Assembly (NCBI GenBank): GCA_029242715.1
Contig: JAQWTL010000028.1
Location: forward strand, 1 to 64,000
DNA from: Phycisphaerales bacterium
Lineage (GTDB): Bacteria > Planctomycetota > Phycisphaerae > Phycisphaerales > SM1A02
Length of the DNA: 64,000 nucleotides
Reading direction: 5' to 3'
Shown in pieces: positions 1-64,000 of this stretch; the first letter of the stretch is position 1; every line of letters starts with the position of its first letter. A model generated the notes under the pieces. It worked only from the letters and a program-made list of their open reading frames with translations. It did not search any database and was not told the origin of the DNA. A program made the position numbers and the translations under genes.

Positions 1-230
1 ACACCCTTGAGATTGACCCAAGTGAATGTTCCCAGGGCTATTGAGAACATGAGCAGGCCGATCCAGGTCAGTGCATGGCCATTACCAAGCCACATGAAGA
101 CGCAGCCAGTGATACCCAATGCGCCCGTGGTAGAAGCCAGCAGCGACTGAACACCTGATCGCTGGACTTTCCCGGTCCATTCAGCCTCTGGACGAAGCAG
201 CTTCATCTTTTCCAGATCAGAGAGGCTCAT
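1..230 (-). CDS. Small membrane protein, 3' end cut by window edge
   Basis: The first 76 codons of an open frame are visible; its end lies outside the window. The ATG overlaps the TGA of the upstream permease gene (ATGA at 227-230), a classic translational coupling, which supports a real gene. The product begins MSLSDLEKMKLLRPEAEW, a short polar segment, followed by two hydrophobic stretches (about residues 34-52 and 56-70) that look like membrane helices. I do not recognise the family. The coupling suggests it is made together with the APC/USP permease and may sit in the same membrane complex, which is inference only. Confidence 0.6.
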   Translation of the reverse strand, partial: MSLSDLEKMKLLRPEAEWTGKVQRSGVQSLLASTTGALGITGCVFMWLGNGHALTWIGLLMFSIALGTFTWVNLKG

Positions 231-2662
231 GTCTCAGGCTCCCTTGATGTCATGAAGTCGATGACCTGCTGGGTCGTGAAACGCGCCCGTCCACTGCGAA
301 GCTTGACCAGAACCAGTGGCCCATCCCAGGCTGCTGCTACACCACGGTGAATCGCCGTAAAGGAACGACGTTGCTTCCAGCTTTCAGCAGCAGCGCCGAT
401 GATCAACAGATCCGAAGCCTTGGCAGCCTCCACGATCGTGCCGACCACGTCGGAAGACTGTTCCATGCGAAGATCGATGGGCAGACCCAGATGTGGTGAA
501 CGAAGTGGTGCCGACTCATCATCGATCGAGAAGATCTCTGAACGCAGCTCGGAACGAATACGTTCTTCCTTCTCATCGCTTCGAAGGATGCGAAGGATCT
601 CGATCCAGGTGCCTGGGCCGGCGACCGACTCTGCGACCTGTATGGCAAACTGGGCCTGACGGGGATTCGCTGCCGGGATGAGAATGCGCTCGGGCATTTC
701 CGGCACACTTCCACGAAGAACCACCGTGTCAGCATCCGAGCGGCGGAGAACCGTATCGAGTTCCGTTCCGAGAATCCTGGCCTTGGGTCCGTGTCGTCGG
801 CCACTCCATCCCATCACCAGTGCGTTGATCTTTCGATCCCGGATGGTGTCGGCAATGGACCGACCCGGGTCACGACTGACCCGAACAAGCCCACGGACGT
901 CATGGCCTGATTCCACAGCGGTCCGCGTCGCGGTTTCCACAACCTTGCGACCTTCTGCAACGAATCGTTCAGTCGACCAATAGGGCGTCTGCTCTGGAAT
1001 GGACACCACGTTCAAGGCGATGACATCCCCGGACTCAGGTGCCACCAGCCTGGTGGCCAGATCAACCAGTGGGGCTGCTGTTTGCGGGTTGGCCACGGGA
1101 ACCAGCACGCGGTACGTCGATTCGCGTGGCGTGGAAGGTGGTTGCTCAAAGGCTACGGCAGATGCGCGGAATTCATGTTCCTGGTTGTTGGAATAGAAGA
1201 AGTACACCAGCAGGCCAGCAGTAATCCAACCAGCGGTCAGGGCCAGTGTCATCGGCTGGGATGCCAGCAACCATGCTGCGATGGCAACCTGTCCAACGGC
1301 CGCCACAATCGGGACCACCGGGTATCCGGGGACGACATATCCATAGCGGAGCTTGTCGCCATATTTGCGGCGAATCGTGATCGATGAAATGTTCACAGCT
1401 GCAAAGACCAGCAGGAACATCGCACAGGTGGCACCCGCCACTCGTTCGGCATCAAGTACCAGCGCAACCACGATGATGATGACACCACTGGCCATCAAGG
1501 CGACTGTAGGTGTTCGGGTACGGGAAGAAATCTTCGCCATGCCCTGGGGCAGATAGTGATCACGGCCCATGGCGAATGAAACACGTGTGGACGAGAACGT
1601 CGTGGCGTTCAGTGCACTCATGGTCGAAAGAATGGCGCCGATGACCAGCAGGATGCCGCCAAGACCCCAGGGCAGGAATTCGTTTGCGGCTACGGCGACA
1701 CCGGTCTCGCCAAGGCCAGCAAGATAGCGCCAGGTTTCAGCCGCACCCCATCCTGTTTCTGCAATGACCTCTTCTGGGATTCGCATCGCACCAATGCAGA
1801 CGATGGCCACCAGGATGTAGATGGGGATGACGATCAACAGTGAGAAGAAGACTGCCCGGGGGATATTGCGCCTGGGATTCTCGACTTCTTCACCAGCTTG
1901 CACGATGATTTCATAACCCTCAAAGGCAATGAAGGTCAGGCCCATCGCAACCAGCACGCCACTGAAACCGTTGGGCATGAAGGGAACGTAGGTTTCCGCA
2001 ACCGTGACATTCCCGGTCGCCCGCAGCATGGCGATGAGGCCTGCGGCGATGAAGATTGCAATCACGATGATCTTGGCAACGGTGATGATGTTGCCGGCCT
2101 TGCCGGTTTCCTTGGAGCCGCGGTAGTTGATCCACAGGAAGACCAGGCAGATGAAGAGCGTGAGACCCTTGGCAAAGGGCCAGGCTTCCATCCCGAACAA
2201 GGTTCCGTAGCCATGACCGTCAATGCCGGTGGGGGCTTCACCAAGTCCGAAGATGACCTGCAATCCCCAGACGATGTAGGTCCCGAAGATGACGGCGTAG
2301 AGAGAGCCCGCCACGGCATGTGCGAGCCAGTCCATCCAGCCAGCCAGGAATGCTGAGGGGCCTGGTAAACCGAAGCGAACCCAGAGGTAGCCACCGCCGG
2401 CGGCAGGAATGGCGCTGCCCAGTTCCGCATAGACCATGGCGGTCATGAGGGTGAGGACACCGTTGAGACAGAAAGCCAGGATGAGGGCGGGTCCGGCGTG
2501 GCCGGCCGCGATCCCGGTGAGGGCGAAGATGCCGGCCCCGATCATGGCCCCGACGCCGACCATGGTGATGTCGAAGAGGCGCATGTCGCGCGCCAGTTCG
2601 GTGACCGGCCCCCCCGGCTGCGACTGGGTATCCATCACGGGTGCGGTGTCAGTGCCGGTCAT
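227..2662 (-). CDS. APC-family amino acid permease fused to two universal stress (USP) domains
   Basis: 811 residues. Residues about 25-500 form a 12-helix APC (amino acid-polyamine-organocation) permease, with the family's GVGAMIGAGIF motif in helix 1. Two USP-like alpha/beta domains follow at roughly 515-660 (starts YRVLVPVANP) and 665-800 (starts RILIPAANP). APC members import or exchange amino acids at the cytoplasmic membrane; the cytosolic USP pair probably senses nucleotide or energy state. The first USP keeps a G-rich GWSGRRHG stretch, while the second is poorer in glycine, so nucleotide binding may be limited to one of them. There is no Shine-Dalgarno before the ATG; a TACAAT hexamer lies 8 nt upstream (2671-2676), so the mRNA may be leaderless. 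Substrate cannot be told from sequence. Confidence 0.9.
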   Translation of the reverse strand: MTGTDTAPVMDTQSQPGGPVTELARDMRLFDITMVGVGAMIGAGIFALTGIAAGHAGPALILAFCLNGVLTLMTAMVYAELGSAIPAAGGGYLWVRFGLPGPSAFLAGWMDWLAHAVAGSLYAVIFGTYIVWGLQVIFGLGEAPTGIDGHGYGTLFGMEAWPFAKGLTLFICLVFLWINYRGSKETGKAGNIITVAKIIVIAIFIAAGLIAMLRATGNVTVAETYVPFMPNGFSGVLVAMGLTFIAFEGYEIIVQAGEEVENPRRNIPRAVFFSLLIVIPIYILVAIVCIGAMRIPEEVIAETGWGAAETWRYLAGLGETGVAVAANEFLPWGLGGILLVIGAILSTMSALNATTFSSTRVSFAMGRDHYLPQGMAKISSRTRTPTVALMASGVIIIVVALVLDAERVAGATCAMFLLVFAAVNISSITIRRKYGDKLRYGYVVPGYPVVPIVAAVGQVAIAAWLLASQPMTLALTAGWITAGLLVYFFYSNNQEHEFRASAVAFEQPPSTPRESTYRVLVPVANPQTAAPLVDLATRLVAPESGDVIALNVVSIPEQTPYWSTERFVAEGRKVVETATRTAVESGHDVRGLVRVSRDPGRSIADTIRDRKINALVMGWSGRRHGPKARILGTELDTVLRRSDADTVVLRGSVPEMPERILIPAANPRQAQFAIQVAESVAGPGTWIEILRILRSDEKEERIRSELRSEIFSIDDESAPLRSPHLGLPIDLRMEQSSDVVGTIVEAAKASDLLIIGAAAESWKQRRSFTAIHRGVAAAWDGPLVLVKLRSGRARFTTQQVIDFMTSREPET

Positions 2663-2670
2663 CGCGGAGG

Positions 2671-2676
2671 ATTGTA
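2671..2676 (-). promoter_or_regulatory. -10-like TACAAT, possible leaderless promoter of the APC/USP gene
   Basis: TACAAT on the minus strand ends 8 nt before the ATG at 2662. No ribosome-binding site lies between them and the upstream mRNA would carry CCTCC instead. No clear -35 is visible, so this rests on position and the same pattern at other starts in the window. Confidence 0.35.
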
Positions 2677-2713
2677 CCGGAGGGGGGGTATCGGGCCGTG
2701 ATCGCCTCAGTGG

Positions 2714-2887
2714 CTAGGGACAGGCCTCCCCAAAGTGGCTCAGGAGGATGAGGACATCATCCGCATCGACCAGTCCGTCATCATTGAAATCTCCGTTGGG
2801 CGTGCTGGTTTCCCAGACGGCGATGATCAAGAGCACATCATTGACATCGACTCCCCGTGATCCCTGGCGGAAAGCCCCGGGGATCTA
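2714..2887 (-). pseudogene. Relic dockerin-like C-terminus of a lost beta-helix gene
   Basis: Read on the minus strand this gives a 57-codon stretch between two stops, without a start codon, whose second half reads DVNDVLLIIAVW then GDFNDDGLVDADDVLILL and ends HFGEACP. It is the same dockerin-like pair of calcium-loop repeats that ends the two intact genes next door (compare GDATGDGSVNVNDVLYVL and DADFNEDGLVDADDVLIL). Its upstream side, at about 2852, runs straight into the spacer found after each intact gene, so leader, signal peptide and whole beta-helix are missing. The simplest reading is a third tandem copy removed by deletion, leaving the tail. Confidence 0.8.
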
Positions 2888-2890
2888 CCC
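2852..2890. repeat. Post-gene spacer repeat, copy 1
   Basis: This spacer after the stop of the beta-helix gene at 2915 matches 4867-4905, after the stop of the next paralogue, with only a few substitutions over 39 bp. Both begin TCCCCGTGATCCCT. It marks the duplication unit as gene plus spacer, and its junction with the relic dockerin dates the deletion after duplication. Confidence 0.75.
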
Positions 2891-2914
2891 AGAGAGTCCC
2901 GGGGATTTGGGGGG

Positions 2915-4789
2915 TTACATCGTGGCGCACTCCATGCCGTAGTGACTCAACAGGATCAGGAGGTCATCCACGTCGACCAGGCCGTCGTCATTGAAGTCGG
3001 CATCAGGATCATCCGAACCCAAGGCGGACAGGACATACAGCACGTCGTCGAAATCGACGAGATAGTCGCCGGTGGCGTCACCTGTGCAGCCGGGGCATGC
3101 ATCCACGACGAGGTTGCCGGCCTTGTCGGTCCAGTCACCATCAATCTGGTCTGGCGCATTGCCACAGACGGTGGTGTAGGACAGAGTGTTGCTGGTCGAA
3201 ACGACACACACGACACCGCCTCCGTACTCCTGGGCCGTGTTGCCCGTGATCATGGATCTGGTGAATGTGGAGTTGCTGACTTGGGAGTAGATCCCGCCCC
3301 CAATGCCGGTCGCCATGTTGCCCGAGATCGTGCAGTAGGTGATCAACTGTTCGGAGGGAAAGCTGCAGAAGTGCAGGAAGATGGCTCCACCAAGGATGGC
3401 TGAATTGTCCGAGATCGAACAGTTGGTCATGGTGGCACTGCTTCGATAGCAGTAGATCCCACCGCCCCGGGTGGAGCTGCCGTTAGTGGATTCCTCAGAG
3501 TAGGACAACTTGTTCCCCGTGATCGAACTGTCGGTGATCGAGATGCTGCTGGACAGGAGGCAGCAGATTCCGCCCCCCTTCGCATTCGGTGCAGGAGAAG
3601 TGTTGCCCGTGATGCTGCATCCGGAGATAGTCACATGGCTGTACGATCCCAGATAGACGCCGCCACCCACGCGTGCGCTGTTACCTTCAATGACGCATCC
3701 GACGATCGTGGCGTTGCTGTTGTTGAAAACCACGCCACCACCACCACCAATATTCCCAGCCGTGTTTCCCGAAATGAAACAGTTGACCAGGGTGGGATTG
3801 TTTGAGAGATACGCGCCCACCCCGCCACCAAAGTGTTCCGAGGTATTGCCGGTGATGATGCAATCGGTAATGAGCGGCGTACCGTACCAACGGCAGAATA
3901 TCCCACCACCGTTGTGGCTGGCCGTGTTGTCAGAGATCGTGCAGCCGGTGATGGTGGGGCTGCTGGTGTTGCAGTAGATGCCGCTGCCGGATTCGGCCGT
4001 GTTGTCCGAAATCGTGCAGTCGGTGATGGCAGGGTTGCTGTTGGGGTCGCAGTAGATTCCGCCGCCGTCGGTGTTGGTCGTGTTGTTCGATATCGTGCAG
4101 TCGGTGATAGTGGGGCTGCTGTTGTTGCAGAAGATTCCGCCGCCGCCGAAGATCGCCATGTTGCCCTCGAACGTGCAGTCCTTGATGGTGGGGCTGCTGT
4201 TGTTGCAGAAGACTCCGCCGCCGTTGTTGGCATCGTTGCCCAAGATCGTGCAGCCGCTGATGGTGGGGCTGCTGTTGTGATCGCAGTAGATCCCGCCGCC
4301 GTCGTAGGCCAAGTTGCCCTCGATCGTGCAGCCGGTGATGGTGGGGTTGCTGTTGGTGTCACAGTAGATCCCGCCGCCGTCGAAGGCCAGGTTGCTCTTG
4401 ATCGTGCACCCGCTGATGGTGGGGCTTGTGTAACTGCAGGAGATACCACCGCCGGCGGATGAGTTCCCCCCAGTAATCAACAGGTCCTTGATCAGCATCT
4501 CGGGGCCTTGTCCACCGCTGATACTGAACACTCGGCCAGCCTGTTGAGCATCTACGGTTGTCGCCAGAGAGCCATCACTGTTGAGTGTGCCTTGGATCGT
4601 GATGGCTTTACCGTCCGGGTCGAGCGTGTTCTCGTAGAAAGTGCCAGCGGCGATCTGGATCAGGTCGCCATCAGATGATGCATCGATGGCATCTTGGATC
4701 GTCGGGTAATCGTCCGGAACATTGATGGTGGCGGCTGAAGTCAGTCCGGCGCAGGCCAGGCACATGAAGAGAGTGGTGATGAGTCGCAT
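2915..4789 (-). CDS. Secreted right-handed beta-helix protein with dockerin-like tail (paralogue A)
   Basis: 624 residues from the ATG at 4789, chosen because GGAAAG sits 6 nt upstream (4796-4801) and the first residues, MRLITTLFMCLACAGLTSAA, form a Sec signal peptide; the frame stays open upstream but lacks such signals. A pectate-lyase-like entry (INVPDDYPTIQDAIDA) leads into about 17 rungs of 22-27 residues, each of the form PTITGCTIxxN...GGGIYC, so two cysteines recur per rung. The helix ends at a CGNAPDQI...DACP cap, followed by two dockerin-type calcium loops (GDATGDYLVDFDDVL and DADFNDDGLVDVDDLL). Such proteins are usually exported carbohydrate-binding or adhesive surface proteins; no catalytic residues were recognised. 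Close paralogue of the gene at 4919. Confidence 0.85.
   Translation of the reverse strand: MRLITTLFMCLACAGLTSAATINVPDDYPTIQDAIDASSDGDLIQIAAGTFYENTLDPDGKAITIQGTLNSDGSLATTVDAQQAGRVFSISGGQGPEMLIKDLLITGGNSSAGGGISCSYTSPTISGCTIKSNLAFDGGGIYCDTNSNPTITGCTIEGNLAYDGGGIYCDHNSSPTISGCTILGNDANNGGGVFCNNSSPTIKDCTFEGNMAIFGGGGIFCNNSSPTITDCTISNNTTNTDGGGIYCDPNSNPAITDCTISDNTAESGSGIYCNTSSPTITGCTISDNTASHNGGGIFCRWYGTPLITDCIITGNTSEHFGGGVGAYLSNNPTLVNCFISGNTAGNIGGGGGVVFNNSNATIVGCVIEGNSARVGGGVYLGSYSHVTISGCSITGNTSPAPNAKGGGICCLLSSSISITDSSITGNKLSYSEESTNGSSTRGGGIYCYRSSATMTNCSISDNSAILGGAIFLHFCSFPSEQLITYCTISGNMATGIGGGIYSQVSNSTFTRSMITGNTAQEYGGGVVCVVSTSNTLSYTTVCGNAPDQIDGDWTDKAGNLVVDACPGCTGDATGDYLVDFDDVLYVLSALGSDDPDADFNDDGLVDVDDLLILLSHYGMECATM
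3900..4460. repeat. Intragenic tandem repeat, period about 75-78 bp
   Basis: DNA of the first rungs of paralogue A repeats every 75-78 bp, for example GTGGGGCTGCTGTTGTTGCAG near 4109 and 4187 with variants near 4262 and 4339. Each unit encodes one beta-helix rung. The DNA-level similarity is higher than between later rungs, which suggests recent unit expansion. Confidence 0.7.
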
Positions 4790-4855
4790 GATTATCTTTC
4801 CAAACTCCCCCCTGTTGGCACGAGAGCAATCAGGGTCATGGGTTGACAAGCAACC
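4777..4855 (-). repeat. 79-bp leader repeat, copy 1 (upstream of paralogue A)
   Basis: Identical base for base to 6628-6706. It covers the last bases upstream, the Shine-Dalgarno GGAAAG, the ATG and the first four codons. Perfect identity of non-coding leader between genes whose helix domains have diverged points to recent copying, gene conversion or selection for common control. Confidence 0.85.
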
Positions 4856-4866
4856 TGCCAGTCCTG

Positions 4867-4905
4867 TCCCCGTGATCCCTGACGGAAAACCGCGGGGATC
4901 TACCG
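4867..4905. repeat. Post-gene spacer repeat, copy 2
   Basis: Partner of the repeat at 2852-2890. It lies just after the stop of paralogue B (4919), between it and the leader of paralogue A. Confidence 0.75.
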
Positions 4906-4918
4906 AGGAAACGTGCGG

Positions 4919-6640
4919 TTACATCGTTCCACACTCCACGCCGTAGTGGCTCAACAGGATCAGGACGTCATCCGCATCGACCAGTCCATCTTCATTGAAG
5001 TCGGCGTCAGGATCATTCGAACCCCAGACTGAAAGAACGTAGAGCACATCGTTGACATTGACGGATCCGTCTCCGGTGGCGTCGCCTGGGCAATATGGGC
5101 ACGCATCTGCGACGGTATTGCCGCCCATATCGATCCAATCTTCATATATCTGATCCGGTGCATTGCCGCAGATGGTGGTTTCAGCAAGGGCAGGACCACC
5201 CGAGAAAGAGTAGATCCCCCCGCCGTATTGGATGGCCGTGTTGCCCGTGACTACACATCCGATGATGGTGGTGGGGTGGTATGGGCAGAAGATCCCAGCG
5301 CCGATACGGGCATCGTTGACTGCAATTGTGCCGCCGATGATGGTGAGATTGCCATAGATGTTGTAGATCCCACCACCGACATCGGCCGTGTTTCCCATGA
5401 CCGTACAGTTGGTGACCGTCATGGGGTCATCGCTGTAGATCCCGCCGCCACCCTCTTGGGCCGTGTTGCCCGAGATCACACAGCCGGTGATAGTGGTCGG
5501 CGACGACCAGCATATGATCCCGCCGCCAGATCCGTCAGCCGTGTTGTTTGTGATCGAGCAGTTGGTGATGGAAGGGTTGCTAAAGAAGCAGGAGATCCCG
5601 CCGCCGAGGTTCGGGGCCGTGTTGCCTGAGATCACACACTCTGTGATGGTGGGGTTGGTGTGTTCGGCACAGTAGATCCCGCCGCCGCTGTAATCAGCCG
5701 AGTTGCTTGTGATCATGCAGCCGGTGATAACAGGGTCGCTGTTGCCACTTGACCATCCGATGCAGTGGATCCCACCACCGACGTTGGCGGTATTGCCCGT
5801 GATCGAGCAGTTGGTTATGGCAGGGCTGCTGCTGGCGAAGGAGATCCCACCGCCGCGTTCGGTGGCCGTGTTGCCCATGATTATGCAGCCGGTGATGGTG
5901 GGGTTGCTGGAGTTGTAATCGCGGCAGTAGATTCCACCGCCGTACAAATCGGACGTGTTACTCAGGATCGTGCAGTCGGCGATGGTGGGGTGGCTGTTTT
6001 CGCCACAGTAGATCCCGCCACCGCGGTCCGAGGACTCGTTGACCCGGATCACGCAGTCGGTGATTGTGGCGTTACTGTTGTAGCAGGAGATCCCACCACC
6101 GCGTTCTAATGACTCGTTGCCCTGGATCACACAATCGGTGATGGTGGGGTTGCAGCGGATACAGTTGATCCCGCCACCGTAGCCTGATGACTCATTGCCC
6201 TGGATCACACAGTCAGTGATGGTGGGGTTGCTTTGGGAGCACAAGATCCCGCCGCCATGATCTTCCCACCAGTCGTAATCCCCATCACCGTTGTAGTCGT
6301 AGTCAACACCAAGGCCATTCGTAATCGTAAACCCCTCGATCACCGTGGCATCAGTCTCACCACTGACGCAGGCAATTCCACGCCGAGCATCCTGACCATC
6401 GATGATCGTCTCCTCCGGTGTACCACTGGCCCGAAGCGTGATGGCCTTGCCCTTCATGTCAACGACATGGCCGTCCTGGGTAGAGGTGTAGGCACCAGGC
6501 GCGACGACGATCTCGTCACCATCACTGGCAGCATCGACCGCCTCCTGGATCGTCGGGTAATCACCCGGGACGTTGATCGTGGCGGCCGAAGCGGTCAGGG
6601 TCAGTGCGAAGCTGGCGATAAGAATGATGATGAGTCGCAT
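4919..6640 (-). CDS. Secreted right-handed beta-helix protein with dockerin-like tail (paralogue B)
   Basis: 573 residues from ATG 6640 (GGAAAG 6 nt upstream, same leader as paralogue A). The signal peptide MRLIIILIASFALTLTASAA is followed by INVPGDYPTIQEAVDA, an early DG.DYNGDGDYDWWEDHGGG insert, about 13 GGGI-type rungs with paired cysteines, the CGNAPDQI...DACP cap, and two dockerin-like calcium loops (GDATGDGSVNVNDVL, DADFNEDGLVDADDVL). The protein should be exported and fold as a calcium-stabilised beta-solenoid. Dockerin modules elsewhere bind cohesins, but none is seen in this window, so the tail may serve another anchoring role. Transcription would run toward paralogue A about 130 bp downstream, so the two may share one mRNA. 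Confidence 0.85.
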   Translation of the reverse strand: MRLIIILIASFALTLTASAATINVPGDYPTIQEAVDAASDGDEIVVAPGAYTSTQDGHVVDMKGKAITLRASGTPEETIIDGQDARRGIACVSGETDATVIEGFTITNGLGVDYDYNGDGDYDWWEDHGGGILCSQSNPTITDCVIQGNESSGYGGGINCIRCNPTITDCVIQGNESLERGGGISCYNSNATITDCVIRVNESSDRGGGIYCGENSHPTIADCTILSNTSDLYGGGIYCRDYNSSNPTITGCIIMGNTATERGGGISFASSSPAITNCSITGNTANVGGGIHCIGWSSGNSDPVITGCMITSNSADYSGGGIYCAEHTNPTITECVISGNTAPNLGGGISCFFSNPSITNCSITNNTADGSGGGIICWSSPTTITGCVISGNTAQEGGGGIYSDDPMTVTNCTVMGNTADVGGGIYNIYGNLTIIGGTIAVNDARIGAGIFCPYHPTTIIGCVVTGNTAIQYGGGIYSFSGGPALAETTICGNAPDQIYEDWIDMGGNTVADACPYCPGDATGDGSVNVNDVLYVLSVWGSNDPDADFNEDGLVDADDVLILLSHYGVECGTM

Positions 6641-6706
6641 GATTATCTTTCCAAACTCCCCCCTGTTGGCACGAGAGCAATCAGGGTCATGGGTTGACAA
6701 GCAACC
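6628..6706 (-). repeat. 79-bp leader repeat, copy 2 (upstream of paralogue B)
   Basis: Identical to 4777-4855; contains the ribosome-binding site and start codon of paralogue B. Similarity stops abruptly at 6706. Confidence 0.85.
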
Positions 6707-6870
6707 CGGCACGCTTCCCCTCCACTTGCCCCTCACGGGTCAAGGCATCAACTGACCACAAAGGTCACAAGTGACCGCTGGGCAGGTGATTGACTTTGGG
6801 AAACATGGGCCAGGAGATCACGCCCGGTCCGGTCAAATGAGAGAGGGGAGAACACATATCAGCAGTCCTT

Positions 6871-6908
6871 GTAAAAGAACCATGTAAAGGAACCATGTAA
6901 AGGAACCA
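6871..6908. repeat. 13-bp direct repeat, three copies
   Basis: Units start at 6871, 6884 and 6897; the first differs from the others by one base and the third lacks the last base. Function unknown; could bind a regulator or reflect slippage. Confidence 0.7.
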
Positions 6909-7038
6909 AGAACGGATACCAAGATCCACAGACTCTCACCTCTTGATGGCCAACCTAAATGCACGTGGGATGGGTACCGGAAATTGACGCTAAATTTCCT
7001 GCAACGGCCTTTCGTCGGCGTGTTCAACGAGATTTCAA

Positions 7039-7066
7039 CGAGACATAGATAGCGAGACATAGATAG
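7039..7066. repeat. 14-bp direct repeat, two copies
   Basis: CGAGACATAGATAG occurs at 7039-7052 and again at 7053-7066 without change. Confidence 0.7.
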
Positions 7067-7158
7067 ATGGATAGGAACGGCCTCAAGCCCACTCATTTCA
7101 ATCAATGAGTGAGCATGAAGGGCTTGTGTGTGTGGGGAGGGTTGAGGGTGCGATCGCC

Positions 7159-8310
7159 TCAGCCGCTCGGGAAGAGAGCCTTCGCCAGTTCCTCGATGCC
7201 CTGACCCTTGGTTGCGATCGTCTCGCAGATCGGACGACCTGTGCTGATATCCAGCAGCTCGCGGGCCAGCTTGGCTTCACCAGCATGATCCGCCTTGTTC
7301 AGGACGAAGATGTCAGCGATCTCCAGGATGCCTGCCTTGTCCATCTGGACCGAGTCACCCATGCCGGGCACGACAACGACGGCGGTCATGTCCACGTGCT
7401 CGCGAATGGCAACATCGCTCTGACCAGCACCGACCGTCTCGACGATGACGCGATCCCAACCCGCACCACCCAGGATCTCGATGATCTCGGGCAGATGGGC
7501 ATAGTCCTCGCCGACAATCGCAAAGCTGCGATAGAAACAGTCCTCGTCAACCTCGTTGAAGTCGACGCGAAGACGATCACCGAGCAATGCGCCGCTCGTG
7601 ATCGGACTCATCGGATCAAAGGCAACCACGGCAACCTTCTCGCCAGCACGATGCATCTCGTTGGCCATGGCGGCAACAAGTGTCGACTTGCCCGCACCCG
7701 GTGAACCAGTCAGGCCGACAACACGGGCTGGTCGCTTGCGCGGGGCCGAGGACACGTCTTCGCCTGTCACTAGTCGTGAAAGCGTACGAGCCAGGTTGGC
7801 TGAGTTGTCATCAGAAGACAGATTGTCATAGGGATCGGTTGCCGCACGAACCGAATCGACGATGTCCTGCATCGTCGTACCTGTATGGAAGACTGAGTTC
7901 ACGCCACCATCGAGCATGCCCTGTACGTCTTCCTGGGGAATGATGCCGCCGATGTTGATCGTCATGTCTGGACGACCCACGTTGCGGCACTCCTCGATGA
8001 GCTTGGGAACCAGCACGTTGTGCGAGTTGCTCATCATCGAAGCGGCGATGCAGTCGACATCCTCGTCACGGGCCGCGATCGCCAGGCTGCGAGGCGTCTG
8101 CCAGAGCCCGGAATAGATCACATGGATACCGCTGTCTCGCATGGCCCGGGCAATGAGCTTGACGCCACGGTCGTGGCCATCGAGTCCCATCTTGCCGAGC
8201 AGGACACGTGGACGGTGGGGCAGGTCGCCGCATCGGTCAACCTTCTCCATGACTGTCGTGGGTTCTGTTGTTGCCTTTGCCATAGGGGGGGCAATGATAC
8301 TGGATGCCAA
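7159..8310 (-). CDS. Fusion of a B12-binding (acyl-CoA mutase small-subunit) domain with a MeaB-type GTPase
   Basis: 383 residues. Residues about 35-165 are a cobalamin-binding domain with MGLDGHDRG (the DxHxxG motif whose His ligates cobalt) and the later GG of NIGGIIP. Residues about 190-380 are a G3E GTPase like MeaB/ArgK: Walker A GSPGAGKST, FDPMSPITSG, the VETVGAGQSD switch and NKAD for guanine. MeaB chaperones B12 loading and repair of methylmalonyl-CoA mutase. The order B12 domain then GTPase matches the N-terminal half of the fused mutase IcmF, but the TIM-barrel substrate domain is absent and must be a separate subunit elsewhere. The start is a TTG at 8310, supported by AGGAGG 7 nt upstream (8318-8324); the ATG at 8283 is preceded by a run of C with no such site. 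Confidence 0.88.
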   Translation of the reverse strand: MASSIIAPPMAKATTEPTTVMEKVDRCGDLPHRPRVLLGKMGLDGHDRGVKLIARAMRDSGIHVIYSGLWQTPRSLAIAARDEDVDCIAASMMSNSHNVLVPKLIEECRNVGRPDMTINIGGIIPQEDVQGMLDGGVNSVFHTGTTMQDIVDSVRAATDPYDNLSSDDNSANLARTLSRLVTGEDVSSAPRKRPARVVGLTGSPGAGKSTLVAAMANEMHRAGEKVAVVAFDPMSPITSGALLGDRLRVDFNEVDEDCFYRSFAIVGEDYAHLPEIIEILGGAGWDRVIVETVGAGQSDVAIREHVDMTAVVVVPGMGDSVQMDKAGILEIADIFVLNKADHAGEAKLARELLDISTGRPICETIATKGQGIEELAKALFPSG

Positions 8311-8317
8311 GCCCCTT

Positions 8318-8324
8318 CCTCCTA
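8318..8324 (-). promoter_or_regulatory. Shine-Dalgarno that selects a TTG start
   Basis: AGGAGGA on the minus strand, 7 nt before TTG 8310 of the B12/GTPase gene. It decides the start against the internal ATG at 8283. Confidence 0.7.
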
Positions 8325-8369
8325 TTCGGGCAAGATGGAGCTGTCAGGAGGTGTCCTGACGCCCACCGG

Positions 8370-8375
8370 TATACT
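8370..8375 (+). promoter_or_regulatory. -10-like TATACT, probable leaderless promoter of argS
   Basis: TATACT ends 8 nt before the argS ATG (8384). The only AGGAGG nearby is over 30 nt upstream, too far to act in initiation. No good -35 was seen. Confidence 0.45.
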
Positions 8376-8383
8376 TCCCAACC

Positions 8384-10240
8384 ATGTCAGCAAGTACTTC
8401 AGCTTCACCGGCCAGGGATCCCCGGACAGCGATTGGACTCGCCTTCGAACAGGCCATCGTCACCTCTCTGGGTGATGAATATGCCGGTGCTGACCCATTG
8501 ATCCGGAATACGGCCAATCCTGAGCTGGGGGATTTTCAGTGCAATGCTGCCATGGGCCTCGCCAAACGCGTCGGACAACCACCACGTGAACTGGCACAGA
8601 AGCTCGTGGAAGTCGTTGATCTCGATGGCCTCGCCGAGCCGCCGGAAATCGCGGGGCCTGGTTTCATCAACATCCGTCTCAAATCCGAGGCGCTCACCAG
8701 TTCACTCATCCAGATGGATGACCCGGAACTCGGTGTTGAAGCCAGTGATGATCCCCGACCCATCGTGATTGATCTCTGTGGTGTCAACGTCGCCAAGCAG
8801 ATGCATGTTGGTCACCTCCGATCAACCATCATCGGCGATGCACTGGCACGTGTACTGGAGAGAAGAGGCCGAAAAGTTCTCAGAGAGAATCATCTCGGTG
8901 ACTGGGGTCTGCCCATTGCCATGGTTCTGCATACGTTGCGAGCCAATGGAACCGATCTTGACACGCTGACCCTGACAGAACTGGATGTCGCCTACCGTGA
9001 TGCACAAGCTCGTGCTCGGGGTGATGCCAAGGGTCTGGAAGCTGCACGCACACGACACAGTGGCCCGCATCGCATCGCGGAACTGGAAGCACAGCAATCT
9101 GGTGCAGATGAAGCCCGTGCTGCAGCCTCCGATACGCTTGTCGCACTGCAGCAGGGTGATGAGGAACTTGTCCAGGACTGGAACAAGCTCATTGATGTCA
9201 CGATGCAGGCTGTCTATGAGGCGCTTGATCTGCTCAATGTTCAGATGGGACCGGACAACAACCGTGGTGAATCCTTCTATCGCGACAAACTGCAGCCGGT
9301 CATCGATCACTTCGAGAAAACATCGCTGTGCCGAACAGATGATGGTGCCCTGGTAGTTGATTTCGAAGACCGCAAGAGACCGCTGCTCATCCGTAAACGT
9401 GATGGTGGTTTTCTCTATGCCACCAGTGACCTGGCAGCCCTTCGACATCGAACCCAGGAAACCGGAGCCAGCCGGTGCATCTACGTCGTGGATGCCCGTC
9501 AACGTGATCACTTCCGCGATATCTTCGATGCAGCAAGATTGGCTCATTGGGATCGAACACCCGATGATCACGACGTGCAACTGGTTCATGTTCCCTTTGG
9601 TTCAATCATGGGACCGGACAAGAAGCCACTGAAGACCCGTAGTGGAACGAATCTGACACTGGCGTCTCTGCTTGCCGAAGCAATTGAACGGGGAACAAGC
9701 GAAGTCGCTTCGAGATCAGAGAACCCCTCGGCACCGACACATGGACTCGACGCCGAAGCCATTGGAGCCATCGGGCGTGCCGTCGGTATCGGTGCCGTGA
9801 AGTACGCCGACCTCAGCAATGACCTGGTTCGCGACTATGTCTTCGACATGGATCGCATGATTGCCTTTGAGGGTGATACCGGTCCGTATCTTCAATACGC
9901 GCATGCCCGGATCTGCTCACTGCTTGAGAAGGCTGGAGAATCAGATCTTGGTTCAGCCGCCATTCAACTGGGTGATCCTTCTGAACGACAGCTGGCACTC
10001 GTGCTCCTGCGGTATGGAAGCACCGTCGCAGATGTCGCCCAATCCCTGGAGCCTCATCGCCTGTGTGGCTTCCTCCATGAACTGGCTGAGACCTTCAGCA
10101 GCTTCTATCAGGCCTGCCCGGTTCTGAAGGCTCCTGATGACCAGACCCGCCGCTCACGGCTGCGATTGTGCGATCTCGCCAGACGCGTGCTGGAGGATGG
10201 ATTGGGCCTGCTGGGCATCGAAGCCCCGACCAGAATGTAG
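8384..10240 (+). CDS. argS: Arginyl-tRNA synthetase
   Basis: 618 residues, a normal length for this class I synthetase, which charges tRNA-Arg with arginine in the cytosol. Seen: the N-terminal Add1-like region, the HIGH-type signature as MHVGHLRSTIIGDAL (about residue 137), the catalytic core with FGSIMGPDKKPLKTRSG in place of KMSKS, as is usual for many ArgRS, and the C-terminal DALR anticodon-binding helical domain (YAHARICSLL near residue 505). Divergent from the B12/GTPase gene with about 70 bp between starts. The gene seems to have no ribosome-binding site and a -10-like box just upstream. Confidence 0.96.
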   Translation: MSASTSASPARDPRTAIGLAFEQAIVTSLGDEYAGADPLIRNTANPELGDFQCNAAMGLAKRVGQPPRELAQKLVEVVDLDGLAEPPEIAGPGFINIRLKSEALTSSLIQMDDPELGVEASDDPRPIVIDLCGVNVAKQMHVGHLRSTIIGDALARVLERRGRKVLRENHLGDWGLPIAMVLHTLRANGTDLDTLTLTELDVAYRDAQARARGDAKGLEAARTRHSGPHRIAELEAQQSGADEARAAASDTLVALQQGDEELVQDWNKLIDVTMQAVYEALDLLNVQMGPDNNRGESFYRDKLQPVIDHFEKTSLCRTDDGALVVDFEDRKRPLLIRKRDGGFLYATSDLAALRHRTQETGASRCIYVVDARQRDHFRDIFDAARLAHWDRTPDDHDVQLVHVPFGSIMGPDKKPLKTRSGTNLTLASLLAEAIERGTSEVASRSENPSAPTHGLDAEAIGAIGRAVGIGAVKYADLSNDLVRDYVFDMDRMIAFEGDTGPYLQYAHARICSLLEKAGESDLGSAAIQLGDPSERQLALVLLRYGSTVADVAQSLEPHRLCGFLHELAETFSSFYQACPVLKAPDDQTRRSRLRLCDLARRVLEDGLGLLGIEAPTRM

Positions 10241-10299
10241 GCTGGATACAGGCCAGAAGCCTTGTGTTGCCAAATTGCATCCAGGCCTGCAATCAACCG

Positions 10300-10305
10300 T
10301 AGAAT
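10300..10305 (+). promoter_or_regulatory. -10-like TAGAAT upstream of the VKOR fusion
   Basis: TAGAAT with TTGCAT at 10275-10280 (19-bp spacer, longer than ideal), about 37 nt before the start codon. The same TAGAAT occurs before tRNA-Ala (40639) and prpC (55610). Confidence 0.35.
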
Positions 10306-10342
10306 CACGCGTTCCACCTCACCGAGGAGACGGTCTTGACCC

Positions 10343-12301
10343 ATGACTTCCAGCCAGGCCAACACGATTGATCGAGACGCTACCGCAGGCGACAACCTGC
10401 GTTGGTTCCTGGGCCTTTTGTTCCTGATCATCGCAGCAGTTGCCTCAGGCCTCCTGATGATGAAGGAGATGGGGGTGATGGGGGTCGTTCTTCCGGGCTG
10501 TGGTGAGCAGAGCGCTTGCGGCGATCTCTCACGAGGATTCTTCGGAAGCGTGCCTGGACTTGGATGGCCAAGCTCCTACCTCGGATTCACATACTTCATC
10601 GCGATGATCGCAGCCTGGTCGGCCTGCTGGCCTGGTGTGCCGATGCTCATGCTCTGGATTGGAAGATTGGGCATGCTGTTCTCGCTGATGTTCATCATCG
10701 TCATCCTTGTCCAATGGAAACTCTGCCCTTATTGCATCATTGCCCATGTAGCCAATCTTGCTTTCTGGATCACACTTGAATGCTCAAAGCGAGTAAACCT
10801 GAACGCGAACCTGAACGCGAACCTGAACGAAAGAACGGAAGGATCATCCATGCCCGCTTTCATCACATTCCTTTTCAGTTGGATCATCGTGACCGGCCTT
10901 CTTGTTGGTGGCCGAGCACAAGCAGCCCATATGAACAAGGTTGCCAGTGATGCCAATATGGAAGCGATCATCAAAGCAACGCTTGCAGGTGGTGCCAATC
11001 CGCTTGAACAAGCTAAGGATGATGCCGGCGCTGGAAACAATGCAAAAGCTGAAGCGGATGGTGGCATCGCCTTCCAGGGCAAACGCGCCGTGGTAGATAA
11101 CCCCAATGACTTCTCTGGTCGGTATCGACTCGGGCCGGAAGATGCCCCTATCCAGATCGTCATGGTTGGTGATTATCAATGCCCTGACTGCAAAAGCTAT
11201 GAGACACAGATCTCGAAGATCCTTGAGGAGAGGGATGATGTCTCATTGACCGTACGTCACTTTCCGTTCAACAAGGATTGCAATCCACATGTCAACAGAA
11301 CGTTGCATGGGAATGCCTGTTGGGCCGCTCGCTTCGCTGAGACCGCCGGCATCCTGGGTGGAAATGATGCCTTCTGGAAAGCTCATCAATTGTTGTTCGA
11401 AGCGCGTGGTCGTTTCACCCAGAAGGAATTTCCTGGCATGGTCCAGCAGCTGGGAATGGACCCGGCAGTTTTTCAGCAGATCATGACTGGACCTGCGGTA
11501 GAAGCGCTTCTACAGGAAGATATTGCGATCGGCGGTCAGCTTGGGGTGTTCTTTACACCCATGATCTTCATCAACGGTGTCCAGTTGAAATGGTGGCAGG
11601 TTCCGATTCGGCTTGATGCCGCAGTGGATGCGCTTGCCCGAGACATTGCCGCTGGCCGGAATGACGGTGCCATCAAGGCGCCGCCTACCACGGCGGTGAA
11701 GTTCATCGAAGATTGGCGGGATGGCCCTGTACGGACTATCCCTGATGCACTGGGTGTTTCCAAGGGTGTGATGAGTGCGCCCCACAGCATCATTCTGTAT
11801 GCCGACTATACGGATCCAAAGACCAAGGAACTGCACGAACGTATTGAAATATTGCGAGCCAAATACCCGGGTATCCGCTATGACATCCTGGCTATTCCCA
11901 AGAACCCCGAATGCAATGACAACATCAGGCCTGAGTTCGCTGATAAGTTCCCAAGTAGTTGCACTGCAGCCATGGCGGTCAAGTCGGCTGGCAAACTTGG
12001 TGGTCAGGAAGCTTATTGGGAGATGATCGAGTTCCTGCTTGATTCAGGACAACAGGTCACCAAGCCGGAGATCCTGGCGGCTGGAACACGAATCGGCCTG
12101 GATCGTGATGCGCTGATGACTGCAATGGAATCTGATGAGATCAGTGCGTTAGTCCGAACAGATATCATGCGAGCGAAAGGTTGGCGACTGCGTTCCTTCC
12201 CTTCGATTTTCGTTGATGGCAAGCAAATTCCAAGATGGCAACTTGATGATGAGCCAATCGTGGAACGTGTCGTGAAGATCGCAGTCACTGGCGAGGAATA
12301 G
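10343..12301 (+). CDS. VKOR-DsbA fusion: vitamin K epoxide reductase-like membrane domain plus two thioredoxin-fold domains
   Basis: 652 residues. Residues 20-145 are a four- to five-helix VKOR domain with the loop cysteines C53/C59 and the redox motif CPYC at 128-131. A 12-bp tandem repeat encodes an Asn-Leu linker (about 152-162), then comes another membrane helix (about 172-190). Residues about 260-440 are a DsbA-like domain with active site CPDC (280-283). A second DsbA-like domain follows (about 470-645), but DPKT stands where its CxxC should be. VKOR oxidises a DsbA partner using quinone, so the fusion is a self-contained disulfide-forming system facing the periplasm. The second thioredoxin domain is probably redox-dead and may bind substrate. 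Ends 2 bp from a convergent gene. Confidence 0.9.
   Translation: MTSSQANTIDRDATAGDNLRWFLGLLFLIIAAVASGLLMMKEMGVMGVVLPGCGEQSACGDLSRGFFGSVPGLGWPSSYLGFTYFIAMIAAWSACWPGVPMLMLWIGRLGMLFSLMFIIVILVQWKLCPYCIIAHVANLAFWITLECSKRVNLNANLNANLNERTEGSSMPAFITFLFSWIIVTGLLVGGRAQAAHMNKVASDANMEAIIKATLAGGANPLEQAKDDAGAGNNAKAEADGGIAFQGKRAVVDNPNDFSGRYRLGPEDAPIQIVMVGDYQCPDCKSYETQISKILEERDDVSLTVRHFPFNKDCNPHVNRTLHGNACWAARFAETAGILGGNDAFWKAHQLLFEARGRFTQKEFPGMVQQLGMDPAVFQQIMTGPAVEALLQEDIAIGGQLGVFFTPMIFINGVQLKWWQVPIRLDAAVDALARDIAAGRNDGAIKAPPTTAVKFIEDWRDGPVRTIPDALGVSKGVMSAPHSIILYADYTDPKTKELHERIEILRAKYPGIRYDILAIPKNPECNDNIRPEFADKFPSSCTAAMAVKSAGKLGGQEAYWEMIEFLLDSGQQVTKPEILAAGTRIGLDRDALMTAMESDEISALVRTDIMRAKGWRLRSFPSIFVDGKQIPRWQLDDEPIVERVVKIAVTGEE
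10796..10831 (+). repeat. In-frame 12-bp tandem repeat in the VKOR/DsbA linker
   Basis: AACCTGAACGCG twice and a third imperfect copy, giving Asn-Leu-Asn-Ala units. Repeat number is likely to vary between strains since it only changes linker length. Confidence 0.7.
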
Positions 12302-12303
12302 GA

Positions 12304-13494
12304 TTACTTCACGGTCCTTGGAACGATCTGATAGATCACACCCTCAATGGCATACGGGCTGGTGAAGCCGCAGACATAGAGTTCTCCGTCAAGACCTTCG
12401 CCGAATGAACTGATCGCCATGGGTGTTCCCTTGAGGATCTGGCGAATCTCCGGCTCTTTGCCTTCTTCAACCCGAGCGGCCCACAAGCGGCCTGTCATGT
12501 AATCAGAAAAGAGATACGCGCCTTCAAGGTTGGGAATGTCGTCGCCTCTGTAGACGAACCCGCCCGTGATGGACTGGCCGGCATTGCGTGGATATTCGAG
12601 AACAGGATCGATCAGATCGGTTGGTTGATCATCGATGGGGCGGAAATCATGCTTGCCCTCTCGGAAACGCCAACCATAATTGCCGCCCTTGCGAACGACA
12701 TCGACTTCTTCCCATGTGTTCTGGCCAACATCACCGGCCCAGAGTTCGCCTGTCTGAGAATCGAAATGCATGCGCCAGATATTGCGCAGGCCATAGGCCC
12801 AGATTTCCGGCCGCGCGCCTTCAACATCAATGAATGGGTTGTCTGGTGGAATGGTGTATGAAGATCCGTCACCACTGACATCAATCCGAATGACCGTCCC
12901 CAGAAGATCCTTGAGGTTCTGAGCATGATGCTCGGGATCGTTGGCAGAACCACCATCACCAACACTCAGGTACAGCATGCCGTCGGGGCCGAAGAGAACC
13001 GTGCCCCCATTGTGGTTGCCATAGGGCTGCTGAATTTCAAGGAGAACCTCTTCGCTCTTACGGTCAATCGTGCCGTCCTCCTTCACATCCATGCGGGAGA
13101 GAACTGTGCGCCTTGGCTTGGAAGCGCTGTAGTACAGGTAGATCCTGGGATCATTCTCCTGGTCTGGTGAGTAGACGACGGAGAGCAAGCCTTCTTCGGA
13201 ATGCTTCTTTCGTACCTTGTCCCGGTAATCCAGAAGGAGCTTTTTCTTCGATTTCGTATCCGTGCTCTTGGCAATCAGGCGACCGCGCTGTTCCACAATG
13301 ACGAAGGTGTCCTCCTGGCCAGGCATGGGAAGAATCTGTACTGGAGAGAAGAACGATTCGCTGCCAAAGACCGGTTCAAGCCTGATGTCCGGCAACTTGG
13401 GAGCCGTGTCTTTGGATGTACTGGCGTCGGGTGCTGCAGCAACCATCAACAGCGTGGTGACTATCAGTAGTTTCCGGATGATGGAAGCGGTCAT
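12304..13494 (-). CDS. PQQ-dependent sugar dehydrogenase (soluble aldose dehydrogenase type)
   Basis: 396 residues from ATG 13494, chosen for AGGAG 7 nt upstream and a Sec signal peptide (MTASIIRKLLIVTTLLMVAA). The rest is a six-bladed beta-propeller of the glucose/sorbosone dehydrogenase family, with typical segments such as VIVEQRGRL, LLSVVYSP, NHNGGTVLFGPDGMLY, WAYGLRNIWRMHFD, WAGDVGQNTWEEVD and ITGGFVYRG. Family members oxidise aldoses in the periplasm using PQQ and pass electrons to the respiratory chain. No PQQ synthesis genes are in the window. Convergent with the VKOR fusion. Confidence 0.88.
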   Translation of the reverse strand: MTASIIRKLLIVTTLLMVAAAPDASTSKDTAPKLPDIRLEPVFGSESFFSPVQILPMPGQEDTFVIVEQRGRLIAKSTDTKSKKKLLLDYRDKVRKKHSEEGLLSVVYSPDQENDPRIYLYYSASKPRRTVLSRMDVKEDGTIDRKSEEVLLEIQQPYGNHNGGTVLFGPDGMLYLSVGDGGSANDPEHHAQNLKDLLGTVIRIDVSGDGSSYTIPPDNPFIDVEGARPEIWAYGLRNIWRMHFDSQTGELWAGDVGQNTWEEVDVVRKGGNYGWRFREGKHDFRPIDDQPTDLIDPVLEYPRNAGQSITGGFVYRGDDIPNLEGAYLFSDYMTGRLWAARVEEGKEPEIRQILKGTPMAISSFGEGLDGELYVCGFTSPYAIEGVIYQIVPRTVK

Positions 13495-13542
13495 GGGGCG
13501 ACTCCTGTGATCCTGCAATGGTAGCAATCAGAGAAACGTTGC

Positions 13543-15120
13543 TCAGGTGGCCTGCTTCAGAAGAAGCCAGCCAACAAGAAACAGAAGGGTTGGAAGATGT
13601 AGAAATCTGTATCGCTCCGCCATACACCATGAAATGACCCAGATCATCGCGAATACCACCCATGCCCATCCTGCTTCCAGTTGCTCAATGGAGGTGAAGG
13701 GGAGCTGGTCCACAGCTCTGACAAATCCGATTGTGAATTCAGCAGAAGTCGAGAGGATCTGTCCAAACAAGTCGGTCACCCCTGGTATGAAACCAAGGCA
13801 TGCACGAAGGGCGCCCAATGCCAGTATCAGACCGACTACCGGCATGAGAACAAGGCTCAATGGGACCGCGAGGAGTGAAAACTGTCCGAAGTGACCGATC
13901 ACCAGCGGAACTGAGATCAGCCAGGCTGTCACTGATGCGGCGAATCCATCCATGAACCACTGGGTCAGTACTTCGCGGGGTGATGACGCAGACCATGATC
14001 GTGGCCCGAACCAGCGGCGACGCACTCGTGGCACCAGCAGAATCAAACCGGCAACAACACCGAAACTCAATTGGAAACCAGGCCGGGCTATCTGGCCTGG
14101 CTGAAACAGGAGAACCAGAAATGCTGCCATGCAAAGCAGTCCGATTCCCTTGAACCTTCTGTGGTTCAACAACCCCAGACAAGCCATTGATGTCATCAGG
14201 CCCGCGCGAATGATGGGGGGCCTCAATTCAACGATCGCCAGATAGAAGCAGATCATCACCAGGACAAGCCAGCCATGCCATCTTCGGGGGCCACTGTGGA
14301 TACGAATGACAACAAGCGTCATGCCCGCCAGCATTCCGAGATGCATTCCCGATATGGCAAGAAGATGAGCTACACCAAGCCGTCTGAATGGTTCAGCAAC
14401 TTCATTCCATTGATGATCACGCTGCCCAAGGAGAAGTGCTGAGAGCAGTGATCTTGCCGCTCCGGAACGAGGCACAGGTCGAGCAAGAATGGAGTGGGAG
14501 GCCCATGACTGCAGTTGATGTCGCCAGGAAACGGCAGCCTGTAATGGCTGGCCCCTGACTTTGAGCAAGTCCCATGAGTCCAGTTCCATCCATCCCCGGT
14601 AGTCGCCGTCAAGGGCAAGTGACAACCAATCGGGTTCTCCATGAACTGGAGACGAAATCGGTTTCAACCATCCCTTCACATGAACGGTCCTGCCAATCAG
14701 TTTCTGCGACGGTAATCCGGGAAGGCGGATTACAACCCGGCCATTGGCGGGGATGGCCTCTTGTGTGGTCAACCACCTGATGACATCCAGTTGGATTCGA
14801 GATCCAGCTGATGAACTGACAACGCCTTCCAGATGAACCAGAATCGGATCTGTTGCATGCCCACAGACCAGGATCAGGTCTTCATGATCAACGGATTGAC
14901 GATGCAAACCGCTCCAGCCCGCACCAATGATCATGACTCCGGCCAAGGTCAGCCAGAATGAGTTGCGAGGAAGCCACCAGATGATCCAGTTGCCCAGGAT
15001 CACGACTGCGATGAACCAACACCACCAGTGCACAGGGAGTCTTCCGATCGCGGATCCCACGATGAATGACAACGTCAGGGGGACCACCAGTGGAACCGGG
15101 GATTCTGTCGTTCGTACCAT
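13543..15120 (-). CDS. comEC: ComEC/Rec2-type DNA uptake channel, short form without metallo-beta-lactamase domain
   Basis: 525 residues. The N-terminus has several membrane helices and an OB-like DUF4131 region (about 60-190, VHVKGWLKPI); the competence domain is marked by HLLAISGMHLGMLAGM and many helices up to the C-terminus. ComEC moves single-stranded DNA across the inner membrane during natural transformation. Full-length proteins are 700-800 residues and end in a metallo-beta-lactamase nuclease domain, which is missing here: the protein stops after the last helix. It may act with a separate nuclease or be a reduced form. A TAGGTT hexamer lies 6 nt before the ATG with no ribosome site. 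Confidence 0.88.
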   Translation of the reverse strand: MVRTTESPVPLVVPLTLSFIVGSAIGRLPVHWWCWFIAVVILGNWIIWWLPRNSFWLTLAGVMIIGAGWSGLHRQSVDHEDLILVCGHATDPILVHLEGVVSSSAGSRIQLDVIRWLTTQEAIPANGRVVIRLPGLPSQKLIGRTVHVKGWLKPISSPVHGEPDWLSLALDGDYRGWMELDSWDLLKVRGQPLQAAVSWRHQLQSWASHSILARPVPRSGAARSLLSALLLGQRDHQWNEVAEPFRRLGVAHLLAISGMHLGMLAGMTLVVIRIHSGPRRWHGWLVLVMICFYLAIVELRPPIIRAGLMTSMACLGLLNHRRFKGIGLLCMAAFLVLLFQPGQIARPGFQLSFGVVAGLILLVPRVRRRWFGPRSWSASSPREVLTQWFMDGFAASVTAWLISVPLVIGHFGQFSLLAVPLSLVLMPVVGLILALGALRACLGFIPGVTDLFGQILSTSAEFTIGFVRAVDQLPFTSIEQLEAGWAWVVFAMIWVISWCMAERYRFLHLPTLLFLVGWLLLKQAT

Positions 15121-15205
15121 CCCGGAAACCTAGGCCCGAATGACGACTCATCCCCAAGCCATCACCCTTCCGCGGAAAGGTTGCCCCAACGCACGCCACT
15201 GACGT

Positions 15206-15211
15206 TATTCT
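15206..15211 (+). promoter_or_regulatory. -10-like TATTCT, possible leaderless promoter of holB
   Basis: Ends 7 nt before ATG 15219; TTGCCC at 15181 is a weak -35 candidate with a 19-bp spacer. No Shine-Dalgarno precedes the start. Confidence 0.35.
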
Positions 15212-15218
15212 CGCGGAC

Positions 15219-16295
15219 ATGCCTGCCATCATTGGTCACGAGTCACCACTGAATACCATCCGCAACGCGATCCAGGCTGGTCGCGTTCACCATGCCTGGA
15301 TCCTCTCGGGACCACCGGGTGTCGGTAAGTTCACCGTCGCTTGTGAATTCGCACGTGGACTTCTGGATCCACAGGCAGACCCTGATGACTTCGGGATGGG
15401 CGGAACAGCAATGGCCTCGCAAGAAGGCACATTGCTTGAATCCGGGTCCCATCCCGATCTGCACATCATTCGCAAGGAAGATGCCGCCTTCGCCCAGACA
15501 AGCACCCTGCGATCACGCAAGCAGATGAATATCCCCATCGATCTCCTGCGCGAACGCATCATCGGTGGACATACCGATGACGGCGCCATGAGAGAAGCGC
15601 CCGCCTGGCGAAAGAGCCATTACGGCCGAGGAAAAGTCTTCATCCTCGATGAAGCCGAACTCATTGATCCCGCCGGGCAGAATGCCCTGCTTAAAACACT
15701 CGAGGAGCCTCCACCTGACACGTGGATCTTTCTGGTGACATCAAGACCAGAACGACTCCTGCAAACCGTGAGAAGTCGGTGTGAGCACGTCCGATTCGGG
15801 CCACTCCCCAATGATCAACTTCGACAATGGATCACGGAATCACTTCCAGATGCAACGGATGTCGAGTGGATCATGCAGTGGGCAGAAGGCGCTCCAGGCA
15901 TGGCCATGCTGGCTGATGAAACCTCACTGATGGAGTGTGCGCGTGACCTGGGACCAATCCTGGACGACCTGGACCATGGAAAGTGGAACCAGGGGTTTGG
16001 CGTGAGGATCGTCGAGTTCATCACTGATCGAGCTGAACAGGTTGTTAAAGCCAACAGCAAAGCCAGTAAGGACATGGCCAACAAGCAGGCTGCTGCCATT
16101 GTTCTGCGATTACTCGGTGCCCATGTTCGACGCCGCCTTGCCACAGTTGAAACCGGTGACACGGAGACTGGTCGGCACCTGTGGGCACTTGCCAATCGCA
16201 TTGGTGAAACCGAGGATCAACTCCAACGTGGGTTGAACCTGAAACATGTGCTTGAATCACTTGGCGCCGAGTGGTCACAATTGTGCAGGGCATGA
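15219..16295 (+). CDS. holB: DNA polymerase III delta-prime subunit
   Basis: 358 residues of the clamp-loader AAA+ family. Seen: GPPGVGKFT (Walker A), VFILDEAELIDPAGQNALLK (Walker B and DExx-like region), SRCEHVRF (SRC sensor/arginine finger), and a C-terminal helical collar region. It loads the beta sliding clamp together with tau/gamma and delta. The cysteine cluster of the usual zinc module is not evident between Walker A and B; instead there is a longer insert (about 60-120). The stop lies 13 bp before the ATG of the next gene, so both are probably cotranscribed. Confidence 0.9.
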   Translation: MPAIIGHESPLNTIRNAIQAGRVHHAWILSGPPGVGKFTVACEFARGLLDPQADPDDFGMGGTAMASQEGTLLESGSHPDLHIIRKEDAAFAQTSTLRSRKQMNIPIDLLRERIIGGHTDDGAMREAPAWRKSHYGRGKVFILDEAELIDPAGQNALLKTLEEPPPDTWIFLVTSRPERLLQTVRSRCEHVRFGPLPNDQLRQWITESLPDATDVEWIMQWAEGAPGMAMLADETSLMECARDLGPILDDLDHGKWNQGFGVRIVEFITDRAEQVVKANSKASKDMANKQAAAIVLRLLGAHVRRRLATVETGDTETGRHLWALANRIGETEDQLQRGLNLKHVLESLGAEWSQLCRA

Positions 16296-16308
16296 AGGAG
16301 ATGATGAC

Positions 16309-17292
16309 ATGATTCGATGGTTACTCGGCGTCGCCGTGATATTGATCGCATGCGCGGTACCTGCCACAGCCAATCCATGCAGCATCATCGTTGTTGGTGA
16401 CCCCGGAGGTGTGGCTCGTGATGACGTGACGACAGATCTCGATGACATGCAGACAATCCTGTCCAAAGTCGTTGCAACTGGAGGCCGAATCATCTCCAGC
16501 TCCAAAGTGGATCTGCCCCTGGCGACTACTGAGCCCATGTTGTTGATCACCTCACGAGACGGACAGGTCACGTTCGTTCTGGCAAACAACGATGCTGATT
16601 GGTCTGATCCACTGGATCAAGTCGTTGGCGATCAACTCTATTCCGAGAAAACACCGCCAGCCTTTGACGGTATTGGCAAGATCTATCTTGGCCGGGAAAT
16701 CTCTCAGGTAATGGGTCACCTTGGTGCCGGATGGCTCGAGAGATCGGAACGTGAGCAGGAGGAACGCACGGATCTCCTCGTGGAATTGATGGCATTGGAA
16801 CCAGATGACGTTGTCGCTGACATCGGTTCGGGTACTGGTTATTTCAGTCTTCGAATAGCACCGAATGTTCCGGAAGGAAAGGTGGTTGCGGTTGATATTC
16901 AGCCGGAAATGAATGCACTTCTGGAGGAGAACGCACGCAACAGGGGGATCAAGAACGTCGAGACGATCCTCGGTGAAATAGATGATGCCCGGATCCCTGC
17001 AGAGACTGTTGATGTTGTTCTGTTCGTGGATGCCTATCACGAGTTCTCGCATCCATGGGAAATGAAGCGGTCGCTCATGAAAGCGCTTCGACCTGGAGGC
17101 CGAGTGGTTCTGGTCGAATACCGTGCCGAGGATCCCACTGTACGAATCAAGCCTCATCACAAGATGACCGAACAACAGGCGCGGCATGAATTTGAATCAG
17201 CTGGATTCGAGTGGGTCACCACTCTGGATGATCTTCCACAACAGCATGTCCTGATTTTCAAGAAGCCCGAAGCTCAGGCTGAAGCAGGCTGA
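16309..17292 (+). CDS. Exported SAM-dependent methyltransferase-like protein
   Basis: 327 residues from ATG 16309 (GGAG upstream in GAAGGAGATGATGAC). It starts with a signal peptide (MIRWLLGVAVILIACAVPAT), has an uncharacterised stretch of about 110 residues, then a class I methyltransferase fold: DVVADIGSGTGYFSLRIA (SAM loop), VVAVDIQPEM, and VDVVLFVDAYHEF. The conserved lead-in QVMGHLGAGWLERSERE is found in a family of planctomycete proteins with the same layout. Substrate unknown. A SAM enzyme in the periplasm would lack an obvious SAM supply, so either the signal acts as an anchor or SAM is exported. Overlaps the convergent lgt gene by 19 bp. Confidence 0.8.
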   Translation: MIRWLLGVAVILIACAVPATANPCSIIVVGDPGGVARDDVTTDLDDMQTILSKVVATGGRIISSSKVDLPLATTEPMLLITSRDGQVTFVLANNDADWSDPLDQVVGDQLYSEKTPPAFDGIGKIYLGREISQVMGHLGAGWLERSEREQEERTDLLVELMALEPDDVVADIGSGTGYFSLRIAPNVPEGKVVAVDIQPEMNALLEENARNRGIKNVETILGEIDDARIPAETVDVVLFVDAYHEFSHPWEMKRSLMKALRPGGRVVLVEYRAEDPTVRIKPHHKMTEQQARHEFESAGFEWVTTLDDLPQQHVLIFKKPEAQAEAG

Positions 17293-18299
17293 TCGATCGG
17301 ACCTGGATGGCCCATCCCTCCGATACGCGGACCCTTCGAGATGTTGGCCAGAAGGACGATCGCAATACCAACCAGGATCATGAAAACACTCAACAGCTGA
17401 CCTCGGCTCAGACCCAGTGTGAGCGCAACACCTTCATCTGGCTGTCGGAACAATTCGGTGACGATCCGGAGAACGCCATAGCTGCAGAGGAAGGAACCCA
17501 TGATCACACCAGCTTTGCGGGGTACCCACCACACGACAATCAGAACCAGAAAGAGGATCGGTCCCTCAGCAAATGCCTGGAACAACTGGGATGGGTAGTA
17601 GGCAGTCAGTTGTGGAACGACTTCCTCAACGACAACCGCCTGCCCTGATCTCAGTGAATCGACGATGTTTGGAAGAAAACTCTCGTCTCCAGGAACGACT
17701 CCACGCAATCCTTCCACGTCAATGGTTCCCTGCATGACTTCGTCGGGATACTTGACGCTCCACCATGGTGGGTTGGACTGATCCGGAACCGGGTGACCCC
17801 ACAGTTCCCCGTTGATGAAATTGGCAAGTCGACCAAGGCACAATCCGGGAGGGGCCACGAAGGCAAGCAGATCCGCACCATGAAACGTGGGTCTGTAACC
17901 ACGTCTCATCATGAAGATGAGAACGGCAACCAGGGCGCCGATCATGCCACCATGACTGGCCATTCCACCTTGATTGATCGCCAGCAGCGCCCACCAAGGC
18001 ACCACGATGTCACCAGCCTGGTTCCGAGCGGCCTCGACGAAGAGCGCCGGGTCATAGAAGAGGGCATATCCCAGACGACCGCCAATCAAGACCCCCAGAA
18101 CGGCATAGATCATCAAATCACCCACAGCCACCGGTGAGACGATGCTCCGGCCTGTGTTGGCCAACCACTTGATCAAGGCCCAGGCGATCACGAAGCCTGC
18201 GACATAGGACAACCCATACCAGCGAATGCCAAAGCCACCATCACCAAACTGGATCACGTACGGGTCGAGCGTATGCAGGTAGGATTCGGCCAGCAGCAT
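17274..18299 (-). CDS. lgt: Prolipoprotein diacylglyceryl transferase
   Basis: 341 residues from ATG 18299, preferred because GGAG lies 8 nt upstream; a longer frame reaches 18332. Seven membrane helices and the family motifs are visible: GGRLGYALFYDP, MASHGGMIGA, and NFINGELWG. Lgt attaches diacylglycerol to the lipobox cysteine, the first step of lipoprotein maturation in the cytoplasmic membrane. Slightly longer than the usual 260-300 residues because of an insert at about 190-220 between the last motif and the final helices. Divergent from trpD. Confidence 0.95.
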   Translation of the reverse strand: MLLAESYLHTLDPYVIQFGDGGFGIRWYGLSYVAGFVIAWALIKWLANTGRSIVSPVAVGDLMIYAVLGVLIGGRLGYALFYDPALFVEAARNQAGDIVVPWWALLAINQGGMASHGGMIGALVAVLIFMMRRGYRPTFHGADLLAFVAPPGLCLGRLANFINGELWGHPVPDQSNPPWWSVKYPDEVMQGTIDVEGLRGVVPGDESFLPNIVDSLRSGQAVVVEEVVPQLTAYYPSQLFQAFAEGPILFLVLIVVWWVPRKAGVIMGSFLCSYGVLRIVTELFRQPDEGVALTLGLSRGQLLSVFMILVGIAIVLLANISKGPRIGGMGHPGPIDQPASA

Positions 18300-18403
18300 T
18301 TTGACAACTCCGTTGCTGCGGGGTTGTACCACAGTCGGGTATTCCTGGGGGCCATGAGCTTCCGGGGCGAACCCGCTAAACCAGTTTATGAGCGTTGAGC
18401 ACC

Positions 18404-19471
18404 ATGAAGAATGACGGAAAAACCCCCTCGGAATTTGCCCGCGAAGAGCGGTCTGCTGATCTCACCCCGATGCTCCGGATCCTTCTGGATGGTCGAACAC
18501 TCTCTGTCGAGGAGACCACTTCGGCCTTTGAATCAATGATGACCGGTGATGTTCATCACGGAGAAATGGGTGCTTTCCTGGCACTTCTTGCCACAAGGCT
18601 TCCAACCCCTGAAGAACTGGAGGGTGCTGCCACCGTCATGAGGCGACATGTCACAGGGGTTCAGTCGAATGTTCCGTCGGATCGAATTCTGGATACCGCT
18701 GGAACTGGTGGTGCCCCGAAGACATTCAACGTATCGACAGCAGCAGCGCTGGTTGCAGCTGGTTCCGGAGCCATAGTCGCCAAACACGGCAATCGATCTC
18801 GAACCGGTCGTGGTTCAGCAGAAGCCCTTCAATCGATGGGGATCAATGTAGATGCGGATACTTCCGTTCAAGCACGATGTCTGGAAGAAGCGGGCATCTG
18901 CTTCTGCTTCGCCATTCATCATCACCCGGCAACACGGCATGTCATGCCTGTTCGAAAATCAATGGGCGTACCGACCATCTTCAACCTGCTTGGCCCTTTG
19001 ACCAACCCGGCTGGTGCTGGTCGACAGTTGATGGGGGTGTGGGATGGTGTCTACCAGCGACCGGTGGCCGAAGCGCTTGGTCGGCTTGGAACCAATCGCG
19101 CATTGGTGGTTCATTCGGATGATGGACTCGATGAACTGTCGATCTCTGCACCATCGACAGTTGTGGAGCTGAATGATGGAACGATATCGACCTGGCGTGT
19201 GACCCCGGAGGAAGCAGGCCTTGCAACCGCAGACATCTCATCTGTAACAGCAAGGGATCTGGATCATGCAACAGTCATGATGCGAGCTGTACTTGATGGT
19301 TCAGAGCAGGGACCGCCTCGAGACATGACACTCCTGAATGCTGCTGCTGCACTCCTGGCCTCTGGCGTTGTTTCTGATATTCGCGAGGGTGTCCAGATGG
19401 CTGCCAGTTCGATTGATGAGGGCAAAGCAACTGCTTCCCTGGAAAGACTGGTTGCGATATCAAACAAGTGA
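18404..19471 (+). CDS. trpD: Anthranilate phosphoribosyltransferase
   Basis: 355 residues from ATG 18404 (a TTG three codons earlier is possible; no clear ribosome site before either). It joins anthranilate to PRPP, the second step of tryptophan synthesis. Motifs: DTAGTGGAPKTFNVST (PRPP-binding GTGG and the NxST), KHGNRS, then DGLDELS near residue 235. The gene is alone; no other trp genes lie nearby, so the pathway is scattered. It ends 6 bp from a convergent gene. Confidence 0.95.
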   Translation: MKNDGKTPSEFAREERSADLTPMLRILLDGRTLSVEETTSAFESMMTGDVHHGEMGAFLALLATRLPTPEELEGAATVMRRHVTGVQSNVPSDRILDTAGTGGAPKTFNVSTAAALVAAGSGAIVAKHGNRSRTGRGSAEALQSMGINVDADTSVQARCLEEAGICFCFAIHHHPATRHVMPVRKSMGVPTIFNLLGPLTNPAGAGRQLMGVWDGVYQRPVAEALGRLGTNRALVVHSDDGLDELSISAPSTVVELNDGTISTWRVTPEEAGLATADISSVTARDLDHATVMMRAVLDGSEQGPPRDMTLLNAAAALLASGVVSDIREGVQMAASSIDEGKATASLERLVAISNK

Positions 19472-19477
19472 TTGTTT

Positions 19478-20638
19478 TTATGGCGATGGTGCAGGATCAA
19501 CAAGCACCATTGGATCAACCAGCCGAATGCCACAATGAACCGGACCCTGTGATCCACAGAACAATTCAATGGACAGGTTTTTTGAATCCTCTTCCGGATT
19601 GAATGGGAGATCCAGTTTCATTGATTCCTGGAACTCGCCAGACCAGAGAACATCTTCACCATGAGATACCACCAATGTTGGTGGTGGCCACCGTCGACTT
19701 GTACGGGGTCTCTGGAGACCTGTTCGAAAACGATCGGAACCAGCAGGAAGTTGGAATACATAGCGAGCTGGTCCACCAAGATGAAGATCGGTAAGCCCAA
19801 TGGGAGCCATTGGATCCTCCCGTCTCGGGCGTGATGCGGTTCGCCGGGCTTCTGATGTGTTGATGGTCGTGACTGGCAGGGTTGCCAGGGGTGTGAAACG
19901 ATTTCCATCAAGTACAAGTGCCACAATTTCATCGGCACCCGGAAGCCTTTCATAAGAACCAACCATGAATTCATGAGGTTCCATGTCAAGACGCCCGGAC
20001 GCATCGATGCTGGCTGAAGAGACGGACATTCGAACACCATCAAGTGTCCAGATCTGCGGCCATGAAGCTGGTGGCGACTCGCCTCCAAAGGCAATCGCAG
20101 CAACTCGATCAAGAGGTAATTTGATTTCCTCAACCTCTTCCCGCTCAATTTCGATGGTGACTGGATCGTCGACTGAATGAACAAATCCACTGAGAACATC
20201 ACCATTCGCCAGGACAACTCGATCAAGTTCTCCCGGTGGAACCATCACGTTGGACCGGAACTCGATCAAACTGATTCGATCGAGTGGTATATCCAGCTCA
20301 CGCATCCACATGTGATCAATCTTGATGCCATCCTGATTGCCGGAAACAAGATCACCGGAAAACATCTGCCCATCATGGAGCATGACACGCGTACGCGAAC
20401 CTCTTGGTTTCCATTTGCCACGACGAACAACCGCCAGGCAATCGCCGGCCGGGATGTTGATCCAACCGTCGTTGACATCCAGAAGATCTGATCCGGTCGA
20501 CTCGATTGTTCCGAGTTGGACCAGACGCGGAGACTGATCTGACAACACTGCCAGGAACTGAGCCGGCTTCTCTTCAACTGCCAATGAACATGCGGTGAGG
20601 AGTGCGACTAACAGACAAGCTCTGGTTAGATATGTCAT
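19478..20638 (-). CDS. Probable lipoprotein with a C-terminal NPCBM-like sandwich; last gene of the MoxR operon
   Basis: 386 residues. The N-terminus MTYLTRACLLVALLTACS carries a lipobox-like LTAC, so it may be a lipoprotein. The middle shows two similar beta-rich segments (RVMLHDGQMFSGDLVSG and RVVLANGDVLSGFVHS, about residues 82-175). The last 100 residues (from about GGPARYVFQL) resemble an NPCBM-type carbohydrate-binding sandwich ending in a VDPMV strand, which is a tentative match. The ATG overlaps the TGA of the upstream gene (ATGA at 20635-20638). Function unknown; position suggests it is the exported partner of the envelope system. Confidence 0.75.
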   Translation of the reverse strand: MTYLTRACLLVALLTACSLAVEEKPAQFLAVLSDQSPRLVQLGTIESTGSDLLDVNDGWINIPAGDCLAVVRRGKWKPRGSRTRVMLHDGQMFSGDLVSGNQDGIKIDHMWMRELDIPLDRISLIEFRSNVMVPPGELDRVVLANGDVLSGFVHSVDDPVTIEIEREEVEEIKLPLDRVAAIAFGGESPPASWPQIWTLDGVRMSVSSASIDASGRLDMEPHEFMVGSYERLPGADEIVALVLDGNRFTPLATLPVTTINTSEARRTASRPRREDPMAPIGLTDLHLGGPARYVFQLPAGSDRFRTGLQRPRTSRRWPPPTLVVSHGEDVLWSGEFQESMKLDLPFNPEEDSKNLSIELFCGSQGPVHCGIRLVDPMVLVDPAPSP

Positions 20639-21786
20639 CGTTGGAAAATGGGGAGGTACCGCTTTGGGACCTGCAGGACGATCAAGGCCATTGCTGTTGA
20701 ATAGGCGCCACCAATATGGTGGTCAAGCCAACCACCATTGGTGGATTGACGACGCAGTAGATTTTCTCGAACGGCGGGCCACCAGGCTCGCCACCAGTTG
20801 CCTCCTGCCAGATACATCGCTTGAACAGCGTAGTACTGCCCGTAGTAGTAATGGGATTCCCTGATTCGACTTCGACCTGGCAGGGCTGTTCTCACCAGGT
20901 AACCAAGTCCCTGGTTGATCGAGTTGTCTTCATAGATACCCGCATAAAACAAGGTTGCGACCCCTGCTGCAGTTCGTGGCCAGGCCGAGTTACCAACTCT
21001 GGTCATGTATCGAAATCCACCATCACTATTCTGACATTCACGGATGTATCGAACCGCACGATCAATAGTCGACCGTGGAACCTTGATGCCAGCATTCCGA
21101 GCACTTCTCAAAGCCATCACCTGGCAGATCGTTACCGATACATCAGCATCAACTGGAACAGGCTGGTATCGCCATCCACCCTCACGGTTCTGTGTACGAA
21201 CAATCAAGTCAACAGCTTTCTCGAGAACCTCACGGACACGATCATCGGAATACGACATGCCATAGATCTCTCCAAGGAAGAGGGTGGCGAATCCGTGGCC
21301 ATACATGGGCCCATGTGCAGCCTGAGCTGCAATCAAACCTGATTCCTGTGAGTTATCCAGAATGAATTCCAGAGCTGATTGAACACGTTCGCCATAATCA
21401 CCACGACCAGGAACGTGACCGTTGGACATGAAAGCCAGAGCAGCAATTGATGTGATGGCAACATGGTTGGAGAAGCGTCCACGACCAAATGATCCATTCT
21501 CTTCCTGTTGCCCTGCCAGATAAGACAGTCCTCTGTCTATTCGTTCAAGGAGATGTGAATCCATCTCATCAATAGCCGGCATGTTTTCAGCACCCTCTGG
21601 ATGCTTGATCTGGGGCGCAAGAAGATCAGCTGTTTCCTCTTCATTTGCCTCAACAGGTACCGGTGGCCCCATGTCATCGAATGTGGGTTCAAGCGGAACA
21701 TTGACCATGTCCTGGGCATTGAGCAGGGAACAACCAAGAAAGATGGTTGTCAAGAGAGTGGTCTTGATCAATCGCTCAAGGTTCAT
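20635..21786 (-). CDS. Exported prenyltransferase/squalene-oxidase-repeat protein
   Basis: 383 residues from ATG 21786 (GGAG 7 nt upstream); the frame stays open upstream. Signal-like N-terminus MNLERLIKTTLLTTIFLGCS with possible lipobox LGC. Several alpha-alpha repeats follow, each with a LxxQxxxGxxG-like motif: GLSYLAGQQEENGSFG, LIVRTQNREGGWRYQP, YIRECQNSDGGFRYM. This is the fold of squalene cyclases and complement C3 thioester domains. The catalytic DxDD of cyclases was not seen, so it is probably a binding or structural protein, not a terpene enzyme. Overlaps the end of the DUF4175-like gene by 11 bp. Confidence 0.82.
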   Translation of the reverse strand: MNLERLIKTTLLTTIFLGCSLLNAQDMVNVPLEPTFDDMGPPVPVEANEEETADLLAPQIKHPEGAENMPAIDEMDSHLLERIDRGLSYLAGQQEENGSFGRGRFSNHVAITSIAALAFMSNGHVPGRGDYGERVQSALEFILDNSQESGLIAAQAAHGPMYGHGFATLFLGEIYGMSYSDDRVREVLEKAVDLIVRTQNREGGWRYQPVPVDADVSVTICQVMALRSARNAGIKVPRSTIDRAVRYIRECQNSDGGFRYMTRVGNSAWPRTAAGVATLFYAGIYEDNSINQGLGYLVRTALPGRSRIRESHYYYGQYYAVQAMYLAGGNWWRAWWPAVRENLLRRQSTNGGWLDHHIGGAYSTAMALIVLQVPKRYLPIFQR

Positions 21787-24700
21787 TCTTCTGCTCCGCC
21801 AACCGTCGGTAGTACTCACCAGTCAGTTTTTCATAGACACCTGAATAGGTGTCACGTCGGCCTTGTCGCAGGAGATCGCGGACACGGCTTGGTAATGAAC
21901 CCCATTCCTCACCGGTCTCCTCAAGAGCGCCTCCAAGCCTTGCTTCCTGAGCCTCTGGTGGCAATGTGCGTTCTCTTTCCTCACTACCGGCAGCTGCTTG
22001 CGCTTCACTGGTTGACCCGGATTGCTCATCCTGCTTTCCAGATTGATCACTCTGTGATTGTTGTTGATCCTTGGAATTCTGTCTTGAACTTGATGATTGA
22101 CTGCTTGATGACTGGCTTGATTGTTGTTCTTGTGCCTGGTCAATCAAACTGTCTATGCGGCGGATGATGTCCTCTTGGAGTCTTTGTGTGGGGGGGCCTG
22201 TGACAAGATCCTGGCCAATCAGAATGGCAACACGATCCATCTCTTCAATGATGGCTTCCAGAGGATCGTGACTTGCCGGCAGCGGGGTCGGATCTATGGT
22301 GTATTCAGTTGTCTCATCGAGACCAAGTAATTCATCCAGCGAACGGGGTTGACGACGATTTTCTGCGGGTTGATCGGGTGTGGGGGCTGTTGTTTCAATC
22401 TGTCTGTTGAATGAAGGAGGGAGGGATTCCTCAATACCCATGTCAGGAATCGATTCCCCAACATGCCGATCAAACATCTCCTGTCCCAGTTCCGACAGAT
22501 CTGATTGAAGATCAGACAGGCGATTCAACTCCTTTGAACGTTCCACAGGATCAATCAGATCTCCACGGTCCAAAGCACGTGTCGACTCCATGACATCCAC
22601 CTGAAGTGATCTCAGGAGTCGGAGCTCGGCGATGGGTGGCAGAACACCATCTTCCTCTCCACCTCCAGAACCGCCACCTGATGATCCTGAACCACCAGCT
22701 TGCGAGCCTCGTTCAAACTCATCTTCTTCGCCTTGTTCGTTCTCAAGAGAATCCGCCATTGCAAACAGGTCTCTGGCGATTCTGGCCTGGTAACGGACAA
22801 GATCTTCCCCGATCTGAGCCTTGGATAATCTGTTCGAAGTCGAGTCTGATGCTTCTTCGATACGGGTATGCATCAACAGGAAGATTGGTCGGGTTTCAAT
22901 CTCTTCATTGGCTTCGCGTAGTGATCTGGAAACATCTCCGATTGCTGATTGATCAGTGGATATACGACGTGCTTCATGACGAACACGCCGTTTACTGGTG
23001 TCTGCTTCCATCAACGGTGTTGTCCGAACCTGGATATCAATCTGCTTCTGACCGAGTTCTCGATACGCTTCAGCAAGCGATTCTCTGTCGGCTTCCGTCA
23101 TTTCCTGCTGAGCCTGTTCTTCAAGTCGAGCAAGATCTTCAAGAGCTGCTTCCAACTGTTGGAGTGCCGTCAGTTCGTGGCTGCGAGCAACAGCACCATC
23201 AATGGGATTGAAACGGAGAACCGTAATCGCATCGGATTGGGAGTCTCCTGCTCGCTCCAACCGCCTGGATATGCCGCGTTCTTCTTCCGATCGATTTCTC
23301 GCTTCATCAGATACGGCAAGTGTTCGTTTTCGGATATCAATCATTGCACGATCACGATTGCTGTAATCCGATGAAGCAATGGCGTCTTCAAGCTCTACGA
23401 GTTCCTGGCCCTGGAATTCAACAAGTTGTTGAATGGCCTTCTCCAGGTCAACAAGCCTTCTGAGAAGGTCTGCAATTCGATCTCGTCTGTCAGGGGACAT
23501 GGCTTCCTGGATGGAACGCAGAGCCTCCATGACCTCTTGTTGAGAACCACCAGCCATCTCAAGGCGACCATCCTCGATTTCATCTGCAGCTTCTGACATC
23601 AATGATTCCAGGTCCTGCTCCTCAACCATCTCTGCTGCCCGCTGCATCGTCATGGCCTCACTTGGGTCCATCTCCTGGATAGCCTCTGCGTGGGCCTTCA
23701 TGGATTCGCTCAGTTCTGAAACTGCTTCAACAAGAGAATCCTGCTCACGCGCAACATCTTCAATTGCACTCTGTACCTCGGATGGCAGCTCTTCCATTCG
23801 CTGACCGCGTGTCTGCTCGGCCAATGAACGTGTCTGGTCTTGCAGGGATTGTTGGCGTGATTCGATGTTCTCCATTTTCCTTGAAAGCAACCAGGACTCC
23901 TGGTCCTCAGCGAGTGCCGAAACCACATCCTGCAAAGCTTCGCGGACTTCCTGCTGGGAGTTCATTGCATCCTGAACCTGATCAGATGCATTTTGATTGT
24001 TTTCTACATCACCAGATTCGGAAGAAGCCTGTGATTCTCTGGATGATTCCATGGATTGCATTGCCTCGGATGATGACTGCTCAGCATCTGAAAGTGCTTC
24101 ATCCACCTGATCCAGAACAGATTCAATTCGTTCATCATTCAACGCATTGGCATCCAACCAATCCTGTACTGCACCAACCTGATTGCGTTGATCATTAATC
24201 CGTCGAGAAACATCTGCTTGTCTTCTTTCAAGAGCCTGTTGTGATCTTTGATCCCGCCCCTGGTTGGAATCAGAGGAAACATCCTGACCAGATGTCGAAT
24301 TCGAATTGGCCTGTTCAGCTGCCTGTTTCTGAATCTCCTGCTTGTATTGCTCTTGAATGTCCTGCTGAGAACTTTCCAGATCCATGGATCGTTGTTCGAG
24401 GAGTGACAGTTGATCGCGTAGTTGAGAAAGGAATTCTGTCTCGGAAACAACCCGGAGCATGCGAACACGGGATTGTGATTCACGATACTCACCAAGGTCA
24501 TCACGCCATTGATCACTGGCTATTCCACGTACCTGAAGGACATCACCCTCCACAGCGCCTGATGAAGAAACATCAAGAGGTGATTGGATTCGACTCCGTT
24601 CACTTGTTGCATCCTGTTCCTCACCTGCAATCTGATCATCTTCACCACGGATCACAGTGATCCCTACTGTCCGAAGTGGCAGGTTGTCGACTGCTTCTGC

Positions 24701-26026
24701 AACCAGTGGAATGGTGGCTGACGCGAGTACATCCAGATCCTGTTCTGGTTCCAGAAGAACAACATCAGGAGGCCGATCCTCCTCAACAGGAATATGGATT
24801 GGAACAGGCTCGACACTTTCCAGTCCGAACTCATCCTGAATCGAGATCAGCATTCTTCGGGGCGAATCTGCTTGCCATGTCAACATCCAGTGTCTTGGAT
24901 CATCCTGGTCCACAGTGAGCTCGGGTATGCCATCTGTTTGATTCAGACCGAATGTCTGAGAGATCCAATCAGATCGTGCCTGACCTTCACCTGGAATCGA
25001 AATGGAACGATTCACATGAACATCAAGCTGAAGATTTGATCCCTCGAGAACAGGTGGTCGAATCAAATCCAAACGGGAACTTGTTCCTGAAGATTGCACG
25101 TGACGCAAATCTTTCCAGGGTCTTGCGTGTGCTGGTGGTTCAATTGTCAAAGCAACATCATCCACCTTTGGTAGTGGCATCAGGAGAATTCGATCAATGG
25201 GGGTCTGGGCATCACTTGTTGAAAATGTGACCTCAATGGCTTCACCGGAAGTGGAGATGAGTCTTTCATGTATGCCGTCACGTTGATGTGTGAGCAGCAC
25301 AGTGGTCCATTCGGATGGATAACCCTCATCAATGATCCGGTACATGGCTTCAACTGGATCAGAAACCTGATTACTGGTCAGATTCTCTGCTCTGAGAAGC
25401 AATGGAATGCCCTGGCCGTGAACATGGTGATCAGGAACAACCTGGTGCATCCGAGATGCCACTGCTGTCCGGGGGGGCCATTGAACAGATGACCACGGTG
25501 CGAACACACGAGTGAGGCCAAGTCGTGTGAAGCCTGGATCCAGAATGATCCAGGATATGCATGCCAACATGAGAACAAGCATGGTGGTCAATGCAAACCA
25601 TGCGGGTTTGGGGTTGATCATCGATTCAACAGAAATCCCATGAAGCCTCTGACGTGTCTCTTCAACACTTGCAGCGGCCAGTGGATTTTTTTCAACAAGA
25701 CCTGTCGACTCGAATTCAATACTGGATGCAAGACGTCCCCTCAGATCTGGTTCCAGTTTTTCCAACCGAAGTGCCAGTCGGTGCCTTGAAGGACGAAAAG
25801 CCAGGGTTGGTACAAGCCACCAGGCAATTGATATTGCAATGCCTGTTGCCAGAACGATGAACACGGTAAATCGAGCACCAGTAGAAAAACGAACAATCCA
25901 GTCCATGATGATCATCAAAACAACCACCACTACCCAGGCTGTAACCAGAACGGCAACACGACGACCAATCAACAGCCTTCGGGCGCGACCGGTCGCTGAA
26001 TCAAGATGTCGAATGACTTCTTTCAT
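21776..26026 (-). CDS. Giant coiled-coil membrane protein, DUF4175-like
   Basis: 1416 residues. Three N-terminal membrane helices (about 24-45, 52-72 and 147-166) frame a short soluble part; a beta-rich region follows to about 530. From there to about 1050 it is almost all charged, Gln-rich helix predicted to be coiled coil, with stretches such as QQDIQEQYKQEIQKQAAEQ. The C-terminus has a Gly-rich linker (GGSGSSGGGSGGG) and a Ser/Gln run (SSQSSSSQSSSSRQ). Resembles DUF4175-type proteins that accompany MoxR/vWA genes in planctomycetes; that family has no known activity. Probably a scaffold spanning membrane and periplasm. A 102-bp gap separates it from the gene before. Confidence 0.8.
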   Translation of the reverse strand: MKEVIRHLDSATGRARRLLIGRRVAVLVTAWVVVVVLMIIMDWIVRFSTGARFTVFIVLATGIAISIAWWLVPTLAFRPSRHRLALRLEKLEPDLRGRLASSIEFESTGLVEKNPLAAASVEETRQRLHGISVESMINPKPAWFALTTMLVLMLACISWIILDPGFTRLGLTRVFAPWSSVQWPPRTAVASRMHQVVPDHHVHGQGIPLLLRAENLTSNQVSDPVEAMYRIIDEGYPSEWTTVLLTHQRDGIHERLISTSGEAIEVTFSTSDAQTPIDRILLMPLPKVDDVALTIEPPAHARPWKDLRHVQSSGTSSRLDLIRPPVLEGSNLQLDVHVNRSISIPGEGQARSDWISQTFGLNQTDGIPELTVDQDDPRHWMLTWQADSPRRMLISIQDEFGLESVEPVPIHIPVEEDRPPDVVLLEPEQDLDVLASATIPLVAEAVDNLPLRTVGITVIRGEDDQIAGEEQDATSERSRIQSPLDVSSSGAVEGDVLQVRGIASDQWRDDLGEYRESQSRVRMLRVVSETEFLSQLRDQLSLLEQRSMDLESSQQDIQEQYKQEIQKQAAEQANSNSTSGQDVSSDSNQGRDQRSQQALERRQADVSRRINDQRNQVGAVQDWLDANALNDERIESVLDQVDEALSDAEQSSSEAMQSMESSRESQASSESGDVENNQNASDQVQDAMNSQQEVREALQDVVSALAEDQESWLLSRKMENIESRQQSLQDQTRSLAEQTRGQRMEELPSEVQSAIEDVAREQDSLVEAVSELSESMKAHAEAIQEMDPSEAMTMQRAAEMVEEQDLESLMSEAADEIEDGRLEMAGGSQQEVMEALRSIQEAMSPDRRDRIADLLRRLVDLEKAIQQLVEFQGQELVELEDAIASSDYSNRDRAMIDIRKRTLAVSDEARNRSEEERGISRRLERAGDSQSDAITVLRFNPIDGAVARSHELTALQQLEAALEDLARLEEQAQQEMTEADRESLAEAYRELGQKQIDIQVRTTPLMEADTSKRRVRHEARRISTDQSAIGDVSRSLREANEEIETRPIFLLMHTRIEEASDSTSNRLSKAQIGEDLVRYQARIARDLFAMADSLENEQGEEDEFERGSQAGGSGSSGGGSGGGEEDGVLPPIAELRLLRSLQVDVMESTRALDRGDLIDPVERSKELNRLSDLQSDLSELGQEMFDRHVGESIPDMGIEESLPPSFNRQIETTAPTPDQPAENRRQPRSLDELLGLDETTEYTIDPTPLPASHDPLEAIIEEMDRVAILIGQDLVTGPPTQRLQEDIIRRIDSLIDQAQEQQSSQSSSSQSSSSRQNSKDQQQSQSDQSGKQDEQSGSTSEAQAAAGSEERERTLPPEAQEARLGGALEETGEEWGSLPSRVRDLLRQGRRDTYSGVYEKLTGEYYRRLAEQKNEP

Positions 26027-26128
26027 CTACCTCTATTCTCGTACCAGCATCAGCTGTTGACCAATACCAAGGGGGTTGAATTCCAGTATTCCATCGGGGA
26101 AATCCGGTCCAATTGCATTTCATCGGGC

Positions 26129-28417
26129 CTAAGCCAGCCGCAGGAGCCTTCGGGCAGTCCACTCGAACGCCATCAGGATGAGAAGGAGCAGGAATATGAA
26201 GGGGGCATCCCAGAGACCGGCTCGTTGAATATCAATTTCGGTAATGGAGCGATCTGGAAGAATTTCGCCCAGCTGATCCAGTTGTTCTGGTTCAAGAATC
26301 TGGCCACCTGTTGCCTGGGCCAGGTTGTACAAGGCCGCGTGATCCGCCTCGGGCCTCTGATACTCACGGGAAACATCTTCCACTCGAACATCTGTTTCAA
26401 TTTCAATTCCAGGAAGGTCGGCAACCAATCGGTACTTGCCCGGGTTGGCAGGGACCCATGCTCCGTTCCATGTGTCACGCATTTCAGTGCCGCGACGAAG
26501 ACCAACCTCGGTCACAACTCGATCATCCTGATCTCTTACAGAAAGTGAAACCATGTCCGGGAGCTGGATGAGAATGGTCTCATCAAAGACTTTCATGCGA
26601 ATCTGCAGCACCTGACCAACAGGAACCTGTCGATGGGAAGGTGTCAGTTCTGCCATGCCACGTGATGCTGACAACGAAGAACGACCAAGGTGTCTGATCA
26701 ACTGGACCCAGAATTGTTCGCCAATCTGCTCTCCACGACCATGTCGCCATCGCCATGTTTCATCTGTCGCAACATAGATGCTGCGACCGAGTCCATAACG
26801 AGCGCTCATGACAAGTGGAATTGGTTGATCCTGATCTCGGATACGAACTGTTTCCGCAAGTATTGTCGCTGTCGGTTTTATCTGTTCTGCCCGAATCCAT
26901 TGAGCCCATTGCAACTTCGACCAGTCAATTCGCTCGTCGTTAAGGACAGTGGGCCACCCGGAGGATCCTGTTTCGGATATCTGCAGCACACCAATCCGGT
27001 CCGCTTCGGGTGTCGGTTGAATCTGAACAGGTGATCCGATACTCGGAAGTTCATAAGGTCCGTTGAATGGGAGTGTGTCCGCCAGATCAGTCGTTCCCCA
27101 ACTGGATGGTGTTGCAACTTCACCACTGATCCAAAGAAGACCTGCACCACCATTCCCAACCGCTTCCTGCAGTAGACGGTGTTGATCCGGTGACATCACA
27201 CTTGATGGGACGTCTCCAATAATGACAACATCAAAATCCTCAAACTCCTTGGCTGTCACAGGAAGTCTGGATATTGGACGATCACCTTCCTGTGAAAAAT
27301 TACTGTCTGCAGACAGCAACATGATTGAACTTTCAATTGATTCTTCACGGAGAAGCAGGTTCTTCAGGAAACGGTATTCCCAACGTGGTCCGCCTTCGAT
27401 GTACAGAACACGAAGCGGTTCATCAAGAAGATTGATGTCGATGTCGTTCTGGTTGTTTTCCGTGACGAGATCTGGAAGATCCGGCTCGATGACAACACGC
27501 CAGGTTGCCATTCCACCCTCATCAGGAATACCCAACAACGTTGATTCGATCCGTGGTTCGTCACCTGGATCCACATGCGTCCGATCAAGTTCACGGCCTG
27601 TATGCCGATCCAGGAGTACGACATCGAATCCCTCGATTGCTGATCCACGACGCGTGACTGCAACCTTGATTGGGACACTGTCCCCTGTAAAAGCTCGACC
27701 AGGAGCCGTGACCTGTTCTAGAACAAGATCGCCTACGGCATCCGCCGATCCCAATGGGACAGCGATGACCGGAACGCCTGCTGACCGTATCTCCGAGATG
27801 TAGCGAGGGTTCAAATCCTGATCAGAACGTCCGTCACTGAAGACAACTGCTGCACTTACAGGACCACCAGCAGCCATGGCAATGGCTCTTGATACAGCAG
27901 CATCAACCCTTGTGTGATCACCAAGTGGATCATCAAGAGATGGGAACAGGTTTGGTTCTTCAGGAACACGCTCGAAGGCGTGACCATGAAATCCGAACCA
28001 CCTTAAATTCCGGTTGTTGGATATCTCGTTCCAGATTGGTTCTGATCCCTTGAGCAGATGCAACATCTGTTCTCGCCTGCTCACACGACCAAGATCATCC
28101 ATATCAACATCTGGAACTGACATTGATCCGCTTTGGTCAAGCAGAACAAGAACCTGGTCGGATGTCCTGTGTTGACGAGGTGACTCCAGCACAGGCCCAT
28201 TCAAAAGTATGGCTACCAGAACAAGTGTGATTGCCCGAATACAGGCCAGTGTGATGCGCCATCCTTGTGAAATGAATGTGCCCCGGTAACACCATGTGAC
28301 AAAGAGGATGATTCCAATGATCACCAGGATCCATAACCAGATGGGCCAGGGTGACAACCAGCCCAGTTGCAGCGTGTCACCCTCTGGAACGGAATCGAGA
28401 TTGAAGAGCCACCTCAT
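26129..28417 (-). CDS. Membrane-anchored vWA protein with glutamine-amidotransferase-like domain
   Basis: 762 residues. Two N-terminal helices (about 28-46 and 58-75) and one near the C-terminus (APFIFLLLLILMAFEW). A von Willebrand A domain with intact MIDAS (LLDQSGSMS, about residues 90-98) runs to about 250. A beta-sandwich region follows, then LRVLYIEGGPRWEYRFLKN begins a class I glutamine-amidotransferase-like fold (DVVIIGDVPSSVM, GGAGLLWISG), without an evident catalytic Cys-His pair. The ATG overlaps the TAA of the BatA-like gene by one base, so expression is coupled. Metal-dependent ligand binding by the vWA domain is expected from the family. Confidence 0.88.
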   Translation of the reverse strand: MRWLFNLDSVPEGDTLQLGWLSPWPIWLWILVIIGIILFVTWCYRGTFISQGWRITLACIRAITLVLVAILLNGPVLESPRQHRTSDQVLVLLDQSGSMSVPDVDMDDLGRVSRREQMLHLLKGSEPIWNEISNNRNLRWFGFHGHAFERVPEEPNLFPSLDDPLGDHTRVDAAVSRAIAMAAGGPVSAAVVFSDGRSDQDLNPRYISEIRSAGVPVIAVPLGSADAVGDLVLEQVTAPGRAFTGDSVPIKVAVTRRGSAIEGFDVVLLDRHTGRELDRTHVDPGDEPRIESTLLGIPDEGGMATWRVVIEPDLPDLVTENNQNDIDINLLDEPLRVLYIEGGPRWEYRFLKNLLLREESIESSIMLLSADSNFSQEGDRPISRLPVTAKEFEDFDVVIIGDVPSSVMSPDQHRLLQEAVGNGGAGLLWISGEVATPSSWGTTDLADTLPFNGPYELPSIGSPVQIQPTPEADRIGVLQISETGSSGWPTVLNDERIDWSKLQWAQWIRAEQIKPTATILAETVRIRDQDQPIPLVMSARYGLGRSIYVATDETWRWRHGRGEQIGEQFWVQLIRHLGRSSLSASRGMAELTPSHRQVPVGQVLQIRMKVFDETILIQLPDMVSLSVRDQDDRVVTEVGLRRGTEMRDTWNGAWVPANPGKYRLVADLPGIEIETDVRVEDVSREYQRPEADHAALYNLAQATGGQILEPEQLDQLGEILPDRSITEIDIQRAGLWDAPFIFLLLLILMAFEWTARRLLRLA

Positions 28418-30558
28418 TATGGAGCGCTCCCTACAAGCCCGGTTTGTAATTTCATGCCACTGCTGTGTGGATTGAACAACCTTGAAAGCAGGCTCTCGAT
28501 CAACAGAAGACCTGCCAGGATTCCCAACAACAACCAGACAAGGTTGTATCCAGGTCCATCAGTTGAGGCTGTTTCGGTCATTACCTGCCACTGCCCTGTA
28601 TCAGCAAGCCAGGCATCAACTGCCTCTGCTTGCTGGTAATCCATGTCACCAGCAGATGAATCAACATTGGCAATGATCCGATCCGAACCCGAACCATCAT
28701 CACCTGAAAGCATCCAAGTTCCCGGTCGATCAAGACTTGATTGTGGGTCTGAAATCAGGACTGATGTTCCATCAGAATGTCGAAGTTCCCCTGTCTGCAG
28801 CTCATGAACATGCTCATGAATTGGAACTCCGACAACCATGTTCTGCTGGCTGCGACCGATGTGAAGACCACCACGAAGTGATTCCTGTACCAGGGGAACC
28901 ATCAAGGGATTGGCAGGGAGGCTCGTCCAATCCAGGCGTGGCGAAGTGGCAAGAAACAGGAGCGTCCCTTTACCAGGCTTAGATTCCGTGATGAGAAGGG
29001 GTTGACCTGAATCTGTTCGAAGTGATGTGACCGCTTCGATTCCAGGGCTGACTTCAAGGATCTTCTGCACATCAACAGGTTCAAGAAGACCTGGTAACTC
29101 GACACCGATTATTCCGAGTACAGAATCATCAGCTTCCGAAACAACCAGACCCTCATGTGGATCCAAGAGTGTTGTTTCCTTGGCAAATGTCCAATCAATA
29201 TCCATCTCCCTGATCATCGCGTCAGTCCAACCGTGCACTGTTCGATCGCCCGGGGGAATAACCATTACAAGACCACCGTTTTCACGGAAATCCGCCACGC
29301 TGTGCCAACCTTCGTTTTCAAGAAGATCCGGACGCAGGAGGATGACAGCGTCTACATCAAGAAAATCACCACGAACCATCGATACCGGATCAACACGTCG
29401 TATTTCAATTGGAAGTTCTTCAGATGGTTTCAGTGCACGCTCCAACCAGTTGGCAGCATCCAGTTCAACAGGTAACGCGTCCCGCCCAAGTTTTTCACGA
29501 TCCAGGATCACAACCCTGAGAACATCCTGCATCTCGATCAACGTGTGGTGTTGTTGAGCAGCAATACTGTTTCCCGCTTCAATCCTGATTGACGAGACAT
29601 CACCACTGGAAATTTCCAATGGAAGAAGAAGGTCCACAACTGCTTCACGAACACCTGGTTTCCAGGAAATCTGCTTTGTTGTGGTTTGACCGGATGATGA
29701 GATCGCTTTCAACGTCGTTGTCGTACCAGGAAGCTGTTCACCATCCCGTTCCAGATACACGAGGCATTGGGATGCAAGGGATTCAACCCCGCCTTCCCTC
29801 AGTGCGATTCTCCGAAGTGGTGTGACATCGGTAACCCTGACTTGCTCTATGGGATCTGTTGCAGGTGATGAGTATTCGAGCTGGATGTGCTCCATATTGA
29901 GCAAACCTGATGGAAGTGGTTCATCGATACGACCACTGCCCTCACGGAAATCTGTCAGCAGAACAACACGATGAGAGTGGGTTGAGTCTCCTGAAATCCG
30001 TCTTGAAACATCTTCAAGGACCCTTGGAATATCTGCTGGCCCACGAGTGGAGGTCATCCTCTTGATAGCCGCGACAACTGCAGAATGATCTCTTTGAACA
30101 GGAATCAATTGACGTTGATCAACACCTGAAAGTGGAATCACCCCGATCTCATCGCCAGGATTGGCTGATTTGATGATTTCCAAAGCCTTCGCCTGGTGTC
30201 GATCCAACGGGGTTTCACCTGCAGAATCCTCAAGGCTGGACGCCATTGAGTTGTCGATGATCAGGTGGATCACGTTTCCACTGTTCTTGAACAGATTTGT
30301 TCCGGAAAGAAGTGGTTGGGCGAGTGCCAAACCAAGCACGACAGGAATCAGGCAACGAATCACCAACAACAGGATTTGCTGTAGCTGGAGTCGGCGGCGG
30401 CGAGCACGCCATGCTTCCATGACGAATCTCATTGCTGCCCAGTTGATTGGTGGTCGACGTCTGCGTGAAAGCAGGTGAATGATTATTGGGATCGTGATAC
30501 ACGACAATCCAACAATGGCCATCCAGGGCGCTACTAGTATCAAAGCGCTCGTCATCAT
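28417..30558 (-). CDS. BatA-like protein: aerotolerance N-terminal domain plus degenerate vWA domain
   Basis: 713 residues from ATG 30558, which overlaps the stop of the DUF58 gene (ATGA). The N-terminus is a BatA-type domain: helix, then IIIHLLSRRRRPPINWAAMR and a second helix (about 50-70). The vWA domain begins VIHLIIDNSMASS: the MIDAS motif DxSxS is changed to DNSMA, so metal binding may be lost. The rest is periplasmic sandwich and amidotransferase-like segments (ADFRENGGLVMVIPPGD) with a last membrane helix (LVWLLLGILAGLLLIESLL). Bat proteins accompany MoxR in oxygen-tolerance and envelope systems. A longer start at 30582 is possible but unneeded. Confidence 0.87.
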   Translation of the reverse strand: MMTSALILVAPWMAIVGLSCITIPIIIHLLSRRRRPPINWAAMRFVMEAWRARRRRLQLQQILLLVIRCLIPVVLGLALAQPLLSGTNLFKNSGNVIHLIIDNSMASSLEDSAGETPLDRHQAKALEIIKSANPGDEIGVIPLSGVDQRQLIPVQRDHSAVVAAIKRMTSTRGPADIPRVLEDVSRRISGDSTHSHRVVLLTDFREGSGRIDEPLPSGLLNMEHIQLEYSSPATDPIEQVRVTDVTPLRRIALREGGVESLASQCLVYLERDGEQLPGTTTTLKAISSSGQTTTKQISWKPGVREAVVDLLLPLEISSGDVSSIRIEAGNSIAAQQHHTLIEMQDVLRVVILDREKLGRDALPVELDAANWLERALKPSEELPIEIRRVDPVSMVRGDFLDVDAVILLRPDLLENEGWHSVADFRENGGLVMVIPPGDRTVHGWTDAMIREMDIDWTFAKETTLLDPHEGLVVSEADDSVLGIIGVELPGLLEPVDVQKILEVSPGIEAVTSLRTDSGQPLLITESKPGKGTLLFLATSPRLDWTSLPANPLMVPLVQESLRGGLHIGRSQQNMVVGVPIHEHVHELQTGELRHSDGTSVLISDPQSSLDRPGTWMLSGDDGSGSDRIIANVDSSAGDMDYQQAEAVDAWLADTGQWQVMTETASTDGPGYNLVWLLLGILAGLLLIESLLSRLFNPHSSGMKLQTGLVGSAP

Positions 30559-31547
30559 CCGGCCCTGTGTCGTTTCAACCATATTGAACGGCGGGCCAGG
30601 AGGCGACCGAGTGCCGGTCCAACGGATGTGTGTGTGTTCATGATGAGGTGGTCATAACCAAACTGTGTACATGTCGAGGAAATCTTCTCGACGTGTTTTC
30701 CAAATGCTTCCAGATATGCATCGCGGATGGAACGAGGGTCCACTTTGACTCGACGATCTGTTTCCAGGCCCTGAAACTGTTCTGGTCCGTTGAAGTTGAA
30801 TGAGATTTCCTTTTCATCCAGAACCTGGAGACACAGAACATCCTGTCTCTGGTGGCGAAATCGAGCCAGAGCCGAGTGAATCTCTTCCGGGTCGCACAAC
30901 AGATCAGAAACAATGATGAAAATGGCTCTATTGGAAATTCGACCAAGAACCTGTTCGGTTGTCTTGGTGAGATTGGTTCCATTCTCAACCGGTCTGGTGT
31001 TGAGTGCAGAGACAATGTGACGCCATTGGCCCTGACCACTTGCTCGTTGAACAATTCCTTCAATTCCATCAGCAAAGGTGATCAGGCCAACACGATCCGA
31101 TTGTTGCAATGAAAGCCAGGAAAGTGCTACGGATGTAGCAACTGCGTGATCAAACTTCGTCCAACTACCTGTTTTACGGCTCGCTTCGGTTTCACCCCAA
31201 CCTTCCTTGATCGGGAGTGTTCCAAACCTCATGGAAGCTGAAGCATCCACAAGAAGAACGACGTCAAGATTTGTTTCCTGTTGGTATTGCTTGATTGTCA
31301 GTCGATCAGATCTTCCATACACCTTCCAGTCAAGGTGTCGAAGGTCATCACCTGGAACATAACCACGATGCTGATTGAACTCGACAGCCATCCCCTGGTG
31401 AGGTGATCGGTGGAGTCCACTACGAACCCCTTCGACAATCATTCGTGCTCTCAGTTCGAATGGTGTCAGCTGTGAAAGTGTTTCCGGAGCGAGATACGCC
31501 TCGGCACGGCTTGGTGGCTGTGATGATCGATCTTCTTCGGATTGCAT
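30555..31547 (-). CDS. DUF58 domain protein of the MoxR operon
   Basis: 330 residues from ATG 31547, set by a strong AGGAGG 7 nt upstream; upstream open frame up to 31640 overlaps the MoxR gene and is probably untranslated. DUF58 hallmarks: FNQHRGYVPGDDLRHLDWKV, RLTIKQYQQE and a vWA-like core with LLVDASASM as the metal site. DUF58 proteins are the usual cytosolic partner of MoxR ATPases and may be remodelled by them. Sits 28 bp after MoxR and is coupled to the BatA-like gene by ATGA. Confidence 0.92.
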   Translation of the reverse strand: MQSEEDRSSQPPSRAEAYLAPETLSQLTPFELRARMIVEGVRSGLHRSPHQGMAVEFNQHRGYVPGDDLRHLDWKVYGRSDRLTIKQYQQETNLDVVLLVDASASMRFGTLPIKEGWGETEASRKTGSWTKFDHAVATSVALSWLSLQQSDRVGLITFADGIEGIVQRASGQGQWRHIVSALNTRPVENGTNLTKTTEQVLGRISNRAIFIIVSDLLCDPEEIHSALARFRHQRQDVLCLQVLDEKEISFNFNGPEQFQGLETDRRVKVDPRSIRDAYLEAFGKHVEKISSTCTQFGYDHLIMNTHTSVGPALGRLLARRSIWLKRHRAG

Positions 31548-31575
31548 TGGTGGCCCTCCTGAAGTGATCAGTCTG

Positions 31576-32631
31576 TCATCGAATGACTTCATCCATTTGT
31601 CGAGCCGTTCGGTTGTCAATCGGATCAACTGGTATCTCATCCAGAAGCGTCTTGATCACATCATCAGGTCGAATGCCGTCAGCTTCGGCATTGAAATTCA
31701 TGAGGATCCTGTGCCGAAGAACCGGATAGGCGATTGCCTTGACGTGATCGGGTGTCACATGCTGATCGCCATGCAGAATTGCGTAGGCCTTGGCAGCAAG
31801 TACAAGGAATTGACTGGCCCTTGGTCCCGCACCCCAACTGACATAATCCGAAACGATCTTCGGGGGATTCTCGGTGTCTCGAATACGGGTGGAACGAGCC
31901 AGTCGAACTGCATATTCAGCAACGTGATCGGCAATTGGTACCTGTCGAACAAGTTGCTGAATTTCCATGACATCCGATCCATCAAGGACTGGTTCGATCT
32001 TGATGTTCTTGTCGGAGGTTGTCTGTTGAACAATCTTCAGTTCTTCCTCTTCGCCTGGGTATCCCACTTGAATGTTGAGCATGAATCGATCGAGTTGAGC
32101 TTCAGGAAGGGGATAGGTTCCTTCCTGCTCAATCGGGTTCTGTGTAGCCAGTACGAAGAAGGGTGTTGGAAGCGGATGCCGTTCTCCACCTGCGGTTACC
32201 TGTTTTTCCTGCATGGCTTCCAGCAGGGCTGCCTGTGTCTTAGGAGGCGTCCTGTTGATTTCATCTGCAAGGATGATGTTTGCAAAGACCGGTCCTGGAA
32301 CAAACCTGAGTTGGCGGGTTCCTGTTGTTCGATCTTCCTCGATGACCTCTGTACCAGTCATGTCACTTGGCATGAGATCGGGGGTGAACTGTATCCGTGA
32401 GAAATCCAGTTTCAGTGCTTCTGCGATAGATCGAATCAGAAGTGTCTTGGCGAGGCCTGGAACACCAACGACCAGGGCATGACCACCTGCGAACAGGCTG
32501 ATCAACATCTGTTCGATGACCTCCTCTTGCCCGACAATGACTCGCTGAAGTTGAGATCGCATGCTTGAAGCTGCTGTTACAACTTGTTCGATGCCGGTCT
32601 GGGAGTTGTCTTTGTTGGATGTACTGTCCAT
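31576..32631 (-). CDS. MoxR-family AAA+ ATPase
   Basis: 351 residues. Walker A GVPGLAKT (about 55-62), Walker B ILADEINRTPPKTQAALLEA, sensor 1 in LATQNPIEQEGTYPLPEAQLD, and the C-terminal lid domain are all present. MoxR proteins act as chaperones that insert cofactors or activate vWA-domain proteins. First gene of a seven-gene minus-strand operon running to 19478. Divergent from mutM with about 160 bp between starts, in which the operon promoter must lie. Confidence 0.95.
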   Translation of the reverse strand: MDSTSNKDNSQTGIEQVVTAASSMRSQLQRVIVGQEEVIEQMLISLFAGGHALVVGVPGLAKTLLIRSIAEALKLDFSRIQFTPDLMPSDMTGTEVIEEDRTTGTRQLRFVPGPVFANIILADEINRTPPKTQAALLEAMQEKQVTAGGERHPLPTPFFVLATQNPIEQEGTYPLPEAQLDRFMLNIQVGYPGEEEELKIVQQTTSDKNIKIEPVLDGSDVMEIQQLVRQVPIADHVAEYAVRLARSTRIRDTENPPKIVSDYVSWGAGPRASQFLVLAAKAYAILHGDQHVTPDHVKAIAYPVLRHRILMNFNAEADGIRPDDVIKTLLDEIPVDPIDNRTARQMDEVIR

Positions 32632-32711
32632 GTCTGATTCACCTATTCAGGCAGCGTTCCTGATTCCGTTTGATACATCACGGAGTTTTCGGAAACACTT
32701 CAACACCTGAG

Positions 32712-32717
32712 TATACT
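32712..32717 (+). promoter_or_regulatory. -10-like TATACT upstream of the mutM leader ORF
   Basis: TATACT about 36 nt before a small ORF with its own ribosome site. No good -35 is visible at the expected spacing. Confidence 0.4.
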
Positions 32718-32753
32718 TCTGGCTTCCTGTGGCAGATTCAGAAGGAGGCCCGG

Positions 32754-32798
32754 ATGAGTGTGAAATTGATCACACCCGGGAAATTGACGTATGCCTGA
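32754..32798 (+). CDS. 14-codon leader ORF overlapping the mutM start
   Basis: ATG 32754 has AAGGAGG 5 nt upstream, a far better ribosome site than mutM's own. It encodes MSVKLITPGKLTYA and ends with a TGA at 32796-32798, 8 bp inside mutM. Ribosomes finishing here could re-start on the mutM ATG (32791), so it may set mutM expression by coupling. Too short for homology; the call rests on the ribosome site and the overlap. Confidence 0.5.
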   Translation: MSVKLITPGKLTYA

Positions 32799-33651
32799 AC
32801 TTCCGGAAGTCGAGCACCTGTGTCGGCATCTCCGCTCAAGCATTCAAGACGCCACAATCACAGAAGTCCACCTTCGACGTCCCGGGATCGTGAATCCCGG
32901 TGAAAAACGCTCCAGAGCCAGTTCAAGAGATCTCCTGCTGGACGGGACGATCTGCAATCTGGAACGGAAAGGAAAACAGCTGGCCATTGAAGTCGAGGAT
33001 GGGCGGATTCTCTGCATTCACCTTGGCATGTCCGGTCGAGTTCAGGTCATCAAGCGAAATGAATCAGTGGATCTTGAGCCGCACACCCATTGCACCTGGT
33101 TGCTCCATGGAGCCCCTGAAGCCCGTGAGATCCGTTTCGTTGACCCAAGGCGGTTCGGTGGCCTGTGGACCCTCTGCTCCCGTGAGAAGCTCTTGAGCAC
33201 CCGCTGGGACCAACTGGGTCCGGATGCCTTGATCGTGAATCCCGACATTCTGGCTCGACGCTTGTCTGGTCGGTCGAGAGGGTTGAAATCTGCACTGCTC
33301 GATCAGGGAGTCGTAGCTGGCCTGGGAAACATCTACGTCGATGAGACCCTGTTCAGGGCAGGACTCAACCCAAGACAGCCTGCAGGCACTCTGAAGCCCG
33401 ATGAAATCCAATGCCTGGTCACTGAAATGGTGGGGATACTTCAGGAAGCGATCAGGATGGGGGGGTCCACGATTCGAACCTGGCTTGATTCCAGTGGGAA
33501 AAAAGGGGATTTCGCTTCAACACACCGGGTCTACGGTCGAAGCGGGTGTTTGTGTGTGAGTTGTGGACAACTGCTCAAGGACAAGATCATTGCTCAGAGG
33601 CAGACGGTCTGGTGTTCCAAGTGTCAGCCACTCAGAAGAAGAAGAAGGTGA
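32791..33651 (+). CDS. mutM: Formamidopyrimidine-DNA glycosylase
   Basis: 286 residues. Starts with the invariant PELPEVE, where Pro-2 is the nucleophile and Glu-3 the catalytic acid, so the start is certain. The H2TH region (DQGVVAGLGNIYVDETLF) and the C-terminal zinc finger (CLCVSCG...WCSKCQ) are intact. It removes 8-oxoguanine and opened purines, then cleaves the strand. It ends in five arginines from an AGA run. Confidence 0.95.
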   Translation: MPELPEVEHLCRHLRSSIQDATITEVHLRRPGIVNPGEKRSRASSRDLLLDGTICNLERKGKQLAIEVEDGRILCIHLGMSGRVQVIKRNESVDLEPHTHCTWLLHGAPEAREIRFVDPRRFGGLWTLCSREKLLSTRWDQLGPDALIVNPDILARRLSGRSRGLKSALLDQGVVAGLGNIYVDETLFRAGLNPRQPAGTLKPDEIQCLVTEMVGILQEAIRMGGSTIRTWLDSSGKKGDFASTHRVYGRSGCLCVSCGQLLKDKIIAQRQTVWCSKCQPLRRRRR

Positions 33652-33951
33652 GTTAATTACTTCTTCTTCCCTAGTAGTAGTCCTGTTGATTGGTGGATGA
33701 ATCACGGACCACTTTGATAATCAATTGAAAACATGTGGTTTACCCGAGGGGTTCGGGTGTGTGGAACCTGTCACTGTGCCTGTCCATTGCTGGTGGTAGC
33801 TGTATCAACCAGATCTTCAGACAGTTCAATTGCAGCCTGACACAGACAGATCATCTGATGTGGTGAGCATCCAGTGTCATCAAGACAACAGGTTGTCACG
33901 GATTGACCCACATGGGCTGTCTGCAGGAATGTGGATTATCAGGCTGCCAGA
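33652..33951. other. 300-bp gene-free region between mutM and dnaA
   Basis: mutM and dnaA converge here. A purine/pyrimidine inverted repeat (GAAGAAGAAG near 33636 with CTTCTTCTTC at 33660-33669) could form a hairpin but has no T-run. One near-DnaA box (TGTGGATTA, 33930-33938) is present. Nothing else recognised. Confidence 0.6.
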
Positions 33952-35310
33952 TCAGTTGCTGGATGTCGGGGAAGCTGGGTGAACGATCAATTCTTCAAGC
34001 CTTCTGACCTCATCATCCAGATGACGATCGCCAGTTCTTCTTGAATCAATGCTTCGAATGGCATGCATGACCGTCGTATGGTCACGGCCGCCGAAGTATC
34101 CACCGATTTCACCGAGGCTGAATCTCGTGTGTTTGCGAGCGAGATACATGCCGATCTGTCTCGGAAGTGCAATTGACTTGTGCCGCCGCTTGGAAAGCAG
34201 GTCGGTAATCCGGAGACCGTAGTAGTTACTGATCGTGTTCAGGATTTCCTGGATGGTGGTCGGGCTGCCTGGTGTGGAGGATTCCTGCTCACCAATGGCT
34301 TTCTTGCACAACTCCAGATCGATCGCAGATTGCTCAAGGAGCGAAAGCCCCTGGAGCTTCGTGATTGCACCCTCAAGCTCACGGATGTTCGAATCCAGTC
34401 GAGATGCGATGTAGGCGGCACAGTCGTCTGGCAATTCCACATTTCTCATCTGGGCCTTGCTTCGGACAATGGCAACCCTTGTTTCATAGCAAGGACGCTC
34501 GACATTGGCCACGAGACCACAATTGAAACGACTCGTCAGTCTTTCTTCGAGATCCGGGATTTCATTCGGTGGTGCATCGGAACTCAAGACGATCTGTCGA
34601 CCAGCCTGGTAAAGCGTGTTGAACGTATGGAAGAATTCTTCCTGTGACGGACCACGCTTGGACAGATCATGGATGTCATCAACAATCAGCAAATCAAAGT
34701 TACGGAATCGATGACGGAAGTCCGCCATCTGTCCAGCCTGGACTGCTTCCATGAAGTGGTTCATGAAACCATTGCAGGACGTGTAGAAAATTCGCATTCC
34801 GTTATGCGTTCGCATGGCCATCTGGCAGATAGCCTGGAGAAGGTGTGTTTTTCCAAGACCAACACCGCCATGAACAAAGAACGGGTTGTATGCCTTGCCT
34901 GGTTTCTGAGCAACGGCCAATGAAGCCGCATGTGCAAGCCTGTTATCAGGTCCAACAACAAAGCTGTCAAAGGTGTAGTCAGGACTGAGGATCATTTCCT
35001 CATCAAGATCAGGTTGTGTAAACACACCTGTAGCGACAGAATCTTCTGCTCGCTCAACGTTGCGTTTTTCACCAACGAACTCAACAGCCAGAAGACGACC
35101 AGTGGAAGCCTGGGCTGCTTCAGTAAACTGCTCGACACAACACCGTTGAAGGTACTTGAGCCTCACCTGCTCTTTCACAAGCAAAGTCAACGTTCCCTGT
35201 GAGAGTTCGATGACTTCGATCTCATTGAACCAATGCCTGCACATATGCGCGCAGTTGCTACGCAAATATGCAAGGAGCGCCTCCATGACACGCGGCTCAA
35301 CTACAGGCAT
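33952..35310 (-). CDS. dnaA: Chromosomal replication initiator DnaA
   Basis: 452 residues from ATG 35310 (AAGGGGAAG upstream); a GTG at 35340 and an ATG at 35286 are alternatives. Domain I at the N-terminus, then AAA+ domain III with GGVGLGKTHLLQAI (Walker A) and LLIVDDIHDL (Walker B), and domain IV with the DNA-binding signature GGRDHTTVMHAIRSI. Domain II is short. DnaA binds DnaA boxes to open the origin. The usual neighbours dnaN, recF and gyrB are absent, as in other planctomycetes. Confidence 0.95.
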   Translation of the reverse strand: MPVVEPRVMEALLAYLRSNCAHMCRHWFNEIEVIELSQGTLTLLVKEQVRLKYLQRCCVEQFTEAAQASTGRLLAVEFVGEKRNVERAEDSVATGVFTQPDLDEEMILSPDYTFDSFVVGPDNRLAHAASLAVAQKPGKAYNPFFVHGGVGLGKTHLLQAICQMAMRTHNGMRIFYTSCNGFMNHFMEAVQAGQMADFRHRFRNFDLLIVDDIHDLSKRGPSQEEFFHTFNTLYQAGRQIVLSSDAPPNEIPDLEERLTSRFNCGLVANVERPCYETRVAIVRSKAQMRNVELPDDCAAYIASRLDSNIRELEGAITKLQGLSLLEQSAIDLELCKKAIGEQESSTPGSPTTIQEILNTISNYYGLRITDLLSKRRHKSIALPRQIGMYLARKHTRFSLGEIGGYFGGRDHTTVMHAIRSIDSRRTGDRHLDDEVRRLEELIVHPASPTSSN

Positions 35311-35423
35311 TCTGGTGCTTCCCCTTCTCAACTTCCCCACCGGTTTCGAGCAGACATTGGCCCCATCAGTCCACCAGGGGCGCTCCGTGAAGTTACGTCG
35401 TCAGAGGCCGGTTCGTCAACAAC

Positions 35424-36341
35424 TCATTCGACGGATACTGAATTGGCCTCGGTAACCTGCTGGTCGTACCGGAGCCTGTTTCGCCTGTGGTCCATCAGGA
35501 AATGGATCCTCTCCATGGCTTTTTCACCCAGAAGTTCACGTGTCTGCTCCCGGGCGTGTTCAATACGGGTTCTCCTGGAGGTGTGAATAATCACAACTGT
35601 TTCGGCCTCCCAGGCCTCCAGAAGTTCTGCTAGATCCTGTAAATGCAAGTGGTTGCCGATTCTAGCGCGTTGTCGATGACTCTCATCAAAGAAGGTGCAT
35701 TCGGTGATGACCATGCGGGCCTTTCTGAATTCCTCCCGAAGGAGGTTGGGGGTCTGGTCCGTGTCACCTGTAAACGCCACCAGGGGGATTTCCAGGGTTC
35801 TGGTGATGCTCTCACCGGCCTCACGAAGCGACTTCAACCGTGCCTGAGGCACATCAACCAGGTCTTCCCGGAGCTTGCTGCGATGCTCCACCACCACATA
35901 ACCACACGCAGGGACCGTATGACGCATCTCCACGGCCTTCAGGAAGATCGAGGGCTTGATTTCGACCTGTTGCTCATGACCAAGGGGCACTAGTTTGAAG
36001 GGGGTTTGCTGGTGCTCTACCGGGGCCCAGGCATGCAGCATTCGTTCCAGGGGTTCAATCATGTCTGGAGGGCATACACAGGTGCCTCCGGGCATTTTCT
36101 GAAAAGAACGCTGGCTGAAGTAGTACGGCAGCCCTCCGATATGGTCCATATGACCATGACTGATCGCGACCCATGGAGCTGCGAGCGCTACACGGGGGCA
36201 CATGCCGATATCGAAATTAATGTCGAGTTCCGGAACCTGAACGATGGTTTGTTCACCACCAATGCTGATTCCCTGGACACGCCAGGGAGGGCAATACAGG
36301 AACCCGACACGTCCACCATGCGGTGGGCGTCGAGGAATCAT
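35424..36341 (-). CDS. Metallo-beta-lactamase-fold hydrolase, RNase Z-like
   Basis: 305 residues; AGGAG lies 7 nt before the ATG. The metal site SHGHMDHIGG (HxHxDH), later FTGDTDQ and a C-terminal VVIIHTSRRT match the RNase Z branch of the MBL fold. RNase Z trims tRNA 3' ends, but the typical flexible exosite arm is not evident, so a nuclease acting on other substrates is possible. About 110 bp upstream of dnaA in the same direction. Confidence 0.78.
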   Translation of the reverse strand: MIPRRPPHGGRVGFLYCPPWRVQGISIGGEQTIVQVPELDINFDIGMCPRVALAAPWVAISHGHMDHIGGLPYYFSQRSFQKMPGGTCVCPPDMIEPLERMLHAWAPVEHQQTPFKLVPLGHEQQVEIKPSIFLKAVEMRHTVPACGYVVVEHRSKLREDLVDVPQARLKSLREAGESITRTLEIPLVAFTGDTDQTPNLLREEFRKARMVITECTFFDESHRQRARIGNHLHLQDLAELLEAWEAETVVIIHTSRRTRIEHAREQTRELLGEKAMERIHFLMDHRRNRLRYDQQVTEANSVSVE

Positions 36342-36428
36342 GTTAAATCTCCTGCGGCCGCGCTTTCACGCGACCAGGACCTTGAATTCCTCATGCTAGC
36401 GGGTTCCTGATTTCAGGCAAGTGCCGGC

Positions 36429-37427
36429 TCAGGAATGACGTGTCAGGACACCATCTGAAAGATCCAACATCAAATCGCGGGCAGGACCATCAGGGAGAAT
36501 TTCAAGCCTCGATTTGGCTCTTATGACAATGTCACAAGCTGCCTGCATTGTTGAATTCAGTGCTTTGGAGGCATCGAGAAGATCCTGTAAGCCGGAGCGA
36601 TCGCGGGACTGGACGACCACATCAAACTTGGAACGATCTTCCGCGTTCAATTCATTTCGCAGTCGTATCAACGGAAGTGTCATTTTCCCCAGATCAAGAT
36701 CACGCCCAACCGACTTGCCGGTGACAGCTGTTTCACCGAACAAATCAAGGACATCATCAGTGATCTGGAATGCAATCCCCATATCCTGACCAAAGGCCTG
36801 CAGTGCATCACAGTGTTCTTTGGTACCACCTCCAAGAACACCACCCATCTGGCAACAAGCCCCAATCAATGAGCCCGTCTTTCTGCCTACGACATCCAGA
36901 TAGAGTGATTCACTGATTTCAATATCATTACGCCTCTGTAACTGGATGACCTCGCCTTCACAGAGAATATTGGTGACTTCTCCAAGTGCAAGATTGATCG
37001 ATGGATCACCCAATGTCGAGCAGAGGTGGAATGCCTTGGAGATCAAGTAATCGCCAAGCATGACCGCTACTTCATTGCCATGCAATGAGTTGATCGTGGC
37101 TCCACCCCTCCGGACTTCTGATTCATCAAGAATGTCATCATGAACAAGGGTTGCCATGTGGATCATCTCGACAACCGCTGCAATTGTTCTATGGCGATCA
37201 TCCAGATCTTCCTTGGAAGAAGATCCTGATACAGCGAGAGCTGACAACAGCACCAGAGTTGGCCTGAGCATCTTGCCTCTATACCGCTCAATATGCATGC
37301 AGAGGTTGTTGACATCCTCATCATTACTGGCCAGATGCTTCTCAAACAACGTGGAAACAGCCTCGAGTTGGTCGGCCAACAGGTTCCCAAGGGGGCGATT
37401 CAGGATTGCAGATTCAATCAATGACAC
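36429..37427 (-). CDS. Trans polyprenyl diphosphate synthase
   Basis: 332 residues if started at GTG 37427; the frame extends to a TTG at 37481 that would overlap the upstream gene by 31 bp. Both aspartate-rich motifs are present: DDILDESEVRRGG (first) and TDDVLD (second), plus GGKxxR-like RGKMLRPTLVLLSALA near the N-terminus. It elongates isoprenoid chains from IPP for quinone side chains or carrier lipids. Chain length cannot be told here. Runs just after the methyltransferase gene. Confidence 0.9.
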   Translation of the reverse strand: MSLIESAILNRPLGNLLADQLEAVSTLFEKHLASNDEDVNNLCMHIERYRGKMLRPTLVLLSALAVSGSSSKEDLDDRHRTIAAVVEMIHMATLVHDDILDESEVRRGGATINSLHGNEVAVMLGDYLISKAFHLCSTLGDPSINLALGEVTNILCEGEVIQLQRRNDIEISESLYLDVVGRKTGSLIGACCQMGGVLGGGTKEHCDALQAFGQDMGIAFQITDDVLDLFGETAVTGKSVGRDLDLGKMTLPLIRLRNELNAEDRSKFDVVVQSRDRSGLQDLLDASKALNSTMQAACDIVIRAKSRLEILPDGPARDLMLDLSDGVLTRHS

Positions 37428-37450
37428 AGTCAGAGGGCTCTCGGTGATAT

Positions 37451-38290
37451 CTACTTGATTCCTACAAGGTAGGCGACCCAACCTTCACAAGCCTCACCTT
37501 TTTCGGCCTCAGTCCACACACCATTGCCTTCATCCGTTTCTTCATCAGTGCCTTCCCAGTAGACAACAGCCCGGCGGAAGCCAGCTTCTACAAGGAGTTC
37601 CTGGATTTCGGGAAGTGTCCAGAGTCGCCACTCATAAGTAAAGGCATTCTTGATCTTGGTTCCATCCGGGAATTTGAAATGGATGTGGTTGATGACATCA
37701 CCCGAAACCGGATCGTAGTGGTGTTGATCCCAAACATACGTGAATCCATCAAGATCACGATCCTCTTCCATTTCGAGAAAGGAATCACTGCCACCATAGG
37801 CATCCAGGATGAATAAACCATCATCCAGCAATTGATCTTTGACTGTCTTGAAGTAATTCAGAACCTGCTCACGTTTCTTGAACAGGAAGTAGCTGAAATT
37901 GAACGCAAGGACTGTTTCAACTGGTTTCGTCGGTGAGACAAGTACATCACCTTCGATCAATTCGAGACGGCTGGATTGTTCTTCATTGAGATTCGCATCG
38001 ATCCTGGCTCGACACCAATCCAGAACTTCCGGGCTCAAATCAATACCAACAGCGGTGTTGTCAGGCCGTTTCTTCACCCATTCCCTGGCAACTGCAGCGG
38101 TGCCACAGAAATCCTCCCGCATGGAAGAAGCGGTTCGACCACGCTGGTCCTTCCAGATGCGATCAATGGTGTCAATCTCCCCCTCGGGATCCTGAACGGA
38201 CAACTCATAAAGTTCATGGATGTCGCTGCCTTTGGCAGTCCTGGACGATCCACTCTTCTTACGCTTCTTGTTCTTTGTTGACGTAGGCAT
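37451..38290 (-). CDS. Class I SAM-dependent methyltransferase
   Basis: 279 residues from ATG 38290. It has a Lys-rich N-terminus (NKKRKKSGSS), then REDFCGTAAVAREWVKKRP (SAM loop region) and VGIDLSPEVLDWC, and a Glu-rich C-terminus (EGTDEETDEG). Target unknown. No ribosome site, but TACACT at 38301-38306 is 10 nt before the ATG, so it may be leaderless. A TTG at 38323 is an alternative start. The polyprenyl synthase follows directly, so quinone biosynthesis is possible, although it does not resemble UbiE or UbiG closely. Confidence 0.8.
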   Translation of the reverse strand: MPTSTKNKKRKKSGSSRTAKGSDIHELYELSVQDPEGEIDTIDRIWKDQRGRTASSMREDFCGTAAVAREWVKKRPDNTAVGIDLSPEVLDWCRARIDANLNEEQSSRLELIEGDVLVSPTKPVETVLAFNFSYFLFKKREQVLNYFKTVKDQLLDDGLFILDAYGGSDSFLEMEEDRDLDGFTYVWDQHHYDPVSGDVINHIHFKFPDGTKIKNAFTYEWRLWTLPEIQELLVEAGFRRAVVYWEGTDEETDEGNGVWTEAEKGEACEGWVAYLVGIK

Positions 38291-38319
38291 TGGATTGTTC
38301 AGTGTAGCGGTCTCAGCAC

Positions 38320-38709
38320 TCAAGGCGTGTTGTCAACAACGTCATAGATGCGAATCCACTCCCAACGGGGTTTCCATTTCTGAACAACAGCGACATGATC
38401 AGGATTGGTCAAGTAGGCCTTGTAGGCCTCATCGGACTCGAATCCCACATAGAAGCCCACGTCATAGTCGCTTTCAACGTTTTTACGGCCGAAATCACCG
38501 TGTTTCCCGCAGTAATAGGACGACACACCAGGAATGGTGGCGAGATCACGGTCACAGTCAGCAACCAGCTCAGGTGCATCTCCAGAGTCTTCCAGTTTGA
38601 AGAAGACGACATGGTTGATCTTGGCAGGGCGTTTGGCCTGACCGCAACCAATCAAGAATCCAGCCAGGACAAGGATCATGATGGCGGGAATGAGCGGGGT
38701 CGTTTTCAT
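38320..38709 (-). CDS. Dabb (stress-responsive A/B barrel) lipoprotein
   Basis: 129 residues from ATG 38709. Signal MKTTPLIPAIMILVLAGFLIGC ends in lipobox LIGC, so it should be processed by Lgt. The rest is a small alpha/beta barrel starting INHVVFFKL, typical of the Dabb family, with VGFESDEAYKAYLTNPDHV near the end. Dabb domains bind small ligands or act as dimer modules; role here unknown. Divergent from rsmJ with only 24 bp between the two ATGs. Confidence 0.85.
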   Translation of the reverse strand: MKTTPLIPAIMILVLAGFLIGCGQAKRPAKINHVVFFKLEDSGDAPELVADCDRDLATIPGVSSYYCGKHGDFGRKNVESDYDVGFYVGFESDEAYKAYLTNPDHVAVVQKWKPRWEWIRIYDVVDNTP

Positions 38710-38716
38710 GGGTACG

Positions 38717-38724
38717 AGTATAGT
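38717..38724. promoter_or_regulatory. Back-to-back -10 boxes sharing a TATA core
   Basis: AGTATAGT gives TATAGT on the plus strand (38719-38724), 9 nt before the rsmJ ATG, and TATACT on the minus strand (38717-38722), 7 nt before the Dabb ATG. Neither start has a clear ribosome site, so both mRNAs may be leaderless and fire from one core. Confidence 0.5.
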
Positions 38725-38733
38725 CGGAGCACC

Positions 38734-39510
38734 ATGTCGTCCCCACAGGTCAAGGTGACAGTCCAGTGCCGTTGGAACAACCGGCAAGAGGAGGCGGACA
38801 CACTTGCCCACAGGTTGAATTCAAGTTGTGTGGACGGTGACCGTGTTCCCCCCGGGGAGTATCGAATCATACTTTTTGAACACGGGGCAGAGCTTTGGGA
38901 TGAACACTCCCGGAAACACGGGATGCCCATAGATTTTCACGGGATCGATCTGAGGACGGGAAATGGCAGCCTCTCCCACAAACAGCCAATTGCCAAGTCA
39001 ATTGGCCGTTCAGCGCGAACCATAGTTGATGCGACAGCTGGCCTTGGTCATGACGCCTTCCTTCTGGCATGCCTTGGTTGGGATGTTCATGCCATCGAGC
39101 GACATCCAGTCATCGGTTTGTTGTTGGAAGAATCTCTTCGTGAGGCCAGATCGAACACGGATCTTTCAGCAAAGATGGGGGGACGCTTGAATGTCCATAT
39201 TGGTGATGCATGTGAGTGGCTTCTGCAACCGGGAAAAGAAAAACCGGATGTGATTTATCTGGATCCCATGTTCGAACCACGTCGGAGATCGGCACTTCCT
39301 CGCAAACCCGCACAGGTACTTCGCAATATTGTTGGAAGAGATGATGACGTAATGAAACTCTTTGATATCGCAATGCAAACGGCTCAAAAAAGAGTTGTTG
39401 TAAAACGATCGGATGACGCTCAACCACTTTTTGAGAATCCAAATCAAAGCCACCATGGAAAGATCGTTCGTTACGACGTCTATCTTTCAAAAGGAAAACA
39501 AGATGGATGA
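38734..39510 (+). CDS. rsmJ: 16S rRNA (guanine1516-N2)-methyltransferase
   Basis: 258 residues from ATG 38734; the frame is open much further upstream but that part runs antisense through the Dabb gene. RsmJ motifs are strong: DATAGLGHDAFLLACLGWDV, ERHPVIGLLLEESL, and IYLDPMFEPRRRSALPRK. It methylates N2 of G1516 in 16S rRNA using SAM. The stop overlaps the next start by 8 bp. Confidence 0.92.
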   Translation: MSSPQVKVTVQCRWNNRQEEADTLAHRLNSSCVDGDRVPPGEYRIILFEHGAELWDEHSRKHGMPIDFHGIDLRTGNGSLSHKQPIAKSIGRSARTIVDATAGLGHDAFLLACLGWDVHAIERHPVIGLLLEESLREARSNTDLSAKMGGRLNVHIGDACEWLLQPGKEKPDVIYLDPMFEPRRRSALPRKPAQVLRNIVGRDDDVMKLFDIAMQTAQKRVVVKRSDDAQPLFENPNQSHHGKIVRYDVYLSKGKQDG

Positions 39511-40114
39511 AGTGATGGTTTTGGATATTGAAACCACGGGTCTTTCTCGCAGGAATGATCTTGTGACAACAGCATGCTGGTACTACCAGGGAACCTGGCA
39601 CAGGTGGGTACGTGACATGGACACGACAGATGAATTCACCAGGCATTGGTCAAGCTGCCTTGAACTCATCACCTTCAATGGCCGGAATTTCGATGAGAAG
39701 TTTGCCATCAAGGATCTAGGTGTAGAACAACACCCACGCCACCGAGACCTCATGTTCGAGGGTTGGAAGAAAGGGTTTCGAGGAGGGCTCAAGAAGGTGG
39801 CTGAATCCTGTGGCCTGCCAAGGCCTCCGGAAATCAGTGGTATGGATGGGCGTTCGGCCATCACCCTGTGGCATCAGTGGCAGGCCGGGGATCCCGATGC
39901 TCTGGAGCTCCTGAGCCTCTACAACGCATGGGATGTCTGGTTGACCCTGGGTCTGTATCACTATTTCCTCCATGGAAAACCACTGGAGGCTGATCACCGG
40001 ATTCCCTGGAAGCTGAATTCAGAGGCAGCAAGCCGATTACTGTCGAATCAGGGTGGTGGGGCTGGAAGTACCATTGCCGGTGGGGTACAACTATCACCCC
40101 ACGGAGGTTCATGA
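39503..40114 (+). CDS. RNase H-fold 3'-5' exonuclease-like protein (YprB type)
   Basis: 203 residues from ATG 39503 (AAGG 8 nt upstream), overlapping rsmJ by 8 bp. Exonuclease motif I is LDIETTGLS; ITFNGRNFDEKFA and NAWDVWLTLGLY give the later acidic residues. GGLKKVAESCGL resembles the YprB family, which is predicted to cut nucleic acid. Coupled to a small membrane protein downstream (ATGA). Confidence 0.85.
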   Translation: MDEVMVLDIETTGLSRRNDLVTTACWYYQGTWHRWVRDMDTTDEFTRHWSSCLELITFNGRNFDEKFAIKDLGVEQHPRHRDLMFEGWKKGFRGGLKKVAESCGLPRPPEISGMDGRSAITLWHQWQAGDPDALELLSLYNAWDVWLTLGLYHYFLHGKPLEADHRIPWKLNSEAASRLLSNQGGGAGSTIAGGVQLSPHGGS

Positions 40115-40302
40115 TGGAATCACCCGAAAATACAGTCGAACAACCACAAGGTATGGATAAGTGTGAACGAAGGTCTTGGGCGATCCTCTTGGTCGTCTTT
40201 GCACTGTTCATGATTGGACTTGTCATGGTGTCGTTCTGGGGTGGTCCATTCGAAGCCAACAGTTACTGGCTCGAGAAAGAACCGCCCACATACCCGAACT
40301 GA
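40111..40302 (+). CDS. 63-residue single-pass membrane protein
   Basis: ATG 40111 overlaps the TGA of the nuclease gene. One membrane helix (AILLVVFALFMIGLVMVSF) sits between a polar N-terminus and a short outside tail ending PPTYPN. The coupling makes it a credible gene. Family not recognised. Confidence 0.65.
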   Translation: MMESPENTVEQPQGMDKCERRSWAILLVVFALFMIGLVMVSFWGGPFEANSYWLEKEPPTYPN

Positions 40303-40353
40303 TTGTTTTCCCCTCCCGGGGTTCTTTCTTTAATCCAGTTGAGTCCACTTCTG

Positions 40354-40596
40354 ATGCCCAAACAACCATCTACAGGTTCCTCAAACTGGTTCCGTGCCTC
40401 CATGATTCTGGTGGTTCCCATCGTGATCCTGGCCATACTCGGGGGCACTGTGGGCGAAGAGGGAATCCTGGACGACATCTTTCTTTGGCTCACCTTTGCC
40501 CTATTAGCGGTCATGGCGATATGCCTTGTGGCTGGCTGGGCAACCCGCGGGGAACGTTCTCTTGCCGAGAAACCCGATGAGGACGGTGTTCTTTGA
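40354..40596 (+). CDS. 80-residue membrane protein with two helices
   Basis: From ATG 40354; two hydrophobic segments (SMILVVPIVILAILGG and FLWLTFALLAVMAICLVAG) and a polar tail. About 50 bp after the previous small gene. Ribosome site weak. Family not recognised; could be an operon partner of the nuclease. Confidence 0.6.
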   Translation: MPKQPSTGSSNWFRASMILVVPIVILAILGGTVGEEGILDDIFLWLTFALLAVMAICLVAGWATRGERSLAEKPDEDGVL

Positions 40597-40638
40597 AATT
40601 GACAGGTCCAGGGGATACCCGGATCCGCCAAGGTGACG

Positions 40639-40644
40639 TAGAAT
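40639..40644 (+). promoter_or_regulatory. -10-like TAGAAT upstream of tRNA-Ala
   Basis: TAGAAT ends 13 bp before the mature tRNA 5' end. A perfect TTGACA lies at 40599-40604 but the 34-bp spacing is too long to pair with it. Confidence 0.35.
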
Positions 40645-40657
40645 TCCAGACTACTCA

Positions 40658-40730
40658 GGGGCTGTAGCTCAGTTGGGAGAGCGCCTGCTTTGCAAGCAGG
40701 AAGTCGTCGGTTCGAGCCCGTCCAGCTCCA
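40658..40730 (+). tRNA. tRNA-Ala, anticodon TGC
   Basis: 73 nt cloverleaf: acceptor GGGGCTG with CAGCTCC (one G-T pair), anticodon stem CCTGC/GCAGG around TTTGCAA, T-loop TTCGAGC, discriminator A. CCA is not encoded. The T-stem (GTCGG with CCGTC) has one T-T mismatch at its second pair. Its 3' end is 7 bp from the stop codon of the convergent gene. Confidence 0.95.
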
Positions 40731-40737
40731 TTGCCAC

Positions 40738-42039
40738 TCAATAAGGTGTGGCGGCCACCAGATCGACACGCTGCGGGGCAATGACCTGCACCTGCCAGCG
40801 GCTGTCGAAGTTCACGGGGCCCACGACACCAATCCATTGGCCAATCATCGCTGGCAGATCAAGCGATACCTCTGGGTCGATGTAGGCAAGTGTGCGACCA
40901 CTCAATGGATCCTCGACACGGTACATCACTGGTCGTCCATCATTTCCAGTAAAGATGCTCGAGACATTGAGACGACCGATGACCACGTAATCGGTTGGTG
41001 CGTCAATCGCCTGTTGTACGACACGAACATCACGTGAAGCCATGTCCATGACAGACTCCAACTTGTTGATGGAACGTTGTTGATCAAGCAGGCAAGTTGC
41101 CAATTCAAGTTGACGCATCCTGATAGAGGCCATCTGGGCTGCTTCTGGATCAGTGTTCACATCTTCTTCAGCAATGATGGCATACGCATCCCATAGCCTT
41201 GAGATGAGATCATCAGACATGTCTGTTGGTGGGACCGAAGAATAGAGTTGTTCAAGACCGATGAAATAATCGTTCTGCTTTTCCTGTACAGGACGGGCAT
41301 TGATGACTATTTCTTCACCAGGTTCTTCCTCGATGATCACGACCTTGTCGACAACTCCATGCCTGTTCTGGTTCTTGAGGTAACGGGCGAGGTAGGAGGG
41401 ACGGCCGTCAGGTGCTGTAGTTACCGTAATTTCAGTATGGACTGGAGTGGTATCTACTTCCTCAGTCACAACAACTTTCCTGGACACACCACGGTTTACT
41501 GCTGACCAAGCCTCTGCTTCTGCGGAGGTTGCTTTTCGCAGGTTCGCCATATTGATCCAACCCTCAGCCTGCCTGGGCAACCTGATCTTGTAGAAGTGGT
41601 AGGACTTCCCATCAAGGATCTCGGTAGTGGAATCCACAATGTCCACCTTGCTGTCCATGGGCAGCATGCAGACAGGTCTCCAGGCTTTGGTGGGCTCTGG
41701 ATTCATGAGGTCCGGGGCGAAGACCGGCATCGTGTCCAGGGTTGTACCAGTCTGTTCATTCACGACTTCAAATCGCCCTGGTTCATCAGAGGCGAGTCTC
41801 AACCAGCCCCATGATCCCGAGAACAACGGGCCATCTGCTGGAACCCGTCCCCAATTGGCCATTTCTTCCTTTACATGGATCAATGACTGGGGCGGTGCTT
41901 CCAGGAATGCGTAGTAATTCCGGTCACCACCACATCGAATAACCGCGTTTTCGGCATTGACGACATAGAGTTGATCCACCGGGGGCATGGTGGGCTGTTG
42001 GGCAAAAAGACAAGTGATGAGCAGGCCGAGCATAGGCAT
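40738..42039 (-). CDS. Exported SH3-like protein of unknown function
   Basis: 433 residues; AAGGAGG 8 nt before the ATG is one of the strongest ribosome sites in the window. Short signal sequence (MPMLGLLITCLFAQQ). Residues about 22-165 contain two bacterial SH3-like segments, the second ending AEGWINMANLRKAT. A basic/acidic linker, a helical middle (about 260-340) and a C-terminal beta domain (DYVVIGRLNVSSIF onward) follow. SH3-like domains usually bind cell-wall peptides. No enzyme motif seen. Confidence 0.75.
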   Translation of the reverse strand: MPMLGLLITCLFAQQPTMPPVDQLYVVNAENAVIRCGGDRNYYAFLEAPPQSLIHVKEEMANWGRVPADGPLFSGSWGWLRLASDEPGRFEVVNEQTGTTLDTMPVFAPDLMNPEPTKAWRPVCMLPMDSKVDIVDSTTEILDGKSYHFYKIRLPRQAEGWINMANLRKATSAEAEAWSAVNRGVSRKVVVTEEVDTTPVHTEITVTTAPDGRPSYLARYLKNQNRHGVVDKVVIIEEEPGEEIVINARPVQEKQNDYFIGLEQLYSSVPPTDMSDDLISRLWDAYAIIAEEDVNTDPEAAQMASIRMRQLELATCLLDQQRSINKLESVMDMASRDVRVVQQAIDAPTDYVVIGRLNVSSIFTGNDGRPVMYRVEDPLSGRTLAYIDPEVSLDLPAMIGQWIGVVGPVNFDSRWQVQVIAPQRVDLVAATPY

Positions 42040-42202
42040 GGTTGGTCCCTCCTTGGACGACTATACGCGCGAGGCTACCGTTGGATCTGACGGGGGGCAA
42101 CCGGTGGACAATATCCCCCGATCATGAAGGCAGGTTAGGGGGTTTAAACGGCTCGATCCGGTGAGGATGACCCCCTCCAAAGGCCAATCAGCCACAGCGC
42201 GG

Positions 42203-42208
42203 TACGAT
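42203..42208 (+). promoter_or_regulatory. -10-like TACGAT before the TolC-type gene
   Basis: Ends 10 nt before ATG 42219; no Shine-Dalgarno intervenes. The same hexamer forms a better promoter at 47845. Confidence 0.4.
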
Positions 42209-42218
42209 CCCCGTATCC

Positions 42219-44003
42219 ATGCGATGGCCGTTGACCATCTTGCTGCCCCTTTTCCTCTTGGCCTCCTGTTCCTCCCCACTGGATGGACCGGATCACGGTC
42301 CATATCTGGACAAAGGCCTGACCAGGATCATCGAGCAGGAACTCCAACAGGTGGAGGAACTTGAACGGAATGCCACTGCCAGCAAACCCAGCCAGGTTGA
42401 GGAGATCCTGTCTCACCGACGTGATGAACTGGATGCACTCAGTCCAGTACCTCCTGGTGCTGACATGCATGCCAGGTTGGGTATGGATCTTCAGGGGCAG
42501 GAATCAGAACGGATGGTCATCGATATCGATCGAGCTGTCCAAGCGGCTGTCCTGAACAATCTTGATTTGCAGGATGCACGTCTTTCCCCAGCCATCCAGC
42601 GTGAAGAACTCATCCAGGCTGCCGCCGTCTTCGACATCGTCCTGGGTGCGGGTATCTCCTTTGGACGTTCACGAACACCCATCACTGTGGTTGACCAGGT
42701 AACCGGTGACGACAGGCAGGCTTTGAATGTCGGCCTTTCACGCATCGAGCAGTTTCAATATGAAGTCGAGTTGACTAAACAACTCACTACAGGTGGAACA
42801 GTCACACTTTCCACCAACCTCGATCGTCAACTACAGAAGAATCAGGACAACCTGAAGTTTTCCCCGAATCCAGGGGTCAACCCAAACTTATCTTTGCAAC
42901 TTGACCAACCTATTCTTCGTGGGTTCGGAGAAGACGTCAATCTTGCGAATGTCTACATCGCTCAGAAACTCGAACAATCTGCGATGGAGGGGTTACGCGC
43001 GCAATTGATTACCACTGTTACGGAAACAGAAGTTGCCTACTGGAATCTGGCAATTGCCTGGCGAAACCTGGCTATTCAGGAATGGTTGATCGAGGCGGCA
43101 GAGGAACTTCTGGACATCATCGATCGGCGCCGTGCCTATGACGCCAATATCTCTGACTGGGCACAGGCGGTTGCCACGGTAGAACAACGGCGAGCCGCCA
43201 TCATCGGTCTGCAGCAAACAGTGAAAGAGGCATCTGATCAACTCAAGCTGCTCATGAATGATCCAGCGATTCCACTTTCCGGCGAAGAGGTGTTGGAACC
43301 CGTTGACGAAATGGTCCACACACCCATCGAGTTGGAATTACGCGAATCCCTGCTGGTTGCGATTGCCAGTCGACCTGATGTTCGCCAATCGCTCTATGAG
43401 ATCGATATCGCCGAGATCAACGAAGTTGTTGCTGACAACGGCCGGTTGCCGGAGCTGGATCTGCAAGCAAGCGTCAACACCCAAGGCCTGGGTGACACAT
43501 ACAACGATGGGTACAGCGAATCCTTTACAGGTGATTTCATTTCATACGTCGTAGGTCTTGTCTTCGAATACCCATTGGGTAATCGAGCACCTGAAGCCGC
43601 TTACAGGCAGACAAGACTGGAACGCAGTGCTGCGATGGTCAGTTACCGCCAGACACTCCTGCAGGTGATTCTGGATGTGAAAACCGCCATGCGACAGGTC
43701 CTTGATAACGCTCGATTGATTCCCGCAACCCGTGCCGCAAGGGTTGCAACAGCTGAGTCACTTCGCGCTCTTGAAATCGAGCGACAGACACTTGCCAGCC
43801 TGACACCCACATTCCTCAATCTCATTTTCTCGACCCAAGCCCAGTTGGCGACGGCTCGCAGTGATGAGTTTTCAGCCATTGTTGACTTCAATATCGCCGT
43901 ATCACGCATGTACCAGTCCATGGGAACAACATTGGACGTCAACCAGATTGGTATTCAGGTACTTGATGAGGACGGTGATTTTGATGCAAAAGACCTCTAT
44001 TGA
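42219..44003 (+). CDS. TolC-family outer membrane efflux protein (lipoprotein type)
   Basis: 594 residues. Signal MRWPLTILLPLFLLASC with lipobox LASC suggests an OprM-like acylated protein. Two outer-membrane-efflux repeats, about 105-320 and 345-570, include long helices (QAVATVEQRRAAIIGLQQTV and ARVATAESLRALEIERQTL) of the periplasmic tunnel, plus beta segments such as FISYVVGLVFEYPLGNR. It forms trimeric export channels with an inner-membrane pump, which is not in the window. Confidence 0.9.
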   Translation: MRWPLTILLPLFLLASCSSPLDGPDHGPYLDKGLTRIIEQELQQVEELERNATASKPSQVEEILSHRRDELDALSPVPPGADMHARLGMDLQGQESERMVIDIDRAVQAAVLNNLDLQDARLSPAIQREELIQAAAVFDIVLGAGISFGRSRTPITVVDQVTGDDRQALNVGLSRIEQFQYEVELTKQLTTGGTVTLSTNLDRQLQKNQDNLKFSPNPGVNPNLSLQLDQPILRGFGEDVNLANVYIAQKLEQSAMEGLRAQLITTVTETEVAYWNLAIAWRNLAIQEWLIEAAEELLDIIDRRRAYDANISDWAQAVATVEQRRAAIIGLQQTVKEASDQLKLLMNDPAIPLSGEEVLEPVDEMVHTPIELELRESLLVAIASRPDVRQSLYEIDIAEINEVVADNGRLPELDLQASVNTQGLGDTYNDGYSESFTGDFISYVVGLVFEYPLGNRAPEAAYRQTRLERSAAMVSYRQTLLQVILDVKTAMRQVLDNARLIPATRAARVATAESLRALEIERQTLASLTPTFLNLIFSTQAQLATARSDEFSAIVDFNIAVSRMYQSMGTTLDVNQIGIQVLDEDGDFDAKDLY

Positions 44004-44007
44004 AACA

Positions 44008-45009
44008 ATGACAGGTCCAAGAATACTTCCAGCAGATGATGCTTCTATTGCAGAAGCTGCTTCCAAATTATCAAAGGGTGGGGTGGTCGCCTTTCCAACC
44101 GAGACCGTCTATGGACTTGGTGGTTCCAGCATGGATCCTGAGGCACTCGACTCCATCTACCGTCTCAAGGGAAGACGACAGGACAATCCGCTAATCGCCC
44201 ATGTCCTCGATATCGAATCCGCGTGTTCAATCACGACAGGATGGGATGATCGGTGCACATTGCTTGCCGAGGCATGGTGGCCTGGACCACTCACACTCGT
44301 TCTGGGTCGTGCATCGGATGTTCCTGATCAAGCATCAGGAGGTCGCCCGACATTGGCTGTCAGAAGTCCGGAGCACCCGGTCGCTCGTGCACTTCTCAAG
44401 GCATTTGGTGGCCCGGTTTCAGCACCGTCCGCGAACCGCTCTGGTGCCGTTTCGCCAACATGTGCTCAGCATGTCATCGATGACTTTTCAGGTAATCCGG
44501 ATGCAGACGGCTTGATTGTCCTGGACGGCAACCGAAGCCGTGTCGGGATCGAATCCACGGTGCTGGACATGACTCTGGATCCACCCAGAATTCTGCGGCC
44601 AGGTGTCTTGACTGCAGAGGTTCTCCAACCTTTGATCGGGCAGATTGAAACAACGACCATCCGTGAGCAGGACGCCTCTCCAGGAACAACAGACAAGCAC
44701 TATTCACCACAGACACCATGCATGCTTGTGGAAGAACCAGAGCTCGTTGAGCATCTGTCAGGAAACAATCAGAGATGTGTTGTTATCACATCAATTTCTG
44801 GTCGCAGTTCACTGGTCCAACCCCCACACGAATTGATTGTGATGCCAATTGATCCAGTGGGATATGCGGTGGAGCTCTATGAAGCGCTTCGCCGTGCAGA
44901 TGCTGAACGGGCAGATCTGATCCTGATTGAAATTGCCGGCGAAAACGATCCAAACTGGCTGGCTGTTCGTGATCGTCTGATGAGAGCCGCATCCGACCGT
45001 ATCAGTTGA
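44008..45009 (+). CDS. tsaC: Threonylcarbamoyladenylate synthase (Sua5/TsaC family)
   Basis: 333 residues from ATG 44008, the start that fits the family; an in-frame ATG at 43984 would overlap the TolC gene by 20 bp. YrdC domain: GGVVAFPTETVYGLG and RLKGRRQDNPLIAH, SAPSANRSG. The Sua5 C-terminal domain follows SPGTTDKHYSP. It makes threonylcarbamoyl-AMP for t6A37 in tRNA. Follows the TolC gene by 4 bp, so probably cotranscribed. Confidence 0.92.
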   Translation: MTGPRILPADDASIAEAASKLSKGGVVAFPTETVYGLGGSSMDPEALDSIYRLKGRRQDNPLIAHVLDIESACSITTGWDDRCTLLAEAWWPGPLTLVLGRASDVPDQASGGRPTLAVRSPEHPVARALLKAFGGPVSAPSANRSGAVSPTCAQHVIDDFSGNPDADGLIVLDGNRSRVGIESTVLDMTLDPPRILRPGVLTAEVLQPLIGQIETTTIREQDASPGTTDKHYSPQTPCMLVEEPELVEHLSGNNQRCVVITSISGRSSLVQPPHELIVMPIDPVGYAVELYEALRRADAERADLILIEIAGENDPNWLAVRDRLMRAASDRIS

Positions 45010-45013
45010 GCTC

Positions 45014-45031
45014 CAGACCTGATGAGGTCTG
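45014..45031 (+). terminator. Hairpin after tsaC
   Basis: CAGACCT-GATG-AGGTCTG, a perfect 7-bp stem 4 bp after the stop, followed by ATTTC. The T-run is weak, so termination may be partial. Confidence 0.5.
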
Positions 45032-45091
45032 ATTTCAAGTTATCTCAAGATTTCATGTGAGATGCGCGCAGAAGCGTGTTGCTCAGGTCTT

Positions 45092-45155
45092 CTTTGAACA
45101 CGGGCTGCCAGGAAACTCCTGTGGATTCTTTCCGCGTTCAAAGGGACTTCCTGGC
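45092..45155 (+). ncRNA. Structured leader with interleaved inverted repeats
   Basis: CTTTGAAC (45092-45099) pairs with GTTCAAAG (45136-45143), enclosing a small CAGGA/TCCTG hairpin (45109-45121). GCCAGGAA (45107-45114) can instead pair with TTCCTGGC (45148-45155), giving pseudoknot or switch topology. It lies about 30 nt before the ribosome site of the third beta-helix gene. No known riboswitch class recognised. Confidence 0.4.
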
Positions 45156-45186
45156 GGTCTGCGTTTTGGAACCAAAGGAGCCCCAT

Positions 45187-46756
45187 ATGAAGTTCGCGCA
45201 GAGCAATCGCAAGTTCAACATGTCTCACCCTAGCTACACTCGTGTCACACGCGGCAACACTCGAGGTCAAGCCATCTGGTGGTAGTCCCTATACAAACAT
45301 ACAACCTGCACTCAATGCTGCCTCTGTCGGCGACACGATTGTTGTTGATCCAGGTCATTACATAGAGAATCTTGTAGTCAACAAGGACCTCACACTTGTT
45401 TCCGCAAGCCCTGGTATCCCCGTGGTTGTCGATGGTGGTCATGCCGGATCCGTCTTGATCTGTAATGCCAACGTCACGGATGCGACATCAATTACCCACT
45501 TCGAGTTTTTGAATGGAAGATCCTGGAATGGTGCAGGCGCATTGGTTCTGAGTTCAGATCCAGTCTTTGTTGACTGTAGTTTCTATGAAAACACTGCAGA
45601 CAACAATGGCGGTGGTGTCTGGTCATCCGGCGACCCGACATTCATTCACTGTGTGATGTATTCAAACACGGCTCAGAATGAAGGCGGCGGACTATACGCC
45701 ACCCAGGGCGGTGTTGAAGTCATTGAATCAAGATTCGAACTGAATACATCTGCCTTTGGTGGTGGCGCCGTTGTTGATGACGGTCATCTTGAGATCGCTC
45801 AATCAAACCTTTTCGATAATTCATCGACCTGGGGCGGAGGTGGTGTATCTGCCAACCACAACAGCACACTGAAACTCCATGGCACCCTGTTCGATGATAA
45901 TCGTTCAAGTAATGGTGGAAGTTTGTACAGCGTCCAATCTGTTTGCGATGTAAACAACTGCACATTCAGCAATGGTGATGCCTCGAATTGGGGCGGCCAT
46001 CTCATTGGTTACAAATCCGAGCTCAGTTTCGAGAACTCCAGCTTTGAATCAGGTCACGCCGACCTTCGCGGCGGGATGATGCACCTTGTCGACTGCAAGT
46101 ACAACGGACTTGAGAACAGCTTCTTGAACGGGGATTCTCCTGGTGGTGCGATGTTCTGGGCGGAACGAACGATCATGGATATCGATACCTCACTCTTTGA
46201 AGGATCAACTTCCATGGGTGAGCCTCTTGAAATAAATGGACGTGCCATATACATGGCAAATTGCAACATGACTGCTGCTGATACGGAGTTTCGTTCCTTG
46301 GAGACCAATGAACCCAAGGCGAAATCCTTGATCATGCAGTACTTGTCGAGTGCTGATTACACAAGTTGCACATTTGATTCATGTCGTGTTCAACCAGGAC
46401 TCAGCATTGGTGGCTTATCCTTTGCTTCAGCTTCTATCGTAAGAAATCAAAACAGCACATCATCCATGGTGATGTGTCAGGTGACTCACAACAACGCAGG
46501 CGCCTCTGGCGACATCATTGCGAGTTACAACGGGGCTGGCCACTACTTTTACATTGAAGACAGTGAATTGAAGTACAACGGCCCTTTCGCTTCATCTTCA
46601 AGAAAATTATGGAAGCGTCGAAACGCAGTTGTTCGCGGTTATGGCATTAAAAAAGTTGAATTGAAGGACAACATTTTCTGCAGCAATACAATTCCCCACT
46701 GGCGTGGATACATCAAAAACCTTGGTGGTAACGTGCGCAGTAAATCCTGTCCATGA
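45187..46756 (+). CDS. Secreted beta-helix protein with a frameshift in its signal peptide (paralogue C)
   Basis: The helix frame (504 residues from GTG 45242) has no ATG. An ATG at 45187 with AAGGAG 6 nt upstream is out of frame by one base; dropping one A at 45190-45191 gives MSSRRAIASSTCLTLATLV then SHAA, a good Sec signal, running into TLEVKPSGG. So either a one-base sequencing error or a real frameshift is present. The mature part starts like paralogues A and B (YTNIQPALNAASVGD), has GGG-type rungs with fewer cysteines, and ends at the same cap (GGNVRSKSCP) but lacks the dockerin tail. Weak similarity to A and B; function probably surface binding. Confidence 0.75.
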
Positions 46757-46793
46757 AAACCACACCTGTTGTGAAGATCTCAAACATCTATTG

Positions 46794-46825
46794 CCCGGCC
46801 TCGCTTCAAGCGGGGCCGGGTTTTT
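46794..46825. terminator. Rho-independent terminator between convergent genes
   Basis: 12-bp GC-rich stem CCCGGCCTCGCT/AGCGGGGCCGGG (one wobble pair), 3-nt loop, then TTTTT at 46821-46825. It ends the beta-helix gene; the reverse strand lacks a matching T-run. It abuts the stop of the ChaN-like gene. Confidence 0.85.
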
Positions 46826-47778
46826 CATGGATTGTCGGATCGTGTGAAGACGATGATGTCCGCCTGCTGAATATCCTTGCCAGCTTCCAGTTTCTCGTCG
46901 CGTTCCGTTTCCAGGCTCACCACAAGGATCGACTTGTCCGGGACAAGTCGACGGATCTCCTGGACCGTCCCACCGTTGTAGTCACTGTGGAATCGACCAA
47001 CCAGGAGAATGACTGGAACGGCATCGGTTTGAGCAGCATTTGCAACAGAATCGGCCATCGTTGCATCCCAGATCTGCTGTGCACGGTAGAAGGGTTCTAT
47101 ATAAGACAGGTCAACCTCTACATCTTCTGATTGATCATCGTCAGATGGCTGCATGATCTCGAAGAAGCGTTCCTTGTATACCCCGTCGATTGTTCCTGGA
47201 GGAACGGCTACCAATCCGGAACGATCAAGTGGGAGTGATTCCAGAGCCTCCCAGTTTTCTCTTCGGGCAAGTCGCACATAACGGCGAGGCGCATTGGCGG
47301 CGATGATCTGTCCATCATTTTCAAGAGCCGCATCAATGACAGGTTGATACCAGGCGACCCAGCTTCCTTCACCTGCCCAGGCGGTAGAGGAGGTGGCTTT
47401 GGCAAACGTTTCAGTGTCAATGATTCCATCGACGTGATCATCGATGAGGATCTGCTCATCACGTTCAAGCATCTCCAGCGCCAAGGTGCCACCATTGCGA
47501 CGTCCCATGACATCCTCGACAACAGCGAGCTGTACAGCATGCCCGACTGCATCATCATGCTCTTCACCAAGGATGATGATGTCCATGGATGAAGCGTGTT
47601 GGATGAAGTCATCCCAGCTCACTGGTACACCAGGATCTCCCCGAGTGATGGTCAATTCACTTCGGACATCCACATCGGATGCCGTCACCGCCTGTTTGCT
47701 AGCCTGGCATCCAGGGGCAAGAGTGGTGGCCAGCAACATCAGACAGGCGATCAGAAGGGATGGAAAGTGGGGTGACAT
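46825..47778 (-). CDS. ChaN-like lipoprotein
   Basis: 317 residues. Signal with lipobox APGC (residues 21-24). The body matches the ChaN/Tiki fold: IIILGEEHDDAVGHAVQLAV (metal or heme-side ExxH), LALEMLERDEQ, AANAPRRYVRLARR and VILLVGRFHSDY. ChaN of Campylobacter is an iron-regulated heme-binding outer membrane lipoprotein; related domains are metalloproteases. No heme uptake genes lie nearby. Confidence 0.85.
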   Translation of the reverse strand: MSPHFPSLLIACLMLLATTLAPGCQASKQAVTASDVDVRSELTITRGDPGVPVSWDDFIQHASSMDIIILGEEHDDAVGHAVQLAVVEDVMGRRNGGTLALEMLERDEQILIDDHVDGIIDTETFAKATSSTAWAGEGSWVAWYQPVIDAALENDGQIIAANAPRRYVRLARRENWEALESLPLDRSGLVAVPPGTIDGVYKERFFEIMQPSDDDQSEDVEVDLSYIEPFYRAQQIWDATMADSVANAAQTDAVPVILLVGRFHSDYNGGTVQEIRRLVPDKSILVVSLETERDEKLEAGKDIQQADIIVFTRSDNP

Positions 47779-47821
47779 GGGGTTCTTGGGGTCCTGAAGG
47801 TGATCATGGGGGCTTGGCCCA

Positions 47822-47850
47822 TTGTCCCGGCCAAGCGGGGATAGTACGAT
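47822..47850 (+). promoter_or_regulatory. Promoter of the TPR/alpha-CTD gene
   Basis: TTGTCC (47822-47827), 17-bp spacer, TACGAT (47845-47850): the best housekeeping-type promoter seen in the window, about 43 nt before the ATG. Confidence 0.6.
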
Positions 47851-47893
47851 ACGTGATCGTCAACAGAGACCAGCAGACCCGGAGCGAACATCA

Positions 47894-48823
47894 ATGTCGC
47901 AGGATACTTCCAACGCACTCGACACCGTCATCGGTGGTGGCGCCGTCAATACTGTGGATGCCACCCAGGCCCTTCAGGATGCCAAACAGCATGAGCAGGA
48001 CGGTAACCGCCTGGCTGCTATCGAGGCCCTGCGGTCTATTGCATCCAGCAATGATGAAGCAGCTTTCCGTCTCGCTTATCACCTGGACCTTGTTGGCGAA
48101 GAAGACGAAGCAGTGTCGCTTTATGAAGATCTTGTCCGGCGACAAACCCGACCTTCAATCAACGTAATGCTCAACCTTGCTGTCATCCTTGAGGATCGAG
48201 GAGACATCAACGGTGCAGAACGTTGTCTCAGGCAGATCCTTGATACGGAACCCAATCATGAACGAGCACGCCTCTTCATGATGGATGTTCGTTCATCCAA
48301 GGACATGTACTACGACGAAGAACAGGCCCGGGACATGGCCAAGCGCAATGCCCTTCTGGATACACCTGTTACAGACTTCGAGTTGTCAGTTCGAGCACGC
48401 AACTGCTTGAAGAAGATGCAGATCAGAACACTTGGCGACCTGTTGAAGGTCAGTGAATCAGAATTGCTCAGCTACAAGAACTTCGGGGAAACATCTCTGG
48501 TTGAGATCAACCAGATGCTCACCTCGAAGGGGCTTCGCCTTGGACAGAGTCTGCAGTCCCACTACAGCCGAATGCGTCAAGAGATCTATGACGAGATCAA
48601 GGGCAAGGCATCCGAGGCTGTTCTCAACAAGCCCATTACGCAATTGGATTTCTCAGTTCGAGCCCGCAAGGCTCTGCAACTCCTGGGGGTTCACACGGTC
48701 GGCGACCTGGCAACCAGGACCGAAGCGGAGCTGATGGGCGTGAAGAACTTTGGTGCCACCAGCCTCGATGAGGTCAATGATGTGCTCCAGAGCTACAACC
48801 TCGACCTCCGGACACTCGAATAG
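47894..48823 (+). CDS. TPR protein with two RNA polymerase alpha C-terminal domains
   Basis: 309 residues from ATG 47894 (GGAG 9 nt upstream). Residues about 22-145 form TPR-like helices (LAAIEALRSIA, AVILEDRGDINGAERCLRQI). Two alpha-CTD modules follow at about 158-218 (LSVRARNCLKKMQIRTLGDL, NFGETSLVEI) and 248-308 (FSVRARKALQLLGVHTVGDL, NFGATSLDEV), each with the helix-hairpin-helix core that binds UP-element DNA and regulators. The alpha N-terminal assembly domain is absent, so it cannot replace RpoA. It may compete with or bridge alpha-CTDs at promoters. Conserved in planctomycetes; function not known. Confidence 0.88.
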   Translation: MSQDTSNALDTVIGGGAVNTVDATQALQDAKQHEQDGNRLAAIEALRSIASSNDEAAFRLAYHLDLVGEEDEAVSLYEDLVRRQTRPSINVMLNLAVILEDRGDINGAERCLRQILDTEPNHERARLFMMDVRSSKDMYYDEEQARDMAKRNALLDTPVTDFELSVRARNCLKKMQIRTLGDLLKVSESELLSYKNFGETSLVEINQMLTSKGLRLGQSLQSHYSRMRQEIYDEIKGKASEAVLNKPITQLDFSVRARKALQLLGVHTVGDLATRTEAELMGVKNFGATSLDEVNDVLQSYNLDLRTLE

Positions 48824-48930
48824 GTCACGGCTTCCACATCTGATCCACATGCTCAATACCTCTCACAGAGAAGAGGGGTACCGTGGTGCGCATTGCAGTC
48901 CACGCGACTGATTCGCCGAAGTGAATTGAC

Positions 48931-50229
48931 ATGGGTTGTTTCCACTGGATCCACATCTGTTGCCTCTTGCTGCTCATGGCACCCATCTCGTGCCGTGAGC
49001 ATGATGTACCGATAACTCCTGTTGAGGGTGCTCGAGAAAGCACGGCTCAGGCGGAACGTGTTCGTCTTCCGATTCCCACTGAAGAACCAATTGTTCGTGT
49101 TCGTATTCGCCGTGTAATCGGTTCACTTGAACCGGTTGAATTCGCACACGGTGGACAGGAAGTCACGATCAGTGATGAGACCGGCAACACGATTACAAGA
49201 CAGGGCCCTTTGACTGTTCGACGCGATCGGAAGGGCTGGATTGTTCGTGCATCGGATACCTGGAAGCTCCCACGGTCCATCCAATCGGCTTCCTGGATCA
49301 GCCTCATGTCCAGAGGGGGGTTGGAATTGACGGATGACAGTGGTGAAACGCGGCAGTATGCCGGTTCCGTTCGCTGTGTTCATCTTCCTGATCAAAGGGA
49401 CACGACCTGGGATCTGATCGAGCATGTCGGAATCGAGTCCTACCTTCCAGGTGTACTCAGCGGAGAGCTGTTTGGACACTGGGGCAAACAGTGCCAGGCT
49501 GCCCAGGCAATTGCAGCCAGGAGCTTCGTCACCATGGAGTGCATCCTCAGGAAAGGCAGGCGTTGGGATGTTGTTGATACACCTGGTTCACAGGTTTATC
49601 TGGGTGTCGTCGGTGACAACGTGTCCCATGAAGCCTGTGAAATGACCAGAGGCATGGTGCTCACATGGGGTCCTGAACTGGTTCCGGGTTATTTCAGCAG
49701 TTGCTGTGGTGGCAGAGCGGCCACCGGATCAGAAGCCATTGGACCCAACCCCATCAATTCAGTGCCACCCTTGAAAGGCCACATGGGGGATGGTTATTGC
49801 CAGGAGGCACCCCTCTACAAATGGAAACGGGAATGCAGTGGTGCGGATCTCGGAGCAGCCATTCGTCGGTCGGCTCCGAAGGGTGGGCCTGCCAAATCAA
49901 TCGGAACGGTTGATCGAATCATCATCATTGGTCGCAACCGCCATGGTCGAGGTATCAGGCTTCAGGTACGGGACACTGCAGGACGAAAGATCGAGATGAC
50001 CGCAGAAGATCTTCTTCAATCATCAAGATCACTTCCCGAGGGTCCTCTGTTTTCAGGCTGGGTAGAAGGAAGAAGGAAAGGCGGCCGCCTTCATCTTTCT
50101 GGACACGGCTATGGTCATGGTGCCGGGTTGTGCCAATACGGCACCGCTGCAATGGACAGCAAGGGCATGTCGTTCTGGAAGATGATCGAGTACTACTACC
50201 CCGGCGCTGAGATCAAGAGGGCCTGGTAG
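48931..50229 (+). CDS. SpoIID/LytB-domain protein
   Basis: 432 residues with a signal peptide (MGCFHWIHICCLLLLMAP). A beta-rich part (about 50-165) precedes the SpoIID domain: VGIESYLPGVLSGELFGHW, KQCQAAQAIAARSFVTM, YFSSCCGGRAATGSEAI, and HLSGHGYGHGAGLCQYG. SpoIID of Bacillus is a lytic transglycosylase that cuts glycan strands lacking stem peptides; the Glu of SGEL corresponds to its catalytic residue. Suggests peptidoglycan remodelling, consistent with the view that planctomycetes have a wall. Confidence 0.88.
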   Translation: MGCFHWIHICCLLLLMAPISCREHDVPITPVEGARESTAQAERVRLPIPTEEPIVRVRIRRVIGSLEPVEFAHGGQEVTISDETGNTITRQGPLTVRRDRKGWIVRASDTWKLPRSIQSASWISLMSRGGLELTDDSGETRQYAGSVRCVHLPDQRDTTWDLIEHVGIESYLPGVLSGELFGHWGKQCQAAQAIAARSFVTMECILRKGRRWDVVDTPGSQVYLGVVGDNVSHEACEMTRGMVLTWGPELVPGYFSSCCGGRAATGSEAIGPNPINSVPPLKGHMGDGYCQEAPLYKWKRECSGADLGAAIRRSAPKGGPAKSIGTVDRIIIIGRNRHGRGIRLQVRDTAGRKIEMTAEDLLQSSRSLPEGPLFSGWVEGRRKGGRLHLSGHGYGHGAGLCQYGTAAMDSKGMSFWKMIEYYYPGAEIKRAW

Positions 50230-50261
50230 GGGACCCGTGAGTTGATTGTTCACGGGCCCCC
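50229..50261. terminator. Long hairpin between convergent genes
   Basis: GGGGACCCGTGA and TCACGGGCCCCC pair with one A-C mismatch around a 9-nt loop. It starts with the last base of the SpoIID stop codon. No T-run, so the terminator call is tentative. Confidence 0.5.
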
Positions 50262-50293
50262 GGAGTCGACAACATGTCCAGGCTTGCTGCGGA

Positions 50294-51178
50294 TCAGCGA
50301 TCCATGCTGGTATTCACCACCCACTGCTCAGGTGGAAGAAGGTCGGCAAATGGATCTTCTTCGCCACCATTGTCTCCAGTGGAATGACGGGCTCGCGTTT
50401 CATATTCATCATGCATGTTCCGGCCGGCAAGGGCTTGCAAAGTACCCTCCTGAACAGCGCGAATTTCAGCGAGTTTCGACTCAACCTGATCAAGATTGGT
50501 AACCCTGCCAAACCGATCAAAGTCACGCAGAGTTGCCTTTTGACCTTCAGTCAGTTCAATCAGGCGATCATTACGTTCAATCATGTCTATCTGGCGATCC
50601 ATCTGCCAGAGCTGATCACTGTATTGCGTGTACTCGGATTCCAAACGCGTGAGGATGCCACTGAGACGATCGGATTGTTCTGAAAGCATCTTCAGATGAT
50701 GATTGTTGGAAGTGATGCGATCCTGGTATGAGGTACGGATCGTCTTCATACGACGTCCGTCTTCTCGTGCTTCTTCAAGATCAAAGTGGCGGCCATTGAC
50801 TACGAAGTTGACCTGCTTGATGCCGCTGGTCTGTGAACGAACAGCAGAAGCAAGTTCCTGAAGATCCTGGTTTGTCAGTTGAACTACTCTTTCAGCGATT
50901 TCGGTATCACTTTGGAATTGTTCGACTTGACACTCCACGGCGGCGAGCTCTCCACGAACCTCCGCAATCTGATCGGGATACTGCTCCGCCAGTGATCGAA
51001 GCTGGTGACGCAGAGCTGCAGGATCATCAAGGTGCTCATCGATGAAATCGACGGCATGTTGTCGAGCAGTTCCAAATGCAGCGGCAACTCGATTAGGTCC
51101 TACAAGGACCACCAGTCCCGCGGTCACGATGGCAGCAATTAAGCTCCATCTAACAATAAATTTAATCAACCTGTTCAT
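50294..51178 (-). CDS. Single-pass membrane protein with long coiled coil
   Basis: 294 residues from ATG 51178 (AAGGAG 5 nt upstream). One helix (residues about 10-30, WSLIAAIVTAGLVVLVG), then a mostly helical, charged domain with heptad-like stretches (IAEVRGELAAVECQVEQF; LSEQSDRLSGILTRLESEY), and an acidic tail (NGGEEDPFADLL). No enzyme motif. Divergent from the ECF sigma gene about 195 bp away. Family not recognised. Confidence 0.75.
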   Translation of the reverse strand: MNRLIKFIVRWSLIAAIVTAGLVVLVGPNRVAAAFGTARQHAVDFIDEHLDDPAALRHQLRSLAEQYPDQIAEVRGELAAVECQVEQFQSDTEIAERVVQLTNQDLQELASAVRSQTSGIKQVNFVVNGRHFDLEEAREDGRRMKTIRTSYQDRITSNNHHLKMLSEQSDRLSGILTRLESEYTQYSDQLWQMDRQIDMIERNDRLIELTEGQKATLRDFDRFGRVTNLDQVESKLAEIRAVQEGTLQALAGRNMHDEYETRARHSTGDNGGEEDPFADLLPPEQWVVNTSMDR

Positions 51179-51372
51179 GATTGCTCCTTGGGGGGAATCT
51201 CCCCTATACGGGCATCCAAAGCCCTCTGGAGTAGTTGTTGGGGATCCGGACCACCATCTTTCACGGATTCCATGGCAATGGCCTCCAATCACCGGAATAC
51301 CATTGAAGGAGGCTTTTTCTTGGTTTGTGAAATCTGCCGTCAGGTTTTCCCAAGAACTCTTTCGGAGCGGTC

Positions 51373-52110
51373 ATGCATCAATTGACGACGACATTTGTCC
51401 GCAGGCTGCGGAATCGAGACGAGGCTGCCTGGTTTGAACTCTGGCAAGTCTTCGGACCGGTACTACGCGCTCAGTTGAGCCGTTGGGGTGGTGGTCGCAT
51501 TGGCGTCGAGACGATTCGTGATCTTTCACAAGAAACACTGGCAAACCTCTCTCGCTCGATTGAACGGTTTGATCCGGAACGAGGCGTACGATTTTCCACA
51601 TGGCTGTTAGCAATCGCTCGCCATGTCCTCGGGGATGAACTTGATCGCCGTGGGGCTGCCAAGCGAGGCTCAGGCCGGCGAGCCTTGTCCCTGGGCGATC
51701 GTGATCCTGTTTCTGATTTACAGGTTGATGCTGCGTATGAACGACGAATTTTCGAGGCCAAGGTACATGCTGCAATACGGCGTACCGAGGCTGATTCGAT
51801 ATTCGTTGCCTTTCAGGTGTACCGAATGCGTGTCTTTGATGGTCAAACAGGACGTTTGGTCGCCGAACAGTTGGGTATGAGTGAAGCCACGATCAGCAGG
51901 CAATTGCAATCGGTTCGCATCTCTTTACGCAAAGCATTGGAAAACGTAGTAGCTCAATGGAGTTTCACACCGGAAGAGCATTCGGAAATATCAGGAGCTG
52001 GATTGGCTGGTGACGACAACCTGTTCGATGAAGCTCTTGCAGAAATCTATCATTCACATGAAGCCAGGCGACGTGCTGAAGATGCTGAATCAAGATCGGC
52101 AGGTGTTTGA
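51373..52110 (+). CDS. ECF-type RNA polymerase sigma factor
   Basis: 245 residues; GGAG 5 nt before the ATG. Region 2: WFELWQVFGPVLRAQL and TIRDLSQETLANLSRSI...FSTWLLAIARHVL; region 4: VYRMRVFDGQTGRLVAEQL then GMSEATISRQLQSVRISLRK, a helix-turn-helix for the -35. A C-terminal tail of about 45 residues extends past region 4. The stop and the kinase start overlap (TGATG), so sigma and kinase are made together and the kinase may control the sigma factor, as proposed for planctomycete ECF-kinase pairs. No anti-sigma gene is present. Confidence 0.9.
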   Translation: MHQLTTTFVRRLRNRDEAAWFELWQVFGPVLRAQLSRWGGGRIGVETIRDLSQETLANLSRSIERFDPERGVRFSTWLLAIARHVLGDELDRRGAAKRGSGRRALSLGDRDPVSDLQVDAAYERRIFEAKVHAAIRRTEADSIFVAFQVYRMRVFDGQTGRLVAEQLGMSEATISRQLQSVRISLRKALENVVAQWSFTPEEHSEISGAGLAGDDNLFDEALAEIYHSHEARRRAEDAESRSAGV

Positions 52111-54089
52111 TGTTGACCACTTTCCTGGGTTTGATAGTGACCATGATTGCTGTTGGCATTTTCGTGCTGGGAGTCATCTTTATTCTCGTGCCGATCATCA
52201 AGGGTGGCTTTGCCTTTGGTTCGATGCTCGGGCGACTGATCCGCCACATTTGCCGATGGCTCTTTGGATCAATCTCGGATGTCGTTCGCATCATTGGCCA
52301 GCTGTTTGGCATGGTTGTCTTGATTCCACTGCTTCTTGGTTCAGTGGTTCTGGGCCGATGGGCTGCAGCACAACAGGCCTGGTCAGTCATTCGAGGCAAT
52401 GGATCAGGTGTTTGCCAGGCTCTCTACCGTCTTCTGGTCCGGAGGCCGATGTCACTGCTTGGTATTGGCGTCGCGCTCGATGAAGTCGAGCGAAGTGTTC
52501 ACGATGCAGCCATCCTGACGAACACGGTTCCAGGAACCCAATTCGACGGCTACAGGATCATTGATACGCTGACATCCGGTGGCTCTGGAGCCACGCTCTT
52601 TGTTGCTGAGCCACATCCAACACGGCGTCGACGATTGGCGGGACAACCATCACGTGTCGTGATCAAGTGCTTTGATCTGGACGCCGGGTCAAAGTTGCCA
52701 CAGATGATGCGCGAATCACGTTCACTGGATGCAGCCCGCCGATTGGGACTTGTCCTGGAACATGACATGGATCCCTCACGGTTCTGGTATGTGATGCCCT
52801 GGATTCCAGGTGCTCACCTCGGTGAGGTCGTTCGTGAATTGCACGAGGGGGGACAAGGCCTGGATCCTACAGGTCTCTCAAGGGCCATCAATCTCACAAT
52901 TGATCTGTTGCAGATACTGCGTCGCTATCACAAACAAGGTCTTTGGCACAAGGATGTCAAACCAGAAAACATCATTGTCAACGATTCAGGTGCGCATCTC
53001 GTAGATCTGGGACTTGTCACACCATTGGCATCTGCCATGACACTGACGACACACGGAACAGAATATTTTCGAGATCCAGAGCTTGTTCGCCAGGCCCTCC
53101 GCGGTGTAAAAGTCTCGGAAGTCGATGGAACTCGATTTGATGTCTACGCGGCAGGCGCGGTTCTCTATTACATCCTTGAAAACACGTTCCCCGCTCATGG
53201 AGGCTTGAGTCGATTTGATCAACCTTCGCCAGAGGCTGCCAAATGGATTGTGCATCGTGCCATGTCGGATTATGAACAGCGGTATGCCGACGTTGGTGTG
53301 ATGCTCGCGGACGTTGCCGTACTTGCCAAGGCTTCGGATCCATGGTCCGTTCGTCCTGCAGATCTTCCTTCCATGAAAGGTGTGGAGACAACGGAAACAA
53401 CCGAAAATGTACCACCACCACCACCAGCACCCGTTCGGCATCACCACCTGCCACGTGTCGCGCCACCACCTCCTCGCATCCCAGAAACTCGAAGATCTGC
53501 AAGCGGTCAATTCAGCTGGATTGCCGCAGCTGCCAGCTTCGTACTTGGAGTTGGAATCTTGATGATGATTGGTCAAGTCGTCCTGACATCCAATGATGGC
53601 AGCATTCTGAACAATGGCGGTCCATATGTTGCAGCGGGCAAAGCCTGGTCACCCAATCCCGGAAGCTATGGTGAAAACCTGGCGTTTGCAGAGCCCATAG
53701 AGGTTCCTACGCCAGCGTCATCTCAACCGGGCTTGTGTCTTTTGATCGTCGATCATGCTTCACGTGACAAAGAACCCATTGCTGAGACAATCAATGTGTT
53801 TCGAGATCAATTGTCCCGGGCGGGATGGTCCCATCGCATAGATGTCGAAGCGGAGATTGCGATACGAAGCGTAATGCCACCGCGCCCGGAACCTGGCCGA
53901 GTTCCAGTGCACCCAGCTGTTCGAGAAGCCTTGGAGAATCGTGATCTGGATGCTGCCGTGTTGCTGATCGAAAGCGCAGGTGAAAATGGCGGTGTTGATG
54001 TGATCATGCTCACCCACGAATGGCAGGCCCGTTGGGAGATTCCCCAACAGATTCAACAGTCGCTTGGAAGCGATACGGATCAGGAGTAG
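52110..54089 (+). CDS. Membrane Ser/Thr kinase coupled to the ECF sigma gene
   Basis: 659 residues from ATG 52110. Two N-terminal hydrophobic segments (about 4-32 and 62-83), a kinase domain at about 145-420, a Pro-rich linker (VPPPPPAP), a membrane helix near 470-492 (WIAAAASFVLGVGILMMIG), and an outer C-terminal domain. Kinase details: weak Gly loop SGGSGATLF, lysine in VVIKCF, catalytic loop HKDVKPEN (about 280-287) instead of HRD, and DLG in place of DFG (about 299). The needed Lys, Asp and Asn are kept, so activity is plausible. Overlaps the convergent next gene by 10 bp. Confidence 0.87.
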   Translation: MLTTFLGLIVTMIAVGIFVLGVIFILVPIIKGGFAFGSMLGRLIRHICRWLFGSISDVVRIIGQLFGMVVLIPLLLGSVVLGRWAAAQQAWSVIRGNGSGVCQALYRLLVRRPMSLLGIGVALDEVERSVHDAAILTNTVPGTQFDGYRIIDTLTSGGSGATLFVAEPHPTRRRRLAGQPSRVVIKCFDLDAGSKLPQMMRESRSLDAARRLGLVLEHDMDPSRFWYVMPWIPGAHLGEVVRELHEGGQGLDPTGLSRAINLTIDLLQILRRYHKQGLWHKDVKPENIIVNDSGAHLVDLGLVTPLASAMTLTTHGTEYFRDPELVRQALRGVKVSEVDGTRFDVYAAGAVLYYILENTFPAHGGLSRFDQPSPEAAKWIVHRAMSDYEQRYADVGVMLADVAVLAKASDPWSVRPADLPSMKGVETTETTENVPPPPPAPVRHHHLPRVAPPPPRIPETRRSASGQFSWIAAAASFVLGVGILMMIGQVVLTSNDGSILNNGGPYVAAGKAWSPNPGSYGENLAFAEPIEVPTPASSQPGLCLLIVDHASRDKEPIAETINVFRDQLSRAGWSHRIDVEAEIAIRSVMPPRPEPGRVPVHPAVREALENRDLDAAVLLIESAGENGGVDVIMLTHEWQARWEIPQQIQQSLGSDTDQE

Positions 54090-54637
54090 GGTTTATCCAA
54101 CTCGTTGGATTCCGACACGATGTCTATTGACATGGGAATCGGACCCAATTGAATGGAATCATGCCGTTCCACAAGGCTTTCATCGCCTTCACCGGGCAGG
54201 GTCACGATGACAGCATCCATCAGAAGAAAACTGAGACTGTTTTCATCAGCATCGACAAGGACCTCTGCGCTTGCTGCAGCAACATGTGCGTCGCTTCCCT
54301 CAAGGCAAAGACCAATGAGGTTTCCATCTTCAGATCTGGTGGCATGGATCCACCATGGGCCAAGAACACCTCCGCTCGGCTGAGTCTTGTCTTCTGGACG
54401 ATGGAGCGCGGTCTTTATCACGAGCGATTTGATGTCAGCGGTATTCGCAACAGGAGAATCGGCCTTTGAGGCCCCTGGTACAGATTTGAATGCAATCCCA
54501 ACCACGAATCCAGCAACAACCAGGAATGCCAGAAGCCTGGCATGTCGCCATCTTCCCGGACCTTTCTTGCGGTCAGAGTCTCTGGAAGGCGGTTCATTCG
54601 TCGGAAATCGGTAAAGAACATCCATAACCGGAGCCAT
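54080..54637 (-). CDS. Single-pass membrane protein of unknown function
   Basis: 185 residues; AGGAA precedes ATG 54637. A basic cytosolic N-terminus (DRKKGPGRWRHARL), one helix (LAFLVVAGFVVGIAF, about 35-50), then an outside beta-rich domain (AASAEVLVDADENSLSFLLM, then DAVIVTLPGEG). The tail faintly recalls LptF/LptG periplasmic beta segments, which I would not rely on. Converges with the kinase gene. Confidence 0.65.
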   Translation of the reverse strand: MAPVMDVLYRFPTNEPPSRDSDRKKGPGRWRHARLLAFLVVAGFVVGIAFKSVPGASKADSPVANTADIKSLVIKTALHRPEDKTQPSGGVLGPWWIHATRSEDGNLIGLCLEGSDAHVAAASAEVLVDADENSLSFLLMDAVIVTLPGEGDESLVERHDSIQLGPIPMSIDIVSESNELDKPYS

Positions 54638-54698
54638 CGGCTTCCTGCCAAGGCAACTTCAATCCACTTCATGGGGAAGGTTCGCTCTGTGTGATTGC

Positions 54699-54704
54699 TA
54701 GGAT
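54699..54704 (+). promoter_or_regulatory. -10-like TAGGAT just before prpB
   Basis: Ends 10 nt before ATG 54715. If used, the mRNA would be leaderless and the upstream start codons (54691, 54703) excluded. Confidence 0.3.
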
Positions 54705-54714
54705 GGTGTCCGAT

Positions 54715-55578
54715 ATGAGCACTCATGAGCATCCTGGAGCCCGTCTACGCCGCGCATTGGCATCCGGAACAGTCCAGTGCCCCGGAGCATTCAATGCACT
54801 GGTTGCCAGGGCGGTTGCTCAGGCTGGTTTCAACGCGGTCTATATTTCCGGGGGCGCTACGGCCAACTCAGCCGGATACCCGGATGTGGGTCTGATTTCA
54901 CTCAGCGAAATGTGTCGCACGATTCGGGAAGTATCAACTGCCAGTGGCCTCCCTGTTGTAGCCGATGCTGACACGGGCTATGGCGAAGTCGAAATGGTCA
55001 GACGGACCGTGACGGAGTATGCCCGAGCAGGTGCTGCTGCACTTCATCTTGAAGACCAGGTGTTCCCCAAACGTTGCGGACATCTCGATGGAAAACAACT
55101 GGTTCCAGTTGAACACATGGTCGAGAAGGTCAAGGCTGCTGCAGACAATCGACCAGATGATGGTTTCATCATCATTGCAAGGACAGATGCGGCGTCTGTC
55201 ACAGGACTTGATGATGCGATTGAACGCAGCAAGCGTTATCGAGATGCCGGGGCAGACATGATCTTCCCTGAAGGTTTGAAAAGCGTTGAAGAATTTGATG
55301 CGTTTGCCAAGTCATGCCCCGGCCTCCTTCTGGCCAACATGACAGAGTTTGGCAAGACTCCAATGATTGATGTCACAACATTCTCGGACATGGGGTATGA
55401 CCTTGTGATCTACCCGGTCACCATGCAAAGAGTTGCCATGGCTGCTGTGACACGAAGATTGGGTGAGTTGGCATCCCAAGGGGGTGCTGGCGGCTTTCTT
55501 GATGCCATGCAGACCCGTACGGAACTTTATGACCTGCTTGGATACACCCCTGGCGAGGAATGGACATTTCCTTCCTGA
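54715..55578 (+). CDS. prpB: 2-methylisocitrate lyase
   Basis: 287 residues from ATG 54715; ATG 54703 and GTG 54691 are alternatives. Isocitrate-lyase superfamily: ADADTGYGE (metal-binding Asp), HLEDQVFPKRCGHLDGK with the catalytic KRCGH, and IIARTDA. It splits 2-methylisocitrate to pyruvate and succinate, the last step of the 2-methylcitrate route for propionyl-CoA. Followed by prpC. Confidence 0.93.
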   Translation: MSTHEHPGARLRRALASGTVQCPGAFNALVARAVAQAGFNAVYISGGATANSAGYPDVGLISLSEMCRTIREVSTASGLPVVADADTGYGEVEMVRRTVTEYARAGAAALHLEDQVFPKRCGHLDGKQLVPVEHMVEKVKAAADNRPDDGFIIIARTDAASVTGLDDAIERSKRYRDAGADMIFPEGLKSVEEFDAFAKSCPGLLLANMTEFGKTPMIDVTTFSDMGYDLVIYPVTMQRVAMAAVTRRLGELASQGGAGGFLDAMQTRTELYDLLGYTPGEEWTFPS

Positions 55579-55609
55579 TCGGGTGAGGGCGACCCCTTCC
55601 TGTATCCGC

Positions 55610-55615
55610 TAGAAT
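55610..55615 (+). promoter_or_regulatory. -10-like TAGAAT before prpC
   Basis: No good -35 found. A start about 7 nt downstream would put the leader hairpin at 55622 at the mRNA 5' end. Confidence 0.35.
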
Positions 55616-55621
55616 GCAGTG

Positions 55622-55660
55622 CTCACAATCGTGGCAGTTCCACGTGGTGAGATTTGCCAC
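55622..55660 (+). promoter_or_regulatory. prpC leader with two competing hairpins
   Basis: Hairpin 1: CTCAC/GTGAG enclosing CGTGG/CCACG (55622-55651). Hairpin 2: GTGGCA (55631-55636) with TGCCAC (55655-55660), which excludes hairpin 1. Could be an attenuator or mRNA stabiliser; inference. Confidence 0.35.
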
Positions 55661-55695
55661 AATTCTATTTCCCCAGGGAAGAGAAGAGAGTATTC

Positions 55696-56847
55696 ATGCC
55701 CGCGACCAGTTCCAAGACACCAGATACCCGGGGACTTGCCGGGCAGACAATCGGCGATACATCAGTCTGCTCTGTCAATCAGACCCAGTTGATCTACCGC
55801 GGTTATGAAATCGCTGATCTTGCTGCCCATGCGACCTTTGAAGAGGTTGCCCACCTCCTTCTGGTTGGCCACAAACCAACTGCCAAGGAGTTGGAGGAAT
55901 TCACCACTCAGATCAATGAGTCAAGAGAAGTCTGTGATGGCATTCTTGACGTCATAGAACGTATTGCATCTGAACCAACGGTTCACCCAATGGCGATCCT
56001 TCGAACGGGTATTTCCATGGTGTCTCATCAGGATCCAGAGTGCGAGGACAATTCACCAGAAGCTGAAGCTCGCAAATCAATCAGGTTGCTGGCGAAGATC
56101 CCGACATTGATTGGTGCCTGCCAGGCCAGTCGTGACAGCCGATCTCGTGTCGCACCTGACAGCTCTCTTTCGCATGCTGCCAATCTGCTCTGGTTGATTA
56201 CTGGAGAGAAGCCTTCTGAGATTGCAGCAAAGGTCATGGACATCTCTCTCATCCTGTATGCAGAGCATGATTTCAACGCCTCTACATTTACCGGCCGCGT
56301 CATCGCCTCGACGAACGCCGACATGCATTCAGCAGTCTGTGGTGCCATTGGTGCTCTCAAAGGCAACCTTCATGGTGGTGCGAACGAGGCTGCCATGGAC
56401 ATGCTTCAGTGCATCATGGATGACACAAAAGACAGCGAGATGTCAGTTGATGAGTGGATGACACGTGCATTTGAAGAGAAACGAAAACTCATGGGATTCG
56501 GTCACCGTGTCTACAAGAACGGTGATCATCGAGCAGGAATCCTGAGGGGCTGGGGACTCAGGTACTGTGAAGAGAATGATCCATCAAAGAAGTGCTGGTT
56601 CGATCTGGGTGATCAAGTCCAGGCAGTCATGCTTCGAGACAAGAACATCCATCCAAATGTGGACTTCCCTTGCGGGATGACCTACTTCGCGATGGGTATT
56701 CCAGTTCCACAGTACACCCCGATCTTTGTAGCCAGTCGGATCACAGGCTGGTGTGCACACATCATGGAACAGCATGCCAACAATCGGATCATCCGCCCGT
56801 TGGCTCAATATGTCGGGCCAGATTTGATGAACTGGACAGACAGCTGA
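55696..56847 (+). CDS. prpC: 2-methylcitrate synthase / citrate synthase
   Basis: 383 residues from ATG 55696 (GAGAG 5 nt upstream); the open frame begins at 55654. Citrate-synthase fold with catalytic residues in NLHGGANEAA and MGFGHRVYKNGDHR, and a distal FPCGMTYFAMGIP region. The prpB neighbour makes methylcitrate synthase (propionyl-CoA plus oxaloacetate) more likely than the TCA enzyme, though short bacterial enzymes often do both. Confidence 0.9.
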   Translation: MPATSSKTPDTRGLAGQTIGDTSVCSVNQTQLIYRGYEIADLAAHATFEEVAHLLLVGHKPTAKELEEFTTQINESREVCDGILDVIERIASEPTVHPMAILRTGISMVSHQDPECEDNSPEAEARKSIRLLAKIPTLIGACQASRDSRSRVAPDSSLSHAANLLWLITGEKPSEIAAKVMDISLILYAEHDFNASTFTGRVIASTNADMHSAVCGAIGALKGNLHGGANEAAMDMLQCIMDDTKDSEMSVDEWMTRAFEEKRKLMGFGHRVYKNGDHRAGILRGWGLRYCEENDPSKKCWFDLGDQVQAVMLRDKNIHPNVDFPCGMTYFAMGIPVPQYTPIFVASRITGWCAHIMEQHANNRIIRPLAQYVGPDLMNWTDS

Positions 56848-56888
56848 TTGGCAGCAATGTCCACATTGTTTGAATCAAGGAAATTGGC

Positions 56889-57746
56889 ATGACACAGATC
56901 ATCAGCGTCATCGGTGCGGGCACAATGGGAAGCGGTATCACGATTACGGCAGCTTCGGCGGGTATCGAGGTCTGCCAGGTCGATGTGTCCCAGGAACAAC
57001 TGGATCGCGCCAAGTTCTATCACGAAAAGACCCTGAAAAGAAATGTAGAAAAGGAACGCATGACGCAGGATGAAGCGGATGCAGCCCTTTCACGCATTTG
57101 TTACTGCCAGGATCATGCCAGAGCATCAGAATCCTCCTTCGCCATAGAGGCGGCTACGGAAAATTCCGAGATCAAGAAGAAGATCTTCGGGGCCATGGCA
57201 TCCACATATCCCAGCAATTGCATTCTTGCCACCAATACATCATCGATATCGATTACGGAGATCGGGAAGAGTGTTGGAGAGGCTGCTGATCGTGTCATTG
57301 GAATGCATTTCTTCAACCCAGTACCCGTGATGAAGCTGGTTGAAGTGATCAAGTCCCCGTCCACAAGCAAAGAGACGTTGGCTAGAACAATCGAGCTTTC
57401 AGAGCAGATGGGCAAGACACCCATCGCTGCCAATGATCACCCTGGATTTGTCAGTAACCGGGTCCTGATGCCAATGATCAATGAGGCTTTTCATGCCTGG
57501 AATGATGGTGTGGCAGGGCCAGATGAGATCGATGGAATCATGAAGCTTGGTTGCGCATTTCCCATGGGACCCCTTCGATTGGCGGATCTCATTGGACTTG
57601 ATGTCTGTCGCGACATCATGTTGGTTCTACATGAAGGCCTGGGCCATCCTGACAAGTACGCGCCATGCGCGAAGCTTGTTGAGCTTGTCGAAGCAGGTCA
57701 TCTGGGAAACAAGACTGGCCGCGGGGTCTACGACTACACAAGCTGA
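56889..57746 (+). CDS. 3-hydroxybutyryl-CoA dehydrogenase (3-hydroxyacyl-CoA dehydrogenase family)
   Basis: 285 residues; AAGGAAA before the ATG. NAD-binding VIGAGTMGSGI at the N-terminus, catalytic-region GMHFFNPVPVMKLVEVI with the active His, NDHPGFVSNRVLMPMINEAF, and the C-terminal substrate domain. Oxidises 3-hydroxyacyl-CoA with NAD(P). 41 bp after prpC in the same direction, suggesting a small acyl-CoA operon. Confidence 0.93.
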   Translation: MTQIISVIGAGTMGSGITITAASAGIEVCQVDVSQEQLDRAKFYHEKTLKRNVEKERMTQDEADAALSRICYCQDHARASESSFAIEAATENSEIKKKIFGAMASTYPSNCILATNTSSISITEIGKSVGEAADRVIGMHFFNPVPVMKLVEVIKSPSTSKETLARTIELSEQMGKTPIAANDHPGFVSNRVLMPMINEAFHAWNDGVAGPDEIDGIMKLGCAFPMGPLRLADLIGLDVCRDIMLVLHEGLGHPDKYAPCAKLVELVEAGHLGNKTGRGVYDYTS

Positions 57747-57868
57747 ATCCCTTTTTCATCGCCATCTACTGCCTATTCAGCAGTTCCAGATGCGAATTGT
57801 CAAACACTGTTTGGCTGAGGGGCAAATGACTCGAAATTCATTCGATTGAGGTGTACTCTCATGTCATC

Positions 57869-60800
57869 ATGAGACCAGACAGCTCACTTAATGATGATGA
57901 ACAGCCGACTATTGATCCAACGGTAGTACCAGAATCGAATACAGGTTCTGAATTCCTGCCTGGCTATCAAGTTGGCGATGAGATTGGCCCATTCCGGATC
58001 CTGGAACTTATTGGTGAGGGTGGATTTGGCGTCGTCTATCTCGCAGACCAGTCCCAGCCTGTCAAACGTCGCGTCGCTCTGAAGGTGATCAAGCCAGGCA
58101 TGGACACCAAGGGTGTCATAGCTCGATTCCAGGCTGAGCGACAGGCTCTGGCGATCATGAACCACCCGGGTATTGCTCGAGTGTATGAGGCTGGTTCAAC
58201 ACCCGATCACAGGCCATGGTTTGCCATGGAGTTTTTCAAAGGGGTGCCAATCACCGAATACTGCGACACTCACCGATTGAAAACACATCAACGCCTCGAT
58301 CTGTTTGTCCAGATCTGCGATGCCATCCAGCACGCACATCAAAAGGGCATCATTCATCGCGATCTCAAGCCAGGCAATGTTCTGGTGGGTGTGACGGATG
58401 AGGGCTCGCCATCGGTCAAGGTCATCGACTTCGGAATAGCCAAGGCCACGAGTCAGCAACTAACTGAAAACACGGTATTCACGCAGCAGGGTCAGTTCAT
58501 CGGTACGCCTGAGTACATGAGTCCAGAACAGGCGGAAATGTCAACCTTGGATATTGACACGCGAACGGATGTCTATGCACTGGGTGTCATTCTTTATGAA
58601 ATGCTCATCGGTCGATTGCCTTTCGATCCATCCAAGTTGAGAGAAGCGGGCATTCTGGAAATCCTTCGTGTGATCCGTGAAGAAGAGCCGCCTCGTCCAA
58701 GTACAAAACTCAGTTCACTGGACGGCAAAGCAGCGGAAATGATTGCGCGATCCCGCCGCACCAGATTGGAAGAACTGTCGAAGGAATTGAAACGTGAATT
58801 GGAATGGATCCCACTCAAGGCGCTCCGAAAAGACCGTACAGAACGATATGAGTCTGCCAGCGCCATGGCGGATGATGTACGGCGCTACATCGTGGGTGAG
58901 CCACTGGAGGCTGGCCCGGAAAGCAAGAGTTACCGGTTGCGGAAGTTTCTGCGTCGAAACAGGGGGCCATCCGCTGCTGCGGCATTGTTCTTGCTGATAC
59001 TCATCGCTGGGGTTGTCACATCAACACTCTTTGCTTTGGAGGCATCAAATCAGCGAACAGTGGCCAATGATCAGAGGAAGATCGCAGAGGATCGGACAGT
59101 TCAGGCAGAGAAGGAGGCAGTACGGGCCAGAGAGGCCGAGCGCCGGGCTGAGTCCGAGGCCAAGGAAGCCCTTCTTCAGGCCTACCTCGGACGGATTCAC
59201 GCTGCTCAGGCAGCATTCAAGGAAAACAACACATCCATTCTGCGAAAGCAGTTGAAGGAAATCGAGACACTTCGAGATGGTGAACCAGTGCTCGAAGAGG
59301 CTTACCTTCGGGGCCGCCTCGACGGCGCATCACATGTACTGAATGGACACGAAGACCTCGTTACATCCATGGTCTTCAGTGAAGATGGAAAGACGCTGGT
59401 CACTGGTTCATATGATGGAACTGTTCGGACCTGGAATACTGAGACGGGTACCCAAGGTCTGACTCTTAACGGGCACGAGGGCGAAATATTTTCAGTATTT
59501 ACGGATCCTGCCTGTGACAACATCTACTCATACGGGAGCGATGATCACATCGTGACCTGGGATACCGAAACAGGTACCCAGATCGGCCGACAACCAGGAC
59601 ATGGCAGAAGACTTCTGGATCTTCATTCCAGTGGCGGCAACATGGTCTCAGCCTGGAGTTCGGTACCAGGGATAGGGAAATACGATGTCTTGGTGCATGA
59701 CCATGAGGATGACAAGAAGGTTGCGCATCTGATTGGCCACAAATCCAATCCTCTTTCAGGAGACTTCGATTCAAGTGGCCGCCGGCTGGTTACAGGAGAT
59801 GGTCTGGGAATCGTTCGCACCTGGGATCTTCAGACAGCGACACCATTGCTCAGTTTGAATGGCAGCAAGAAGCAAATCACTGACGTGTCATTCAGTGTAG
59901 ATGACTCGATCCTGGGATCAGCCTCGAAGTCGGGTAAGGAGATGAACATCTGGGATGCGGAATCAGGTGAACTGGTGACAACAATGGGAGGGTCCTTGGC
60001 GTACATCGAACTCAGCCCGGATGGTCGCCACCTTGCCACATGTGAACAGAACATCGTCCGGTTTCTTGATTTCAATCATCCTGAAGAAGTTGTTCCGCTG
60101 TTCGGACATAGCGGTGAGATCCTCTGCATGGCATTGTCTCCTGATGGTCATGTTCTTGCTACAGGTGACAGATTTGGTTCGATCCGGTTGTGGGATGTCT
60201 CGTTTGTCGATGAACTTGAGCTGTTTCATATGGAATCCGGACCAAGGAGTTGGGAAGTCGGGCCTGGAGATCGACTCATTGGCATGAGGGGGGCAAATGG
60301 TGATCTTGAAATCAAGTGTGGTATCACAGGCAAACTGCTTGCTTCCATTTCCATCGAAGGTGAAAAGCATCACACTCCGGCGATCGCGTTTTCTCAGAAA
60401 AGGAATCTCCTGGGAATTGTGCACACCGACGTATCCATTCTCGATCTGGATACCGGAGAGGTTCAGCAGGTCATTTCCTGTTCTGATGGACACATCAATA
60501 ATGTGACCTTCAGCCCGGATGGCTCAGTACTGGCAGTCACGATTCAGAATGAGCAATCTGGTGAAGGATCGGTTTTTCTCCATGACGTCGATACCGGAAA
60601 TCTGATTTACTCGATCAAGGCTCATGAATCATGGATCAACGCGACAGAGTTCCATCCTGATGGCAGCCAATTCGCAACAGCGAGTGCTGACAATACGATC
60701 AAATCATGGGACACGGCGACAGGCGAACAACTTGTCTTGTTCCAAGGACATGATCGCAATGTTCAGGACGTCAAGTACAGCCCATGTGGGCAACGTATCG

Positions 60801-61306
60801 CATCTGCCTCGGGGGACACTACAGTCCGAGTTTGGGACCTTGAATCTGGTGAGATGCTGCATCTGCTCACAGGCCACGATCAAACTGTCAACCACATCAG
60901 CTATGTTCCGGATGGCAATCGGCTTCTTTCTTCTGGACATGGCTCTTTCCTGGTGTGGAATCCAGAAAATGGCGAGCTCATGTCGGCAGCTCGGCTTGCA
61001 GGAGCGTTTGAAACAGTCAATGGCATGACCTGGGGGGATACCAGCCATCGTGGATTTTATGGAAACAAAGGTATTCAATGCATTGATCTTCGTTCTCGAG
61101 CCACGATCCTCGAGGAACGCCATCGAATGGACCACCTGATGGAGGCACTGTCCCCATTGGTAGAGAACTGGCTTGAGGCGGGTGATGACGAGGCTGTGGT
61201 CTTCCGGATGAATGAAAACCTCCAAGATCGTTCCCCGGAAGAGCAAGACGCCATTCGAAACCTCGTTCTGAAGAAACTGGTTTCTCGCCGTGCAGTGGCA
61301 GACTAA
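57869..61306 (+). CDS. Ser/Thr kinase with WD40 beta-propeller sensor
   Basis: 1145 residues from ATG 57869 (an in-frame GTG at 57851 is possible). Kinase domain at about 40-330: GEGGFGVVYLA (Gly loop), VALKVIKPG, IIHRDLKPGN, DFGIAKA, GTPEYMSPEQA, so fully active by motif. One membrane helix at about 377-398 (ALFLLILIAGVVTSTLFAL), a coiled coil (VQAEKEAVRAREAERRAESE), then about 12 WD40 repeats from 490 to 1090 (LVTGSYDGTVRTWNTETG; FATASADNTIKSWDTATG). Typical planctomycete receptor kinase in which the propeller senses or binds partners. Confidence 0.93.
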   Translation: MRPDSSLNDDEQPTIDPTVVPESNTGSEFLPGYQVGDEIGPFRILELIGEGGFGVVYLADQSQPVKRRVALKVIKPGMDTKGVIARFQAERQALAIMNHPGIARVYEAGSTPDHRPWFAMEFFKGVPITEYCDTHRLKTHQRLDLFVQICDAIQHAHQKGIIHRDLKPGNVLVGVTDEGSPSVKVIDFGIAKATSQQLTENTVFTQQGQFIGTPEYMSPEQAEMSTLDIDTRTDVYALGVILYEMLIGRLPFDPSKLREAGILEILRVIREEEPPRPSTKLSSLDGKAAEMIARSRRTRLEELSKELKRELEWIPLKALRKDRTERYESASAMADDVRRYIVGEPLEAGPESKSYRLRKFLRRNRGPSAAAALFLLILIAGVVTSTLFALEASNQRTVANDQRKIAEDRTVQAEKEAVRAREAERRAESEAKEALLQAYLGRIHAAQAAFKENNTSILRKQLKEIETLRDGEPVLEEAYLRGRLDGASHVLNGHEDLVTSMVFSEDGKTLVTGSYDGTVRTWNTETGTQGLTLNGHEGEIFSVFTDPACDNIYSYGSDDHIVTWDTETGTQIGRQPGHGRRLLDLHSSGGNMVSAWSSVPGIGKYDVLVHDHEDDKKVAHLIGHKSNPLSGDFDSSGRRLVTGDGLGIVRTWDLQTATPLLSLNGSKKQITDVSFSVDDSILGSASKSGKEMNIWDAESGELVTTMGGSLAYIELSPDGRHLATCEQNIVRFLDFNHPEEVVPLFGHSGEILCMALSPDGHVLATGDRFGSIRLWDVSFVDELELFHMESGPRSWEVGPGDRLIGMRGANGDLEIKCGITGKLLASISIEGEKHHTPAIAFSQKRNLLGIVHTDVSILDLDTGEVQQVISCSDGHINNVTFSPDGSVLAVTIQNEQSGEGSVFLHDVDTGNLIYSIKAHESWINATEFHPDGSQFATASADNTIKSWDTATGEQLVLFQGHDRNVQDVKYSPCGQRIASASGDTTVRVWDLESGEMLHLLTGHDQTVNHISYVPDGNRLLSSGHGSFLVWNPENGELMSAARLAGAFETVNGMTWGDTSHRGFYGNKGIQCIDLRSRATILEERHRMDHLMEALSPLVENWLEAGDDEAVVFRMNENLQDRSPEEQDAIRNLVLKKLVSRRAVAD

Positions 61307-61315
61307 ACTGGCTGG

Positions 61316-64000
61316 ATGGTCATCCCTGGCTTGATTGCGTGCGCCATCATGGCGGCTCCTCCCTCAGATTGGTGGGCGGATCAACCTGTCGTCAGACATG
61401 AGCTTCCAGCTGTCGAGAATGAAGCGTGGTGCCGCAATGGAATAGATCATTTCATTCTGGCACGTCTTGAGGCAGAAGAGCTGTCTCCACCATCAGACGC
61501 TGATCGAAGAACATTGATTCGCAGGGCTACCTATGACCTGACAGGGCTGCCACCTTCTCCAGAAGCAGTCGAGGCGTTTGTGGCAGATGACCGCCCAGAT
61601 GCGTATGAACGTTTGATTGAGGAACTGTTGGCATCGCCACAGTACGGTGTCAAATGGGGTCGTCATTGGCTGGATCGGGTGCGATGGGCGGAAACCGATG
61701 GCTACGAACGTGATCGATTGAAACCTGGAGCCTGGCGATATCGCGATTGGGTTGTCCAGGCGTTCAACGAGGACATGCCTTATGACCGTTTCATCACGTT
61801 GCAACTGGCCGGAGATGAAGTGCCTGACAGAGATTTCTCAACCATGGTGGCAACAGGATTTCTGCACCTTGGGATTCGAGATGACGAGCCAACAGATCCA
61901 GAGACCGCAATCTATGACGATCTTGATGGCATGCTGGATACCACGTGTCGCGCAACACTGGCGATATCCATGGGCTGTGCGCGTTGTCACGACCATAAGA
62001 AGGATCCGATTCCCCAGGCGGATTACTACCGGATGCTGTCTTTTTTCCGTGGACTGAAACCATACCGGCTTGGTTATGGAAACGCGGTCATTCCAGCCCA
62101 CTATGTACGCAACCTTCCCTTGAACTTTGGCAACGTGGACTCGTCAGAAATCGAGGCATGGATTGCAAGACAAGAATCACTTCGTAATGAGGTGACGGCA
62201 ATGACTCTGGAGGCGCTAGAGAGCCAGGGAGGGGCAGGTTCGATTCCGGATATCGATACCGCTCTTGGATTGCCCGCTGCAGGCATGTTGAAACACGTTG
62301 ATTTTGAGGGCGATCCGGAAATCTGTGAAGCAGGAATCAGTGGACACGCCTTACTGGTCAATGCTGTTGAAAATTCATTCACGATTCCACGGCCCGTCCA
62401 GAATGATTTCACGATCAGCTTTTCTTTCAGACCCGATGCCGATGGTGCAGGTAGCGGTGACCCCCGTTGGTTCCTTGGTTCAGGTTTGGTCGATGGTGAA
62501 ATTTCCGGCATTGTCAATGACTTCGGAATTTCATGGTTCAAGGGTGGTCGGGTTACTGCTGGGGTAGGGAACCCGGAAACATTTCTGACATCACCAGCTG
62601 GTCTGGAACTTGGCAAATGGCATCACGCCGCTTTGACCAGAAACAGAGAGTCAGGCAAGGTACAGCTCTGGGTGGATGGTGAACTTGTGGACGAAAAGAT
62701 TGGTGGCAAGCAATCACTTGATGCGCCTCAGGATCTTGCTGTCGGCCGAATGTATCCCGGCGGAAACCCGTTTCCCGGAGCGATCGATGAGATTCGAATC
62801 TACGATCGAGTTCTGACAAATCGAGAACTTCTTTCCATCCAGGATTCAACAAGCTATGGAGAGGATGCCAAGCGTCTTGTCGAGCAGAGATTGAATCCTG
62901 AAAAAGCAGACCGATTCAACCAGATCTATGAAGAACGGCTTTCACTCAAACGGCCCTGGAATGAAACCAGTGAAATACTTGCTGCAATCGAGGTTGGTAC
63001 CAAGGCACCTCCGACGCATCGACTACCACGCGGCAACCCGCATAATCCAGCAGAAGAAGTAGACCCGGCGGTCCCCATCATCTTCGGGGGCGAGGTTCTT
63101 GAGATTACTCCTGCGGCGCACGGCGATTCCACAGGGCGCCGACTTGCTCTGGCTGAATGGATTACAGATCCAGAGAATCCAAGGACCAGCCGAGTTCTGG
63201 CAAACAGGATGTGGCAACATCATTTCGGTCGTGGAATCGCGAGGACACCAGATGATTTCGGAAAACTTGGTTTCCATCCAACGCATCCCGAATTACTTGA
63301 TTGGCTTGCTTCCCAGGCTATTGAGTACCAATGGGGGATGAAGGACATGCATCGTCTGATGATGACTTCCTCGACATATCGAATGGGTTCAAGTCCATCA
63401 GAGGAAGCCATGGACAAGGATCCAATGAACGATCTTTTCTCACGGTTTGAAATGCGCAGACTCACTGCAGAGGAAATCCGGGATTCACTCCTCTCTGTCA
63501 ACGGCAAACTGAACATGGGCATAGGTGGAGAAAGCGTCTATCCACCATTGCCAGAAGAGGTTCTTGCAACAGCCTCTCGCCCTGACCAGGCCTGGAAGCC
63601 ATCACCAGAAAACCAGGCCTCACGACGCAGTCTCTATGTTCATGTGAAGAGATCCTTGAAGATGCCACTACTTGAAACTTTCGACATGGCTGATACTGAT
63701 TCAGCCTGTCCTGTTCGTTTCAATACCACGGTGCCAACCCAGGCACTCACGATGCTCAACAGTGACGAATTGAACAGACAGGCAGACAGACTGCTCAAGA
63801 GGCTTCTTGCTGAAACAAACGGCTCTCCAGAGGCCGTTATCAGACGTGGCCTGGCACTGGTCACCCAGGAGCCACCACACGCGGAAGATGTCTCAAGTTG
63901 CCTTGCCTTGATGTCTGGGCTGGAGTCTGAAGGACTTTCAAGGAAAGAAGCGCTGCACTACACGTGTCTGGGTATGCTGAATTTGAATGCTTTCATGTAC
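61316..64000 (+). CDS. DUF1549-LamG-DUF1553 protein, cut by window end
   Basis: 895 codons open to the window edge, near the expected C-terminus (last residues LGMLNLNAFMY). Order: short signal-like start (MVIPGLIACAIMAA), DUF1549 (FILARLEAEEL, RRATYDLTGLPPSPEA, GCARCHDHKKDPI), a LamG/concanavalin insert (FTISFSFRP, WHHAALTRN, LWVDGELVDEK), then DUF1553 (TSRVLANRMWQHHFGRGI). These exported planctomycete proteins are often encoded beside sulfatases and are linked to polysaccharide breakdown. The usual N-terminal cytochrome-like PSCyt1 module is absent; the CARCH in DUF1549 may still bind heme. ATG lies 9 bp after the kinase stop, so possibly cotranscribed. Confidence 0.88.
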   Translation, partial: MVIPGLIACAIMAAPPSDWWADQPVVRHELPAVENEAWCRNGIDHFILARLEAEELSPPSDADRRTLIRRATYDLTGLPPSPEAVEAFVADDRPDAYERLIEELLASPQYGVKWGRHWLDRVRWAETDGYERDRLKPGAWRYRDWVVQAFNEDMPYDRFITLQLAGDEVPDRDFSTMVATGFLHLGIRDDEPTDPETAIYDDLDGMLDTTCRATLAISMGCARCHDHKKDPIPQADYYRMLSFFRGLKPYRLGYGNAVIPAHYVRNLPLNFGNVDSSEIEAWIARQESLRNEVTAMTLEALESQGGAGSIPDIDTALGLPAAGMLKHVDFEGDPEICEAGISGHALLVNAVENSFTIPRPVQNDFTISFSFRPDADGAGSGDPRWFLGSGLVDGEISGIVNDFGISWFKGGRVTAGVGNPETFLTSPAGLELGKWHHAALTRNRESGKVQLWVDGELVDEKIGGKQSLDAPQDLAVGRMYPGGNPFPGAIDEIRIYDRVLTNRELLSIQDSTSYGEDAKRLVEQRLNPEKADRFNQIYEERLSLKRPWNETSEILAAIEVGTKAPPTHRLPRGNPHNPAEEVDPAVPIIFGGEVLEITPAAHGDSTGRRLALAEWITDPENPRTSRVLANRMWQHHFGRGIARTPDDFGKLGFHPTHPELLDWLASQAIEYQWGMKDMHRLMMTSSTYRMGSSPSEEAMDKDPMNDLFSRFEMRRLTAEEIRDSLLSVNGKLNMGIGGESVYPPLPEEVLATASRPDQAWKPSPENQASRRSLYVHVKRSLKMPLLETFDMADTDSACPVRFNTTVPTQALTMLNSDELNRQADRLLKRLLAETNGSPEAVIRRGLALVTQEPPHAEDVSSCLALMSGLESEGLSRKEALHYTCLGMLNLNAFMY

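Follow-up and report, generated by a model that had tools for sequence, protein, structure and literature searches.

What does a protein do that carries two alpha-CTDs of the RNA polymerase type on a TPR scaffold and has no alpha-NTD? This question is raised by a gene at 47894..48823 on the forward strand of a 64,000-nucleotide stretch of DNA from a Phycisphaerales bacterium; the whole stretch is called the window here. The open reading frame encodes 309 amino acids, starts with the ATG at 47894, and its stop codon ends at 48823. A Shine-Dalgarno-like GGAG was read in the sequence at 47881..47884 on the same strand, 9 nt before the ATG. This start agrees with the relatives of the protein, as matches begin at residues 1-10 in the 67 out of 80 that were used in the upstream test below. 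An alternative, longer frame starting with the TTG at 47822 coincides with the -35 box of a putative promoter that is described below.

Architecture and distribution

When the whole protein was compared with Pfam, the family PF03118 (RNA_pol_A_CTD) matched in two stretches with 142.5 bits (E 3.3e-42). Scanned singly, module 1 (approximately residues 150-216, 48341..48541, forward strand) reached 77.6 bits and module 2 (approximately residues 239-305, 48608..48808, forward strand) 71.2 bits against a cut-off of 23.8, with positions 6-66 of the 67 positions of the model covered. Scores above the curated cut-off and a predicted alpha-CTD fold place both modules in this family. The TPR scaffold lies in front of them (approximately residues 18-136, 47945..48301, forward strand) and belongs to the TPR families according to the matches to TPR_14 (29.0 bits, cut-off 23.5) and TPR_19 (27.4 bits, cut-off 25). 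A match to the alpha-NTD family was absent from the 309-aa protein in the Pfam comparison. The stand-alone double alpha-CTD on a TPR without alpha-NTD, as it had been described in the first-pass annotation, was thus borne out by Pfam and by the single-module scans.

An AlphaFold2 model was built from an alignment of 68 sequences, the window protein and 67 relatives. With a mean pLDDT of 83, the model predicted a TPR region folded as a helical array (helices between residues 18 and 136), the first CTD, a linker with a helix at residues 221-236 (48554..48601, forward strand) and the second CTD; the relative placing of the domains is left without prediction because of the pTM of 0.45. In Foldseek, the model matched TPR arrays and alpha-CTDs, among the latter the alpha-CTD of E. 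coli (8y5t, TMt 0.94, rmsd 0.6) and that of Caulobacter on A/T-rich DNA (9zum, TMt 0.84, rmsd 0.8).

Since it has no alpha-NTD, the protein cannot take the place of an alpha subunit in the polymerase. The possibility that the gene encodes the alpha subunit of this genome was ruled out by a complete rpoA on contig C30 with its own CTD; beyond the two modules, this CTD is all that PF03118 matches in the genome. Membership in RpoA was rejected as well, because RpoA models stayed at or below 134 bits against cut-offs of 227.8 to 523, with their best stretches in the CTD part. Compensation for an rpoA without CTD is not the explanation either, since the host RpoA and the 53 RpoAs compared with it all have the CTD, with Arg265 in 54/54. 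PglW, a serine/threonine kinase of BREX, shares with the protein an alpha-CTD-like segment (E 9.2e-14; E 1.5e-14), and membership in PglW was rejected at 50.1 bits against a cut-off of 990, only the CTD part being matched.

An origin as a plasmid or phage gene was also considered and discarded: in all of the 55 plasmid and 7 phage records with a match, it extends over no more than 80% of the query. The three plasmid matches that were inspected carry the annotation of alpha subunits, with 335-354 aa, and two of the three genes lie within clusters of ribosomal-protein genes. Relatives of the alpha-CTD were found on 10 viral contigs, all of which match only the CTD part of the query. Two of these contigs were inspected and encode, from the first start of the frame, short stand-alone alpha-CTD proteins of 143 aa (L239:2773-3204) and 132 aa (L246:2857-3255). 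Like the window protein they have an alpha-CTD without alpha-NTD, but they consist of one domain in 132-143 aa and have no TPR.

Tandem alpha-CTDs outside RpoA also occur in two other planctomycete proteins, in which, unlike in the window protein, no TPR was found. One of them has 686 aa with two alpha-CTDs, sigma-70 region 4 and HARE-HTH (L236:1583-3643), the other 795 aa with three alpha-CTDs, sigma-70 region 4 and HARE-HTH (L235:1674-4061). Among the matches listed for 99 genomes, a full-length match to the 686-aa protein came only from its own genome, and a partial one from the genome of the 795-aa protein. The two proteins show that planctomycetes reuse the alpha-CTD together with other parts of the transcription machinery. 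The component domains of the window protein are catalogued, and their arrangement can be expected to be visible in domain databases. No description of the TPR-alphaCTD-alphaCTD protein was found among the papers listed in a literature search that mostly covered sources outside subscription journals, and the passages found by term in a Verrucomicrobium essential-genome paper (PMC12283558), a Tuwongella proteome (PMC8567305) and a PVC signature paper (PMC3444138) do not mention it.

In the sample of Planctomycetota the gene is near-universal. At E <= 1e-3, 197 of the 199 genomes have a match, and at E <= 1e-30 still 187 (counted by eye in the table); the best E among the remaining 12 genomes, 10 of which are under 90% complete, was 1.7e-22. 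Among the matches listed, 150 were used, and all of them span the TPR and both CTDs except for one that covers residues 29-218 (G102). Of 583 relatives in named genomes, the best 80 come from records titled Phycisphaerae/Phycisphaerales or Planctomycetota, apart from a few with titles of other groups. Records titled Limnohabitans (L071), Cyanobacteria (L072) and Dehalococcoidia (L081) carry the gene; the title Limnohabitans is probably wrong. Most relatives outside the order of the window have open frames of about 400-600 aa, compared with 339 here, so the TPR part is usually longer there.

DNA-contact residues and constraint on the modules

The residues were compared in 54 genomes, the window genome and 53 others. 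Forty of these were chosen by hand from a set of 59, leaning to strong matches, and 13 were added in which both genes were listed; the other 6 of the 59 were left out, as one of the two genes was unlisted or fragmentary. The 59 genomes are evidently drawn from the 199-genome phylum sample again, and their counts are therefore not independent of it.

The equivalents of Arg265 are R167 in module 1 (48392-48394) and R256 in module 2 (48659-48661). Of the two E. coli alpha residues singled out in the first-pass annotation, Arg265 and Asn268, module 1 of the window protein has both, whereas module 2 has the arginine only and a Lys at position 268. Across the 54 genomes, module 1 has Arg265 in 54, Asn268 in 49, Cys269 in 52, Asn294 in 54, Gly296 in 54, Ser299 in 53 and Glu302 in 54. 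D259 was found in 49 and E261 in 50 of them, position 259 being Asp or Glu in 54/54. Thr stands at position 298 of module 1 in 51 genomes and of RpoA in 49 of the same 54; as it is common to module 1 and the RpoA of this phylum, the change from the Lys of E. coli is the phylum's own. Apart from Thr298, the set of 265-type DNA-contact residues in module 1 is complete. One family within the order of the window (L006, L008-L010) has Thr-Ala at positions 268-269 of module 1 where Asn-Cys is found elsewhere, so the Asn-Cys rule of this module has exceptions.

Module 2 is mostly without Asn268. Position 268 is Lys in 26 and Arg in 19 genomes, and thus basic in 45/54, while Arg265 is kept in 53, Asn294 in 50, Gly296 in 52, Ser299 in 48 and Glu302 in 53 of the 54. 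Loss of the DNA-contact residues from both modules, which the first-pass annotation had named as a refutation of its reading, is thus not seen in these sequences, Arg265 being present in 54/54 and 53/54. Position 267 is mostly basic in module 1 (Arg 49, Lys 4) and in module 2 (Arg 37, Lys 5), whereas in RpoA it is mostly Ser (24) or Ala (10), each of 54. In 41 genomes, module 1 was slightly more basic than the CTD of RpoA, with a mean net charge of +1.7 compared with -0.1. The window protein therefore has in common with the RpoA CTD (PF03118) the fold, the DNA-contact residues of module 1, the sigma-facing acids and the Thr298 of the RpoA of the phylum; it differs from RpoA in the two CTD copies on a TPR protein without alpha-NTD and in the Lys or Arg at position 268 of module 2.

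Module 1 is better conserved than the CTD of RpoA itself, which is an unusual constraint. The mean pairwise identity in the 54 genomes was 0.675 for module 1, 0.52 for the RpoA CTD and 0.552 for the RpoA NTD; it was 0.441 for module 2 and 0.38 for the TPR, the least conserved part. Module 1 exceeded the RpoA CTD in 92% of the 1431 genome pairs, which are non-independent, the contrast being made within the same genomes, and in 48 of the 62 columns; the reverse held in 11 columns. In the first 40 genomes plus the host, module 1 reached 0.69 and the RpoA CTD 0.54, and module 1 was higher in 90% of 820 pairs. The 13 check genomes plus the host gave the same order, with 0.626 for module 1 and 0.462 for the RpoA CTD. 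Compared with the alpha-CTD of E. coli, the mean identity in the first 41 genomes was 0.505 for module 1 and 0.471 for the planctomycete RpoA CTDs.

The largest conservation gains in module 1 were at positions 256, 259, 261, 267, 273, 278-280, 285, 288, 292, 303 and 310. Five of these 13 positions fall into a set of 12 out of 62 columns that correspond to protein-contact positions of E. coli alpha (the 261, 273 and 287 determinants), P 0.064. Inside this set the mean excess conservation was 0.27, and outside it 0.13. At this P value, the excess cannot be said to lie largely on protein-contact faces. The excess conservation leans, weakly, towards a constant protein partner but does not demonstrate one, be it sigma or an activator. 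No particular partner is indicated by the TPR, which is conserved least of all the parts.

A quick tree speaks against a recent origin of the modules, be it by copying of the rpoA tail or by duplication within the gene: module 1 forms one group with a support of 87, and 2 changes are required for each of module 2 and RpoA. The tree is weak evidence on the origin because it rests on 68 aligned columns and 80 of its 120 inner branches are unresolved. The identities within the same genome, in the first 41 genomes, were 0.444 between the two modules, and 0.438 and 0.418 between the modules and RpoA, so that each module is as distant from the other as from RpoA. In the simplest reading of these comparisons, the fusion would be older than the radiation of the phylum.

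Promoter and neighbouring genes

The first-pass annotation had credited the gene with the clearest housekeeping promoter in the window. The putative promoter TTGTCC-17-TACGAT (47822..47850, forward strand) has 8 of 12 consensus matches and is surpassed by 52 sites in the window with scores of 9 or 10, and therefore is not the clearest one; a rule-based promoter scan of 45000-51500 listed none at 47822-47850. A sigma-70-type promoter upstream of the gene is likely on sequence grounds, since promoter-like sequence recurs in the relatives. For the steady expression suggested in the first-pass annotation, this recurrence would be indirect support. The upstream test comprised 68 regions, the window and 67 of the 80 loci, the other 13 loci being without upstream sequence or without a match starting near residue 1; as the regions come from related genomes, they are not independent. 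In these regions the mean best promoter consensus score was 6.9, compared with 3.7 (sd 0.34) in 40 shuffles, and TTG-N20/21-TANNNT was present in 26/68, whereas 100 shuffles gave 0.86 on average and 3 at most. The pattern TTGTCC-N16-18-TANNNT, which was chosen after seeing these loci, was found in 6/68 regions (the window and L034, L035, L037, L042 and L045) compared with a mean of 0.02 in shuffles, and all five relatives have a 17-nt spacer.

Downstream, 107 nt after the stop codon, the window has a gene for a SpoIID-domain protein on the same strand (48931..50229, PF08486), of which a relative was found within the flank in 34 of the 80 loci. Further on, at 51373-54089, a gene for a sigma-70/ECF-type sigma factor overlaps a protein kinase gene; in the 80 loci, relatives of the sigma factor were found near the alpha-CTD gene in 10 and relatives of the kinase in 7. 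Elsewhere in the window, at 2915-6736 and 45242-46756, there are several long open reading frames with many 'GGG(I/V)' repeats, perhaps encoding right-handed repeat surface proteins.

Neighbourhoods were compared in 34 hand-chosen genomes and the window, and a crude ORF picker kept the gene in 26 of them plus the window. A gene of about 195 aa occurred in 17 of the 34 neighbourhoods, and in 13 of the 26 it was located directly 3' of the alpha-CTD gene. Its product is RuvA by sequence, and the coordinates of RuvA_N matches agree with this. Among 111 comparable genomes, which had both the alpha-CTD gene and RuvA_N among the matches listed, a RuvA_N match on the same strand followed downstream at a distance of no more than 700 nt in 79 genomes and 37 of 50 families, 49 of these 79 matches being within 60 nt, match to match. 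The class of the window is absent from the 111, as RuvA_N matches there were not strong enough for the listing. In one of the 79 genomes (G138) ruvC stands between the alpha-CTD gene and ruvA, and in a member of the same family (G182) ruvC follows directly 3'. In some genomes the cluster continues with ruvB, spoIID, tgt, yajC and secDF, as seen by eye and, for SpoIID, by clustering with the Pfam-tested gene of the window. The arrangement in the window looks like a remnant of the ruvA cluster.

This neighbourhood raises the possibility that the protein is a DNA-recombination or repair accessory, in which helix-hairpin-helix-like modules would recognise DNA, perhaps branched, and the TPR would recruit RuvA/RuvB or another repair protein. 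It is above all the frequent position of ruvA just downstream, outside the class of the window, that makes a recombination role a rival worth keeping, and HHH_5 gave a weak match (E 0.0011). At 19.9 bits against a cut-off of 27, however, this match is below the cut-off, and membership in a RuvA-like or HHH_5 family was rejected. We consider the repair role unlikely, as the kept residues, including the sigma-facing acids, are specific to the alpha-CTD. In several genomes the cluster runs on to spoIID, tgt, yajC and secDF, genes of mixed functions, so that a place in the same operon does not imply a common function. Moreover, 32 of the 111 genomes have ruvA at a greater distance or in another place, the alpha-CTD gene is present without a RuvA_N match in, for example, G152 and G167 (both 99% complete), and in the window it is SpoIID, not RuvA, that follows.

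A proposed transcription cofactor and its alternatives

The best explanation for the protein, which we hold tentatively and at somewhat less than an even chance, is a DNA-binding, alpha-CTD-based transcription cofactor of the planctomycete core. It is the best single reading because module 1 keeps its contact residues and its acidic face and because the gene is near-universal, and a stand-alone alpha-CTD cofactor acting at promoters would explain why these specific residues are kept. We also counted in its favour the two other planctomycete proteins in which alpha-CTDs occur together with a sigma-70 region 4 domain. Counted against it were the position of ruvA in 79/111 genomes, which points to recombination, the scarcity of Asn268 in module 2 and the Thr-Ala family in module 1. 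The co-factor role proposed in the first-pass annotation is therefore upheld in part, by module 1 and the spread of the gene, and weakened by two findings that the annotation did not anticipate, the scarcity of Asn268 in module 2 and the ruvA that is usually downstream outside the class of the window.

As a cofactor, the protein would act as follows. Module 1, a near-canonical alpha-CTD, would bind A/T-rich promoter DNA in the minor groove, and its conserved acidic face would contact sigma region 4 or another partner; in E. coli alpha this face touches sigma. Module 2 may serve as a second, altered DNA-binding module in which the position of Asn268 has turned basic. The TPR scaffold would tether the pair of modules to a protein, either polymerase or a regulator, and in this way extra alpha-CTDs would be supplied in trans, beside the two of the polymerase.

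An alternative is a DNA-bridging or occupancy protein that competes with the RpoA CTDs for A/T-rich upstream DNA or helps to compact the nucleoid, without contacting polymerase. In each of the two modules, Arg265, Asn294, Gly296 and Glu302 are present in at least 50/54 genomes and Ser299 in at least 48/54, and both the basic residue at position 268 of module 2 and the higher net charge of module 1 (+1.7 against -0.1) would fit such a role. Sigma-facing acids would be needless for bridging, yet position 259 is Asp or Glu in every module 1 compared, and we regard this alternative as quite unlikely. A protein-interaction scaffold, in which the alpha-CTD folds have ceased to bind DNA and serve only as adaptors for regulators whose usual docking site is RNA polymerase alpha, would agree with the weak lean of the excess conservation towards the protein-contact positions of E. 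coli alpha (P 0.064) and with the loss of Asn268 from most module 2 sequences, but is improbable in view of Arg265 (54/54 in module 1, 53/54 in module 2) and of most other DNA-contact positions being kept.

The transcription cofactor can also be drawn more boldly, as an accessory transcription factor, essentially universal in Planctomycetota, that brings two extra alpha-CTDs in trans on a TPR and touches sigma at most housekeeping promoters; promoter recognition in the phylum would then be unlike that of model bacteria, and the operon with ruvAB may couple transcription to Holliday-junction processing. This version is possible but doubtful.

In nearly every planctomycete genome sampled there is thus an alpha-CTD that is more tightly conserved than the polymerase's own. 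If it is active at promoters, the UP-element rules of E. coli may not hold throughout the phylum; should it work together with RuvAB, the alpha-CTD fold would have a second job in DNA repair.
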